Below, piece after piece: positions 1 through 64,000 of a DNA stretch of 64,000 nt (the first letter of the stretch is position 1; every line of letters begins with the position of its first letter). The translations under genes and the position numbers were made by a program. Source of the DNA: an uncultured Pelagibacteraceae bacterium (GTDB taxonomy: Bacteria; Pseudomonadota; Alphaproteobacteria; Pelagibacterales; Pelagibacteraceae); NCBI GenBank assembly GCA_902589765.1, contig CACIUF010000001.1, positions 1-64,000 of the forward strand. The letters are read 5' to 3'. The notes under the pieces were generated by a model, which had not been told where the DNA came from, made no database searches, and saw only the letters and a list, made by a program, of their open reading frames with translations.

Positions 1-848
1 CTAATTGATCTTCATAAGTATTGGGTATTATTCCCTCTGGCCATACAAAAAATGTCTTTTTTTCTTCAATGGGTGAACTAATTGAAATTAGCTCATTAAT
101 CACATTCTCTGCATTAACGTTTTTATAGTACCTATCTAAACTTATATTTGCTCCAATTACTCTAACTGCAAAAGGAAGTTCTTTCTCTTTACTATTATAA
201 AAATTTTTTTTTAAAAATTCCCCGTATGTAAAAAAAGTGATAGGCAATAACAGTAAAAAGATACATACAAACACTTCTTTTTTTAGATTTTCTTAATATG
301 AAAAGGGCTGGAGCTGAAAAAAAACTTATTATTATAAGATTTAGTGAATAGGTTCCTATTATTGATAAAATGCTCAGGAAACTATTAATTTCAGAGAAAC
401 TATAAATTACCAAGTTCCACGGGAACCCAGTTAAAATTGTTCCTCTAATAAACTCTATTAAACCAAACAAAAGGGTGAATAGAAAAAAAGCACTTAATAC
501 ATTTTTTGGTTTATATAGATAGAAAATAACAGTACATAATGCATAAAATAAACCTAAAAATGCTGGGATGACAATTAATGATATAGGAATTAAAAAATTA
601 AAACTTTGATCAAAACTTAAAGATATCGTTAACCAATACAAACTCGACAAAAAATAACTAAAACCAAATAACCACCCATAATAAAAGGATTTTCTTATTC
701 CTTGTTTTAGTCTCTGAAATAAAAAAATAAAGAAAACACTAAGTGTAAAAAAATTTAATAAAAAAAAATTATATGGGGGTAAACTTAAGGAAGTTAAGCA
801 TCCTAAAAAAATTATCAATAAAGTCTCAGATATAAATTTTTTTTTCAA
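1..848 (-). CDS. lnt: Apolipoprotein N-acyltransferase, partial at window edge; reading frame interrupted near 195
   Basis: Multi-TM N-terminal ORF (195..848) with motif TGFPWNLVIYSF; bases 1-190 on the minus strand encode nitrilase-like continuation VRVIGANISLDRYYKN...FFVWPEGIIPNTYEDQ. Confidence 0.8.
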
Positions 849-1312
849 TTTAAAATGGAAGTTTTTTCTATAGATTTAAAAATTTTTTTTTCTTCATTTA
901 ACATCTGTTTATACTCTTTACTTTTTTGATGATCATGACCTAACAAATGTAAAAAACCATGTATAAAAATTTTTGTTGTTTTAATTTTAAATTCATAATT
1001 ATCTAAATTTTTAGGCTTATTCATATAATCAAAACTTATAATTATATCGCCAAGATAATTTTCTTTTAATTTTTTTTGTCTTTTATTAAATGGAAAAGAA
1101 AGTACATCAGTATGTTTATTTTTATTTCTAAATTTTTTATTTAAAATTTTTATTTCTTTATTATTTGATAACAGTAGTGTTAAATAGATTTTTTTGTTGA
1201 TAAATCTATATTTTTTTGGGAACTTGTTACAAATTTTATTAAAAAATAATTCTTTTTTTTTTATTTTTTTTGACCAAGAATTTTCCTCTGAAAGCACATT
1301 AACTTTGATCAT
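845..1312 (-). CDS. ybeY: Endoribonuclease YbeY (rRNA maturation factor)
   Basis: HGFLHLLGHDH zinc motif; next to phoH. Confidence 0.93.
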   Translation of the reverse strand: MIKVNVLSEENSWSKKIKKKELFFNKICNKFPKKYRFINKKIYLTLLLSNNKEIKILNKKFRNKNKHTDVLSFPFNKRQKKLKENYLGDIIISFDYMNKPKNLDNYEFKIKTTKIFIHGFLHLLGHDHQKSKEYKQMLNEEKKIFKSIEKTSILN

Positions 1313-2300
1313 TATTGTTGTACGCTTTCACAATTTTTGAAACTAAAGGATGCCTCACAACATCTGAGTGATCAAAGTCTATAACTGCAATCTCACTTAA
1401 ATGCGATAATATCTTTTTTGATCTTTCTAAACCTGACATTTTTTTATTTGGTAAATCTATTTGAGTAGGATCACCATTAACAACTATTTTTGAATTTTCA
1501 CCTATTCTTGTAAGAAACATTTTTATTTGTGTATCAGTAGCATTTTGAGCTTCATCTAAAATTGCAAAAGAATTTTTTAAAGTTCTTCCCCTCATAAAAG
1601 CTAAAGGAGCAATCTCAATGTCACCAATTTCTATCATTCTCTGAATTTTCTCGAAATGAAACAAATCATACAATGAATCATACAAAGGACGAAGATATGG
1701 ATCAACTTTCTCTTTCATATCCCCTGGCAAGAATCCTAGCCTCTCACCTGCCTCAACTGCAGGTCTAGAAAGTATAATCCTCTCTATTTTTTTTTCCAAC
1801 AACATTGTTAAACCTACAGCAACAGCAAGAAAGGTTTTTCCTGTACCAGCAGGTCCGGCAGATATTATTATTTCATTTTGTCTCAACGCTCTAACATACT
1901 CTTTTTGTTTTTCTGATCTTGGAATTATAGATTTTTTTGGAGTTTTGATTATATCAGTAACGTTGGTATTTTTTACTTTTTCATTTATCATAAATTTATC
2001 AACTGAGGATAAAATATCTTTTTGTTCTATACTACCATTATTTTTAAATTGATTTGCAAGAAATTGAATTGCATTCTTCAAAATTTCATTTTTTTCTGAA
2101 GTTGATTTGATTAAGATTGAATTTCCTCTAGAATAAATATTTGAATTGGTTATTTTTTCTAACTCTTTCAAGTTTTGGTTAAATTCACCAACCACTCCCA
2201 TCAGCAGATCATTCTCGTGAAATATTACGCTAATTGAATTATTTTCTGAATAAACAAATTTTAGTGATGAATTAATATCTTTTTTAATAGTATTACTCAA
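1299..2300 (-). CDS. phoH: PhoH family ATPase
   Basis: GPAGTGKTFLAVAVG Walker A, LSRPAVEAGERLGFLPGDMKEKVDPYLRPLYD. Confidence 0.93.
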   Translation of the reverse strand: MSNTIKKDINSSLKFVYSENNSISVIFHENDLLMGVVGEFNQNLKELEKITNSNIYSRGNSILIKSTSEKNEILKNAIQFLANQFKNNGSIEQKDILSSVDKFMINEKVKNTNVTDIIKTPKKSIIPRSEKQKEYVRALRQNEIIISAGPAGTGKTFLAVAVGLTMLLEKKIERIILSRPAVEAGERLGFLPGDMKEKVDPYLRPLYDSLYDLFHFEKIQRMIEIGDIEIAPLAFMRGRTLKNSFAILDEAQNATDTQIKMFLTRIGENSKIVVNGDPTQIDLPNKKMSGLERSKKILSHLSEIAVIDFDHSDVVRHPLVSKIVKAYNNNDQS

Positions 2301-2302
2301 AC

Positions 2303-3631
2303 TTAAGCCACTCTTTGTTTTGAATCATTTAAACTTTTACCAAATAATGTATTTTGATTACTACGATTTATTTTTACTTTGATAACTTTTCCCATATCTA
2401 ATTCATTACCATCAAAAATAACCGAAGTCATGTACTCAGATCGACCAAAAAATTTTGTTCCACCATCTATTTTATTTTCAACTAAAACATCAATCTCTTT
2501 ACCCTCAAGTGATTTATTCATATTAATTTGATTTGTAAATAACTGTTTTTGAACTTTTTCTAATCTTGTAAGTGAAATTTTTTTATCAATTAACTCAAAA
2601 TTTGCTGCAGTTGTTCCTGGTCTTGGACTAAATATGAAAGAAAAAGAATTTATAAATTCAATTTTTTTAATTAAATCAAATGTTTCATTAAAGTCCTTCT
2701 CATCCTCACCCGGATAAGCAATTATAAAATCACTCGAAAACTTTATTTTTGGGTTAATTTTTTGAAGTTTTTTGTAAGTATTAACATAATCGTTTATCTG
2801 ATGTTTTCTGTTCATTGAATTTAGAATCTTGTCAGATCCACTCTGAACGGGCAGGTGAACTAAAGGCATTAATTTCTTTGAAACACCATATACATTGATA
2901 AGATCTTCTGTCATATCCCTTGGGTGAGAGGTTGTATATCTTATTCTTTTTATTCCATCTAACTTTTCTATTTCTAAAATTAAATCTGACAATCTGTAAT
3001 TCTCATAATTATAAGCATTAACATTTTGACCTAGTAGTGTTATTTCACGAACTCCATTTTCTGATAAATTCTCTGCTTCCTCTAATATCTTTTTGAATGG
3101 TCTTGAATATTCTGGACCTCTTGTAAATGGTACTACACAGAAATGGCAAAATTTATCACAGCCCTCTTGAATAGTTAAAAATGATGAAATTTTTTTTGAT
3201 GAATTCTTAATAGTATCTAAATAATCAAATTTTGTGATGGCATCAAATTCGGTTTCATCTATTTTTTTTTGTTTGGATAAAAACTCCTCAATTTTGTCAT
3301 TTATTTTATGATAAGCTTGCGGTCCAATCACAATATCAATATATGGTTCTCTTTTAATCATTTCCTCATTTTCAGCCTGAGCAACACATCCGGCAACTAT
3401 AACGATTGGTTTTTTTCGTAATCTAAAATTTTTTTTAACCCGTCCAATCTCATGATAAACTTTTTCTTTAGCTTTATCCCGAATATGGCACGTGTTAAGT
3501 AGATAACAATTAGACTCATCTAGATTTTCAGTTTTTACAAAACCTATTTCTCTTACAGTATCAAATATTCTGTTAGTGTCATATTCGTTCATTTGACAAC
3601 CGAAAGTTTTGATAAATATCTTTTTATTCAT
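2303..3631 (-). CDS. miaB: tRNA-2-methylthio-N6-dimethylallyladenosine synthase MiaB
   Basis: TFGCQMNEYDT N-term; radical SAM EGCDKFCHFCVVPFTRGPEYSR. Confidence 0.95.
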   Translation of the reverse strand: MNKKIFIKTFGCQMNEYDTNRIFDTVREIGFVKTENLDESNCYLLNTCHIRDKAKEKVYHEIGRVKKNFRLRKKPIVIVAGCVAQAENEEMIKREPYIDIVIGPQAYHKINDKIEEFLSKQKKIDETEFDAITKFDYLDTIKNSSKKISSFLTIQEGCDKFCHFCVVPFTRGPEYSRPFKKILEEAENLSENGVREITLLGQNVNAYNYENYRLSDLILEIEKLDGIKRIRYTTSHPRDMTEDLINVYGVSKKLMPLVHLPVQSGSDKILNSMNRKHQINDYVNTYKKLQKINPKIKFSSDFIIAYPGEDEKDFNETFDLIKKIEFINSFSFIFSPRPGTTAANFELIDKKISLTRLEKVQKQLFTNQINMNKSLEGKEIDVLVENKIDGGTKFFGRSEYMTSVIFDGNELDMGKVIKVKINRSNQNTLFGKSLNDSKQRVA

Positions 3632-4061
3632 CTTTTGAGTTTACTTTGACACCATATAACTCAAGTTTATGGTCTACTAACCTATAACCATATTTTTTTG
3701 CAACTTTTTTTTGCAACTCTTCAATTTCTTCATCCACAAATTCAATTATTTCACCAGATTTTATATCAATCAAATGATCATGATGACTCTCTATCATTGC
3801 TTCATATCTAGCCTTGCCACCTTTAAAATCATGCTTCGTTAAAATTCCTGCTTCCTCGAAAAGCTTAACTGTTCTATAAACTGTGGCTATACTTATTTTT
3901 GGATCAACTTTTGATACACGACTATATAACTCATCAACATCTGGATGATCAGACTCACCATAAGCGGATTTTGACTCAGAAATTACCCTAGCAATTATCC
4001 GCCTTTGCTCTGTTAACTTTACCCCTTTAGATAAACATTGTTGTTCAATTGTATCTGCCAT
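3624..4061 (-). CDS. fur: Fur-family metal-responsive transcriptional regulator
   Basis: ISIATVYRTVKLFEEAGI, HHDHLIDIKSGEIIEF. Confidence 0.88.
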   Translation of the reverse strand: MADTIEQQCLSKGVKLTEQRRIIARVISESKSAYGESDHPDVDELYSRVSKVDPKISIATVYRTVKLFEEAGILTKHDFKGGKARYEAMIESHHDHLIDIKSGEIIEFVDEEIEELQKKVAKKYGYRLVDHKLELYGVKVNSKDE

Positions 4062-4069
4062 AATTGATT

Positions 4070-4456
4070 TTAACTTAAATAAATAGGATTAATCAAATTT
4101 TTTTCAACTTTCAATTTATCGCAAAGTGTTGGGATATTTTCGTATTTAACCTCTTTTTTTTCACCAAAATCCTCAAAACTGAAACAATAATAATCAATTT
4201 TATGGGTTAAATGAAAAGCTTTAACAACTGATAAGGAATTTCTTATTCCCGCAAAGCTTCCAGGACCTCGATTAACATAAATTTGAGAAACGTTATCTAA
4301 ATTTAATTTTTTTTTATTTAGAAAATCGTTAATTAAAATTGATAATTTTTCATAATTTATTTTGGAATTTTCATGAGTAATGCTGTAATTAATATCATTA
4401 TTAATGATCATTAAAAAAATTTTATCTTTAGCAGCATCTATAATTAGCTTATTCAT
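4070..4456 (-). CDS. tsaB: tRNA threonylcarbamoyladenosine biosynthesis protein TsaB (short)
   Basis: MNKLIIDAAKDKIFL..., RGPGSFAGIRNSLSVVKAFH; ATG at 4456 preferred over the upstream extension in the ORF track. Confidence 0.82.
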   Translation of the reverse strand: MNKLIIDAAKDKIFLMIINNDINYSITHENSKINYEKLSILINDFLNKKKLNLDNVSQIYVNRGPGSFAGIRNSLSVVKAFHLTHKIDYYCFSFEDFGEKKEVKYENIPTLCDKLKVEKNLINPIYLS

Positions 4457-5465
4457 CTTACAGTTTATATTTCTAGTTAATTGTATTTCACAAGAGAATA
4501 ATATCAAATCTTATTCTAGAGATAGTGGTGTTTTATCATTGATGTATCATCGCTTTAATGAAAATAAATATCCATCAACAAATATAAGAATGGATATGTT
4601 TGATGAGCAAATGAAAATCATTAAAAATCAAGGGTATGAATTTTATGACCCTAACAATTTTTTAAATGAATTTAATAAAGTAAAAAGGAATAAGAAAATT
4701 TTAATTACAATTGATGATGGATTTAAGTCATTTTATAATGAGGCCTGGCCATATCTTAAAAAAAATAAAATTCCATTCATCTTATTTGTATCTACTGAAC
4801 CTGTAGGTAAAAAAGGGTATATGAGTTGGGATGAAATTAAAGAAATTGATGACTCCGATATAGGCTATATAGGACACCATTCACATACACATGAATATTT
4901 AATTGATATGACAGAAAAAGAATTCATAAACGATATAGAAACAGCAACTAAAATTTTTAAAGATAAACTAGGGTATGTCCCACCGATATTTTCATACCCT
5001 TTTGGTGAATACTCTCTTTTTATGAAAAATTATATATCAAAAAATTTTAAAATTGCTTTTGGACAACACTCTGGAATAATTGACAACAATAAAGATAAAT
5101 TTGAATTACCAAGATTTCCGATCAATGAAAAGTATGGAGATTTAAAACGATTTAACTCACTAATAAATTATAATCCTCTAGAGTACAAATCTCTTAAACC
5201 AGTAGAAAAAAAATTAGAAAATAATGATAATCCGCCTAAATTAATTGTGGAATTTTTTGATAATCAAAAAAATATTAAAAATATCAATTGTTATTCAAAT
5301 GATGGTGGTTCATGGGGCAAACCCAATTTAGTATTCGAAAAAAATATTCTTTATATCAATTTCGAATCTAAATTTTTACCTAGACGTGGAAGAATAAATT
5401 GTTCCTTAAATGATGACGGCAAGTGGCGTTGGTTTGGAACCCAATTTGTTATAATGGAAAATTAA
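4404..5465 (+). CDS. Secreted polysaccharide deacetylase family protein
   Basis: Signal-peptide-like N-term MIIKKILSLAASIISLFILQFIFLVNC; LITIDDGFKSFYNEAWPYL, HSHTHEYL, FSYPFGEYS. Confidence 0.85.
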   Translation: MIIKKILSLAASIISLFILQFIFLVNCISQENNIKSYSRDSGVLSLMYHRFNENKYPSTNIRMDMFDEQMKIIKNQGYEFYDPNNFLNEFNKVKRNKKILITIDDGFKSFYNEAWPYLKKNKIPFILFVSTEPVGKKGYMSWDEIKEIDDSDIGYIGHHSHTHEYLIDMTEKEFINDIETATKIFKDKLGYVPPIFSYPFGEYSLFMKNYISKNFKIAFGQHSGIIDNNKDKFELPRFPINEKYGDLKRFNSLINYNPLEYKSLKPVEKKLENNDNPPKLIVEFFDNQKNIKNINCYSNDGGSWGKPNLVFEKNILYINFESKFLPRRGRINCSLNDDGKWRWFGTQFVIMEN

Positions 5466-6610
5466 ATTAAACTTTCAAGCTCTTTGCTTGAAGGAAGTAA
5501 CTTAGCATCATCAAAATCTTTTAAATTGTTTTGATTAATAATTTTTTTCAAAACTTCAACATATTGATTTCCTGTTTCAGCATAATTTTTTAAAAATTGA
5601 GAAAGAATTAAACTATCTAAAGGTTGATTATTATCTCTTAAATGTGCTCTTGCTAATCTAAAATTTTTATATGATCGATGGGTATTTAAATTTCTTTGAT
5701 AAGCTCTAACTGAGGCCTGTAATACATTGAATTTCATAACTTTATGACCCTTATTTTCATCAGCCTCTTTAGGCTTTAAGCCCTCACCAGACCAAGTCCA
5801 TTGCCCAAAAAGTGCATTGCCTTCTTGTGCAAATCTTGATGTTCCCCATCCTGTTTCTTTTGCAGCTTGAGCAAGTGCTAAAGAAACTGGTATTTCATCC
5901 ATTCTGATTTTAAGTGTTGTTAAATCTTTGGATGTTACTCCATATTGTTTATATTTTTTTTCAAGCCATTTTTTTTCTAATTTAGTATTGTTGCTTTTAT
6001 TTATAATCTTAAACAAAGTCTTTCGATCTAATCTAATATTGTTATTTTCTTTTAAAACTAATGGTAAAACAATTTGAATAAAAAATTCTTTTCTTTTCTT
6101 GGTGCTTTCGATCATTTTGATTTCGCCAGGAAGTAAGGTTAAGGCGACAGGTTTTACTAACTTTGTTTCCCTTACATCATCTAGTTTATAATTGGTGTCT
6201 TGAAATAATTGCTTAATTGTAGAAGCATTTAATCTTACTGTGTCTGTTTCAAGATCGTTTAGACTGAAAATATCAATTAACAAATCTTTTTCATTTAAAT
6301 CACCTCCATCAGCTTCAACACCCTCTTTTTTATTAAGTGTATAAGCTAATATAGCTTTTGAGTTATTTTGAAATTCTTTATCCTCTAAAAGTTGTTTATT
6401 AACAAAATGAATTATTGTGGGCATATGGTAAAACGAAAATACAACAAATATACTGGTTAAAAATATTCTTGGGAGTGCACCAATTCGTCTATCATCAAAA
6501 AACTTAAATATTTTTAAGTTCTTTCTTCTCATTCTAACAAAATAAAATTTTGACTTAAAAAAAATCAGTTGATTGAAAAATTTAAAATTTTTTAATTTAA
6601 AACTAAACAT
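5462..6610 (-). CDS. Bax-like glucosaminidase-domain protein
   Basis: IPVSLALAQAAKETGWGTSRFAQEGNALFGQWTW; N-terminal TM segment. Confidence 0.8.
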   Translation of the reverse strand: MFSFKLKNFKFFNQLIFFKSKFYFVRMRRKNLKIFKFFDDRRIGALPRIFLTSIFVVFSFYHMPTIIHFVNKQLLEDKEFQNNSKAILAYTLNKKEGVEADGGDLNEKDLLIDIFSLNDLETDTVRLNASTIKQLFQDTNYKLDDVRETKLVKPVALTLLPGEIKMIESTKKRKEFFIQIVLPLVLKENNNIRLDRKTLFKIINKSNNTKLEKKWLEKKYKQYGVTSKDLTTLKIRMDEIPVSLALAQAAKETGWGTSRFAQEGNALFGQWTWSGEGLKPKEADENKGHKVMKFNVLQASVRAYQRNLNTHRSYKNFRLARAHLRDNNQPLDSLILSQFLKNYAETGNQYVEVLKKIINQNNLKDFDDAKLLPSSKELESLI

Positions 6611-7149
6611 TAAACAGCCTCAACCTTTTTAACCTCTGGAAGATAGTGACACAGAAGATTTTGTACACCTTGTTTTAATGTCATAGTTGAACTTGGGCAA
6701 CCCGAACAACTCCCTTGGAGCTGTACTTTAACTATACCATCTTTAAACTCTTTAAATTTAATATCTCCACCATCTTTCGCAACTGCAGGTCTGATTTTTT
6801 CATCTAATATTTTAACTATTTTTTTTTCTATATCTTTTAAATTTTCATTATTTTCAATTAAGGTATTTTCAACAACACACTCTTTTCCGCTAGAGTAAAA
6901 ATCATTGATTAAAGAAATTACTATATGTTTAATTTCATCCCATGATATGTCATCATATTTATTTATTGAGATAAAATCTTTACCTAGAAAAATGCCTTCA
7001 ACTCCATTTATAGACAACAAATTTTTAACTAATTCATTATTAGTTTGATCTTTTTGTGTAATTTCAAATGACCCTTTATTTGAAACATTCCTACCTGGTA
7101 AGAATTTTAAAGAATTTGGGTTCGGCGTTATTTCGGTCTGGACAAACAT
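6610..7149 (-). CDS. NifU/NFU1-like Fe-S scaffold protein
   Basis: N-terminal NFU domain TPNPNSLKFLPG; LQGSCSGCPSSTMTLKQGVQNLL. Confidence 0.92.
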   Translation of the reverse strand: MFVQTEITPNPNSLKFLPGRNVSNKGSFEITQKDQTNNELVKNLLSINGVEGIFLGKDFISINKYDDISWDEIKHIVISLINDFYSSGKECVVENTLIENNENLKDIEKKIVKILDEKIRPAVAKDGGDIKFKEFKDGIVKVQLQGSCSGCPSSTMTLKQGVQNLLCHYLPEVKKVEAV

Positions 7150-7201
7150 GATTTATATATAATCAATAATTGTAAAAATGAAACTTGTTAATAAAAAAAT
7201 C

Positions 7202-8203
7202 CTAAAAACCAACAAGTTCTTGGATTTTTTTTACCTTTTCCGAAGCTATTTTATCTGCTTTTTGAGTTCCCTCTAATAATATTTGATCTAAATATTTTTT
7301 ATCACTTAATAACTTTTTGATTTCAGATGATATTGGACTAATTTTATCAACCATAACTTGTGATAAATTTTCTTTGAATTCTGAAAAATTTTTTCCAGAA
7401 AATTTATTTATTGTATCATCTAAACTTACATCCATTAAACTGGAATAAATACCTATTAAATTCTTTGCTTCGGGTCTTTTTTCTAAATCTGCACTAGCAG
7501 ATGGTAATGGCAAAGTATCAGTTTTTGCTTTTTTGATTTTATTTATTATTTGGTCTTTATCATCTGTTAAATTTATCCTACTCAGATCTGATAATTCAGA
7601 TTTACTCATTTTTTTTGTACCATCCCTCAAACTCATAATTCTTGAAAACTCTTTTTGAATTAATGGCTCAGGAATTTTAAAAAAACCGTCAGCATTGAAA
7701 TCATTATTAAATTTTTGAGCTATATCTCGACAAAGTTCTAAATGTTGCTTTTGATCATCTCCAACAGGTACGTGGGTTGTGTCATATAACAAAATATCTG
7801 CAGCCATTAAAACAGGATAAGAATAAAGACCAATACTTGCTTTTTCTTTATCTTTTCCAGCTTTCTCTTTAAATTGTGTCATTCGATTAAGCCATCCCAT
7901 CCTAGCAACACAACTTAATATCCAGGCTGTTTCTGAATGAGCACTCACTCTTGATTGATTAAAGATAATACTTTTTTCAGGATCAATGCCGCTAGCAATA
8001 AAAGTTGCTACAGTTTCATAAATATTATCTTTTAATTTTTTTGGATCTTGGGCGACCGTAATAGCATGAAGATCAACAACACAGAACACACACTCATTTT
8101 GATCTTCATTGTTAAGTTTTACAAAATTTTTGATTGCTCCCAAATAATTTCCAAGATGAAGATTTCCAGTAGGTTGAACACCTGAAAAAATTTTTTTTCC
8201 CAT
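7202..8203 (-). CDS. trpS: Tryptophanyl-tRNA synthetase
   Basis: [26 protein letters not shown]. Confidence 0.96.
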
Positions 8204-8205
8204 AG

Positions 8206-9735
8206 TTAATACTTTAGTTTAATATCACCATATTTGAAAGCTTTGATAAATAATGAAAAACTCAAATAGAATATAAGACTTAAAAAAGCTGAAAGTATCA
8301 AATAAAAAGATTTAAAATTATATTCATAAATCAATTTATTTTCAAAAAACAAAATTAAATAATTAAAGAATATTCCCATTAGTATAGATGCCAGAAGTAT
8401 TTTAATTAATTTGGCAAAAAATAATTCATTAAAATTGAATAAATCTTTATTCTTTAAGAAAACAAATAACATTATTGCATTAAACCATGATGAAATTGTC
8501 GTGGCTATTGGTATGATTATAAAACCAATTTCTCTAAAAAAATAAACGCTTATTAATATATTTAAAAATACTGAAATTAATGAAATAAAAAATGGTGTTT
8601 TAGTATCTTGATTTGCGAAAAAAAAAGTTGAAAATACTTTAATTAAAGCAAAAGCAGGTAATCCTAACCCAAAATAGTAAAGTGCGTTTGCCGAATTAGA
8701 TACTGACAACTCATCAAAAGAACCATAACCAAATAATGCTGAAATAATTTGTTCTGATCCTACAACTAAAGCAACTGAGGCTGGTAGACTTAAAAACATA
8801 CTAAGCTCAAGTGCTTTGTTTTGAAGTAAGAGAATTTTATTTTTTTTTTTTAAAAAAACATGTTTCGAAAGTTGTGGTAAAACAACTACACCTATAGCAA
8901 TTCCTGCTATTGCAAGGTTTATTTGATAAATCCTATCAGCGTAGTATAGATAAGATACGGCGCTGGCTTGGAAAGATGCAATTATAGTACCAACAAGAAT
9001 ATTAATTTGTGTAACGCCAGATGAGAAAATACTAGGTAAAAGTTTTTTGAAAAAAAATTTAACCTTATCATTAATTTTGAAATTAAAGTTAAGCTTTATA
9101 AAATAAAATTTTTTTGCAAATTGATATAAAAAAACAAGTTGTAATAATCCTGCAATAGAAACACCATATGATAAATAATAAACTAGTTCGTCGTTAAGAA
9201 ATTTGCCAAAAAATAAAATTCCAATCAAGACTATATTAAGGATTATTGGAGCTGCAGAGGCAGCAGCAAACTTATTGTGAGAATTTAGAATTGCAGCAAA
9301 AAAAGAAGATAGACTTACAAACATTAGAAATGGCATAGTTATTCTAGTAAGATTGACAGCTAACTGAATTTTTTCAGAATTATCAATGAAACCTGGCGCT
9401 ATTAGTCTCACAAATACTGGCATGAAAATTTCTATAATTAAAATTAAAAACAATAGACCTAAAAATAATAAATTAAAAATTTCGTTAGCAAATTTTTGCG
9501 ATCCAGATTTTTTTTTTACTAATTCAGAAGTGTAACTTGGTATAAAAGCTGCATTAAAGGTTCCTTCTGCAAACAATCTTCTAAAAGTATTAGGTATTCT
9601 AAATGCTACAAAAAATACATCTGCTAAAAAACTTGTTCCAAGAAAAATTGCAATCAAAACATCTCTTAAATAACCAAGTAATCTACTGATAATAGTATAA
9701 AAACCAAAAGTCCCTGTTGACTTAACTAAATTCAT
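8206..9735 (-). CDS. murJ: Lipid II flippase MurJ (MviN)
   Basis: Multi-[15 protein letters not shown]...[21 protein letters not shown]. Confidence 0.95.
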
Positions 9736-9785
9736 AAATCATATTAGTCTTAATTTTACCCCATTTGTACACCTAATTAACGTAA

Positions 9786-12074
9786 ATGAAAAAAACAAAA
9801 ATTGATCATTACACAGATAAAGAGGCTTTAGATTTTCACAAAGATAAAAAGCCAGGCAAGATTGAAATATCTTCTTCAAAAAATATGACAACAAAAAGAG
9901 ATCTGGCTTTAGCATATTCTCCTGGAGTGGCGGCTCCTGTAAGAGCAATTAGTGATAATCCTGAAGCAGCATTTGATTATACAAGTAAAGGTAACCTTGT
10001 TGCAGTTATCAGTAATGGATCAGCAATTTTAGGAATGGGAAATTTAGGAGCGTTGGCATCAAAACCAGTGATGGAAGGTAAGGCTGTTTTATTTAAAAGA
10101 TTTGCCGATATTGACTCTATTGATTTAGAGATAGACTCCCAAAACCCAGATGAAATTATAAATAGTATAAAAAATTTTGCTCCAAGCTTTGGGGGTATTA
10201 ATCTTGAGGATATTGCTGCTCCTGATTGTTTTATAATTGAGGAAAAGCTCAAAGAAATTCTTGATATACCTGTATTTCATGATGATCAACATGGAACTGC
10301 AATTATCACAACTGCAGCATTAATTAATGCATTAGACATAAGTAAAAAAAAAATTGATAAAGTTAAAATAGTTGTAAATGGCGCTGGAGCGTCAGCCATG
10401 GCTTGTGCTAACTTATTTAAAAAAATTGGTGTGCCACAAAAAAATATTACAATGGTAGACAGGACAGGGGTCATCTATAGAGGTCGAGATAATTTAAACC
10501 AGTGGAAATCAAGTCATGCAATTGAAACAAAAGACAGAACTTTAGATGATACTATTGCTAATGCAGATGTTTTTTTAGGTTTGTCTGCAAAAGGAGCATT
10601 GACTAAAAAAATGGTAAAAAAAATGGCAAAAAATCCAATTATATTTGCATGTGCTAATCCTGACCCAGAAATTACACCTGAGGAGATCGAGGAAGTAAGA
10701 GATGATGCAATTATAGCAACTGGAAGGTCAGATTACCCTAATCAAGTAAATAATTTAATTGGGTTTCCTTATATTTTTAGAGGTGCATTAGATGTGCGGT
10801 CAAAAACAATCAATGAAGAAATGAAGATTGCAGCTGCACATGCTATTGCAAAACTAGCTAAAGAAGATGTGCCGGATGAGGTAATTGCTGCAATGGGAGG
10901 TGAAAGACCTCACTATGGAAAAGACTATATAATTCCATCAACATTCGATCCAAGGTTAATAAGTGTAATACCTGCTGCAGTTGCTAAAGCTGCGATTGAT
11001 ACTAGAGTTGCAAGAAAAAAAATTGATAATTTCGATGTTTATAAAGATCAGCTAAAGCAACGATTAGATCCAACAGTTACAATCATGCAAGGAGTAAATA
11101 GTTATATCAGGAAAAAACAAAAAAAAGTTGTTTTTGCTGATGGTGAGGATGAGAATACTCTTAAAGCTGCAATAGCCTTTAAAAACTCTGACTTGGGAAT
11201 ACCTGTATTAGTTGGAAAAGAAGAGCTAATTAAAAATCAAATAAAAAAAATCGGCTATAACGAAAATTTTGATATTGAAATTGTTAATTCAAAGGACACC
11301 ACCAAAAGAGAAAAATATGTAAAATTTTTATTCAAAAAACTACAAAGAGAAAAGGGAATGTTAGAATGGGATTGTGACAGACTTATAAGAAACGATAGAG
11401 TGATTTGGGCATCATGTATGGTTGCATGTCAAGATGCCGATGCAATGATAACTGGAAATACAAGAAGATATTCATCTTCACTAGAAAAAATTATTAAAGT
11501 TGTTGATCCTAGACCTGGAGAAATTATGTTTGGGTTAAACCTGGTTGTAAATAGAGGTAAAACAATATTTATTTGTGACACATCAGTTATAGAGTACCCA
11601 GATGCCAAACAACTAGCTGAAATGGCAAAATCAGCAGCAAGGGTAGCAAAATTATTTGGTTTTGATCCAAAAGTTGCTTTTTTATCTCACTCTACTTTTG
11701 GAGAGCCAGCAACTGATAGAACAAAAAGACTTAGTGATGCTGTTGAAATTTTAAAAAATGATAAAGTTGATTTTAAATTTGATGGCGAGATGCAGCCAGA
11801 TGTCGCTTTAGAGGAAATGTATAAAGAACTTTATCCATTTTCAGAAATAGTTGGTAATTCAAACGTTTTAATCATGCCTAGCCAACATAGTGCTGCTATT
11901 TCATATAAGATGATAAAATCAATGAGTAGAGCAAAAGTAATTGGACCTTTGTTAATCGGTTTAGGTTTGCCAATTGAAATAGCACCTTTAAGATCATCAA
12001 CTTCCGATATATTAAATTTAGCCTCTATAGCAGCTTACTCAGCTGATGTAATAGATTACAAAAAAACTAGTTAG
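9786..12074 (+). CDS. maeB: NADP-dependent malic enzyme with C-terminal phosphotransacetylase-like domain
   Basis: LALAYSPGVAAPVRAI, FHDDQHGTAIITTAALINAL; Pta-like C-terminus. Confidence 0.95.
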   Translation: MKKTKIDHYTDKEALDFHKDKKPGKIEISSSKNMTTKRDLALAYSPGVAAPVRAISDNPEAAFDYTSKGNLVAVISNGSAILGMGNLGALASKPVMEGKAVLFKRFADIDSIDLEIDSQNPDEIINSIKNFAPSFGGINLEDIAAPDCFIIEEKLKEILDIPVFHDDQHGTAIITTAALINALDISKKKIDKVKIVVNGAGASAMACANLFKKIGVPQKNITMVDRTGVIYRGRDNLNQWKSSHAIETKDRTLDDTIANADVFLGLSAKGALTKKMVKKMAKNPIIFACANPDPEITPEEIEEVRDDAIIATGRSDYPNQVNNLIGFPYIFRGALDVRSKTINEEMKIAAAHAIAKLAKEDVPDEVIAAMGGERPHYGKDYIIPSTFDPRLISVIPAAVAKAAIDTRVARKKIDNFDVYKDQLKQRLDPTVTIMQGVNSYIRKKQKKVVFADGEDENTLKAAIAFKNSDLGIPVLVGKEELIKNQIKKIGYNENFDIEIVNSKDTTKREKYVKFLFKKLQREKGMLEWDCDRLIRNDRVIWASCMVACQDADAMITGNTRRYSSSLEKIIKVVDPRPGEIMFGLNLVVNRGKTIFICDTSVIEYPDAKQLAEMAKSAARVAKLFGFDPKVAFLSHSTFGEPATDRTKRLSDAVEILKNDKVDFKFDGEMQPDVALEEMYKELYPFSEIVGNSNVLIMPSQHSAAISYKMIKSMSRAKVIGPLLIGLGLPIEIAPLRSSTSDILNLASIAAYSADVIDYKKTS

Positions 12075-12660
12075 TTTTTATTCTCAAATTATCAACTAGT
12101 AGAATACTAGCAATCACATCCTCAACATCTAAAATTTCTTTTGCTTCTGTGATAACAAGATCTTTTTCATCCTTAGTTTGCGAAATTCCATAAATATAAA
12201 TTTTCTTTTTATAAGTATCTATTTGATAATTTGTTGCCTTAATTTCTTTATTTAAAATTAATGCAGTTCTTAATTGTGAGGTTATTAGTAAATCTTTAGC
12301 AGATTGTTTAAAATTAAATTCCTCTTTGATTTTAATATCATTTCTAACTGATCTTACACCATTTGTTTCCCAGGCAATTTTTGTCAATTTTAATTTTTCC
12401 TCCGGTTCATCAACTTTGCCGGTTAAAAAAATTCTACCATCTAAAACTTTTGATTTTACAGATAGAAGATAGTTTTTGTTCATCAGTAAGATTCTAGCCG
12501 TCAAATTTTTTTGCATTAAAGAATCATCTATCTGCGTTCCTAAAGATCTTGGATCAACAGCAACACTCACTCCCGTTCCAAAAATTCCTGAGGATGATAC
12601 TCCTGCACATCCATTTAAAATAAAACTAACAAAAAGTAAAATAATTATTTTATTTTTCAT
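12067..12660 (-). CDS. BON-domain lipoprotein (DolP/YraP-like)
   Basis: Lipobox FILNGCAG; two BON repeats (LTGKVDEPEEK..., YIYGISQTKDEKD...). Confidence 0.82.
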   Translation of the reverse strand: MKNKIIILLFVSFILNGCAGVSSSGIFGTGVSVAVDPRSLGTQIDDSLMQKNLTARILLMNKNYLLSVKSKVLDGRIFLTGKVDEPEEKLKLTKIAWETNGVRSVRNDIKIKEEFNFKQSAKDLLITSQLRTALILNKEIKATNYQIDTYKKKIYIYGISQTKDEKDLVITEAKEILDVEDVIASILLVDNLRIKTN

Positions 12661-13513
12661 TTTTAATTTTCAAGCAATAATCATAGATAATTTTTTTTGA
12701 AATATTATTTTTCCGAATTATTAAATCTGTTATTTCTTTGATGCTTAGTTTATTTATCATCGCTCTAATCAATCTTTTATCTGATTCATCTAAAGTTTGT
12801 GAAGCTTTTTTGTCATAAATTTTTTCTGAAATAATGATAGTCAATTCGCCTTTTAAATTACTCTTTAATGGTTCTAAATCTTCAACTTTTGATCTTTTGA
12901 ACTCTTCATAAAACTTTGTCATTTCTCTACAAATCAGGATTTTTCTACCCATAAAATTTTTTTTAATTGAAGGAATAACTTTATTAATTTTCTTTGGAGA
13001 AATGAAAAAAACGATTGAACTGTTTAATTTTGATAAATTTTCTAAATCTTCTTTTAAAATTTTATCTTTTTCCGGAAAAAATCCGTAAAAGAAAAACTTT
13101 TCTGAAAATCCTGATATTGATACCGCTGATATGACTGCTGAAGCACCGGGTATAGGAATAATATTGATGTTATTCTTGATACACTCATTAACCAATATAG
13201 AACCTGGATCAGAAACACCTGGCGTACCTGCATCTGAAATTAATGAGATATGTGATCCTTGATTTATTAACTTTATAATTTTAACAACATTTTTTTTCTC
13301 ATTAAATTTATGATTGGCAATTAAATTTGATTTGATTTGGTATTTTTCTAATAAATTTTTTGAAATTCTAGTATCTTCACACAAAATGTAATCTGACCTT
13401 TTTAGAATTTCTATAGCTCTAAGACTTATATCATTTAGATTTCCAATTGGAGTTGAGACTAAATATAGACTTTTTTTGAACACTCTATTAGCAGATTTAA
13501 AATTTTCAATCAT
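12650..13513 (-). CDS. rsmI: 16S rRNA (cytidine1402-2'-O)-methyltransferase
   Basis: LYLVSTPIGNLNDISLRAIEILK...CEDTR; SDAGTPGVSDPG. Confidence 0.95.
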   Translation of the reverse strand: MIENFKSANRVFKKSLYLVSTPIGNLNDISLRAIEILKRSDYILCEDTRISKNLLEKYQIKSNLIANHKFNEKKNVVKIIKLINQGSHISLISDAGTPGVSDPGSILVNECIKNNINIIPIPGASAVISAVSISGFSEKFFFYGFFPEKDKILKEDLENLSKLNSSIVFFISPKKINKVIPSIKKNFMGRKILICREMTKFYEEFKRSKVEDLEPLKSNLKGELTIIISEKIYDKKASQTLDESDKRLIRAMINKLSIKEITDLIIRKNNISKKIIYDYCLKIKNEK

Positions 13514-13545
13514 ATTTATAATTAAAATATTATAGTATCATTAAA

Positions 13546-14700
13546 ATGAAAAAAATTTTTAGAATTATTTTTACATTAATAATTATCTATTTTACAAATC
13601 ACTCATTTGCATTTTCACAAAATGAAAAAATTAAAATTGGGCTACTTGTACCTTTATCTGGTGATTACAATGAATTAGGACAATCAATAATTAAATCAAC
13701 CCGAATGGCTTTGAATGATATTGGAGCAAACAACATTGAAATTTATCCAATGGATACAGGTGTTGATCCTAATCAAACTTTACAATCAGCTACTAAGTTA
13801 AAGAATGAGGGAATTAAGATTTTTATCGGTCCAATTTTTTTTAAAAGCTTAATGTATTTGGATGAAATACAAGATGTTATTTTTCTATCTTTAACAAATA
13901 AAACAAATGATCTACCAAAAAATGTTATAAGCACTGGAGTAAATTCTTTATCCCAGTTAAATGCAATTAAAAATTTTTTGGAATTAAGTGAAGTCAAAAA
14001 AACAATTTTTTTAACACCTGACATTGATTATAAAAATGAAATTAAAAAAGCCATTAAACAATCAAAAATCAAAATTTCTAAACAATATACTTATGACACT
14101 GAACCAACTAAGCTGACAAAGCAAATTGAAAAAATTACAAATTATGAAGTGCGAAAACAAAATTTGGCTGATGAAATTTTAAGAGTTGAAAACTCAGATT
14201 TAGTGGATAAAGAGGAACAAATTAAGAAATTAGAAAAAAAATATACAATTGGAAATGTAAATTTTGACTCCGTTATTATTTCTGATTTTGATGAAAATCT
14301 TAAAAGTGTAATTACTTCACTAATCTACACTGATGTATCACCAAAAAATAAATTATTTATAACTCTGAATCAATGGTTTGATGAAAGTTTATTTCTAGAG
14401 GAAAATATCCAGCCTTTGTATTATCCATCGATCAATAAACAAAATTTAGAGACATTTAATAAAAAATTTGTAGACACATACAATTCAAAACCAAATCATC
14501 TTAGCTTATTAAGTTATGATCTTTTAGGATTGATTTATTATTTATCTTTAAAATCTGATTTTTCAGACATAAACAATATTTTTAGAAAAGAAAGTTCATT
14601 TAAAGGTAAAATAGGAATTTTTGATGTAAAAAATAACAAAATCAATCATAGATTAAACTTCTACAAAATTGATGAAGGAGAAATTAAAGAAATTTTCTAA
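13546..14700 (+). CDS. Penicillin-binding protein activator / LpoA-like periplasmic ligand-binding protein
   Basis: Signal peptide; KIGLLVPLSGDYNELGQSI; adjacent to rsmI. Confidence 0.75.
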   Translation: MKKIFRIIFTLIIIYFTNHSFAFSQNEKIKIGLLVPLSGDYNELGQSIIKSTRMALNDIGANNIEIYPMDTGVDPNQTLQSATKLKNEGIKIFIGPIFFKSLMYLDEIQDVIFLSLTNKTNDLPKNVISTGVNSLSQLNAIKNFLELSEVKKTIFLTPDIDYKNEIKKAIKQSKIKISKQYTYDTEPTKLTKQIEKITNYEVRKQNLADEILRVENSDLVDKEEQIKKLEKKYTIGNVNFDSVIISDFDENLKSVITSLIYTDVSPKNKLFITLNQWFDESLFLEENIQPLYYPSINKQNLETFNKKFVDTYNSKPNHLSLLSYDLLGLIYYLSLKSDFSDINNIFRKESSFKGKIGIFDVKNNKINHRLNFYKIDEGEIKEIF

Positions 14701-15286
14701 GCTTTTTAAAAGCATCAGACCTATGGTCTAATTTATACTTTTGAGATGGCTTCATTTCTCCAAAAGTTTTTGTTTTATTTTTAGGAATAAATATTGGATC
14801 ATATCCAAAACCATTTTTACCCTTAGGTTTTTTGGAGATATAACCTTCAACCTTTCCAACAACACAAGCTATTTTTTTATCTAAATAACTTATGGATAAA
14901 GCACAAACAAACCTGGCCTTAATTTTTTTATTTCTCCAATTTTTATTTTTTTTATGTAATGCATTATAAACTTTTTGAATCGCCTTATAAAAATTTAATT
15001 TTTTTCCAGCCCATCGTGCTGAAAAAATTCCTGGTTTTTTATTTAAAATGTCAATTTCTAAACCAGAATCATCAGCTAAACAGATTAGATTTGTTTTTTT
15101 TGAAAAGTATTGAGATTTGATGAGAGAATTTTCTTTAAAAGTCTTACCTGTTTCTCTTGGGCTTTTTAAATTAAACTTTGAGGTAGGAAATGTTTTAATA
15201 TTAGCTGGTAATAAATCTCTTATTTCCTTTAATTTTCCTTTGTTATTTGTGCCTATAAGAAGTTGTTTAATTTTTTTTTTTAGCAT
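14684..15286 (-). CDS. rdgB: XTP/dITP diphosphatase (RdgB/HAM1)
   Basis: IGTNNKGKLKEIRDLL, LADDSGLEID, GKNGFGYDPIFIP; ATG at 15286 preferred. Confidence 0.93.
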   Translation of the reverse strand: MLKKKIKQLLIGTNNKGKLKEIRDLLPANIKTFPTSKFNLKSPRETGKTFKENSLIKSQYFSKKTNLICLADDSGLEIDILNKKPGIFSARWAGKKLNFYKAIQKVYNALHKKNKNWRNKKIKARFVCALSISYLDKKIACVVGKVEGYISKKPKGKNGFGYDPIFIPKNKTKTFGEMKPSQKYKLDHRSDAFKKLRKFL

Positions 15287-15316
15287 CTGGAAATTTAATT
15301 TTTTCTTACCATATAT
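15287..15316 (+). promoter_or_regulatory. Candidate RpoH (sigma32)-type promoter of grpE
   Basis: CTGGAA (15287-15292) - N16 - CCATATAT (15309-15316), just upstream of ATG 15323. Confidence 0.45.
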
Positions 15317-15322
15317 GTCCAT

Positions 15323-15973
15323 ATGGAAAAAGATCAAAACCAAGAATATACAGACAAAGCATCAGAGAAAGATCAGAAAGATTTAAATCAAGATCAAAAA
15401 ACTGAAAATTTAGAAACAAATAATAAAGAACAAGACCAAGAACAGGATCAAGAACAAGAAAAAACCCCTGAGAAGAAAATTTTAGAGTTAGAAGATAAGC
15501 TTGCAAGATCATTTGCTGAAATGGAAAACCAAAGAAGAAGGTTTGAAAAAGAAAAAGAAGATGCTTTTGAATATGGAGGGTTTTCTTTTGCGAGAGAGGC
15601 TTTAAATTTAATAGATAATCTTGAAAGATCAAAACAAATTTTATTAAACGATGAAACTTTAAAGGATACTGAGGCATTAAAAAAAACACTCGAACATTTT
15701 GACATTATCAATAAAGATTTAATTTCAATTTTTTCAAAAAATAAAATTAAGCCTATTGAATGTCTCAATAAAAAATTAGATCCAAATTTTCACCAAGCAA
15801 TGATTGAAATAGAAGATGATCAAAAAGAACCTGGAACAATTGTTCAAGAAATACAAAAAGGTTTCACAATTAAAGATAGATTGTTAAGACCAGCTCTAGT
15901 GGGCGTAGCAAAAAAAAGTGAAAAAAAAGAGGAAAAAAATGAGGAAAATAAAGAAAATTCAGGAGATAAATAA
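15323..15973 (+). CDS. grpE: Nucleotide exchange factor GrpE
   Basis: ENQRRRFEKEKEDAFEYG...LIDNLERS; immediately upstream of dnaK. Confidence 0.94.
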   Translation: MEKDQNQEYTDKASEKDQKDLNQDQKTENLETNNKEQDQEQDQEQEKTPEKKILELEDKLARSFAEMENQRRRFEKEKEDAFEYGGFSFAREALNLIDNLERSKQILLNDETLKDTEALKKTLEHFDIINKDLISIFSKNKIKPIECLNKKLDPNFHQAMIEIEDDQKEPGTIVQEIQKGFTIKDRLLRPALVGVAKKSEKKEEKNEENKENSGDK

Positions 15974-15985
15974 TATTTAAATGAA

Positions 15986-16017
15986 CTTGTAGAATTCAAT
16001 TTCACCCCTATATGAGG
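15986..16017 (+). promoter_or_regulatory. Candidate RpoH-type promoter of dnaK
   Basis: CTTG (15986-15989) - N17 - CCTATATGAG (16007-16016); fits the alphaproteobacterial heat-shock consensus CTTG-N17-CYTATNTNNG as recalled. Confidence 0.5.
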
Positions 16018-16033
16018 AGAACAAATAACTGAT

Positions 16034-17959
16034 ATGAGTAAAATAATTGGAATAGATTTAGGAACAACAAACTCTTGTGTGGCTATTATGGAAGGTAGCC
16101 AGGCAAAAGTTCTAGAAAATGCAGAAGGTGCAAGAACTACACCTTCGGTAGTTGCTTTTACTGAAGAAAAAGAAAAATTAATAGGACAACCTGCTAAAAG
16201 ACAAGCAGTAACAAATCCAGAGAATACAATTTTTGCAGTCAAAAGATTAATTGGTAGAAATTTTGAAGACCCAACTGTTAAAAAAGATATCGAGGCTGCA
16301 CCTTTTAAAATTGTAAATTCTGAAAAAGGTGACGCATGGATCGAAGCGAAAGGAGAGAAGTATTCGCCTTCACAAATTTCTGCTTTTATTCTCCAAAAAA
16401 TGAAAGAGACTGCTGAAAAATATTTAGGACAAGCTGTCACAAAAGCGGTAATAACTGTCCCTGCATATTTTAATGATGCACAAAGACAAGCTACCAAGGA
16501 TGCTGGAAAAATAGCTGGGTTAGAAGTTTTAAGAATTATCAATGAACCAACTGCAGCTTCACTAGCTTATGGTTTGGATAAGAAACAAAATAAAAAAATT
16601 GCAGTTTACGATTTAGGTGGTGGAACTTTTGATGTGTCTATTCTTGAATTAGGTGATGGAGTTTTTGAAGTAAAATCTACAAATGGTGATACCTTTTTAG
16701 GTGGAGAAGATTTTGACAATGCTGTTGTGGAATATTTAATTTCAGAGTTCAAAAAAGATAGCGGTATTGATTTAAAAACTGATAAGTTAGCATTACAAAG
16801 ATTAAAAGAGGCAGCTGAAAAAGCAAAAATTGAACTTTCAGCAGCTGAGCAAACAGATATTAATTTACCATTTATAACTGCTGACAAAACTGGTCCTAAA
16901 CATATTAATTTAAAAATGACTAGAGCCAAGTTAGAAGCTTTAGTTGAGGACTTGATAGCTAAAACTATTCCACCATGTAAAACTGCTTTGAAAGATGCTG
17001 GTATTTCAGCAAGCGATGTTGATGAAGTAGTAATGGTTGGAGGTATGACTAGAATGCCAAAAGTCATTTCTGAGGTAAAAAATTTCTTTGGTAAAGAACC
17101 AAACAAAAGTGTTAATCCAGATGAAGTGGTAGCAATGGGTGCTGCAATACAAGCTGGTGTTTTACAAGGTGACGTAAAAGATGTTCTTTTATTGGATGTA
17201 ACACCATTATCTCTAGGAATTGAAACTTTAGGCGGTGTATCTACAAAACTTATAGAAAAAAATACAACAATTCCTACAAAAAAAAGTCAGGTATTTTCTA
17301 CTGCTGAGGATAACCAGCCAGCCGTCTCAATACGTGTTCTTCAAGGTGAAAGAGAAATGGCAACAGATAATAAATTACTTGGTAATTTTGAACTAGTTGG
17401 TATTGCTCCGGCACCAAGAGGTGTTCCTCAAATTGAAGTCACTTTTGATATAGACGCTAATGGAATTGTGAATGTGTCTGCAAAAGACAAAGGTACTGGC
17501 AAAGAACAAAAAATTCAAATTCAAGCCTCTGGAGGATTAAGTGATGAGGAAATTGAAAAAATGGTAAAAGATGCCGAAGCCAATAAAGAAGCAGACAAGA
17601 AAAAAAGAGAGTCAGTTGATGTTAGAAATCAGGCAGATACTCTAATTCATTCAACTGAAAAAAATCTAAAAGAGCATGGATCTAAAGTTTCAGATGCTGA
17701 AAAAAAAGCAATTGAAGATGGGTCAAATGCATTAAAGGAATCTCTTAAAGGTGAAGATATTGAGGACATTAAGAAGAAGACAGAGGCATTAGTACAAGCT
17801 TCGATGAAACTAGGAGAAGCTATTTACAAGTCACAACAAAGCACAAAACCAGATTCTGGTAAAGATGATGGAAATGATGAAAAGGGAAAGAAAGACGATA
17901 ATGTTGTTGATGCGGACTTTGAGGAAGTAAAAGACGAGAATAAAGAAAAAAGCGCTTAA
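16034..17959 (+). CDS. dnaK: Chaperone DnaK (Hsp70)
   Basis: [17 protein letters not shown]; full-length Hsp70. Confidence 0.99.
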
Positions 17960-17987
17960 CTGACATCTATTTGTCCAGGTTATATAC

Positions 17988-19124
17988 ATGGCTAAAAGAG
18001 ATTATTATGATGTCTTAGGAGTAAGTAAAAGCGCAAGCCCCGATGAACTAAAATCAGCCTATAGAAAATTAGCCGTTAAATATCACCCTGACAAAAATCC
18101 TGGTGATAAATCTGCAGAAGATAAATTTAAAGAAGCCAGTGAGGCTTATGGTGTGCTCTCTGATAAATCAAAAAAAGAAAACTATGATAACTTTGGACAT
18201 GCTGCATTTGAAAATGGTGGCGGTGGTAGAGGTGGTTTCGGAGGTTTTGGAGGTTTTAGCGGAGCAGATTTCTCTGATATTTTCGAGGATTTTTTTGGAG
18301 ACTTTGGTGGTGGTGGCAGAAGAAGTTCAAGAAGAAGCTCAAATAACCGAGGTTCAGATCTAAGATACGATTTATCAATTACACTAGAGGAGGCGTACAC
18401 TGGAAAAAAACAAAACATTCAATTTTCTACTTCTGAAAAATGTAATACGTGTAAGGGAAATGGTTCTAAACCGGGCTCTAGCCCAGACAGATGTACTTAT
18501 TGCGGAGGAAATGGAAGAGTCAGATCTAATCAAGGCTTTTTTACAGTTCAACAAACTTGTCCTCAATGTGCTGGAAGTGGTGAAGAAATAACTAATCCAT
18601 GCGGAGACTGTAATGGACAAGGCAATAAACAAACGAACAAAAAAGTATCAGTAACAATTCCTAAAGGTGTTGATGATGGTACGAGAATAAGACTTGCCGG
18701 CAAAGGTGAGGCTGGAACAAGAGGGGGCACTAGTGGAGATTTATATTTATTTATAAATGTTAAATCTCATGAATTATTTAAAAGATCTGATGTAAATTTA
18801 TTCTTTGAGTTTCCAATTTCAATAGCCGATGCTGCTCTAGGTACAACAATAGAAATACCCACAATTGACGGAAAAAAAGCAAAAATAAAAATACCAGATG
18901 GAACCCAAGATGGTAAACAATTTAGATTAAAAGGTAAAGGTATGCCTTTTATGCGAAGAGGTGATTTCGGCGATCTATACGTTCAGGTAAAAACTGAAGT
19001 TCCTGTTTTTTTAAACAAAGAACAAAAAGATTTATTAGAAAGATTTAGAAATATTGAAAATGAAAAATCAAATCCAAGTATTAAGAAATTCTTCCAAAAA
19101 GCTAAAAGTTTCTGGAAAGGTTAA
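17988..19124 (+). CDS. dnaJ: Chaperone DnaJ (Hsp40)
   Basis: J domain with HPDKN, Gly-rich region, four CxxCxGxG-type zinc motifs. Confidence 0.99.
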
Positions 19125-19127
19125 AAA

Positions 19128-19295
19128 ATGGGATTAGAAGAGATAGTTCCAGCTATTTTTTTAATAGCAGTCTTAATTCTTGTTTTGCCTGAATTTTTAA
19201 GATCAAATTCAAAATCAAAAAGATTTTTTAAAAATTTAGCTATTTGGTCAATAATTATTATATCTATTGTAACCATATCTTTTTATATCTTTTAA
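19128..19295 (+). CDS. Small membrane protein, 55 aa (not in ORF track)
   Basis: MGLEEIVPAIFLIAVLILVLPEFLRSNSKSKRFFKNLAIWSIIIISIVTISFYIF; two hydrophobic segments; GGAAAGG upstream; starts 3 nt after the dnaJ stop. Confidence 0.65.
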   Translation: MGLEEIVPAIFLIAVLILVLPEFLRSNSKSKRFFKNLAIWSIIIISIVTISFYIF

Positions 19296-19317
19296 ATATA
19301 AATTATAATCTATAAAA

Positions 19318-20475
19318 ATGAATATTCTTGTTGAGGGCTGGCGTAATATTAATCACTCCTACGCACTTGTTAACCAATGGCAAATTTTTGAACTGATCAA
19401 ATCATCAAACATATATTTTCAAGATATTCCTTTTCCTAATGAAAATTGGAATTCACAAAGAAATGATAGTGGTTTAAGGGAAGAGGTCAAAAATATAATT
19501 AACAAAATCCCTCCACCATCACATGATATTGATTATGATATAACTTATAGAATTTCAGGACCATTTAATTTTGATAAAAAATTTAATTCTGAGATAGTTT
19601 TTGTATTTGCTACATCAGAATATAAAAATAATTTAACCAAGTCAGATTACATTAATGGTGATCCAATTCAGCTGAGTAAAGAAAAAAAATTTTTTATACA
19701 CACTCCATCTAATTGGTCCAAAAAAAGCTTTCTAGCTGCTGGTTTTAGAGAAGATCAGATCGTAGTAGCTCCTCATGGAGTTGACGTAGAAACTTTTAAT
19801 TTAATTTCTGGAAGTGAAAAAAAAAATATTAGAGACAAATATAAAATAAAATCTGAAGACTATGTTTTAACAAATATCGGTGCAATGACACAAAACAAAG
19901 GTGTCGAGGATTTAATAGCAGCATATGGAATTTTAAAAAAGAAAAATAGAAATCTTAAACTTATTCTAAAAGATCAGAGTAATTTGTATGATAGGGGCGC
20001 TAATGATCCAATTAAAAATATGCACGACTCAAAATTTAATCAAAAATACAAAATTTTTAATGATCAAATGTACAAAGATATGATTATAATTTCTGAAAAT
20101 TTAAATTTTAAAGAAATTAGAAATATTTATTCTATAACAGATTGTTACGTTTCACCTTATAAAGCCGAGGGTTTTAATCTTACCCCGCTTGAAGCTGCTG
20201 CGTGTGGTACACAGATAGTGGTTACAGATGGTGGATCTACTGATGACTATTTTGATGATTGCATGGGTTTTAAGATTGAAAGCAAAGAAGAAAAACTTAA
20301 TGATAATATTTATCTCAAACCAAAAACCAATTCTTTAATCGAAATTCTTGATTCCATTATAAATAAAACTGACAATAAAAAAATTCAGAGAAGTAATTTT
20401 GTTCATAAAAATTTTTCTTGGGAAAATATAGTAAAAAAATTGAAAAAAGAGTTTGAAAGTAAATTAAGTAAATGA
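19318..20475 (+). CDS. Glycosyltransferase, GT4/group 1 type
   Basis: VVAPHGVDVETFN, SPYKAEGFNLTPLEAAACGTQIVVTDGG. Confidence 0.85.
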   Translation: MNILVEGWRNINHSYALVNQWQIFELIKSSNIYFQDIPFPNENWNSQRNDSGLREEVKNIINKIPPPSHDIDYDITYRISGPFNFDKKFNSEIVFVFATSEYKNNLTKSDYINGDPIQLSKEKKFFIHTPSNWSKKSFLAAGFREDQIVVAPHGVDVETFNLISGSEKKNIRDKYKIKSEDYVLTNIGAMTQNKGVEDLIAAYGILKKKNRNLKLILKDQSNLYDRGANDPIKNMHDSKFNQKYKIFNDQMYKDMIIISENLNFKEIRNIYSITDCYVSPYKAEGFNLTPLEAAACGTQIVVTDGGSTDDYFDDCMGFKIESKEEKLNDNIYLKPKTNSLIEILDSIINKTDNKKIQRSNFVHKNFSWENIVKKLKKEFESKLSK

Positions 20476-20486
20476 AATAAGAAATT

Positions 20487-21263
20487 ATGAGAAAAATAAA
20501 CTTAGCGATTACTGGTTGCTTGGGCAGAATGGGTCAGCAACTGATAAAATCGTCAAAAAAAAATATTAATTTTAAATTAGTTACACTCACTGAAAATGTG
20601 TTAATCAATAAAAAAGTTAATGGGATCAAACTAGAATTGAATTCTGAAAAAGCCTTTAAAAAAACTGATGTAATTATTGATTTTACTGTACCTAGTTGCA
20701 CACTTGAAATACTAAAAATAGCAAAGAAGCTAAAAAAAAAAGTTGTAATTGGCACTACGGGATTTAACAAAAACCAGGAAGATCTTATTAAAAAATATTC
20801 AAAAAAAATACCAATTTTAAAAGCTGGTAATATGAGCTTAGGTATAAATCTTTTAGTTTATTTAACAGAAATTGCTTCAAGTTCTTTAGGGGAAAATTTT
20901 TTAAGTAAAGTTTTTGAAATACATCATAAACACAAAAAAGATTACCCATCAGGAACAGCATTAATGTTGGGTAAAGGAATAGCTGTCGGTAAAAATAAAA
21001 ATTTTTACAATTTATTAGGAAAGAAATATTTAAATACAAAAACATTTCCATATAGTAAAAAGATCAATTTCAACTCTATAAGAAAAGGTGAGATCATTGG
21101 GAAACATGAGGTAAAATTTTCTAGTGGTAAAGAAGTAATTACTTTAAATCATGAAGCTTTTGATAGAGCCCTTTACTCTGAGGGCGCGTTAACAGCAGCA
21201 AAATGGCTTATGAATAAAAAACCTGGCCTTTATTCAATGAGAGATTTAATGAATTTCAAGTAA
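20487..21263 (+). CDS. dapB: 4-hydroxy-tetrahydrodipicolinate reductase
   Basis: AITGCLGRMGQQL, VIGTTGFN, EIHHKHKKDYPSGTAL. Confidence 0.95.
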   Translation: MRKINLAITGCLGRMGQQLIKSSKKNINFKLVTLTENVLINKKVNGIKLELNSEKAFKKTDVIIDFTVPSCTLEILKIAKKLKKKVVIGTTGFNKNQEDLIKKYSKKIPILKAGNMSLGINLLVYLTEIASSSLGENFLSKVFEIHHKHKKDYPSGTALMLGKGIAVGKNKNFYNLLGKKYLNTKTFPYSKKINFNSIRKGEIIGKHEVKFSSGKEVITLNHEAFDRALYSEGALTAAKWLMNKKPGLYSMRDLMNFK

Positions 21264-21916
21264 TGGGTGAAATTCAAAGGGCAAAGACAGTTTTAAAAAT
21301 TTTAAATAAAACATATCCTAAAATTTATGTTCCATTAAAAAGTAGAAATGTTTTTACTCTTTTAATCTCTGTTCTACTTTCAGCACAATGTACAGATGTG
21401 AATGTTAACAATGTTACTAAAAATATTTATCCAAAATATTATACACCCAAACATTTTATAAAGTTAGGAAGAAAAAAAATTGAAAAATTAATCAAAAAAA
21501 TTGGTATTTTTAGAATTAAGGCAAAAAGTATTTACAACCTATCAAAAATATTGATAGAAAAATATAACGGCAAAGTTCCTAAAACATTTGAAGAATTAGA
21601 AAACTTACCAGGCGTTGGTCATAAAACCGCTGGGGTTGTAATGTCACAAGGTTTTGGATATCCAGCATTTCCAATTGATACACATATACACCGATTAGCT
21701 CAAAGATGGGGTTTAACAAGTGGAAAAAATGTTGTGCAAACTGAAAAGGATTTAAAAAGATTATTTCCTAAAAAAAGTTGGAACAAACTTCACCTTCAAA
21801 TAATATATTATGGACGAGAATATTGTAAAGCTAGAGAATGTTATGGAGTAACTTGTAAAATTTGTACCAGTTGTTATCCTAAAAGAAAGAAACCAATTAA
21901 AACAAAAAAAGCATAA
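21263..21916 (+). CDS. nth: Endonuclease III
   Basis: LPGVGHKTAGVV HhH; 4Fe-4S C-terminal CX6CX2CX5C. Confidence 0.95.
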   Translation: MGEIQRAKTVLKILNKTYPKIYVPLKSRNVFTLLISVLLSAQCTDVNVNNVTKNIYPKYYTPKHFIKLGRKKIEKLIKKIGIFRIKAKSIYNLSKILIEKYNGKVPKTFEELENLPGVGHKTAGVVMSQGFGYPAFPIDTHIHRLAQRWGLTSGKNVVQTEKDLKRLFPKKSWNKLHLQIIYYGREYCKARECYGVTCKICTSCYPKRKKPIKTKKA

Positions 21917-21917
21917 T

Positions 21918-22859
21918 ATGAAAGTTCTTGGAATCGGTAATGCAATCATTGACGTAATCTGTAAAGTTGATGAAAATTTTATACCAAAAAATAATCTTAC
22001 AAAAGGTACAATGAAATTATTTTTTGATGATATTGAATTTAAAAATCTTTTAAAAAATTTAAAAATTGAAAAATCAATTTCTGGCGGATCTGTTGCTAAT
22101 TCAATAGTGGGTTTATCACAACTAAAAAATGAGGTTGGTTTTATTGGAAAAATATCTGATGATGATTTTGGCTTAAAATATGAGGAGGGATTAAAAAAAG
22201 AAAATGTTAAATATTTTTATAAAAAACAAAAAGAAAGTATTCCAACAGGAACTTGTTTAATCCTAGTTACTCCAGACTCAGAAAGGACAATGTGTACTTT
22301 TTTAGGCACTGCAGGAAAAATTAATGAAAATGATATAGATGAAAACATAATTAAAAAAAGTGAATTAGTTTTTTTGGAAGGCTATTTATGGGATGAAGGT
22401 GACCCTAAAAGAGCATTTGAAAAAGCTATAAGCTGTTCAAATAAAGTTGCGATGTCTTTATCAGATTTATTTTGTGTGGAGAGACATAAAAAACAATTTT
22501 TAGAATTAGTCAAAAGTAAAATTGATATATTATTCGCAAATGAGCAAGAAATTATGTCTTTGATAGATAGTAAATCTTTTGATGATGTAATAGCTTTTTC
22601 TAAAAATCTTAAAAACAACATCGTGATTACTAGAGGTGAAGCAGGAGCAATTTCAATCAAAAATAATGAAGTGCAAGAATGTCCCGCAAAAAAAAATTTA
22701 AAAATTATTGATCTAACAGGAGCAGGAGATTTATTTGCTGCAGGTTATTTGCATGGTATAATTAACAATATGGATACTATGAATTCACTATTAAACGGTA
22801 CAGAAATGTCCTCTAAAATAATTCAAAAATTTGGTGCTAGAATAAATGAAAATTCTTAA
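21918..22859 (+). CDS. PfkB-family carbohydrate/adenosine kinase
   Basis: GGSVANSIVGLSQL, IDLTGAGDLFAAGYLHG. Confidence 0.88.
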   Translation: MKVLGIGNAIIDVICKVDENFIPKNNLTKGTMKLFFDDIEFKNLLKNLKIEKSISGGSVANSIVGLSQLKNEVGFIGKISDDDFGLKYEEGLKKENVKYFYKKQKESIPTGTCLILVTPDSERTMCTFLGTAGKINENDIDENIIKKSELVFLEGYLWDEGDPKRAFEKAISCSNKVAMSLSDLFCVERHKKQFLELVKSKIDILFANEQEIMSLIDSKSFDDVIAFSKNLKNNIVITRGEAGAISIKNNEVQECPAKKNLKIIDLTGAGDLFAAGYLHGIINNMDTMNSLLNGTEMSSKIIQKFGARINENS

Positions 22860-22864
22860 TTTCT

Positions 22865-22981
22865 TTATTTTTTAAAACGTTTAAAACTTCCTTTGCCTTT
22901 TTTAGGTTTAATAACTCGAGGTTTATACTTTTTAGTAAATAATTCTTTTGCAAACTTATTTTTTTTTGATTTCGTAGCCAT
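22865..22981 (-). CDS. arfA: ArfA-like alternative ribosome-rescue factor, 38 aa (not in ORF track)
   Basis: MATKSKKNKFAKELFTKKYKPRVIKPKKGKGSFKRFKK; resembles the E. coli ArfA core [19 protein letters not shown]. Confidence 0.55.
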   Translation of the reverse strand: MATKSKKNKFAKELFTKKYKPRVIKPKKGKGSFKRFKK

Positions 22982-23519
22982 TTTTATTACTTATAATAAA
23001 ATTCTCATCACCAAAAACATCTAAAATTTTTTTTCTTAATCTGTAAATATGGGTTTCAACTGTATGAGTTTCTAATTGTGACTGATATCTCCAAACTTTT
23101 GATTGTAATTCATCAATATTGACCGATTTTGCAGATTTAAAGAGATACATTATGGAACTAATTTCTTTTTCGGTAAGTTTAAGTTTATTTTTTTCAAAAA
23201 ACATTTCTCGCGAATTTAGATTAAATTTATAATTCCCAATTAAAATTTCTGATTTTTCATGAAAACTTTTTTTAATAAATTCAATATTTATTTTCTCTAA
23301 TAATTTGAAAATTGATATTGGAAATTTATCAAAAATGATTTGATTATTTAATCCTGGTATCACTTTTCGTGTAAGAATTAAACTATTTGATTTTAAATTA
23401 AGCTTAGGCAGTTGCTCCTTACTAATTCTTTCAAAATTAAGATTTATATCCTTTTTAATTTCTGTAAAAATTTTATATAATCCATCAAACTCATAAATGA
23501 TAAGATTGTAATTATTCAT
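22956..23519 (-). CDS. OmpR/PhoB-type winged-helix transcriptional regulator with degenerate N-terminal domain
   Basis: KLTEKEISSIMYLFKSAKSVNIDELQSKVWRYQSQLETHTVETHIYRLRKKI; ATG at 23519 preferred over TTG at 23531. Confidence 0.82.
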   Translation of the reverse strand: MNNYNLIIYEFDGLYKIFTEIKKDINLNFERISKEQLPKLNLKSNSLILTRKVIPGLNNQIIFDKFPISIFKLLEKINIEFIKKSFHEKSEILIGNYKFNLNSREMFFEKNKLKLTEKEISSIMYLFKSAKSVNIDELQSKVWRYQSQLETHTVETHIYRLRKKILDVFGDENFIISNKNGYEIKKK

Positions 23520-23532
23520 ATAGATATACAAT

Positions 23533-24027
23533 ATGATAATTTGTTTAAAAAATAAACATACACTAAAAATTGATGATTTTTATTTTAAATGTTGTTTTGG
23601 TGAAAATGGAAAGAGTAAAAAAAAAAGAGAAGGTGATAAAAAAACACCAATAGGTATTTTTTCTATTGAAAACCTCTATTACAGATCAGATAGAATTAGA
23701 AAACCCATAACAAAGTTAAAATGCGTGAAAATTACTAAAAACATGGGATGGTGTGATGATCCATATAGTCCAAAGAAATACAACAAATTAATTAATGTAA
23801 AAGAAAATATTAAACATGAAAAACTTCACCGAAAAGACAATCAATATGATTTGATTATTCCAATAAAGTATAATTATTTAAAACCAATCAGTTTTAAAGG
23901 AAGTTGTATTTTTATTCACTTAACAAAAAATTATCATCCGACTGCTGGATGTATAGCCATTAATAAAAAAGATTTTATGATTATGTTAAAATTGATTAAC
24001 AAAAAAACTAAAATCAAAATAAATTAG
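23533..24027 (+). CDS. L,D-transpeptidase (YkuD) family protein
   Basis: KKTPIGIFSIENLYYR, SCIFIHLTKNYHPTAGCIAI catalytic HX(n)GC motif. Confidence 0.85.
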   Translation: MIICLKNKHTLKIDDFYFKCCFGENGKSKKKREGDKKTPIGIFSIENLYYRSDRIRKPITKLKCVKITKNMGWCDDPYSPKKYNKLINVKENIKHEKLHRKDNQYDLIIPIKYNYLKPISFKGSCIFIHLTKNYHPTAGCIAINKKDFMIMLKLINKKTKIKIN

Positions 24028-24683
24028 GATCTTTGACCAAATATTTTAGATCCGATCCGGATATATGTAGCAGAATTTTTTAATGCATCTAAATAATCTG
24101 AAGACATACCCATACTCAACTCTTTTAAATTTAAGCTATTATTTAAAACATTCATTTCTTTAAAAAAAATATCAGAAGGTTTATCAATAGGTGGTATACA
24201 CATTAACCCTACAACATCTAAGTTAAGTTCTTTACAATTTAAATATAATTGAGAAACTGAAGATTTATCTGCACCAAATTTTTGCTTTTCATCACCAATA
24301 TTTACTTGAATAAAGACCTTAACGTTTTTATTTTGCTTCTGTTGTTCAACAGATATTTTTTTTGCAAGTTTTTCACTATCTACAGAATGTATATAATCAA
24401 ACAATTTTACTGCTGATTTGACCTTATTTGTTTGCAATCCACCTATTAGATGTAATTTAATATCATTTTTGTTTGACTTTATACTGCTCCATTTTTCTAC
24501 AGCTTCTTGAACTTTGTTTTCACCAAAATCTGAATGTCCATATTCAATTAATGGAGATATCTTATCCATTCCAAAGGTCTTTGAAACTGCAATAATTTTT
24601 GGCATTTTATTATTTTCTGAATGAGATAGATTTTGATTTATTTCATCTTTAATGTTGATTAAATTTTGAACTATTTGATGCAT
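24024..24683 (-). CDS. YggS/PLPBP family PLP-homeostasis protein
   Basis: IIAVSKTF, HLIGGLQTNKVKSAVKLFDYIHSVDS, LSMGMSSDYLDAL. Confidence 0.93.
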   Translation of the reverse strand: MHQIVQNLINIKDEINQNLSHSENNKMPKIIAVSKTFGMDKISPLIEYGHSDFGENKVQEAVEKWSSIKSNKNDIKLHLIGGLQTNKVKSAVKLFDYIHSVDSEKLAKKISVEQQKQNKNVKVFIQVNIGDEKQKFGADKSSVSQLYLNCKELNLDVVGLMCIPPIDKPSDIFFKEMNVLNNSLNLKELSMGMSSDYLDALKNSATYIRIGSKIFGQRS

Positions 24684-25223
24684 ATTAAATTACTTAATAA
24701 ATATTACTTTATAAATACATTCGATACAAATAATTTAGAAAAACAAGATAAGGCAACAATAATTATTTATAGAAACTATATCTCTATAAAGAAAGATATA
24801 AACAAAATTATTAAACTTAAAAATTTTCTTAAAAAAAAGGGAAATAAATTTTATTTGGCAAATAATTTCAAATTAGCTCTGAAACTTGGACTAGATGGAG
24901 TTTATCTACCTTCTTTCAACAAAAAATTTAATCACTTATCCTATGCTAAGATGAAAAATTTTAGTGTAATTGGATCTGCACACAACTTAAAAGAAATAAA
25001 AATTAAAGAATTACAAAAAGTTGAGACTATTTTTATATCTTCATTGTTTAAAAAAAATAAAAATTATCTAGGTTTAAATAAATTCAAAATTTTGTGTAAT
25101 TATACACAAAATGAAGTTGTTGCTTTAGGGGGAATATCCAAAGAAAATCTTAAAGTACTAAAACTATTGGATATTACTGGTTTTAGTGGGATTTCTTTTT
25201 TTAAGAAAAAAAAAGGCCCCTAA
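24678..25223 (+). CDS. Thiamine-phosphate synthase-like (ThiE/TenI) protein
   Basis: GLDGVYLPSFNKKF, VIGSAHNLKEIK, VVALGGISKENLKVLK; ATG at 24678 preferred over TTG at 24666. Confidence 0.72.
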   Translation: MHIKLLNKYYFINTFDTNNLEKQDKATIIIYRNYISIKKDINKIIKLKNFLKKKGNKFYLANNFKLALKLGLDGVYLPSFNKKFNHLSYAKMKNFSVIGSAHNLKEIKIKELQKVETIFISSLFKKNKNYLGLNKFKILCNYTQNEVVALGGISKENLKVLKLLDITGFSGISFFKKKKGP

Positions 25224-25235
25224 AAGGGGCCTTTT
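25211..25235. terminator. Bidirectional intrinsic terminator hairpin
   Basis: AAAAGGCCCC-TAAAA-GGGGCCTTTT: 10-bp stem, A/T flanks on both sides, between convergent genes. Confidence 0.88.
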
Positions 25236-25259
25236 CTATAAATTTGTCTTCTAAATTAA

Positions 25260-26222
25260 TTAGAATGCAAATGATAATGTGAACTCGTAACCTTCGAAGT
25301 CGTTAGTTGCAGTTCCATCCATAGAATTTACTTCGTTCATAGCACCAGCTAATGTCATTCCACCCATTGTGTATGAAGCAGAAATACCAGTAGACTCTTG
25401 GTCAGTTAAATTAGCTGCACTATCAAACTCTAACTCATGGTGACTGTAACCGATAGACATATCATCATTTACTGCGTAAGTAATACCAAAAGCAGTTGAC
25501 TCTTGACTGTTACTTGCAGTGTCATGATCTGCCTCTGATTGCTGTACACCAACAGTGAAAGCACCTACAGCATATTTAACATACATTGTAGAGTTATCAG
25601 TGTTTTTACTTACAGCAACTTGTTTATCAGCAGCAGCATAACCTAAAGTTAGGCCTTCAACCATTTCTGGTGATAACGCAATAGCAAAGTCAGTAAATGA
25701 CTCTTCTACTGCAGCAGCACCACCGTCATTTTGGTAAGCCATAGTAAACGTTGCACCACCGATGTTTGGCGACTTGTAAATAAACATGTTATTTCCACCG
25801 CCACCACCAATTACAGTTGGACTACCTGATGTAGATGTTCCATCTGTATCGATAATGTCCCATGCTTCTTCGTAAGCATTTGGAGTTACATCGTCAACAG
25901 CACCCATAGCAGATGAAGCACCATGACCATCGAAGATTAGGGTTCCCCAGTCTCCGCCCATAGACAAGCTGTAATCATCTAATGTACCACCGTCGATTTC
26001 GTATTTAACAGTTATAGCGACTCCATTATCTGTTTCACCGCTAGCACTAAAGTTTAGACTATCACCCATGTAAAAGCCGTTCCCTCTAGTTCCATTTCCT
26101 CTGTTAGTGTCGTCAAAAGATATTGAAGCACCACCTGATACTGACATATCAGCAGCACCAGCAGAGAAAGAAACAAGAGAACCAGCTAAAGCTGATAATC
26201 CGATTTTTTTCAAATTGTTCAT
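25260..26222 (-). CDS. Outer-membrane porin
   Basis: Signal peptide MNNLKKIGLSALAGSLVSFSAGA; beta-strand repeats ending YEFTLSFAF; AAGGAG RBS; visibly higher GC than neighbours. Confidence 0.88.
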   Translation of the reverse strand: MNNLKKIGLSALAGSLVSFSAGAADMSVSGGASISFDDTNRGNGTRGNGFYMGDSLNFSASGETDNGVAITVKYEIDGGTLDDYSLSMGGDWGTLIFDGHGASSAMGAVDDVTPNAYEEAWDIIDTDGTSTSGSPTVIGGGGGNNMFIYKSPNIGGATFTMAYQNDGGAAAVEESFTDFAIALSPEMVEGLTLGYAAADKQVAVSKNTDNSTMYVKYAVGAFTVGVQQSEADHDTASNSQESTAFGITYAVNDDMSIGYSHHELEFDSAANLTDQESTGISASYTMGGMTLAGAMNEVNSMDGTATNDFEGYEFTLSFAF

Positions 26223-26423
26223 ATTAATTACTCCTTTGTAATTGTTTGTTATTAATAATAAACGTGAGCAAAATAACATTTTATGACCAAAAAACCCCTT
26301 AATTGCCTTTTTTTTGATATTTATTTAAATGATGTTGCAAATATATCACACAAAAAATATGAATTTTTTTAATTATTTTAGATTTAAATGTATATTTATT
26401 CTTATTTCATCTAAAAACTGAAA

Positions 26424-26993
26424 ATGCTTAAATTTCTTCAAAACATAAAATTAGTCATTTTTTTGCTAATGATTTTAATCCTATCATCTTGCTCAAAAGG
26501 TTTTTTTAAACCTGGCGATGCCAGAAAAAACCCACCTGATCCAAAACTTAGGGTGAAGAAGAATTTAGAGGAAGGAAAAGGATTTAGAATAGATAACATG
26601 ATGAAGGGTGGAAGCGGTGCAACTAACTTTGAATTTGCAAGCTCCAATGAATTATGGCGAGCTTCTCTTGATGTTTTGGATTTTATGCCATTGACCTCTG
26701 CTAACTATAGTGGTGGAATAATAATAACTGATTGGTATTCTGAGCAAGGTAATGCTGATGAGTCTCTTAAAATTACAATAAGATTTTTAAGTAACGAAAT
26801 TAGATCTGATGCTATAGATGTTGATGTCTTTTATAAAAAATGTGTTACACCAAGTAATTGCAGTATTAATAAACAAGATGGACAATTAAAAAAAGAAATT
26901 ACCAAACAAATACTTGCAAAAGCAACTATTTTTAAAAAGCAGTCTAAAGATAAGAATTTTAAACCTTATCAAATGAGTACCCCCGGAGACTAG
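26424..26993 (+). CDS. DUF3576-like lipoprotein
   Basis: Lipobox LILSSCSKG; ELWRASLDVLDFMPLTSANYSGGIIITDWYS. Confidence 0.8.
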   Translation: MLKFLQNIKLVIFLLMILILSSCSKGFFKPGDARKNPPDPKLRVKKNLEEGKGFRIDNMMKGGSGATNFEFASSNELWRASLDVLDFMPLTSANYSGGIIITDWYSEQGNADESLKITIRFLSNEIRSDAIDVDVFYKKCVTPSNCSINKQDGQLKKEITKQILAKATIFKKQSKDKNFKPYQMSTPGD

Positions 26994-27013
26994 CCTAAAA
27001 TATTTTTTTAGAA

Positions 27014-29548
27014 GTGGATAGATACAATTTTAAAATCGTTGAACAAAAATGGCAAGATTTTTGGGAAAAAAATAAAAGTTTCAAAGTAAAAACTGATCCT
27101 GCAAGGAAAAAATTTTATTGTCTTGAAATGTTCCCTTATCCCTCAGGAAAAATTCATATGGGTCATGTGAGAAATTACACCATAGGAGATGTATTGGCGC
27201 GTTACAAATCACTTCAAGGTTATAATGTTTTACATCCAATGGGCTGGGACTCATTTGGTATGCCAGCTGAAAATGCTGCAAGACAAAACAATCTTGACCC
27301 AAAGAAATGGACTGAAGCAAACATTTCAAATATGAAAACGCAACTAAAAAAACTAGGGTTATCAATAGATTGGGATAGAGAAATTTCTACTTGTAATAAA
27401 GATTATTACAAACATCAACAAGCTTTTTTCTTAGAATTATTTAAAAAAAAACTTGTATATAGAAAAGAAAATTATGTAAATTGGGATCCAGTTGATCAAA
27501 CAGTTCTAGCAAATGAACAAGTCATCGATGGTAAAGGTTGGCGTTCTGGAGCAGTTGTTGAGAGAAAAAAATTAAATCAATGGTTTTTTAATATATCCAA
27601 GTTTTCACAAGAGCTACTAGATGGTCTAGAGAAACTCGACTCTTGGCCAAACAAAGTGAAAACAATGCAAAAAAATTGGATTGGAAAATCTTTTGGATGT
27701 GAGATTGATTTTAAAATTGAGGGAGATTTACCCATTAAAAATATTAAATGTTTTACTACAAGACCAGATACCTTGTTTGGATTTTCCTTTTTAGCGTTGT
27801 CCGTAGATCACGAGATTTCAAAATTTTTTCAAAATAACAAGGATTTTTTGAATTTTAAGGAGGAATGTTCTAAAACTGGGACAACTGAAGAAGCGATAGC
27901 AGTTGGAGAAAAAATTGGTTTTAAAACAAATCTAGAAGCTGTAAATCCTTTAAATCCAAAACAAAAAGTACCAGTATATTTTGCAAACTTTGTACTTATG
28001 GATTATGGATTTGGTGCAGTTTTTGGTTGTCCTGCGCATGATCAACGAGATTTTGATTTCGCAAAAAAATATAATTTAGATATAAAAACTGTTGTACGAC
28101 CACTTGACAAAGATGAAAAATTTGAAGTAAGTGATGAGGCATATCCTGGGCCAGGTATCTTGATTAATTCTGATTTCCTTAATGGCCTTAAAGCACCAGA
28201 AAATTCTATTTCAGAGACAATAAAGATTTTAGAGGAAAAAAAATTAGGAAAAAAACAAATTAACTTTAGACTAAAAGACTGGGGTGTTTCTAGACAGAGA
28301 TATTGGGGATGTCCAATCCCTATAGCTTACGATAAGGATGGCAAAGCTTACCCAATTCCGAAATCAATGTTACCGGTGGAATTACCAGAAAATATAGATC
28401 TTAATGTAAAAGGTAATCCACTCGATAGCCAGAATAATTGGAGAGAAATAAGTTTAGATGGAAAAAAGTTATTTAGGGAGACTGACACATTAGATACTTT
28501 TGTTTGCTCATCTTGGTATTATCTAAGATTCTGTTCGCCAACAGAAAGTGAATATGGATTTAAAAAAAAAGATATCGATTATTGGATGCCTGTAGATCAA
28601 TATATTGGTGGTGTTGAACATGCAATTTTACATTTACTTTATTCAAGATTTTTTATGCAAGCGTTATCACATGATAATAAAAATTTTGATATATTAGAGC
28701 CATTCAGTGGCCTGTTTACACAAGGAATGGTCTGTCATGAAACTTATAAAGATCCTAATAATAATTGGGTTAGTCCTGATGAAATTGAAAATATAGATGG
28801 TAAAAAATATCTTAAAAAAGATAAATCTAAATTAATTACAATCGGACCATCAGAGTCTATGTCAAAGTCAAAAAAAAATACAATCGATCCAGAAAATATA
28901 ATTGCTAATTATGGCGCTGACTCAGCAAGACTTTTTATTTTATCTGATAGTCCTCCAGAGAAAGATGTTCAGTGGTCAGAGGAAGGTATTCTCTCATCTT
29001 TTAAGTTTGTGCAGAAACTTTGGAAATTAAACGAAAAAATCGTAGATGAAATTAATAAAGATCATAACAAAGATAACGATGATGAAATTTCAAAATATAC
29101 CAATAAGTATTTAAAAAAAGTGCACGATAATCTTGAAAGTTTTAGTTATAATAAAATTGTAGCTAATTTATATGAAATGTACTCGTTCTTGAATAAGCAA
29201 ATAGAAAAAAAATACACGAAAAAAACAATTTTTGAAAATTATGAAAAAATTTTAATTGTTATGACCCCAATTTTACCACATTTTGCTAATGAGTGTCTAA
29301 GTATTATAAAGGCCAAGAATTTTAAATGGCCAAAATATAATACTTCAATGTTAAAAGAGGATACAATTAACATTGTTATACAAATTAATGGAAAAAAAAG
29401 AGGTCTTATACAAACAAAGCCAAATATAACTGAGGAAAAACTCTTTGAAATAATTAATAATAATGAGAAAATAAAAAAATATTTAGATCAAAAAAATATA
29501 AAAAGGAAAATTTATATAAAAGACAAACTTTTGAATATAATAATTTAA
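27014..29548 (+). CDS. leuS: Leucyl-tRNA synthetase (GTG start)
   Basis: [35 protein letters not shown]. Confidence 0.98.
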
Positions 29549-30007
29549 ATGTTAAAAAAAATTTTTTTTGTAGTTTTATCATTAAGTCTATTAAGTAATT
29601 GTGAATATAGGCCAGTCTATTCTAACCAAAATTTTGTTGATTATAAAATCATCATAACAAATTTTACAGGTGATAAAGATATAAATAATTTGATAGCTAC
29701 AAACCTTAAAAGAAATAGTAAAAATGATTCCAATGAAATTATAAATATAAGTTTCAATACTAATTATTCAAAAAATGTTTTAGCCAAAAATACAACAGGC
29801 TCAATAACTGATTACCAAGCTAATGTAGTTACATTTTTTGCGATCAAAAAAAGAGATGGCTCAGAAAATTTTGAAGTAAATGAAAAATTTAATTTTAAAA
29901 AAATTGACGATAAATATGAAGAAAAAAATTATGAAAAAAATATTAAAAGAAATCTCGCTAATTCAATATCACAAAAGCTAATTCTCCGGCTTGCAATGAT
30001 TAAATGA
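29549..30007 (+). CDS. lptE: LPS-assembly lipoprotein LptE
   Basis: Lipobox LLSNCEYRPVY; between leuS and holA. Confidence 0.8.
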   Translation: MLKKIFFVVLSLSLLSNCEYRPVYSNQNFVDYKIIITNFTGDKDINNLIATNLKRNSKNDSNEIINISFNTNYSKNVLAKNTTGSITDYQANVVTFFAIKKRDGSENFEVNEKFNFKKIDDKYEEKNYEKNIKRNLANSISQKLILRLAMIK

Positions 30008-30996
30008 TTCTAAAAACATTTGAATTAAATAAAATCAAAAACAATACGATTTTCCACTTATTATACGGCAAAAATGAGGGTTTAAAATCAGAATGCATTA
30101 ACGAAATAATAAAAAGATATAAAGGAAAAATTTTTAAATATGATGAAAAACAGATCAAAGATGAAATTGAACCTTTTTATGAAAATGTTTTATCTGGCTC
30201 ATTATTCGATAATAATAAGGTCATAATAATTAACAGAGCTACAGATAAAATTTATGAAATTATTCTGAACTTGATTGATCGGGATTTAGATAATATTAAA
30301 ATAATTTTAAATGCAGATCTATTAGAAACAAAATCAAAGCTAAGATCTCTTTTTGAAAAAAATAAAGATTTAATTTGCATTCCTACATATCAAGATAATA
30401 ATGAAACTCTATCAAGATTGACTGTATTAATTTTAAAAAAGGAAAACATCTCAATTTCACAACAAAATATAAATTTGATAGTTGAGAAATGTAATGGTGA
30501 TAGACAGAATTTACAGAATGAACTTAATAAAATAAAAAATTATGCTTCTAATAAAAAAAAAATTTCAACCGAAGAAATTGTAAAATTAATTAATTTAAGT
30601 GAAAATTATGGATTGTCAGAACTTATTGATAATTGTTTGGCCCAAAATAAAAATAAAACCATAAACATACTAAATGAAAATAATTATAATCCTGAAGATA
30701 GTATTATAATTTTAAGAACCTTCTTGGCCAAAGCTAAAAAAATTTTAAAACTTGCAACTCAATTAGAACGAAATAATGATATTAATAAAACAATTAATTC
30801 AGCTAAACCACCTATCTTTTGGAAAGATAAAGAAATTGTTAAAATACAACTTAGTAAATGGAAACTTAAAGAAATAAAAAAACTCATAAATAGTATAAGT
30901 GATGTAGAACTAGAGATAAAAAAAAATTATAACAATTCTTTATGTATAACTACCAACTTTATTATAGAAAAAAGCAATTCTAAAATTAATAATTAG
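30004..30996 (+). CDS. holA: DNA polymerase III subunit delta
   Basis: FHLLYGKNEGL, LLETKSKLRSLFEK; downstream of lptE. Confidence 0.85.
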   Translation: MILKTFELNKIKNNTIFHLLYGKNEGLKSECINEIIKRYKGKIFKYDEKQIKDEIEPFYENVLSGSLFDNNKVIIINRATDKIYEIILNLIDRDLDNIKIILNADLLETKSKLRSLFEKNKDLICIPTYQDNNETLSRLTVLILKKENISISQQNINLIVEKCNGDRQNLQNELNKIKNYASNKKKISTEEIVKLINLSENYGLSELIDNCLAQNKNKTINILNENNYNPEDSIIILRTFLAKAKKILKLATQLERNNDINKTINSAKPPIFWKDKEIVKIQLSKWKLKEIKKLINSISDVELEIKKNYNNSLCITTNFIIEKSNSKINN

Positions 30997-31825
30997 ATTT
31001 AATAATATCAATTATTTTATTTAATTGCTCAACATCGTGATAAGCAAAAGTAATTGTTCCTTTGTTTTTTTTATTATTTTTAATTGATACATTTAAACCG
31101 ATTTTATCAGATATTGATTTTTCAAGATTCTGAATATTGGGATCATTACGTTTAATGTATAAACTTTTTTTCCTTTTAAAAATTTTAACAAAATTTTCTG
31201 ATTGACGAACAGATAGTTTTTTTTCGATAATTTTTTGTGCAACAAAGCTAGCATTTTCAAGACCAACTAATATTTTGGCGTGACCAGAAGATAATTTTTT
31301 GGTTTGAATTAAATCTAATACATCGCTAGGTAGAGTTAATATCCTAAGACAATTTGTAATATAACTTCTACTTTTCCCAATAAATTTTGAAACTTTTTCT
31401 TGATCATAAGAAAAATCATTAATTAGTCTTTGGTAACCTTGAGCTTCCTCCAGAGGGTTAAGATCATTTCTTTGAACATTTTCGACGATCGCAAATTCTA
31501 AAGATTTCAAATCATCTGCTTTAGTAACAACAACAGGCACCTCATGAAGACCAGCTTTTTGAGCTGCAAGCCATCGTCTTTCTCCAGCAATGATCTCGTA
31601 CTTCGAATTTTCATCTGATTTTCGAACTATAATTGGTTGAATAATTCCCCTTTCATTTATTGATTTTTTTAAATCATTCAAACTATCTTCATCGAAAATT
31701 TTTCTAGGTTGAAATTTATTTGGATAAAGATCACTAATTGGTAGTTTGTTAGTTGCTTCCACTGTCTTAGTTTCGCCTATTAATGATGATAATCCTCTGC
31801 CCAATCCTTTTTTGATCTTATTCAT
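30986..31825 (-). CDS. parB: Chromosome partitioning protein ParB
   Basis: KKGLGRGLSSLIG, PRKIFDEDSLNDLKKSI, GERRWLAAQKAGL, NVQRNDLNPLEEA. Confidence 0.97.
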   Translation of the reverse strand: MNKIKKGLGRGLSSLIGETKTVEATNKLPISDLYPNKFQPRKIFDEDSLNDLKKSINERGIIQPIIVRKSDENSKYEIIAGERRWLAAQKAGLHEVPVVVTKADDLKSLEFAIVENVQRNDLNPLEEAQGYQRLINDFSYDQEKVSKFIGKSRSYITNCLRILTLPSDVLDLIQTKKLSSGHAKILVGLENASFVAQKIIEKKLSVRQSENFVKIFKRKKSLYIKRNDPNIQNLEKSISDKIGLNVSIKNNKKNKGTITFAYHDVEQLNKIIDIIKSNY

Positions 31826-32619
31826 TAAGCTGCACTCCCAATTTGGTTCTCTTGGTTTATAAATTCATCTGTAAAACTATAGTAAGATTTACTACCGGGG
31901 CAATTTTTATCATAGATTAAAACAGGTACTCCATGCGAAGGGGCTTCAGATAATCTTACGTTACGTGGTATTACTGTTTGATATACCTTTTCCTTAAAAT
32001 AATTTCTTGCCTCTTGTTCAACTTGTGAAGATAATTTATTTCTCCGGTCATACATTGTTAAAAGTATCCCTTGAATTTCTAAATTAGGGTTCAAATTAAC
32101 TTTAATGCGATCGATTGTTTTCATTAATTGAGTTAAGCCTTCTAGTGCAAAAAATTCTGTCTGAAGAGGAACCAAAAGAGAATTTGAGCAAACAAGAGCC
32201 ATTACAGTCAATAAACTCAAAGATGGTGGACAATCTATAAGTATATAATCATATAATCCTCCAGAATCATTTAAATATGCGGTTAATTTTAATTTTAGAA
32301 TAAATGCACGATCGCTATCCCCAGCTGTTTCGACCTCTAAACCAGATAAATCGACATTTGATGTTATCAGATCTAGATTATCAAATTTAGTTTTTTTAAT
32401 TACCTCTGAAATAGACTTAGTCCCATTTAAGATACCATAAATAGTTTCATCAGACCTTTCAATATTAGATAAACCTAGACCAGTTGTTGCGTTTCCTTGA
32501 GGGTCTAAATCAATTATTAAAATTTTTTTTCCCTGCTGTGTTAATGCAGATGCAAGATTTATCACTGTTGTTGTTTTGCCAACTCCACCCTTCTGATTTA
32601 TAATAGAAATAATTTTCAT
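31825..32619 (-). CDS. parA: Chromosome partitioning ATPase ParA
   Basis: INQKGGVGKTTTVINLA deviant Walker A. Confidence 0.97.
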   Translation of the reverse strand: MKIISIINQKGGVGKTTTVINLASALTQQGKKILIIDLDPQGNATTGLGLSNIERSDETIYGILNGTKSISEVIKKTKFDNLDLITSNVDLSGLEVETAGDSDRAFILKLKLTAYLNDSGGLYDYILIDCPPSLSLLTVMALVCSNSLLVPLQTEFFALEGLTQLMKTIDRIKVNLNPNLEIQGILLTMYDRRNKLSSQVEQEARNYFKEKVYQTVIPRNVRLSEAPSHGVPVLIYDKNCPGSKSYYSFTDEFINQENQIGSAA

Positions 32620-33263
32620 TAAATTTTTTTTTCCATATTTTTAATATTCAATAAAAATGAATCCTCACTTGTTACACTTTTTTTTTCCTCATAATCTAAG
32701 TTCCAAATTTTAAGAGTATCATTTAAAATTTTTCTTCCACTTTTACCCATAAATAAAATAATATTTTTATAATTCCGAAAATTTTTTTGCACTAAATCAA
32801 GAATTATAGGCATTGGTTTAAAAGCTCTGGTCATAATCGTTCCAGTTTCAATATTTTTAATTTTAAAAATATCTTTTTGTATAATTTCTGTGTTAAGCTC
32901 TAATTTTTCTGAGACATCTTTTAAGAAAGCACATTTGTGATAACTTTTTTCGTAAAGTTGGACTTTCATGCTGTTTTTTAATTTCTTCATTAAGACTGCA
33001 ATTATTATACCGGGCATTCCACCCCCAGATCCTAAATCTGAAGTTGTATTACTATTTAAATCAACAAAATCAATTATTTGCGCTGAATCAATTATATGTC
33101 TTTGTCTTATAGCACCTTTTTCAGATTTTTTTTTACTAATTATGTTAATTTCCTTATTTTTTTTTTGAATCATGCTTATTAAGCTTTCAAGATCATTACA
33201 AGTTTCACGTGAAACATTAAATCTATTAATTTGAGAGTAATTTTTAGAAATTATCGAATCCAT
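32619..33263 (-). CDS. rsmG: 16S rRNA (guanine527-N7)-methyltransferase
   Basis: DLGSGGGMPGIIIAV; downstream of mnmG. Confidence 0.95.
   Translation of the reverse strand: MDSIISKNYSQINRFNVSRETCNDLESLISMIQKKNKEINIISKKKSEKGAIRQRHIIDSAQIIDFVDLNSNTTSDLGSGGGMPGIIIAVLMKKLKNSMKVQLYEKSYHKCAFLKDVSEKLELNTEIIQKDIFKIKNIETGTIMTRAFKPMPIILDLVQKNFRNYKNIILFMGKSGRKILNDTLKIWNLDYEEKKSVTSEDSFLLNIKNMEKKI
33201..33216. promoter_or_regulatory. parS: parS centromere site
   Basis: AGTTTCACGTGAAACA, 15/16 match to TGTTTCACGTGAAACA; encodes the VSRET residues of RsmG. Confidence 0.93.
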
Positions 33264-35134
33264 TAAGCTATATGCTTAATAGACTTTCTTTTAACGTGTG
33301 ACAACAAAATATATACAGCAGCTGGGGTAATTCCGTCAATCCGAAGTGCTTGGCCCATAGTTTTTGGTCTTATTTCCTTAAATTTTGCTTTTACTTCATT
33401 TGATAAACCAGAAAATTGGTCATAATCTATATTATCTGGAATAAGTAAATTCTCATCTCTTTTAAAAGCTAAGATATCTGCATTTTGCTTTTTTAAATAA
33501 CCCCTATAATGTGAGTTAATTTCTATTTGCTCATCAATCTCTAACCCAAAATCCTTAATTTCAGGCCAAATACTCCTTATTTTGCTCATATTAACGTCTT
33601 TTTGAGTTAAAATTTCATCTGCAGACCTTAAAATACCATCTTTAGCAATTTTTATCCCATGCCTATCTGCTTTTGTTGGAGATATACTTAAACTAGCCAT
33701 TTGAAACGATATTTCACTCATTTTTGCAAATTTATCCTCAAATTTTGATTTTCTTGCATCAGAAACTAGGCCAATTTTTATACCTTTATTCGTGAGCCTT
33801 AGATCGGCATTATCTGCTCTTAAACTTAACCTGTACTCAGCTCTTGAAGTAAACATTCTATAAGGCTCAGCTACACCTTTTGTAACTAAATCATCTATCA
33901 TAACCCCTATATAGGCGTCTGACCTATCAAGAATGAACGGCTCTTTACCCATAAATGACAATGCTGCATTTACACCCGCTACAAGACCTTGAGCTGCAGC
34001 CTCCTCATATCCTGTGGTTCCATTAATCTGACCAGCTAAAAATAGGTTCTTAATTTTTTTTGTCTCAAGAGTTAAAAAAAGCTCCCTAGGGTCTATATAG
34101 TCATATTCTATAGCATATCCTGGTCTGATTATTCTTACATTCTCTAAACCATTGATATTATTGAGTATTTCAGCTTGTACTACCTCAGGTAGAGAAGTTG
34201 ATATACCATTTGGGTAAATTGTATGGTCATGTAACCCTTCAGGCTCTAAAAATATTTGATGTCTCGTCTTGTCAGCAAACTTAACTATTTTATCTTCAAT
34301 TGATGGACAATATCTAGGACCTACTCCTTGAATGCTCCCAGAATACATCGCACTCTTGGATAAATTCTTTTCAATAATCTTATGCACTTTTTCATTTGTG
34401 TAAGTCATAGAACACGACACTTGTTTATTCGAAGTTGATTTCGTTAAGAAGGAAAAGAAATAAGGATTTTCATCAGCTGCTTGTTTTTCCAAATTTTTGA
34501 AATTTATTGTCCTGGCATCCAGTCTTGGTGGAGTACCTGTTTTTAATCTCCCTATTTTGAATTTATATTTTTCTAATTGTTCACTCAAACCTGTACTAGG
34601 TTTTTCATTATATCTTCCAGCAGGCGTGCGCTCATCACCTATATGTATTAATCCATTTAAAAATGTGCCAGTTGTGAGTATTATTTTATTACAATTAACC
34701 TTGTTACCTTTTAATGTTAAAAAGCCATTTATTGTATTATTAGTAAAAATAAACTTAATTACAGGATCTGAAAAAATGCTTAAATTACAATAGTTTACAA
34801 GTTTTTCTTGCATAAATTTCTTATATAATGATCTGTCAGATTGAGTTCTTGGACCTCTCACAGCTGGTCCTCTGCTTCTATTAAGTAACCTAAATTGTAT
34901 TCCTGATTTATCTGCAATTACTCCCATGACACCATCTAATGCATCTATTTCCCTAACTAAATGACCTTTACCCAAGCCACCAATTGCAGGATTACATGAC
35001 ATTTCACCAATAGTACTTTTATCATGAGTAAATAGGGCAGTATTTACGCCTAGACGTGCTGAGGCAGCTGCTGCCTCACAACCAGCATGACCACCTCCAA
35101 TTACAACGACATCAAATGAAAATTCATTTTTCAT
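33263..35134 (-). CDS. mnmG: tRNA uridine-5-carboxymethylaminomethyl modification protein MnmG (GidA)
   Basis: [20 protein letters not shown]; full-length. Confidence 0.98.
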
Positions 35135-35173
35135 GATGTAAATTTATAGTTGAAAAAAAATTTTACAAGGTTC

Positions 35174-36505
35174 TTATTTTCCAATGCAAAAATCATTGAA
35201 AATGCTACCTAATACTTCCTCCACATCAACCTTTCCAACGATCATACCTAAATGTCTGGTAGCTAACCTCAAATCTTCTGCGGCTTTATCAAAATCTTTT
35301 TTATCATTTTTTTTTAAAAAATTAGTTAAATTATCTGAACACTGAACTAAGTGTTGTCTATGTCTTTCTCTAGTAATTAATATATCTTCATTTATAATAA
35401 ACTTTGTTTTTAACCTATCTTTAATTTTTGAAATTAATTTATCTAAATTTAAATTTTCCTTTATTGAAATTAAAACATGGTCTAACTTTGTTACCTCACT
35501 GCCTAATTCACCGTCAATAAGATCTGACTTATTAACAACTAAAATTGCATTGTCTTTTAATAGATCACTCAAAAATCCGCTTAAATCCACACTTTTCGCG
35601 TCTACTACAACTAATTTCAAGTCAGCATTTTCTGCTCTATCTAACGATAACTTTATGCCTTTTTTCTCTATTTCATCTTTAGAGTTTCTGATGCCTGCTG
35701 TATCTGAAATAATAACTGGATAACCATCAATATTTAAATGTGTTTCAATTACATCCCTTGTTGTTCCTGCAATTTCAGAGACTATTGCTACTTCTTTATT
35801 CGATAAACTATTCAATAAAGAAGATTTCCCAGCATTAGTTGGACCAACAATAGCAATCTTAAAACCTTCACGTATTATTTGACCTACTTTTTGATCATCT
35901 AAAATTTTTTTAATTTGCTCTAAAACATTAGCTGAATCCCTTTTAATTTGTTGAACATTTTCATCAGGTAAATCCTCTTCTGGAAAATCTATTTTTGCCT
36001 CAATAAAAGATAAAATTTTTAATAACTTTTCTCTTAAACCATTAAATTTTTCAGCTGATTTACCTTTCATAATTTTTACCGCTTGTAATCTTTGGATTTC
36101 AGTTTCTGCTGAAATCAGATCAGCTATACTTTCAGCTTTTAACAAATTAATTTTACCATTTTGAAAAGCTATTTTTGTAAATTCTCCAGGTTCAGCTAAT
36201 CTAAAATTTTCTATCTTAGACAATTCGTTTTGTAGAGCTAAAACGATTGCTTTCCCTCCATGGACATGAATCTCAGCCATATCTTCGCCTGTATAGCTCT
36301 CAGGGCCTGGAAACCAGATAATCATGCCCTCATCAATAAGTTCAGAAGTGTTAATACTATTTATTTTTCGAAGCGATGCGACCCTGGGAGAGGGGAGAGC
36401 CTTTCCAGTAAGCAGAGTTATTGCTTTAGACGCTTCTGATCCTGAAATTCTAATAATAGCAACTCCAGATATTCCTGGTCCCGATGATAGAGCGAAGATT
36501 GTCAT
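35174..36505 (-). CDS. mnmE: tRNA modification GTPase MnmE (TrmE)
   Basis: GPTNAGKSSLLNSL, GTTRDVIE, C-terminal FNDFCIGK. Confidence 0.98.
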   Translation of the reverse strand: MTIFALSSGPGISGVAIIRISGSEASKAITLLTGKALPSPRVASLRKINSINTSELIDEGMIIWFPGPESYTGEDMAEIHVHGGKAIVLALQNELSKIENFRLAEPGEFTKIAFQNGKINLLKAESIADLISAETEIQRLQAVKIMKGKSAEKFNGLREKLLKILSFIEAKIDFPEEDLPDENVQQIKRDSANVLEQIKKILDDQKVGQIIREGFKIAIVGPTNAGKSSLLNSLSNKEVAIVSEIAGTTRDVIETHLNIDGYPVIISDTAGIRNSKDEIEKKGIKLSLDRAENADLKLVVVDAKSVDLSGFLSDLLKDNAILVVNKSDLIDGELGSEVTKLDHVLISIKENLNLDKLISKIKDRLKTKFIINEDILITRERHRQHLVQCSDNLTNFLKKNDKKDFDKAAEDLRLATRHLGMIVGKVDVEEVLGSIFNDFCIGK

Positions 36506-36550
36506 ATATGAATTATAATGACTTAATCTAAATATTAAAATTAAATATTT

Positions 36551-38233
36551 TTATTTAACTATTTGCTCTAATGCCTCAAAAAAATTCTTACTATAATCTT
36601 GATTATCAAATAATGGACTTTTTAATGCATTTGTAAAAACAAATTTTCTTAAATTTGTGTACTCATCATGATTATCTGATAAATTGATTATTTTTTGCAC
36701 ATAATCGTTTTCATCTTTAGCAATCAGTTGTTCCATGCCCAAATTTTTATTTATCGATTCACCACATCTTGAATTAAAATTATATCCTGCCATAGTAATT
36801 ACTGGTACACCCATCCATATTGCTTCGAAAGATGTTGTTACTCCATTATAAGGAAATGTGTCTAAAGCGATGTCTATTTCGTTATAAGCATTAAGATGAT
36901 TTTCAAACACCTCTTCTCTCTCACTAAATCTGATTGAATCTAAAACTTCATTTTTTTTGAATAACTCTTTAATTCTATCTTGAGCATGTTGTCGCTTGGA
37001 TGTTTTCAAAACAAGTTTTGAATTACTAATTTTTTTTAAAATATTTGACCAACAAGAAACTACATCTGAGTTAATTTTATCAAAACTATTAAAAGAACCA
37101 AAAGTAAAAAATTTTTTCTTAAAAAATGGTGGAGAATTTTCTTTTCGTTCAAAATCAAATCCACAATGAGTATTCCAAATTTTTGGTAAATATATTACTT
37201 TTTCGGTGTAAAATTTCTCCTCTTCTCGGTTAATTAGATTTAGATCTGATATGATGTAGTCCATATTTTTTAATCCAGTAGTATTACAATACCCCATCCA
37301 AATTATTTGCTTTTTAGCCATTCTACTTTTAAATAATTCAATACGATGTGTTGAAGTATAGCCCATTAAATCAACTAAGATATCCAAGTTTAGCTCTCTT
37401 ACTTGATTTATGGCATTAACATTATTTAGTTGAGAAATATTAATTGTTTTATCCACTAAATTCTTAAAGTTGTTTGTCAACTTATCTTCTTTTGAATTAC
37501 TTAATACTAAAATAATTTCAAATTTACTTTTTTCATAATTTGAAAGTATTGTTTTTAAAAAGTAAGTTATTGAATGACCTGAAAGAATATCTGAGGACAA
37601 AAAACCTATTCTAATTTTTGAATTAGGTTCCTTAGAAATTTCAACTAATTGGTTATGTGGAATTTCTTTAAGATTTTGATCTAGAAACTTGCCAAAATTG
37701 AAAAAATCAGATTGTTTCCAATCTTTATTAAAACATTGCCAGTAACCATAATTACACAAATCATTGGAATTAAACTTTTTTGCTTCAATAAGTCTACTAA
37801 AGTGAAGTATTAATTTTTTTGGATCATTTAACCTACGATAAACCATTGCCATCGCCAAATTAATTGGCCTGTGATTAATACAAAATTTTTCAGATAATTT
37901 ATAAAAATTAATTATCTCGCTGAAGTTAAATTCATAATTTTTTTCTAAATCTATTAACAGAACACTTGTAGTAATAAAGTTTGCCAGACAATCTATTGAC
38001 TGAATTGTATTTTTTTCCTTCAAAAAACCCGATTTAAAATCATTTATGGCTATAGATAATAAATTCTTATTTTTATTATCGTTAGAAATTCTACTTAAGC
38101 CCAATAAATTACATAAAAAGGATGATCTTTCCTCCTCATTAGTTTTTGATGAAATTTCAAATACAACCTTAGAATATTCTTTTTGTTTAAATAGCTCAGT
38201 TGTTTCTAATTCTAATTTTTGGATAAGGACCAT
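36551..38233 (-). CDS. O-GlcNAc transferase (GT41/SPINDLY-like) family protein, copy A
   Basis: IRIGFLSSDILSGHSITYF, IDIALDTFPYNGVTTSFEAIWMGVPVITMAGYNFNSRCGES. Confidence 0.85.
   Translation of the reverse strand: MVLIQKLELETTELFKQKEYSKVVFEISSKTNEEERSSFLCNLLGLSRISNDNKNKNLLSIAINDFKSGFLKEKNTIQSIDCLANFITTSVLLIDLEKNYEFNFSEIINFYKLSEKFCINHRPINLAMAMVYRRLNDPKKLILHFSRLIEAKKFNSNDLCNYGYWQCFNKDWKQSDFFNFGKFLDQNLKEIPHNQLVEISKEPNSKIRIGFLSSDILSGHSITYFLKTILSNYEKSKFEIILVLSNSKEDKLTNNFKNLVDKTINISQLNNVNAINQVRELNLDILVDLMGYTSTHRIELFKSRMAKKQIIWMGYCNTTGLKNMDYIISDLNLINREEEKFYTEKVIYLPKIWNTHCGFDFERKENSPPFFKKKFFTFGSFNSFDKINSDVVSCWSNILKKISNSKLVLKTSKRQHAQDRIKELFKKNEVLDSIRFSEREEVFENHLNAYNEIDIALDTFPYNGVTTSFEAIWMGVPVITMAGYNFNSRCGESINKNLGMEQLIAKDENDYVQKIINLSDNHDEYTNLRKFVFTNALKSPLFDNQDYSKNFFEALEQIVK
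36692..36859. repeat. 168-bp identical tract shared by the two GT41 paralogs (copy A)
   Basis: Base-by-base identical to 38451..38618, offset 1759. Confidence 0.93.
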
Positions 38234-38309
38234 TGGTAAATTTAAGCGAGATACCTCATAATATTAAATCAATACCATATAATAAATTAAATATTTAACA
38301 TAAATTAAA

Positions 38310-39989
38310 TCACTTAATTATTTTTCTTAATGCATCATAAAAATTTTCTGCAAATCTTTTTGCATTAAATAGGGGACTTTTAATTGTATTGGTAAATATA
38401 GATTTTCTTAGATTGATGTATTTTTCTTTGTCATTTGCAAAATTAATTGCTTTTTGCACATAATCGTTTTCATCTTTAGCAATCAGTTGTTCCATGCCCA
38501 AATTTTTATTTATCGATTCACCACATCTTGAATTAAAATTATATCCTGCCATAGTAATTACTGGTACACCCATCCATATTGCTTCGAAAGATGTTGTTAC
38601 TCCATTATAAGGAAATGTATCTAAGGCAATATCTATTTTTTTATATAAATTAAGATGCTCTTTTTTATCATCAAAACTTGTATGAAAAATAATAGACTGC
38701 AGAATAAATTTTTCTTTAAAAGATTTTTTAATTCTAATTAATTGATGTTTATCGTTAGGACATTTTATTATCAATTTAGAATTATCAATATTTTTTAATA
38801 TTTTTGACCAGCAATCAATAACATCTTCATTAATCTTAGATGGATTATTAAATGATCCAAAAGTAATATAATCATTTTTTATAAATGGAGGGGGGTTTTC
38901 TATTCTCTCAAATTCGAACCCACAATGGGTATTCCAAATTTCCGGCAGATATAAAATTTGTTCTGCATATAAATCTTTTTCATTATCATAGATTAGATTC
39001 GGGTCTGTAATAATGTAATCCATATTTTTTAATCCAGTAGTATTACAATAGCCCATCCATATTACCTGTTTTTTTGCAATTCTATTTTTAAACAAGGTGA
39101 TTCTATTTCTCGATGTGTAACCCATAACATCTAACATTATGTCTAAATTTAATTCCCTAATTTTATTCAAAGCACTTAAATCGTTTAATTGATTAATATC
39201 TATTGTTCTAAAAACTAAATTAGAAATCTCAGTCGAGATAGAATTAGGATCTTTTTGATTTGAAATTAAATAAATTTCAATTTCATCTCTATTATAATGC
39301 AATAAAATGGTCTTTAAAAAAAAGGTTATAGAATGTCCTGTCTTTAAATCTGCAGACAAAATGCCTAATTTAATCTTTTCATTTTTTTTATTAGATAATT
39401 CTATTATTTGGTTATCGGAATATTTATTTAGATTTTTTTCAACAAACTTACCGTAATTAAAAAAATTCTCTTGAGACCAACGCTTATCATAACACCTCCA
39501 AAAACCATAATTACACAAATCATTTGATATAAAATCTCCAGATTTAATTACTTTTTCAAGATGATAAACCATTCCTTTAAAATCATTTAGTCTTGAATAA
39601 ACTGTAGTCATTGCGATATTAATTGGTCTTTTATTTTGGAAAGTTTCTGGAGACGCTTTATAAAAATTTTTTATCTCATCAAAATCTACATTTGTATTTT
39701 CAAAATCACTCAAAATTACACTTGCAAGCACAAAATTTATAAGCCCATTAAGACTATTTTCACTGGTTAATTCTTTGAGATATCCTTTTTTGAAATCACC
39801 AACAGCTAACTCTACCTGATCTTTATTTTTTTTATTTAGAGATATTCGGCTTATACCTAGTAAAACAAATAATCCAGCATTTCTCTCATCTTCTTTAGAT
39901 TTTGTAGTAATTTCAAAAATTATTTCGGAGAATTTTTTTTCTTTAAATAGGCTTTGTAATTCAAGTTCTAGGTTTTGAACTGATACCAT
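38310..39989 (-). CDS. O-GlcNAc transferase (GT41/SPINDLY-like) family protein, copy B
   Basis: Full-length paralog of 36551..38233; same catalytic motif block. Confidence 0.85.
   Translation of the reverse strand: MVSVQNLELELQSLFKEKKFSEIIFEITTKSKEDERNAGLFVLLGISRISLNKKNKDQVELAVGDFKKGYLKELTSENSLNGLINFVLASVILSDFENTNVDFDEIKNFYKASPETFQNKRPINIAMTTVYSRLNDFKGMVYHLEKVIKSGDFISNDLCNYGFWRCYDKRWSQENFFNYGKFVEKNLNKYSDNQIIELSNKKNEKIKLGILSADLKTGHSITFFLKTILLHYNRDEIEIYLISNQKDPNSISTEISNLVFRTIDINQLNDLSALNKIRELNLDIMLDVMGYTSRNRITLFKNRIAKKQVIWMGYCNTTGLKNMDYIITDPNLIYDNEKDLYAEQILYLPEIWNTHCGFEFERIENPPPFIKNDYITFGSFNNPSKINEDVIDCWSKILKNIDNSKLIIKCPNDKHQLIRIKKSFKEKFILQSIIFHTSFDDKKEHLNLYKKIDIALDTFPYNGVTTSFEAIWMGVPVITMAGYNFNSRCGESINKNLGMEQLIAKDENDYVQKAINFANDKEKYINLRKSIFTNTIKSPLFNAKRFAENFYDALRKIIK
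38451..38618. repeat. 168-bp identical tract shared by the two GT41 paralogs (copy B)
   Basis: Base-by-base identical to 36692..36859. Confidence 0.93.
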
Positions 39990-39997
39990 TAAGGGGA

Positions 39998-41266
39998 CTA
40001 TGCCGGTTTGTTCATTGAATTAAAAAACTCAGCATTATTTTTAGTATCTTTTAATTTGGAATTGATAAATTCAATCGCATCCATTGTGCCCATTGGAGCA
40101 ATAATTCTTCTTAAAACATTCATTTTTTGAAGATCATTTTTATCGAACAATAATTCTTCTCTTCTTGTACCTGATTTTGTAATATCAATAGCTGGATAAA
40201 TTCTTTTATCAGCAATTTTTCTGTCAAGAACTGTTTCACTATTTCCAGTTCCTTTAAATTCCTCAAAAATTACCTCATCCATCCTACTTCCCGTATCAAT
40301 TAATGCTGTAGAAATAATTGTCAATGATCCTCCCTCTTCAATATTTCTTGCAGCACCAAAAAATCGCTTTGGTCTTTGAAGAGCATTCGCATCAACACCA
40401 CCTGTCAAAACCTTTCCGGAACTTGGAATGACCGCATTGTAAGCTCGCCCTAATCTTGTTATCGAATCTAAAAGTATAACAACATCTTTTTTATGTTCAG
40501 TTAACCTTTTTGCTTTCTCTATTACCATCTCAGCAACAGCAACATGGCGTTGTGCGGGTTCATCAAATGTTGAACTAATCACTTCACCTTTTACAGTTCT
40601 TTGCATATCAGTTACTTCTTCAGGTCTCTCATCAATTAGCAAAACAATCAAATAACATTCAGGATAATTTTTTGCTATTGAGTTGGCTATACTTTGTAAA
40701 ATCATAGTTTTACCGGCCTTAGGAGGTGAGATAATAATTGATCTTTGACCTTTTCCAATAGGACTTACTAGATCAATAAGTCTTGGTGTTAAATCTTGTT
40801 TTTTATCAGGTTTTACCTGCTCCACTTCCATAACAAGTTGCTTGTCTGGATATAGAGGAGTTAAATTGTCAAATGCAATTTTGTGTCTAGACTTGTCAGG
40901 TTCTTCAAAATTAATTTTACTAACTTGTAATAATGCAAAGTATCTTTCTCCCTCTTTCGGAGCTCTTACAGGCCCTTCTATAGTGTCACCGGTCCTTAAA
41001 CCAAATTTTCTGATTTGACTTGGGCTAACGTATATATCATCTGGACCTGGCAAATAGTTAGACTCCATTGCTCTAAGAAAACCGAATCCATCTTGAAGCA
41101 ATTGAAGTACACCGGCACCGGTTATTTCCTCTTTTTCAGCAACTTTTTTTAAAATTGCAAAGAGTATTTCTTGTTTTCTTAATGTGCTTGCATTTTCTAT
41201 ACCTAGCTCTTCAGCTTGAGCAATAAGTTGTTCAGACGATTTTAGTTTTAGTTCTTGAATGTTCAT
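39998..41266 (-). CDS. rho: Transcription termination factor Rho
   Basis: [37 protein letters not shown]. Confidence 0.98.
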
Positions 41267-41328
41267 GAGTAAATTATTAAGGACTTAATAATTTTTATAA
41301 TATATATGTTAATCCAATTAATTCAACC

Positions 41329-41763
41329 CTAGATAGGCTTAAATATCACAACAAATATGATTAAAATAAGCAATAATGTGGGTATTTCATTGATATATCT
41401 AAAGTATTTGTGAGAATGCTTATTTATATCTAATTTAAATTGCCCCAGAATTCTTCCTAGGTAAAAATGGTACAAGGTTAAGATAACCACAAAAATTAAT
41501 TTTAAGATCATCCATTTTTGGCCTAACTGCCCAAAGCCTATTTCATGTATTAATATTAATCCAAATATCCAGGATAATGTCATTGCTGGTGTCATGATGT
41601 AAAAAAAAAGTTTTTTTTCCATAACTTTAAATACTTCTGAAACTAATGGTTTATCATCATTTTGTGAATGATAGACAAAGATTCTTGGAAGATACAAAAG
41701 GCCCGCCATCCAGGAAATTACTGCTATCAAATGAAGAGATTTAAAAAGCAAATAAGTATTCAT
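41329..41763 (-). CDS. hemJ: Protoporphyrinogen oxidase HemJ
   Basis: FKSLHLIAVISWMAGLLYLPRIFVYH; next to hemH. Confidence 0.93.
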   Translation of the reverse strand: MNTYLLFKSLHLIAVISWMAGLLYLPRIFVYHSQNDDKPLVSEVFKVMEKKLFFYIMTPAMTLSWIFGLILIHEIGFGQLGQKWMILKLIFVVILTLYHFYLGRILGQFKLDINKHSHKYFRYINEIPTLLLILIIFVVIFKPI

Positions 41764-41766
41764 AAA

Positions 41767-42765
41767 TTACAAATTTTTTTGAATTAAAGATTTTAGTAAA
41801 GCTATATGATCGTCACTATCATTTAAACAAGGCACCATATCGAAATTTTCTCCACCAGACTCTAGAAAACTTTCTTTACCTTGAATGAGAATTTCTTCCA
41901 AAGTCTCAACGCAATCTGAGGAAAAACCAGGACATATTGCAAGAACATTCTTTTTGCCTTCTTTGGGCAATTTTTCTAGTGTCTTATCTGTGTAAGGTTC
42001 AAGCCATTTTTGAGGCCCAAATCGTGACTGAAAAGTTGTTTTAAGCTCTATAGAATTAAACTTTTCTGAGATAAGTCTTGTAGTCTTTTGACAGTAGCAA
42101 TGATACGGATCTCCTTTATCAAAATATTTTTGGGGGATACCATGATAAGATGCCAAAATTAAATCTGGTTTCCAGTTTATTTCTTTTATCTTTTTGTTTA
42201 ATGAATTAACCAAGGCTCCTATATACAAGGGATGTGACTCATAATGTGGTATTATCTTTATAGATGGTTGCCATCTCATTTTCATCAAAGTTCTATAAAC
42301 TTCATCACAAACTGTAGCTGTTGTTGCTGCAGCATATTGAGGATACAAAGGCAATATAATCAAATTTTCACAACCTTTTTCATGTAAATGTTCTATTTTA
42401 CTTTTAATACTTGGGTTTCCATACCTCATAGCATAATCAACAATTACATCATTTTCGGGTATTGAGTTTGACAATTTTTTAGCTTGTTGTTGTGTATAAT
42501 AGAGAAGAGGAGATATGTTTTCATTTTCCATCCATATTTCCTTATAAGCTTTTGCGGTTTTAGAAGGTCTTAAATTTAATATAAAGACATTTAATATAAT
42601 CTGCCAAATTATAGGGTTAACTTCTATTACCCTTCTGTCAGATAAAAATTCTTTTAAATATTTTCTGATATCAAGCCAACTTGTTGAATCTGGAGTTCCC
42701 AAATTTATTATTAAAACTCCTGTTTTGCCGAAATTAACAGGTGGGTGGTTTAATTCTTGTTTCAT
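41767..42765 (-). CDS. hemH: Ferrochelatase
   Basis: GVLIINLGTPDS, ASYHGIPQKYFDKGDPYHCYCQKT. Confidence 0.97.
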   Translation of the reverse strand: MKQELNHPPVNFGKTGVLIINLGTPDSTSWLDIRKYLKEFLSDRRVIEVNPIIWQIILNVFILNLRPSKTAKAYKEIWMENENISPLLYYTQQQAKKLSNSIPENDVIVDYAMRYGNPSIKSKIEHLHEKGCENLIILPLYPQYAAATTATVCDEVYRTLMKMRWQPSIKIIPHYESHPLYIGALVNSLNKKIKEINWKPDLILASYHGIPQKYFDKGDPYHCYCQKTTRLISEKFNSIELKTTFQSRFGPQKWLEPYTDKTLEKLPKEGKKNVLAICPGFSSDCVETLEEILIQGKESFLESGGENFDMVPCLNDSDDHIALLKSLIQKNL

Positions 42766-43766
42766 CGGTAGTTCTTTACAGTTTTGACCAAATAATCCAT
42801 CATATTAGGATCGGTTTCAGGTAAAATCCCATGGCCTAAATTAAATATATATGGATGATCCTTAAAAATATCCAGATACTTATTTGCTTCTTTTTTAAGA
42901 TTGTCTTTATCGGTGAGTAAGACTTTTGGATCCATACCACCTTGTACAGGAATTTTTATTTCTTTTTCAATTTTTTTAGGGTCAACTTCATAATCTATAC
43001 AAATTGCGTCTGGTTTTACAATTTCACAGTATTTTTTATAATTTTTTATGTTTCTTGGAAAACAAATAACCGGAACATTTAAAGATTTAGTAAATTCAAC
43101 TAAAGAACAGGTTGGATTGTAGATATAAAAATCATAATCCTTTTCCTCTAATAATCCAGCCCAACTGTCAAAAATTTGTATTATTTCTGCGCCATTATTA
43201 ATTTGATTTTTAATATGAATTTTTAAAAATTTATCAATTATCACCAGAGTTTTTTCAATTATAGAAAAATCTTTAAAAAAATTCTCTTTGAGTTTTATTT
43301 TTGGAGATTGCTTATTAAGAATATAAACAAGTAGTGTCCAAGGAGCTCCAACAAAACCTATGGTAGACTTATTTAATGTTATATCGTTTTTTTTTACCAA
43401 ATTAATAGCTTTATAAACAGGATTAACTCTTTCAGTAAAATCATTTTCTGTAACCTTGGATATTTGATCAAGACTTAAATCACCAAGAATAGGACCAAAA
43501 TTTTTTTTAAATTCTACCTTTTGTTTCAGACCATAAGGTAAAATCAATATATCAGAAAAGATTATAGCAGCATCTAGGTCAAATCTTTTTAGAGGTTGTA
43601 ACGTTATTTCAGCTGATAAACTGGAATTTAAACATAATTTCATAAAATCAGTATTTCTCTTTCTAATTTCTCTAAATTCTGGCAAGTATCTTCCAGCCTG
43701 TCTCATAATCCATATGGGATTTAGATCTGTTTTTTTATCTTTAATAACTTTTTTAATGTCAGACAT
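42762..43766 (-). CDS. hemE: Uroporphyrinogen decarboxylase
   Basis: PIWIMRQAGRYLPEFREIR; NLGHGILPETDP. Confidence 0.98.
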   Translation of the reverse strand: MSDIKKVIKDKKTDLNPIWIMRQAGRYLPEFREIRKRNTDFMKLCLNSSLSAEITLQPLKRFDLDAAIIFSDILILPYGLKQKVEFKKNFGPILGDLSLDQISKVTENDFTERVNPVYKAINLVKKNDITLNKSTIGFVGAPWTLLVYILNKQSPKIKLKENFFKDFSIIEKTLVIIDKFLKIHIKNQINNGAEIIQIFDSWAGLLEEKDYDFYIYNPTCSLVEFTKSLNVPVICFPRNIKNYKKYCEIVKPDAICIDYEVDPKKIEKEIKIPVQGGMDPKVLLTDKDNLKKEANKYLDIFKDHPYIFNLGHGILPETDPNMMDYLVKTVKNYR

Positions 43767-44047
43767 ATTAATAATTAAATCTATTTAATAATATTTGTAG
43801 TATGAACTGTGGAATATGTGGATTAAATTTTATATACATTTTATTAACTGGTTATTAACATTTAAAGTTAAATTTTTGTTATATATATAAGTAATATTGA
43901 AGCTTATTGCCAATATTACAATTTAATGAAAAACTTTATACAGATGTTTAATAATGTTAATAAAAGCTATGTTTTACAGCATAAATTTAAAATTTATAAA
44001 ATTAATCAACTTTGTTTAATTAAAACAAAACTATTAACACTTTATAC
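43767..44047. other. oriC: Candidate chromosomal replication origin (oriC)
   Basis: Largest non-coding gap in the window; hemE/ppsR(RP001-like) synteny; AT-rich; cluster of degenerate DnaA-box-like 9-mers; genes diverge on both sides; parABS about 10 kb away. Confidence 0.72.
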
Positions 44048-44872
44048 ATGAGTAATACTTATCAAATTTATCTTATATCAGATTCAACAGGCGAAACATT
44101 AGATAGAATTTTTACTGCAATTAAAGCTCAATTTAAAAACATAAATTACAAAATACACACCTATGCTTTTACGAGAACAGAGAACCAAATCTTGAAAATC
44201 TTATCTAATGCTCAAGAAAATCCAAACTCTATAATTCTATATTCAATCGTAGACAGTGGACTCGCGAAATACCTTGCAAAAAATAGTGAAGAAAAGAAAA
44301 TACCTTGTTTTGGTATCCTTGGGGATTTAATTTTAAGCTTTTCAAAATTACTTAATCAAAAAGCTTCTCACCAACCTAGCGGTCAATACACATTAAATGA
44401 TGAGTATTATAAAAGGATTGAAGCAATTCAGTTCACTATGAACCATGATGATGGAAATTTAGTTAAAGATATTAAAAAATCAGATATTATTTTACTGGGT
44501 GTTAGTAGAACGAGCAAAACCCCAACCTCAATCTATTTGGCAAATAAAGGGTTTAAAATATCTAATATTCCTTTAGTAAATGAAAATTCTATACCAGATA
44601 TTTTAAAAGAAGAACCAAGTATTAACTGCATTGTCGGATTAAGCACCGAACCAGAGAGATTAGCTGACATAAGAAAAAACAGAATGAATTCATTGAAAGA
44701 GTCTCAAAATAAATCTTATACAGACTTATCTAAAATCAAAAAAGAAGTTGATGACGCCAAGAATACTTTTAAAAAATATAGATGGCCGATGATAGATGTG
44801 ACTAGAAAATCGGTCGAAGAAACAGCTGCTTCAATTATAAAAATATACGAAATATATAAAAATAATGGTTAA
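44048..44872 (+). CDS. ppsR: Pyruvate,phosphate dikinase / PEP synthase regulatory protein (DUF299)
   Basis: YLISDSTGETLDRI; ILLGVSRTSKTPTSIYLANKG. Confidence 0.93.
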   Translation: MSNTYQIYLISDSTGETLDRIFTAIKAQFKNINYKIHTYAFTRTENQILKILSNAQENPNSIILYSIVDSGLAKYLAKNSEEKKIPCFGILGDLILSFSKLLNQKASHQPSGQYTLNDEYYKRIEAIQFTMNHDDGNLVKDIKKSDIILLGVSRTSKTPTSIYLANKGFKISNIPLVNENSIPDILKEEPSINCIVGLSTEPERLADIRKNRMNSLKESQNKSYTDLSKIKKEVDDAKNTFKKYRWPMIDVTRKSVEETAASIIKIYEIYKNNG

Positions 44873-45449
44873 AATTATCCTTGCCTCCAAAAGCAAAGTA
44901 AGAAAGCAAATTTTGGATAATAATAATATATTCACGGAGGTACAAAATTCTAATTTAGATGAAGATATTGTTAAAGAAAGTTTGCTCAAAGAAAAAGCAT
45001 CTCCCGAATTTATATCAAAAAATTTAGCTGAACTAAAAGCAAACAAGGTTAGTCAAAAAAACCAAGGTTTTTTAGTTATAGGCGCTGATAGCGTAATAGA
45101 TTTAGATGAGGAATTAATATCTAAACCTAAAAATAGAGATCAAGCTTTAGAAATTTTAAAAAAGCTTAATGGAAAAAAACACAATCTCATTAGTTCAGTT
45201 TGTATCTCTCAAAATGGTGCCATGATTTGGAATTACACTGATAAAGCAACTTTAACAATGAGGAAATTTAGCTTGGATGAACTGAGAGATTATTTATCAA
45301 AAATTTCGGATGAAGCACTATATGCGTACAATGTTTATCAAATTGAAGGGGAGGGTAGAAATTTATTCTTAAATATTGAAGGTGATGAAGATACTATTAT
45401 GGGGCTTCCAATTAAAAAAATTAAAAAATATCTTGAAAATTTTAAGTAA
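44865..45449 (+). CDS. maf: Maf-like nucleotide pyrophosphatase
   Basis: KIILASKSKVRKQIL; VIGADSVIDLDEELISKP. Confidence 0.92.
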   Translation: MVKIILASKSKVRKQILDNNNIFTEVQNSNLDEDIVKESLLKEKASPEFISKNLAELKANKVSQKNQGFLVIGADSVIDLDEELISKPKNRDQALEILKKLNGKKHNLISSVCISQNGAMIWNYTDKATLTMRKFSLDELRDYLSKISDEALYAYNVYQIEGEGRNLFLNIEGDEDTIMGLPIKKIKKYLENFK

Positions 45450-45461
45450 AAGAAAATCAAT

Positions 45462-46256
45462 ATGAAAAAATATGTAGTGATTGGTAACCCCATTGAACAT
45501 TCATTGTCTCCTTTATTACATAATCATTGGATTAAAGAAAAAAATTTGAAAGCTATTTATGATAAAAAAAAATCAGAAAAAGATGAATTGAAAGAAATAA
45601 TTTCTAGTATTAAAAATAAAAATATTGCAGGAGCCAATGTGACAATACCGTTTAAAAATGAGGTTATCAAATATTTAGATAAACTAAAACCTGAGGCTGA
45701 GAAAACCCAATCTGTAAATACTATTTATTTAGAGGACAATTTTTTAATTGGTGCAAACACAGACATTAAAGGTTTCGAGTTGGCCATGAATGATACTGGG
45801 TTCGATGTTTCTCAAAAAAGTATTTTGATACTTGGAGCAGGTGGAGTAGTTCCATCTATAATTTTTGCTTTGAAAAGAATGCAAGCCTCAGAGATTACAG
45901 TAAGCAATAGAACAAAAACTAATGCTGAAGGTTTAAAAGATATGTTTGGAGATTTAAAAATAATTGAATGGGGGCAATCATCCTCTTTTGATTTAGTCAT
46001 TAATGCTACTAGTTTAGGTTTAAAGCCTGATGATAAAATCGATTTTGATTACTCAAAGGTTGGAAAAAACAAATTTTTTTATGATGTAATTTATAACCCT
46101 GAAGAAACTAATTTTTTAAAAATAGCTAAAGAATTAAATCATAAAACTGAAAATGGTTTAAAAATGTTTTTATATCAGGCGGCTGAAGCATTCAAGGTTT
46201 GGCATGGTGTTAACCCTGATATTAATGAAAGCACATTTGGTTTATTTAAAAAATGA
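45462..46256 (+). CDS. aroE: Shikimate dehydrogenase
   Basis: VIGNPIEHSLSPLLHN; GANVTIPFKNEV; GAGGVVPSIIFAL. Confidence 0.96.
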   Translation: MKKYVVIGNPIEHSLSPLLHNHWIKEKNLKAIYDKKKSEKDELKEIISSIKNKNIAGANVTIPFKNEVIKYLDKLKPEAEKTQSVNTIYLEDNFLIGANTDIKGFELAMNDTGFDVSQKSILILGAGGVVPSIIFALKRMQASEITVSNRTKTNAEGLKDMFGDLKIIEWGQSSSFDLVINATSLGLKPDDKIDFDYSKVGKNKFFYDVIYNPEETNFLKIAKELNHKTENGLKMFLYQAAEAFKVWHGVNPDINESTFGLFKK

Positions 46257-46822
46257 GAAGAATTGCAATAATTGGAGATATTGGATCAGGAAAAAGTTTT
46301 GTAGCTAAAAATTTTGGCTATCCAGTTTTTAATGCAGATAACGAAGTTGGAAAATTATACAAGAAAAGTAAAAAAATCTTTATTAAACTCAATAAAACTT
46401 TACCTAAGTTCATCACTCAATTTCCAATTAAAAAAAAAGAAGTAACAAAAACAATATTGGCAAATAAGAGTAATCTTAGAAAAATTATTAATATTGTTCA
46501 TCCAGAGGTCAGGAAACAGATGAACATTTTTTTAAAGAAAAATAAAAATAGTAAATTAGTTATTTTAGATATTCCATTACTGCTTGAAAATAGAATTAAT
46601 AAAACAAAAGATATTTTGATATATATCCAAGCTAATAGAGCAGAAATCCTGAAAAGATTAAAAAGAAGAGAAAATTTTGACTCAAAAATTTTTAATAAAT
46701 TTAGAAAAATACAACTGTCACTTGACTACAAAAAGAAAAAATCAAATTTTATAATTAAAAATAATTTTTCAGAGAAATCTGTTAAAAAACAAATTAGATA
46801 TATTTTAAAACAAATTAATTAA
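46253..46822 (+). CDS. coaE: Dephospho-CoA kinase
   Basis: IAIIGDIGSGKSFVAKNFG; LDIPLLLENR. Confidence 0.93.
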   Translation: MRRIAIIGDIGSGKSFVAKNFGYPVFNADNEVGKLYKKSKKIFIKLNKTLPKFITQFPIKKKEVTKTILANKSNLRKIINIVHPEVRKQMNIFLKKNKNSKLVILDIPLLLENRINKTKDILIYIQANRAEILKRLKRRENFDSKIFNKFRKIQLSLDYKKKKSNFIIKNNFSEKSVKKQIRYILKQIN

Positions 46823-47485
46823 ATGAAAGAAATAATTTTAGATACAGAAACAACAGGATTGTCTGTTAAAGAAGGTCACCGAATAGTTGAGATTGGATGC
46901 ATAGAACTGGAAAATTTCATTCCCACCAATAATAATTTTCATTGCTATTTAAACCCTGAGAGAAAAGTTTCTGAAAAAGCTTTAGAAACTCATGGTTATA
47001 CTGATGAGTTTTTATCTGATAAAAAAAGATTTAAAGAAATAGCAGATGATTTTTTACTTTATATTAAAGGAAAAAAACTAATTATTCATAATGCTGAATT
47101 TGATTTATCACATTTAAATAACGAATTGAAAATAGCAGGTAAAGATTTAATTAATAACGAAATTGTAGATACTGTTATTTTAGCTAGAGATAAATTTCCA
47201 GGATCATCCAATAGCTTAGACGCTTTATGCAGAAGGTATAGAATAGACAACTCTAAAAGAGAAAAACATACAGCTCTAATCGATTGTGACCTATTATCAA
47301 AAGTTTATATTAATTTAATTGATCAAAAAGAGCCTAAATTGAATTTTAGTAACGATAGCAGCAGTAACAATCAAGTTTTAAAAACAAACATTTCGTATTT
47401 TAAAAAAGTCATTGAACCTAGTGAGACAGAAAAAAGAAATCATGAACAATATTTAAAAATTAATTTGAAGAAAAATTTTTTTTAA
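46823..47485 (+). CDS. dnaQ: DNA polymerase III epsilon subunit
   Basis: EIILDTETTGLSVKEGHRIVEIGCIEL; HNAEFDLSHLN. Confidence 0.96.
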   Translation: MKEIILDTETTGLSVKEGHRIVEIGCIELENFIPTNNNFHCYLNPERKVSEKALETHGYTDEFLSDKKRFKEIADDFLLYIKGKKLIIHNAEFDLSHLNNELKIAGKDLINNEIVDTVILARDKFPGSSNSLDALCRRYRIDNSKREKHTALIDCDLLSKVYINLIDQKEPKLNFSNDSSSNNQVLKTNISYFKKVIEPSETEKRNHEQYLKINLKKNFF

Positions 47486-47931
47486 TTGAATTGCTTGTTA
47501 TAAAGCTCATCAAAATCAACTTTTTTTTCAAATTTAATATTTGGATACCCAGATGTATGTAAAAGATTAAGAAGAGCCTTTTCTAGTTCTGGATAAATTT
47601 CTTTCTGCACATCACACAGTATTATTTTTTGCAAAACTTTTTTATCTTTTATCTCTTCAGTGAGTTTTATTACAGATGTATAAGTCAATTCAAAATGTGA
47701 TTTTTTTTTACTTTCTGATATGTCGTGAAATTTTAATAATGTGTTTACCTCAATAATCTGCGCTTTTAAGGGTTTAGAATTTATTTCAATATTTAGTTGA
47801 TACTTCGAAATAAAATCTTTTACGAATAAATAGGTTTCTAAATCAGGTGTTTCACCTGATATGTCTTTAATAAATTTACTCATAATTTTATAATTTTCGT
47901 TCATCGTCATCTTCAATATCTTCAAACTCAC
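47482..47931 (-). CDS. secB: Protein-export chaperone SecB
   Basis: KFIKDISGETPD; LLHTSGYPNIKFEKKVDFDELY; next to dnaQ. Confidence 0.88.
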   Translation of the reverse strand: MSLKILKMTMNENYKIMSKFIKDISGETPDLETYLFVKDFISKYQLNIEINSKPLKAQIIEVNTLLKFHDISESKKKSHFELTYTSVIKLTEEIKDKKVLQKIILCDVQKEIYPELEKALLNLLHTSGYPNIKFEKKVDFDELYNKQFN

Positions 47932-48313
47932 CTTCTATATATGGTTTTTTAATTTTTGTCCCATTTTTAAATTTATTAATAATTTTTCCAAAAAATAATT
48001 TTCTTGTAATAGGAAATATTAAAAGAAATCCTAATAGATCAGTTGCGAACCCAGGAATTATCAAAAGAAGAGCTGCAAATGCTATTGCAGCACCGGAAAT
48101 TATTTCGTAGATAGGCGCTTCATTTCTTATTAATTGTGAAAAACCAGATCTAAGAGTATTTAACCCCTCATATCTTGCATAAATCACCCCAATTATTGCT
48201 GTAATAAATATTAGTGAAATCGTGTTAAATGCACCTATTTGACTACCAATCTTAATAAATAGATAAATTTCTATAACGGGGACTAAGATAATGGCAAATA
48301 ATAGTGAGTTCAT
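47888..48313 (-). CDS. fxsA: FxsA family membrane protein
   Basis: VPVIEIYLFIKIGSQIGAFNTI; GFATDLLGFLLIFP. Confidence 0.9.
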   Translation of the reverse strand: MNSLLFAIILVPVIEIYLFIKIGSQIGAFNTISLIFITAIIGVIYARYEGLNTLRSGFSQLIRNEAPIYEIISGAAIAFAALLLIIPGFATDLLGFLLIFPITRKLFFGKIINKFKNGTKIKKPYIEGEFEDIEDDDERKL

Positions 48314-48370
48314 TTGTCTTTAATTTAATTGTTAGTTGAAATTATTCAACAGAGTAATTAGATTATTGTC

Positions 48371-48967
48371 ATGAATTACAGTTTCGAATACATCGATATT
48401 ATATTATTAGCTATGATAGCTGGATTTATTTTTTTAAGATTAAGAGGTATTCTTGGTAAAAGAACTGGCTTTGAAGGAAAAAATCCACAACAATTTCAAG
48501 AAATTTTAAAAGAAGTTCATCAAGAAAGTAATTTAAAACAAAAAGAAAATTTTGATAAAAAAGCTCAGAGCGAATTTTTAAAAGGGGCAAAAATTGCTTA
48601 CGAAACTATTATTACCGATTTTAGTGACAATGATAACAAGTTAATAGCTAGCAAACCTCTATTGAGTAAAGAAATTTATGATGAGTTTAACAAAGCTCTT
48701 AAAGACAGAGGTGACAGAGGTCATTATGCTGAAATAACATTTATTGGAATTAAATCAGCAGACATAAAAGAACACAAAAAAATCGATAAAGCTCTTCAGG
48801 TTACAGTAGATTTTGTAAGCGAGATCATTACTTGTATAAGAGATAAAGAGAAAAAAATCGTTTCAGGAAGTCCTGATAAGATCAAAACTATTTATGATAC
48901 TTGGACGTTTTCGAGAGATATGAGATCTAACAACCCGAATTGGCTGTTAGTAAATACTCTCAACTAA
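48371..48967 (+). CDS. Tim44-like domain protein
   Basis: N-terminal TM; LKGAKIAYETIITDFSDNDNKLI...; WTFSRDMRSNNPNWLLVNT. Confidence 0.88.
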   Translation: MNYSFEYIDIILLAMIAGFIFLRLRGILGKRTGFEGKNPQQFQEILKEVHQESNLKQKENFDKKAQSEFLKGAKIAYETIITDFSDNDNKLIASKPLLSKEIYDEFNKALKDRGDRGHYAEITFIGIKSADIKEHKKIDKALQVTVDFVSEIITCIRDKEKKIVSGSPDKIKTIYDTWTFSRDMRSNNPNWLLVNTLN

Positions 48968-49378
48968 GTGAATAGTAAAATTTCAGAAAAAGATAAAAAA
49001 ACTTGGGAAGAATTTTTATCAAATGATCAAAAATTACCAGACAAAGATAATTTTCAATCAAAAATAAAATCTAAAAAGACTAGATCGTTAGACCTACATG
49101 GTAAAACTCTAGATGAGGCAAATCAAATTATTGAGAACTTTATTAGAAAATCTTATGAAGACAAAGTTCATAAACTTATAATTGTTACAGGTAAAGGTCT
49201 TCATTCAAGTAATGAGAAAGATCCCTATGTTTCAAAAGATTTAGGTATTTTAAAATATTCTGTACCTGAATTTTTAAAAAATAATTCAGAATTAATGAAA
49301 ATTATTTCCGAAATAAAGGATGCTAGTATAAATGATGGTGGTAGTGGAGCTTTTTATATTTTCTTAAAAAAAAAATAA
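48968..49378 (+). CDS. Smr-domain protein (GTG start)
   Basis: LDLHGKTLDEANQIIENFI; IIVTGKGLHS; GGSGAFYIFLKK. Confidence 0.9.
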   Translation: MNSKISEKDKKTWEEFLSNDQKLPDKDNFQSKIKSKKTRSLDLHGKTLDEANQIIENFIRKSYEDKVHKLIIVTGKGLHSSNEKDPYVSKDLGILKYSVPEFLKNNSELMKIISEIKDASINDGGSGAFYIFLKKK

Positions 49379-49417
49379 TCTATATTTTCAATAATTAAAT
49401 AATATAATAGTCCACAA

Positions 49418-50254
49418 ATGATAGTTTGGTTAGCATCATATCCTAAAAGTGGAAATACATTTGTAAGATCTTTACTGTCATCTTATATATTTTCAGAAGA
49501 TGGTAATTTTAATTTTGAATTATTAACAAACATAAAACAATTTCCAGATAATTCATTATTTGAACAATTAGGTGTTGATACAGATAATGAAGAGGAAATG
49601 TGTAAAAACTATATAAACTCTCAAAAAATATTTAATAAGAAAGATTCTATAAGATTTTTAAAAACACATAGTTGTTTTGTAAATACAAATAAATTTAAAT
49701 TTACAGATAGACACAATACACTCGGTGTAATTTATATTGTAAGAGATCCAAGAAATATCATAACTTCTTTTTCTCATCATTTTCAGATAACACCCGAACA
49801 AGCTCTGGAAAATTTATTATCTCATCAGTACCTTGGAAAAACCTCAAAAAAACATTGTGTGACTTATTTAGGTCCATGGAAGCAACATTTTAACTCTTGG
49901 AAAGTTTTTAGAAGATTTAATAAATATTTATTAGTCAGATATGAAGATTTGGTTCATGATACTGAAAAAACTTTTTTGAATATTTTAAAATTTATTGCCC
50001 ATCTTGGAGGTGTAAGATTTAGTTATGATGAAAAAAAATTTGAGAATACTTTAAAAACAACAGGATTTGAAAAAATGCAAAAACTAGAGGCAGAGGAGAG
50101 CTTTGTAGAAGCAAAAGAAAATAAACAAGGGGAAAAGATTAAATTTTTTAATATGGGAGCCCAAAATGATTGGAAAAAACTTCTTGATCCAAAAATAAAA
50201 GAAAATTTGGAGAGAGAATTAGGTGATGAAATGAGAGAATTAAATTATCTTTAA
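49418..50254 (+). CDS. Sulfotransferase family protein
   Basis: WLASYPKSGNTFVRSLL PAPS-binding motif; YIVRDPRNIITSFSHH. Confidence 0.88.
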   Translation: MIVWLASYPKSGNTFVRSLLSSYIFSEDGNFNFELLTNIKQFPDNSLFEQLGVDTDNEEEMCKNYINSQKIFNKKDSIRFLKTHSCFVNTNKFKFTDRHNTLGVIYIVRDPRNIITSFSHHFQITPEQALENLLSHQYLGKTSKKHCVTYLGPWKQHFNSWKVFRRFNKYLLVRYEDLVHDTEKTFLNILKFIAHLGGVRFSYDEKKFENTLKTTGFEKMQKLEAEESFVEAKENKQGEKIKFFNMGAQNDWKKLLDPKIKENLERELGDEMRELNYL

Positions 50255-50260
50255 TTATTT

Positions 50261-51634
50261 TTATAGGATAAATTTTGACAAATCCGCATCTTTAATAAGT
50301 GTATCCAAATTTTTATTAATATATTCTTTATTAATAATAATTTTTTCACCAGCTCTATCAGTTGCTGTAAAACTAATTTCATCTAAAATCTTTTCAATAA
50401 TTGTGTGCAATCTCCTTGCACCAATATTTTCTACAGTTGCATTTACTTCCGAAGCTATATTTGCAATTGCATCTATTCCGTCTTCTGAAAATTTTAAATC
50501 GACATTTTCAGTTTTTAATAAAGCTACATATTGTTTAATCAAACTATAATCAGGTTCCTTTAAAATTCTTTTAAAGTCCTCGCTTGTTAAAGCTTCTAAT
50601 TCAACTCTTATAGGTAACCTTCCTTGAAGTTCAGGCAATAAGTCTGATGGTTTAGCAAGCTGAAAGGCTCCTGATGCAATAAATAAAATATGATCTGTTT
50701 TTATAGGACCATATTTTGTATTAACTGTTGTACCCTCAATTAGAGGTAACAAATCTCTTTGGACTCCTTCTCTTGAAACATCTCCCCCAACTCTATCGGT
50801 TCTGCCAGAAATTTTATCGATTTCATCTAAAAAAACTATTCCATTATTTTCTGTTGAAATTTTTGCAGCTTTAATAATTTTATCTTGTTCAATTAATTTA
50901 TCAGACTCATCATTAATTAAAATTTCGTGAGATTCTTTAACAGTCATTTTTTTCTTTTTTTCTTTTGTGCCCATTGACTTTCCAAGCATTTCTCCAATAT
51001 TGATCATCCCAACATTTGCTCCAGGCATACCTGGTATTTCAAAAGAGGTACCACTTCCACCTGTATCACTAACCGCAATCTCTATTTCGTTATTATCTAA
51101 GTCTCCATCTCTCAATCTTTTTCTAAAACTTTCTCTGGTTGCAGTGCTAGCTTTTTTTCCAACCAAAGCATCCAAAACCTTTTCTTCTGCCATTTTTTGT
51201 GCTTTTGCATAGACTTCTTTTCTTTTTTTTACTTTTTCCATTGAAATAGCGATTTCAATTAAATCTCTTACTATTTGCTCAACATCTCTTCCAACATATC
51301 CAACTTCAGTAAATCTTGTAGCTTCAACTTTTACGAATGGTGCTTCAGCAAGTTTTGATAACCTTCTAGATATTTCAGTTTTACCAACTCCAGTTGGTCC
51401 AATCATAAGGATGTTTTTTGGCAAAACTTCATTTTTCATTTCACCTTTTAGAGCTTGTCTTCTCCATCTATTTCTAAGAGCCACAGCAACAGCTTTTTTA
51501 GCTTTATTTTGGCCGACTACAAATCTATCCAATTCTGAAACGATTTCTCTTGGTGATAATGAACTAACTAAAGTTTCATTATCTTTGGAATTTTTATCTT
51601 TTGGAACAAGAGGTGTAACGTTAGATTTTTCCAT
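50261..51634 (-). CDS. hslU: ATP-dependent protease ATPase subunit HslU
   Basis: [43 protein letters not shown]. Confidence 0.98.
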
Positions 51635-52149
51635 TATATTTTCTCAACCTTAATATTATTATTGGTAAAAACACAAATTTCTGAAGCAACTTCAATAGCT
51701 TTTTTTGCCACCTCTTCAGCACTCATATCTGTACCCATCAAAACCTTTCCAGCTGCTAAAGCATAATTTCCACCAGAACCAATTCCAATTACGTCACCCT
51801 CGGGCTCTAGTACATCCCCAGTTCCAGAGATGATATAACTATTAGTTTTGTCACCAATAGCCATAAGTGCCTCAAGCCTTCTTAAGTATTTATCTGTTCG
51901 CCAGTCTTTTGCTAATTCAACAGCAGCTCTCGATAAGTTTCCTGCATGCTTTTCTATTTTTGCTTCTAATCTCTCAAACAAAGTTAAAGCATCTGCAGTA
52001 GAACCTGCGAATCCAGCGACAACATCTCTTTTCTCAATTTTTCTTACTTTTGACGCAGTGCTTTTAACAACAGTATTACCCATACTGACTTGTCCATCAC
52101 CAGCAACTACCACTTCATTATTTTTTCTTACTAAAACAATCGTTGTCAT
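51634..52149 (-). CDS. hslV: ATP-dependent protease peptidase subunit HslV
   Basis: [27 protein letters not shown]. Confidence 0.98.
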
Positions 52150-52155
52150 AGCTTA

Positions 52156-52184
52156 TAAATGGATACTAAATTTGATAGTTCAAG
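52156..52184 (-). promoter_or_regulatory. Candidate RpoH-type promoter of hslVU
   Basis: Minus strand CTTGAA - N16 - CCATTTA; last motif base is 7 nt from the hslV ATG (52149). Confidence 0.55.
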
Positions 52185-52240
52185 CCCAGGTTTAGTATTA
52201 TTGCCATAATTGGATAATATATGTATACCTCTTTTTAATT

Positions 52241-52831
52241 ATGAAGCGTAAAGGTAAAATTAGTCGAAAAACAAAAGAGACCAGTATAAGTGTTGACCTC
52301 AACATTGATGGTAAAGGTAAATATAAGATAGATACTGGAATAGGATTTCTTAATCATATGCTTGAGCAGTTATCTAAGCATTCATCAATTGATATGAGTA
52401 TAAAAGCTAAAGGAGATACGCACATTGATCTTCACCACACAACTGAAGACACAGGTATAGCGATCGGCGAGGCTTTGAAAAAAGCATTAAAAAAATCCGT
52501 TGGTATTAGAAGATACGCACATGCAATGATACCAATGGATGAAACTTTATCACGTGTTGCAATTGATATTTCAAACAGACCCTATTTAATTTGGAAAGTA
52601 AAATTAAAAGTCGAAAAGCTTGGCGAGATGGATACAGAACTTTTTAAAGAGTGGTTTCAGGCTTTTTCTCAAGCAGCAGGAATTACTTTACACGTAGAAA
52701 ATATTTATGGTGATAATAGCCACCACATAATTGAATCTTGCTTCAAAGGATTAGCAAGATCATTAAGAGCCGCGTTAGAGATAGACCCCAGGAATAGTAA
52801 ATCAATTCCATCTACTAAAGGCTCATTATAA
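52241..52831 (+). CDS. hisB: Imidazoleglycerol-phosphate dehydratase
   Basis: [36 protein letters not shown]. Confidence 0.98.
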
Positions 52832-52836
52832 AATTA

Positions 52837-53463
52837 ATGAAAGTTACGATTGTTGATTACAACTCGGGCAATATAAGCTCGGTGATAAACTCTTTTAATG
52901 AGGTTGCTCAAGACAAAGTTAATATCGAAGTTACTGCTGATTTAAATAAAATTAAGTCAAGTGATAAAGTAGTTTTACCAGGGCAGGGCTCATTTAAAAG
53001 TTGTGTGGATGCTTTGAAGAAAATTAATGGTCTTATCGATACTCTTAATGAATTTGCAATAACTAATAAAAAACCTCTTCTCGGAATTTGCGTTGGCTTA
53101 CAAATGTTTGCTGATATTGGTTATGAGGAAACTGAAACTAAAGGTTTAGGTTGGATTCCTGGGAAAGTTTCAAAAATAGATAACCAAAATGGAAAATATA
53201 AACTTCCTCATATAGGGTGGAACCAAATTAATATTGTCAAGGAAAGTAAGATTTTTGAAAATGTAGAGAATTATACACATATGTATTTTGTGCACAGTTA
53301 TGAATTTATTCCAAAAGATAAAAATATGATTTCTGCAACAACGGACTACTCATCTAATATAGTTTGTGCAGTAGAAAATGAAAATATTTTTGGAACTCAA
53401 TTTCACCCAGAGAAAAGTGATAAGATTGGACTTAAAATAATTGATAATTTTATTAATATTTAA
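52837..53463 (+). CDS. hisH: Imidazole glycerol phosphate synthase subunit HisH
   Basis: VIDYNSGN-like N-term; LGICVGLQMFAD; GTQFHPEKS. Confidence 0.97.
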   Translation: MKVTIVDYNSGNISSVINSFNEVAQDKVNIEVTADLNKIKSSDKVVLPGQGSFKSCVDALKKINGLIDTLNEFAITNKKPLLGICVGLQMFADIGYEETETKGLGWIPGKVSKIDNQNGKYKLPHIGWNQINIVKESKIFENVENYTHMYFVHSYEFIPKDKNMISATTDYSSNIVCAVENENIFGTQFHPEKSDKIGLKIIDNFINI

Positions 53464-53467
53464 ATTA

Positions 53468-53611
53468 ATGAATAAACTTTTTTTAATTTTTCTTTGTTAC
53501 TTTTTTCTTACTTCGTGTCAAAATTTTCAGAATGTAGAAAATACAAAGAAAAAAAGTTTAAATAAAGAATTTACAATTTCAAGCGAGACAAAGTTAAAAA
53601 CAAATAAATGA
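53468..53611 (+). CDS. Small putative lipoprotein, 47 aa (not in ORF track)
   Basis: [47 protein letters not shown]; lipobox LTSC; 4-nt ATGA overlap with hisA. Confidence 0.65.
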   Translation: MNKLFLIFLCYFFLTSCQNFQNVENTKKKSLNKEFTISSETKLKTNK

Positions 53612-54324
53612 AAATATTTCCAGCGATTGATATTAAAGATAAAAAATGTGTGAGATTAGTTAAAGGAGATTTTAATAATAAAACTGAGTATGAAATGTCT
53701 CCAGTTGAACAAGCTAGTAAATATAAAGATCATGGTTTTAAAAATTTACATATAGTTGATTTGGATGGAGCTTTAACTGGCGAAACCACTAATTTAGATA
53801 CTATCCAAGATATTGTAAGTAAATTTGACTTTAAAATTGAGGTTGGTGGAGGTATTAGAAATTTTGAGAGTATTCAAAAGTATACTGATGCTGGAGTTGA
53901 AAAAGTAATCTTAGGCAGTGCAGCAATTAATGATAAAAATTTTTTGAAAGAGGCATGTGAAAAATTTCCAAATAAAATAGCATTGGGTCTGGATGCTAAA
54001 GATGGATATTTATCAGTATCTGGTTGGAAGGAAAATTCTAATCAATTAACTTTGGATTATTTAAAAGAAGTAAATGGTTATGGTATTAGCAGATTGATTT
54101 ATACTGATATCAATAGAGATGGTATGAAGCAAAGCCCAAATTTTGAGGAGACATCAAAAGTTGCGGAGAAATCAAATTGTCCGGTTATTATATCTGGTGG
54201 TGTATCATCAATAGATGACATTAAAAAAGCCAAAACTTTAAAAAATATTGAGGGTGTAATAGTTGGTAAAGCTATTTATGATGGAGATATAAAGTTAGAG
54301 GAACTGGTAAAAGAAGATGCTTAA
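53608..54324 (+). CDS. hisA: HisA phosphoribosyl isomerase
   Basis: [27 protein letters not shown]. Confidence 0.97.
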
Positions 54325-55072
54325 AACTAGAATAATTCCTTGTTTAGATGTTAAGAATGGTCGTGTTGTTAAAGGTATTAACTTTGTTGATTTAAAAGAC
54401 GCAGGTGATCCAGTTGAGCAAGCCAAAATTTATTCTGATGGTGGTGCAGATGAAATTTGTTTTTTAGATATTACGGCTTCGAATGAAAATAGAGATACAA
54501 TTTATGATGTGGTTGAAAGAACATCAAAAAAATGCTTTGTTCCTTTAACCGTCGGTGGTGGAGTAAGAAGTATTGAGGATATAAATAAATTATTAAATTG
54601 TGGTGCTGATAAAGTATCTATTAATACTGCAGCTGTTGAAAATCCAAAAGTTGTTTTAGAAAGTTCAAAAAAGTTTGGTTCACAATGTATTGTTGTTGCA
54701 ATTGATGCAAAAAAAAATGGCGACAAATGGGAAATATTTACTCATGGAGGTAGAAATAATAGTGGTCTTGATGCTTTAGAGTATGCCAAAAAAATGGAAA
54801 ACAATGGGGCAGGAGAATTATTGGTAACCTCTATGGATAGGGATGGAACACAAATAGGTTATGACATCGATTTGATGAGTAAAATTGCATCAAAAGTAAA
54901 CATACCTTTAATTGCATCAGGAGGTGTTGGTAATCTAGATCATTTGGTCGATGGAATTAAGTTAGGAAATGCAAGTGCAGTTTTAGCAGCCTCAATATTT
55001 CACTATGGAAAACATTCAGTGCAAGAGGCCAAGGAATATTTGGACTCGAAAGGAATTCCTGTTAGAATTTAG
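54317..55072 (+). CDS. hisF: Imidazole glycerol phosphate synthase subunit HisF
   Basis: [29 protein letters not shown]. Confidence 0.98.
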
Positions 55073-55073
55073 A

Positions 55074-55355
55074 ATGTTAAACACACTAGAACACCTATTT
55101 AAACTTGCGCGTGAAAGAAAACAAAGACCAGTTGATGGATCTTATACTAATAAATTATTATCAGATAAATCGCTAAGCAGATCAAAAGTTCTAGAAGAAA
55201 TAAATGAACTGATTGAGGCAGTGGACAAAGATACTAATAAAATACATGAAGCGGCTGATGTATTTTACCATTTGATAATTTATCTTGAGGCAAATAATAT
55301 CAAGATTGAAGAAATTGAAAGTGAGTTAGAAAAAAGAAAAAAATTAAATGAGTAA
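55074..55355 (+). CDS. hisE: Phosphoribosyl-ATP pyrophosphatase
   Basis: SYTNKLLSDKSLSRSKVLEEINELIEA, HEAADVFYHLIIYLE; ATG at 55074 preferred over the ORF-track start. Confidence 0.92.
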   Translation: MLNTLEHLFKLARERKQRPVDGSYTNKLLSDKSLSRSKVLEEINELIEAVDKDTNKIHEAADVFYHLIIYLEANNIKIEEIESELEKRKKLNE

Positions 55356-55692
55356 AATAAAATTTGTTTTAATTTTATTAATTGTCTATGGTCTTTACAA
55401 AGGTTATGAAGTTTTTACAGAGTTCGAGATAGGAGTTTCTGACAGGGTTGCTGTATTAGAAGAGGCAGCTGATTATGAGAGACAAGATGAAGTTATTGCT
55501 TTAATGATGTATTTGGGTAATCCCCCTCGATTAAATGAACATTTATTAGTTAAAAGTAAGTCTAAATGTCTAGATATGAAACAAATAGCCGAGGAAACAT
55601 CTTTTGCTTATTATGAATGTGCAGTGGTTGATGCTAATATAAGAGGTGGAAAAATAATCAGTATTAACGAGGAGTTGGAAGTTTTAGAATGA
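55348..55692 (+). CDS. Uncharacterised membrane-anchored protein, 114 aa
   Basis: Single N-terminal hydrophobic segment; no family recognised; overlaps hisE and the HIT gene by a few nt. Confidence 0.6.
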   Translation: MSKIKFVLILLIVYGLYKGYEVFTEFEIGVSDRVAVLEEAADYERQDEVIALMMYLGNPPRLNEHLLVKSKSKCLDMKQIAEETSFAYYECAVVDANIRGGKIISINEELEVLE

Positions 55693-56054
55693 AATATGAC
55701 GACAATAACATTTTTGCAAAAATTCTAAGGGGTGAAATTCCTTGCAAAAAAATTTATGAAGATGATTTTGTATTATCTTTTCATGACATCAATCCACAAA
55801 AAAAAATTCATGCACTAGTAATTCCGAAAGGAAAATACATAGACTTAGATGACTTTAGCACTAACGCTTCATCGGACGAGATGATAGGATTATTAAAGGG
55901 CATCAACAAAGTGGCAAAAAAACTTAATATTTCAGTTGATATGGGTAAAGGATACAGGGCCTTAGTAAATATTAGTGAACATGGTGGTCAAGAAGTACCT
56001 CACCTTCATTTCCATTTATTTGGTGGCGAACCAGTTGGTAAGATGGTCCAGTGA
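55689..56054 (+). CDS. HIT-family hydrolase (HinT-like)
   Basis: NIFAKILRGEIPCKKIYEDD; HLHFHLFGG. Confidence 0.95.
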   Translation: MKYDDNNIFAKILRGEIPCKKIYEDDFVLSFHDINPQKKIHALVIPKGKYIDLDDFSTNASSDEMIGLLKGINKVAKKLNISVDMGKGYRALVNISEHGGQEVPHLHFHLFGGEPVGKMVQ

Positions 56055-56554
56055 ATAAAAAGGTTGAGAGAAATTATTTAGAAATATCTTACTTAGAAGA
56101 ATTAAAAGACTCTTCAAATTTTTCAAATCATTTTTCAATAAATTTTGTTGATCCAGTTGATTTTCAGTTAAATAAATTTTTTTATAAAAATATTGGCAAA
56201 AATCATCATTGGGTAGATCGATTAGTGTGGGGTGAAAAACAATGGTTAGATTATGTCTCTGACAAAAAAGTTAAAACTTATGTGTTGAAAGAAAAAGATG
56301 AACTGGCAGGTTATTTTGAATTAATACTACATACAGATAAAAATGAAGTTGAGATAGCCTATTTGGGTTTATTAGAAGAATATCAAAATAAAAAATTAGG
56401 TTCATATTTATTATCAGCAGCTATTAAAAATTCTTTTAAAGAAAAACCTAAAAGAGTTTGGGTGCACACATGTTCATTAGATCACAAAAATGCATTAAAT
56501 AACTATATTGCAAGGGGTATGAAAGTTTTTAAAACAGAAACTGTAATGATTTGA
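56051..56554 (+). CDS. GNAT-family acetyltransferase (GTG start)
   Basis: EIAYLGLLEEYQNKKLGSYLLSAAI. Confidence 0.85.
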   Translation: MNKKVERNYLEISYLEELKDSSNFSNHFSINFVDPVDFQLNKFFYKNIGKNHHWVDRLVWGEKQWLDYVSDKKVKTYVLKEKDELAGYFELILHTDKNEVEIAYLGLLEEYQNKKLGSYLLSAAIKNSFKEKPKRVWVHTCSLDHKNALNNYIARGMKVFKTETVMI

Positions 56555-56555
56555 A

Positions 56556-57104
56556 TTAGTTTTGTTGAGGAAGTTCAAATATTCCTTTTTTTAATTTTTG
56601 ATTTCTTTTGATTGAAGAAAGATAGGTAATACTGATATTTTGATAGATATCTACTGTTTGCCATCCAATTAAGTTATAAGTTTTCTTATCAAAAAATAAG
56701 TTTATCTCGTTCTCATTTTCTACAAATTTAAAGTTAATAAAATTATCATCTATATTTCTTTGTTTTATACCTTTTATTTTTTTTAATAAATATTTTTTAT
56801 TTAGTATTGTATCTAGAGGAGTTTTTTCAAGAGGATAAAAATAATAACTACTTAATGTTTTTATTACTAATGATTTTCCATCTGAAACTAGAGTTTTTTG
56901 ATTACCTAAATTATACTTACAATAAATTTTTTTTGGATATTCAACTATACAATTACCTTTTTCAATCTTACCATTTATATTTTGCTCAAAATTAAATGAT
57001 ATATTTTCAATATTTGTAAATTTTTTAATTATATTTTCTTTTATTGATGCTGAAACATTGGAAATTATTGAAAAAAAAATTAAGATAAAAAGTAGTTTTT
57101 TCAT
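56556..57104 (-). CDS. lolA: LolA-like lipoprotein carrier protein
   Basis: Signal peptide; ISFNFEQNINGKIEKGNCIVEYPKKIYCKY; next to ftsK. Confidence 0.85.
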   Translation of the reverse strand: MKKLLFILIFFSIISNVSASIKENIIKKFTNIENISFNFEQNINGKIEKGNCIVEYPKKIYCKYNLGNQKTLVSDGKSLVIKTLSSYYFYPLEKTPLDTILNKKYLLKKIKGIKQRNIDDNFINFKFVENENEINLFFDKKTYNLIGWQTVDIYQNISITYLSSIKRNQKLKKGIFELPQQN

Positions 57105-59221
57105 TTAAGAACATCTCTTTTTCCAACATGATTTGCTTTACTAACTATTCCCTCAGACTCCATCATATCAATTATTCTTGCAGCTCGATTATATCCAATT
57201 TGAAGTTTTCTTTGTAAAAATGAGGTCGAGGCCTTCCCTTCCGTTTTAATTATTTCAACTGCTGTTTGATATAATTCGTCTTTTTCACCTTGATTTTTTG
57301 AATCATTTAATTCCTTTTCGTCAGCAAAGTTCAAGATTTCGTCCACATAGTCAGGTTCTGCTTGGGATCTTAAAAAGTTATTAATTTTCTCTATTTCAGT
57401 GTCTGATACAAATGGAGCATGAATTCTTACAATTTTATTTGCAGACGACATGTATAACATGTCGCCTTTTCCTAATAATTGTTCAGCTCCTTGCTCACCT
57501 AAAATTGTTCTACTGTCTATTTTTGATGTCACTTGAAAAGAAATTCTGGTTGGAAAATTTGCTTTGATAGTACCTGTAATCACGTCAACACTAGGTCTTT
57601 GAGTAGCCATGATAATATGAATACCTGCAGCTCTAGCCATCTGTGACAATTTTTGAATATAATTTTCAATTTCTTTTCCTGCCACCAACATCAAATCAGA
57701 CATTTCATCAACCACCACTACTATGTAGGGCATTGGTAATTTATGTTTTGAGTTGTAGCTATCAATATTTCTCACTCCCTCTTTGGTCATTAGTCTATAT
57801 CTGCTCTCCATCTCTTTAACTACCCAACCAAGAACAGAAGCAGCCTTTTTAGCCTCAGTAATGACAGGGCAAAGTAGGTGTGGGATACCTTCATAAGTAG
57901 AAAGTTCTAACATCTTAGGGTCAATTAAAATAAATTTACATCTTTCTGGAGCATGCTTGTAAAGAAGAGACAAAATAATTGTATTGATACAAACAGATTT
58001 TCCTGAGCCTGTAGTACCAGCAATAAGCAAATGAGGCATTGCAGATAAGTCCCCAATTATTGGAATGCCAGAAATATTTTTTCCTAAAGCAATAGGTAAT
58101 TTAACTTCTTTCTTTTTAAAGTTTGAATTATCTAGAATTTCACTGAGATATACATTCTCTCTATCTGAATTCGGAAGTTCTATACCTATGGTATTACTTC
58201 CTGGAATGGTTGCTATACGTGCTGACTCTGAACTTGTATTTCTTGCAATATCATCAGATAGATTAATTATTTTAGAAACCTTGATACCCGCTGCAGGTTC
58301 AAATTCATTTAGAGTAACTACTGGGCCGTAACTAACCTTTTTAATCTTTCCATTAACACCAAAATCCAAGAGAATTTTTTCTAAAAATTCTGGATTATTA
58401 TTTTCATTTTTATTAAGACTTTCCCTTTCTTTTTTGGTTGGAGTTTTTAACAAATCAATTGAGGGTAGAGAAAATTTCGTTTTTGTAGACCTATTATTTT
58501 CAGCTTTGATAAACGGTAAATCTTCTTGTATTATGTCTTTTATTTCATCTTGAGGAATAAATTCGTCTATAAGCTCATCTTTATTTGTATAACTTTTAGA
58601 ATTTTTATTTAATAAATAATTTAATATTTTTTTTACACTCAAAATAAAATTTTTGAAGTTGAAATTTATACTTAAAATGAAAAATAATAGAGTAAGTATT
58701 AGAAGTAAATAAAATGAAAAATCATTATATCTATTTAATAAGTTAATTAAAAAGTTTTTTGATAGGTAATTTCCAACAAAACCACCACTACCATTGATAT
58801 AAAGTGTAAAATTTTCAGAGTAAAATTTTGAAAAAAACAAAGATCCAAATAATACATAAATTATAACAAAGAAGGTGTTTTCTATGATAATTAAAATTTC
58901 TTTTTTTCTAAAAATGTTAAAACCTGTAAAGATATAAGTGACGGGTAATAAGTAACCTATTAAGCCTATAGATTGTAAAATAAAGTCTGAAGTAACACTT
59001 CCCTGATAACCTAAAACATTTTTTATAATAGTATTTTCTGGGAAAATAAAATTTGGGTCTTCTGGAGAGTATGAAATTAAGGCAATTAAAATTAAAAACC
59101 CCGTTAAAAGAACACAAATACCGAAAATTTCAATTAATCTATTTGTAATGAATGTTAGAGCTATGTTTGATAGTTTTTTTATATCCATATCAGATGAATC
59201 AAATTTACCACTTTGTATCAT
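57101..59221 (-). CDS. ftsK: DNA translocase FtsK
   Basis: N-terminal TMs; LIAGTTGSGKSVCINTII; gamma domain FLQRKLQIGYNRAARIID. Confidence 0.97.
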   Translation of the reverse strand: MIQSGKFDSSDMDIKKLSNIALTFITNRLIEIFGICVLLTGFLILIALISYSPEDPNFIFPENTIIKNVLGYQGSVTSDFILQSIGLIGYLLPVTYIFTGFNIFRKKEILIIIENTFFVIIYVLFGSLFFSKFYSENFTLYINGSGGFVGNYLSKNFLINLLNRYNDFSFYLLLILTLLFFILSINFNFKNFILSVKKILNYLLNKNSKSYTNKDELIDEFIPQDEIKDIIQEDLPFIKAENNRSTKTKFSLPSIDLLKTPTKKERESLNKNENNNPEFLEKILLDFGVNGKIKKVSYGPVVTLNEFEPAAGIKVSKIINLSDDIARNTSSESARIATIPGSNTIGIELPNSDRENVYLSEILDNSNFKKKEVKLPIALGKNISGIPIIGDLSAMPHLLIAGTTGSGKSVCINTIILSLLYKHAPERCKFILIDPKMLELSTYEGIPHLLCPVITEAKKAASVLGWVVKEMESRYRLMTKEGVRNIDSYNSKHKLPMPYIVVVVDEMSDLMLVAGKEIENYIQKLSQMARAAGIHIIMATQRPSVDVITGTIKANFPTRISFQVTSKIDSRTILGEQGAEQLLGKGDMLYMSSANKIVRIHAPFVSDTEIEKINNFLRSQAEPDYVDEILNFADEKELNDSKNQGEKDELYQTAVEIIKTEGKASTSFLQRKLQIGYNRAARIIDMMESEGIVSKANHVGKRDVLK

Positions 59222-59252
59222 CTAATTTTTATTGTTAAAATTAAAAATTATT

Positions 59253-60323
59253 ATGAAACTTTGTATTCTAGGTGGCGGATTAACTGGATTAAGTTTAGCA
59301 AAATCTTTAGTTAAAAAAGGATTATCTATTGATATTTTTTTAAATAAAAAAAAATCAGATTTTAATAGGAGTCGAACGATTGGTATATCTAATGATAATC
59401 TGATGTTTTTTAATAAAGAAATATTGGATATTAAAAAATTATTTTGGGATATTAAGAAAATTGAAATTTATTCAGACAATCTAAGAAATGAAAAAATCTT
59501 AAATTTTGAAAATAATAATAAAACTGTTTTTGCAATAATTAGAAATTATCAATTACAAAGTAAACTATTCAAAAGTTTAAAAAAGGATAAGTTATGTAAA
59601 TTTAAACGAAATTTTGATTACAATCTTTCAAATTTGAAAAAATATAAGTTAATAATCAATTGTGAAAATCATAACTATTTTACAAAGAAGTTTTTTGCAA
59701 GAAGTTTGAAAAAAAAATATGATAGTCTTGCGTATACTACAATTTTAAAACACGAAAAAATTCAGAATAATACAGCATCTCAAATATTTACGAAAAATGG
59801 ACCATTGGCATTTTTACCATTATCAGAAATAGAAACTTCTATTGTTTATTCAATTAAGGGTAAAAAAAATATTAATCTCAAAGAATTAATTAAAAAATAT
59901 AATACCAAATATTCAATTACAGATTTTGGTATTTGCAACTTTTTTGAGTTGAAAGCTTCGAATTTGAGAACTTATTATCATAAAAATATTCTGGCTTTTG
60001 GTGATGTATTACATCGCCTCCATCCTTTGGCTGGCCAGGGTTTCAATATGACTTTAAGAGATATTCGAGATTTGGGTAATTTAATTGAACTTAAGTTAAA
60101 GAATGGATTAGAGATAGATAATTCAATTTGTGAAGAATTTCAAAATATGACTAAACATAAAAACTATCTTTTCTCTAGTGGAATTGATTTTGTATACGAA
60201 TTTTTTAATTTTGAAAGCAAGATGAATAATAATATCCTTAGCAAATCAGTGAGATTTATAGGAAGAAATAAATTCCTAAATAGATCTTTTAAAAATATTG
60301 CTAATAGAGGTTTTGAAATTTAG
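59253..60323 (+). CDS. UbiH/UbiF-type FAD-dependent monooxygenase
   Basis: MKLCILGGGLTGLSLAKSL; AFGDVLHRLHPLAGQGFNMTLRDI. Confidence 0.88.
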   Translation: MKLCILGGGLTGLSLAKSLVKKGLSIDIFLNKKKSDFNRSRTIGISNDNLMFFNKEILDIKKLFWDIKKIEIYSDNLRNEKILNFENNNKTVFAIIRNYQLQSKLFKSLKKDKLCKFKRNFDYNLSNLKKYKLIINCENHNYFTKKFFARSLKKKYDSLAYTTILKHEKIQNNTASQIFTKNGPLAFLPLSEIETSIVYSIKGKKNINLKELIKKYNTKYSITDFGICNFFELKASNLRTYYHKNILAFGDVLHRLHPLAGQGFNMTLRDIRDLGNLIELKLKNGLEIDNSICEEFQNMTKHKNYLFSSGIDFVYEFFNFESKMNNNILSKSVRFIGRNKFLNRSFKNIANRGFEI

Positions 60324-60325
60324 TT

Positions 60326-60970
60326 TTATTGAACGGTTGTATTATTATAATTGTCAAAAGAGTATGTAGTTAAAATTTCTGAAATTTTAGTTTTTCTAAG
60401 CTCTAAATTTTTGGCTTCTAATAAGATTTGTTTTTCTTCTAGCGTAAAAGGAGATGCCATTGCTAGAGCGTTTATTGTTTCATCTAAACTTTGTTTCTCT
60501 AATCCTTTCCAATTAATAATAAATCCTCTTTTTTCAAAAAGATTTTTTAAGTCTTTAAATATCAATTTTAAATCAGAAAATTGTAGATTTTCACTTTGAT
60601 AACTTAGATCATCATAAAAATTATTAAAATCTACATTGCATTCTCTATATTTTTTATTTGATTTTACTTCATCTATTTTTTTAAATCTGATTATACCCTT
60701 AAGTTCTATCAAAAATTGACCGTTATCATTTTCTCTAAAGCTTGTAATTTTACCCATACACCCAATGTCATATAATTCAGGGTTAACTTCACTTTCTTTT
60801 GAATTTTTAGGTTGTATCATTCCAATAAGCTTGTTTGACTTCATACTATCATTAATCATATCGACATATCTTGGCTCAAATATATTTAATGGAACAGTAG
60901 TTCTTGGAAAAATGATAAAGTTACTTAATGGAAAAACCGGTATTGTTTTTGGTAAATCTTCTTTTTTCAT
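60326..60970 (-). CDS. Lon N-terminal (substrate-binding) domain protein
   Basis: IPVFPLSNFIIFPRTTVPLNIFEPRYVDMI. Confidence 0.9.
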   Translation of the reverse strand: MKKEDLPKTIPVFPLSNFIIFPRTTVPLNIFEPRYVDMINDSMKSNKLIGMIQPKNSKESEVNPELYDIGCMGKITSFRENDNGQFLIELKGIIRFKKIDEVKSNKKYRECNVDFNNFYDDLSYQSENLQFSDLKLIFKDLKNLFEKRGFIINWKGLEKQSLDETINALAMASPFTLEEKQILLEAKNLELRKTKISEILTTYSFDNYNNTTVQ

Positions 60971-61037
60971 GAAAAAAACATACCATAATTAATATTACTT
61001 GAATTAAAAAAAACGACACACTATATTAATTTCTTTT

Positions 61038-61112
61038 GCGGGCGTAGCTCAGTGGTAGAGCGTCTCGTTGCCAACGAGAAGGTCGAGGGTTCGATCCCCT
61101 TTGCCCGCTCCA
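61038..61112 (+). tRNA. tRNA-Gly (GCC), CCA encoded
   Basis: GCGGGCG acceptor paired with TGCCCGC, anticodon loop TTGCCAA, GGTTCGATCC T-loop, encoded CCA. Confidence 0.97.
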
Positions 61113-61161
61113 TTTTTAAGAAATATAATAAAAAATTTAATTAGATGAGGATGTAAATTAA

Positions 61162-61497
61162 ATGAGTGAACTATTCGATAAAAAATGTGTTCCTTGTGAA
61201 GGTGGTGTACCTGCGCTTGATATAAGTGAAATACATAAATATCAAAAAAAAATTGATGGATGGGATGTTATTAAAAATGAGAAAAATATACATTTTTTAG
61301 AAAAAAAATTTACATTTAAAAACTTTGTTGAGAGTCAAAAATTTGTAAATGAAGTAGGTAAAATATCAGAAGAGGAAGGCCATCACCCTGAAATTTTATT
61401 TGGATGGGGTTATGCGAAAATAAACATCTCAACCCATGCAATCGAGGGATTATCAGAAAACGATTTCATTTTAGCTTCAAAGATTGACAAGATTTAA
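61162..61497 (+). CDS. Pterin-4a-carbinolamine dehydratase
   Basis: ISEEEGHHPEILFGWGYAKINISTHAIEGLSENDFILA. Confidence 0.92.
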   Translation: MSELFDKKCVPCEGGVPALDISEIHKYQKKIDGWDVIKNEKNIHFLEKKFTFKNFVESQKFVNEVGKISEEEGHHPEILFGWGYAKINISTHAIEGLSENDFILASKIDKI

Positions 61498-63050
61498 TGT
61501 CTAAAATGTCTTGTTTTAGAAAAAATTAAAATAGTATTAGTTTTATCTGCAAATTTTATAATTTCTTTATCTCTGATTGATCCTCTAGGTTGGATTACAG
61601 CAGAAACACCAGATTGAATTAATTTTTCAATACCATCAACAAATGGAAAAAAAGCATCAGATGCGGCAACAATTTCTTTTTCATTTTTTTTGAACTTTCT
61701 CATTTTATTTATTGCAATTTGACAGCTATCAAGCCTACTAGGTTGTCCAGATCCGATACCAACTGTTGTTTTATCACCAACAAGCACAATAGCATTGGAT
61801 TTAACATGACGTGAAATATTGAATGCAAATAATAAATTTTCAAATTGTATTTTGTTTGGTTTTTTCTTTGAAACAACTTTGAAATCTTTTTTTTTAAAAA
61901 CAAGGTCATCTTGAGATTGAATCAGCATTGAGTCTGATGCAGAGTTTATTTGAAGAACATCATCAAAGTTAAAGTTTGTCGAATCTATAATTCTAACATT
62001 CTTTTTAGATTTTAATAATTTAAGAGCATTTGTTTCAAAACCATTTGCAATAATTACCTCTAAAAAAGTTTTGTTTAACTCAACTGCTAAACTTTTATTA
62101 ATTTTAAAATTGCAAGAGACAATACCTCCAAATGCGCTTACAGGATCACATTCAAATGCAGATTTATAACTGCTTACTTTGTCCTTTAAAATAGAAACTC
62201 CACAAGGGTTAGCATGTTTGATAATTACAGTGCCTATATTTTTTGGTAGACTTTTGGATATCGTTAAAGCAGCAAAAATATCATTGTAATTGTTATAGCT
62301 TAATTGTTTTCCATGAATTTTTCTTAATTTGAAATCTTTATTTTTAGAGTAAATAGCAGATATTTGGTGTGGATTTTCTCCATATCTTAATCTCTCAATT
62401 AAGTTTCCGTAAATAATTTTTTTCTCTGTAAAATTTTCACTTGTGACTGAATTGAAGTAATCTGAAATTACGGAGTCATAATATGCTGTTTCATTAAAGG
62501 CTGATTGAGATAATTTTTTTCTAAATTCTAATTTTGTTGAACCCTTAAATTTTTTTAACTGATCAATCAATGCTGAATATTGATTGGTGGATGTTATTAC
62601 TGCAACGTCATTGTAATTTTTTGCAGCACTTCTAACTAAGGCAGGACCACCAATATCAATTTTTTCAATTATTTTATTATGATTTTTTGTTGTGTTTAAA
62701 GTTTTTTCAAATGGATAAAAGTTGACTATAACTAAATCAATATTTTGAAAATTATTTTTTTTTATTTCTTTTTTATGAGAATTATTGTCTCTTTTATTTA
62801 AGATTCCCGCATGAATTTTTGGATGTAGTGTTTTTACACGTCCATCAAGAATTTCATTAAAACCAGTATAATCAGAAACTTCAAGGCATCGATAGCCTAA
62901 TTTTCTAATTGCCTTAAATGTACCCCCTGAACTAATCAGTTTAACATTATACCTGTTTAAAGTTTGTAATAATGGTTTTAAGTTTGATTTATCTGAAACG
63001 GATATTACAGCCGATTTTATTCTTCTTACTATATTTTTTTTATTTGCCAT
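61494..63050 (-). CDS. purH: Bifunctional AICAR transformylase / IMP cyclohydrolase
   Basis: ISSGGTFKAI, DGRVKTLHPKIHAGIL, KHANPCGVS. Confidence 0.98.
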   Translation of the reverse strand: MANKKNIVRRIKSAVISVSDKSNLKPLLQTLNRYNVKLISSGGTFKAIRKLGYRCLEVSDYTGFNEILDGRVKTLHPKIHAGILNKRDNNSHKKEIKKNNFQNIDLVIVNFYPFEKTLNTTKNHNKIIEKIDIGGPALVRSAAKNYNDVAVITSTNQYSALIDQLKKFKGSTKLEFRKKLSQSAFNETAYYDSVISDYFNSVTSENFTEKKIIYGNLIERLRYGENPHQISAIYSKNKDFKLRKIHGKQLSYNNYNDIFAALTISKSLPKNIGTVIIKHANPCGVSILKDKVSSYKSAFECDPVSAFGGIVSCNFKINKSLAVELNKTFLEVIIANGFETNALKLLKSKKNVRIIDSTNFNFDDVLQINSASDSMLIQSQDDLVFKKKDFKVVSKKKPNKIQFENLLFAFNISRHVKSNAIVLVGDKTTVGIGSGQPSRLDSCQIAINKMRKFKKNEKEIVAASDAFFPFVDGIEKLIQSGVSAVIQPRGSIRDKEIIKFADKTNTILIFSKTRHFRH

Positions 63051-64000
63051 TTAATATCTTCGGTCTGGTTATTTGAAATTCCAGAAATAAATATATTTTG
63101 ATTATCAATATATGAATTTTTATTACCGAAATATAAACCATTATCAATATTTATATCATAATTATCACAAGAAAATTTCCAACCCTCATCTTCCAATTCA
63201 ATTAATATTGATTTACCATCCTGAGTTTTCATTAATTTTACGTCAGGTTCTACATGAAATCGAATATCAAATTTATAATTTTTATTAATCTTTTTTAGAA
63301 TTTTATCACAACCAACGAAAGTTTCTTCTTCAGGATAAAATTCTATATTTCTTTCATGAATAGTATTATATTTTTTTTGGTATCCATCATGAGAAGCATT
63401 TATTTTCCAATAGTTTTTTTCAAAAATAGTCTCTCTTTTTGTAATTTTTAAACCCCTGGTAACAAAAAAAGATTTATCACTGTTTGTAAATTTGCAGGAA
63501 GAATTATCATCGATTACTAAGGTATTCTGAGCCGCAGTTGATCTTGATAAATGATTTAGTTTTATATTTGCTTCACTATGATAGCCACAATTGCTAATTA
63601 ATTTTTTTCCATTAGAAATTATTTCAAAAGATAAAGCCCCAGATTGATAATCTTTAGAAAAAAATGAATTTGGTGAAGGACCAGCGTCCATAGTGAGACA
63701 CATCTTTTTATTTCTCAAAATAATATATCCACCATAATCTTGATTGTCATTTTTGAATTTATAACCTAGTCTTTGAAGATAATTATCAAAATTATTATTA
63801 TCCGAGATGTTATTACCGTTATAAAGAATATCACTTTTTAGATTTTGCCAAACAAAAGCGTAACCTTGTCCAAGATAGTATATTGTTTCATTGATATGTT
63901 CTGGAATATTAATTTGAGATTCTTTAAACCACTCTCTGATTAAAATATAATATTTCAAATAAAATATTAATTGTTTAATACTCCTTGATTTAGGAAAACC
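63029..64000 (-). CDS. Heparinase II/III family protein, partial at window edge
   Basis: GGYIILRNKKMCLTMDAGPS, ALSFEIISNGKKLISNCGYHSE; frame open to 64000 (upstream GFPKSRSIKQLIFYLKYYILIREW), and the ORF-track start is a TTG. Confidence 0.82.
   Translation of the reverse strand, partial: GFPKSRSIKQLIFYLKYYILIREWFKESQINIPEHINETIYYLGQGYAFVWQNLKSDILYNGNNISDNNNFDNYLQRLGYKFKNDNQDYGGYIILRNKKMCLTMDAGPSPNSFFSKDYQSGALSFEIISNGKKLISNCGYHSEANIKLNHLSRSTAAQNTLVIDDNSSCKFTNSDKSFFVTRGLKITKRETIFEKNYWKINASHDGYQKKYNTIHERNIEFYPEEETFVGCDKILKKINKNYKFDIRFHVEPDVKLMKTQDGKSILIELEDEGWKFSCDNYDINIDNGLYFGNKNSYIDNQNIFISGISNNQTEDIKWQIKKI

Follow-up and report, generated by a model that had tools for sequence, protein, structure and literature searches.

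In this work we have asked whether the long non-coding gap between hemE and ppsR in a 64-kb stretch of DNA (the window) from an uncultured Pelagibacteraceae bacterium is the place where replication of its chromosome begins. The origins of Caulobacter (Cori) and Rickettsia lie between hemE and a COG1806 gene and carry sites for DnaA, CtrA and IHF (PMC1914354). The window takes up the initial 64 kb of its contig, the genome assembly comprises 954 kb in 51 contigs and is 78% complete, and the nearest named relatives of the genome are single-cell genomes and MAGs of the Pelagibacteraceae (SAR11). Genes were identified with NCBIfam, which assigned HemE, a PpsR-type regulator (PRK05339), Maf, AroE, CoaE, DnaQ, HemH, HemJ and Rho. 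The locus is made up as follows:

43767..44047, no strand: predicted oriC, 281 bp, 16% GC, with length and sequence kept in relatives and with DnaA-box motifs
42762..43766, minus strand: hemE, left neighbour (TIGR01464, above cut-off)
44048..44872, plus strand: ppsR (DUF299/COG1806, RP001 family), right neighbour (NF003742, above cut-off)
44865..47485, plus strand: maf-aroE-coaE-dnaQ (NCBIfam)

The preliminary description of this DNA had already interpreted the gap as an origin, and we find it right in substance, with the exception of an IHF detail discussed below. The gap is indeed the largest in the window, being the longest stretch that lacks an open reading frame of at least 90 amino acids (281 bp, the runner-up measuring 194 bp), and transcription diverges from it, the main genes of 30986-43766 all lying on the minus strand and those of 44048-47485 on the plus strand. 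The hemE/ppsR-maf-aroE-coaE-dnaQ context is backed by the NCBIfam identities, the 9-mers that had been named occur in the gap with the coordinates and motifs given for them, and the argument from synteny agrees with the published Caulobacter and Rickettsia origins (PMC1914354), which have the same flanking genes, hemE and COG1806. We consider, with a probability of about 0.93, that the gap is the oriC of the SAR11 (Pelagibacteraceae) chromosome, opened by DnaA and coupled to segregation through parS. Its position, its conservation, its box motifs, the proximity of parS and a coarse polarity of the chromosome are observed; the binding of DnaA, the site of opening and the dynamics as a whole are predictions. 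We therefore hold the place of the origin with high confidence and its mechanism with moderate confidence.

How constant is this gap among relatives? The same divergent arrangement was found in all 60 same-genus genomes in which both genes were in reach, with a gap of 261-292 bp; the gap measures 272-283 bp in 80 named records and 258-283 bp in genera g7-g10, and its range over the 60 same-genus genomes and 18 from other genera and a second family is 258-292 bp. In that second family, f2, it lies between hemE and maf, which takes the place of ppsR (265-280 bp), and in genus g6, where hemE is gone from the locus, rho and ppsR enclose a gap of 353 bp whose boxes are of the same kind. The gap thus survives a change of either neighbour, which is unlike the promoter of one fixed gene. 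As to the loci themselves, a search for ppsR gave no match in the f2 genomes listed (L181-L185), yet maf-aroE-coaE-dnaQ and the gap stay; in g6 (L191, L192; G124, G121) hemE, hemH and hemJ are all missing from the locus, rho adjoins the gap, and elsewhere only a distant hemE homologue of about 31% identity was found. Identity within the gap is 0.88-0.95 in 18 close relatives, against 0.44-0.68 at the fourfold sites of ppsR; in near relatives it is 0.91-0.93, where the fourfold sites of hemE reach 0.42-0.75. Two control gaps, one of them divergent (26280-26423), mostly reach 0.72-0.82 in the same genomes, a comparison that ignores one row (L284) which starts off the gene. Judged by these identities, the gap is under strong constraint. 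Conservation in orthologous gaps had been proposed as a check on the origin, and its outcome is favourable: neither fourfold sites nor control gaps are as well conserved as the gap, and DnaA-box-like 9-mers are the top unsupervised motifs, at conserved positions.

When one mismatch to TTATNCACA is allowed, the gap holds five matches, against 0.95 in its dinucleotide shuffles (P = 0.0025), and no other stretch of the 64 kb is as dense in them. The exact TTATNCACA is absent from the window's gap, and the window as a whole, with 85 single-mismatch boxes against 103 expected, is not above chance. An unsupervised 9-mer search was made over 28 divergent gaps that are mutually at most 75% identical. 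Its most over-represented word, found without prior input, was TTATTCACA (15 of the 28 gaps, 0.25 expected), which is the exact DnaA box, i.e. the exact TTATNCACA; TTATTAACA came second (22 of 28, 1.9 expected), and TTATNCACA totals 20 over the 28 gaps against 1.0 in shuffles, counts which, as the gaps share ancestry, do not represent independent events. Of these gaps, 26 have a box with no more than one mismatch close to the hemE end, where 4.9 would be expected, and 15 have one close to the right end, where 1.7 would be; among 18 gaps from other genera the numbers are 12 and 13, respectively. With the pattern TTATN[AC]ACA, the hemE/ppsR gap is the densest cluster in the sampled parts of the complete relatives G012 and G130, and is not the densest in those of G128. 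A DnaA-dependent oriC is expected to hold a group of DnaA boxes within AT-rich intergenic DNA, as this gap does. The individual elements are:

43794..43804, plus strand: possible DnaA-trio TTTGTAGTATG beside box 1, TAG being read as 3'-GAT-5'; weakly supported by the single genome
43808..43816, minus strand: predicted DnaA box 1, TATTCCACA, which is TTATTCACA in many relatives
43817..43825, minus strand: predicted DnaA box 2, TAATCCACA, one mismatch, directly abutting box 1
43840..43860, plus strand: TTTATTAACTGGTTATTAACA, which holds the DnaA-like box TTATTAACA (43852-43860) and TTAA-N7-TTAA
43936..43944, plus strand: DnaA-like box TTATACAGA, which is TTATACACA in relative L004
43955..43963, minus strand: DnaA-like box TTATTAACA, the best-conserved element of the gap
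43971..43978, plus strand: GTTTTACA element, conserved in relatives
44031..44039, plus strand: right-end DnaA-like box CTATTAACA, separated by 8 nt from the ppsR start codon

The tandem TGTGGAATA-TGTGGATTA of the window is a clade variant, near relatives having TGTGAAATA and wider relatives TGTGAATAA, an exact box. Near the position of 43840-43860 some lineages have TTATCCACA or TTATTCACA, and conservation is highest for TGTTAATAA at 43955-43963, where identity over 43956-43964 is 0.97 in 80 relatives. Most lineages have a box 5-8 nt before the right-hand gene; depending on the lineage it reads TTATTAACA, TTATCAACA, TTTTCCACA or TATCCACA, and the changes fall mostly within the box consensus.

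Could the gap be merely a divergent promoter or operator for hemE and ppsR, and the 9-mers the sites of a regulator? Both genes diverge from the gap, some promoter function is near certain, and ppsR could be under the control of the right-end box, which precedes its start codon by 8 nt. However, the gap stays when rho replaces hemE or maf replaces ppsR, it is more conserved than the divergent control gap, and its leading motifs are DnaA boxes, so we regard a promoter without an origin as improbable.

Further evidence for an origin comes from the partition system, the elements of which in the window are:

33202..33215, no strand: parS, exact GTTTCACGTGAAAC, at a distance of 10.7 kb from the gap; the genome yielded no other exact copy
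30986..32619, minus strand: parB and parA, for chromosome partitioning (the ParB domain scores above the TIGR00180 cut-off; ParA was identified by similarity alone)

This perfect parS had been missed by the preliminary description. Of 12 genomes tested, 11 have exactly one exact parS; ten of these are complete, and their parS is separated from the gap by 7-20 kb. We also observed that 36551-39989, between rho and mnmE, holds two tandem paralogues of 560 and 559 amino acids, glycosyltransferase/OGT-like by eye, with a near-identical C-terminal stretch that suggests recent duplication or gene conversion; this pair may explain why the distance from gap to parS is longer here than in relatives (10.7 kb against about 7 kb). 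Because of the fragmented state of our own genome (51 contigs, 78% complete), skew and gene orientation were studied in three complete relatives, sampled in 20-kb stretches. In all three, the genes of both arms are directed away from the gap (plus fraction 0.59-0.62 versus 0.27-0.37). The switch of orientation and GC skew gives best origin offsets of -40 to +60 kb from the gap, whose own score differs from the best by about 2% at most. This accords with the proposal that the skew minimum should fall at the gap, at the resolution of about 60 kb on either side that this coarse polarity allows, with parS 7-20 kb away; in G128 an offset of +240 kb is slightly better than the gap on gene orientation. 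Most of the GC skew is explained by gene orientation (t = 22.7, against 2.5 for the chromosome arm); its resolution for the origin is therefore no better than tens of kb, and we rejected skew as a precise locator.

In many bacteria oriC sits beside dnaA. Is it possible that the true origin lies elsewhere nearby, for instance at dnaA, about 63 kb away (60-65 kb from the gap in same-genus complete genomes)? The orientation data are compatible with a shift of tens of kb, but an offset of -60 kb scores below a zero offset in G012 and G130, parS is closer to the gap, and no box cluster was found around dnaA in ten complete genomes, each locus having at most two TTATN[AC]ACA matches. We rejected the dnaA-adjacent origin for want of such a cluster and consider any nearby alternative to the gap very improbable. 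That the gap is a neutral AT-rich spacer has next to no probability: such words are common by chance at 16% GC, as the 85 single-mismatch boxes of the window illustrate, but the window's gap alone gives P = 0.0025, the 28 gaps hold 20 exact boxes against 1.0 expected, the length is near-fixed in a genome with almost no spacers, and identity far above that of synonymous sites contradicts neutrality. As for the terminus, a search with an E. coli-like pattern located no dif site, matches being scattered and about as frequent as those of a control.

We take the gap to be the SAR11 form of a known origin type. It shares with the Cori of Caulobacter crescentus the neighbours hemE and COG1806, a single AT-rich gap and DnaA boxes, and with the oriC of Rickettsia prowazekii (between RP885, hemE, and RP001) the neighbours, the DnaA boxes and the AT content (82.6% there, 84% here). 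However, it is shorter (about 281 bp, against about 404 bp in C. crescentus and 384 bp in R. prowazekii), and neither the CtrA nor the IHF sites predicted in Rickettsia are supported in it. A CtrA-like TTAA-N7-TTAA, missed by the preliminary description, does occur at 43844-43858, and this pattern is modestly more frequent than in shuffles (18 against 8.1, sd 2.8), an excess for which the tandem TTATTAAC motif may account. The complete relative G012 has no CtrA orthologue, which agrees with the literature, where Pelagibacter is described as lacking ctrA (PMC2877005), and on this ground we rejected control by CtrA. G012 has four PF00486 (winged-helix) proteins: one, which is PhoB, reaches at most 133 bits where listed on the CtrA model NF045991 (cut-off 350), an OmpR-like one only 120 bits, another best matches sortase-system/CreB response regulators, and the fourth, receiver-less and scanned via its homologue in the window, matched no family. 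That homologue, at 22956-23531, is a PF00486 protein without a recognised receiver domain, and a similar gene is found in complete relatives (L197 in G012, L201 in G121).

The IHF-like site of the preliminary description did not stand: it does not match WATCAN5WTR, and the part of the gap in which it lies is among the most variable (identity 0.56-0.66). This consensus, a feature of the Caulobacter/Rickettsia type of origin, occurs 0 times in the window's gap and 8 times in same-genus relatives, against 10.0 expected. IHF sites are thus not enriched, and the suggestion was rejected. Each complete genome has three HU/IHF-family genes. GANTC is nearly absent, with one occurrence in the 28 gaps.

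Where might such an origin open? Published basal unwinding systems (BUS) combine a single DnaA box or a pair of them with a spacer and three or more NAN triplets, 3'-GAT-5' being preferred (PMC8287927). The hemE end of the window reads TTTGTAGTATG-AAC-box-box, and part of the relatives likewise have tandem boxes by TAG-type triplets there, as in Bacillus subtilis. In the 60 nt closest to hemE, TAGTA is over-represented (26 over the 28 gaps, against an expected 4.2; 14 against 3.4 in other genera). In contrast to B. subtilis, the triplet runs of the window are short and irregular, and under a strict test runs near a box occur in 14 of 28 same-genus gaps, against 2.4 in shuffles, and in other genera in 2 of 18, against 2.2, where there is no enrichment. 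We lean slightly towards a BUS-type opening at the hemE end. DnaA would bind the boxes at the hemE end (43808-43825), in the centre (43852-43860, 43936-43963) and at the right end (44031-44039); its oligomer would open the very AT-rich DNA, probably starting beside the tandem hemE-end boxes, and helicase loading would then give two forks, while ParB, bound to the one parS at a distance of 10.7 kb, would move the new origins apart. Perhaps the SAR11 oriC is a minimal one of about 280 bp, free of CtrA and IHF, at which DnaA reads a shifted box dialect (TTATTAACA beside TTATTCACA) and opens a BUS next to hemE, so that the timing of initiation would have to use a control other than the circuit of Caulobacter; we put this forward tentatively, as a rather doubtful proposal.

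SAR11 are among the most abundant bacteria on Earth. We found no description of a SAR11 origin sequence in the open-access papers searched, although a computed prediction (e.g. in DoriC) may already exist. With an exact origin, growth rates become readable from metagenome coverage, and replicating plasmids gain a defined element in a clade that has few genetic tools; the gap also tells which parts of an alphaproteobacterial origin outlast genome streamlining and the loss of CtrA. Lastly, one record titled as a Flavobacteriaceae MAG (L255) has a SAR11 hemE/ppsR locus, probably as a result of mis-binning.
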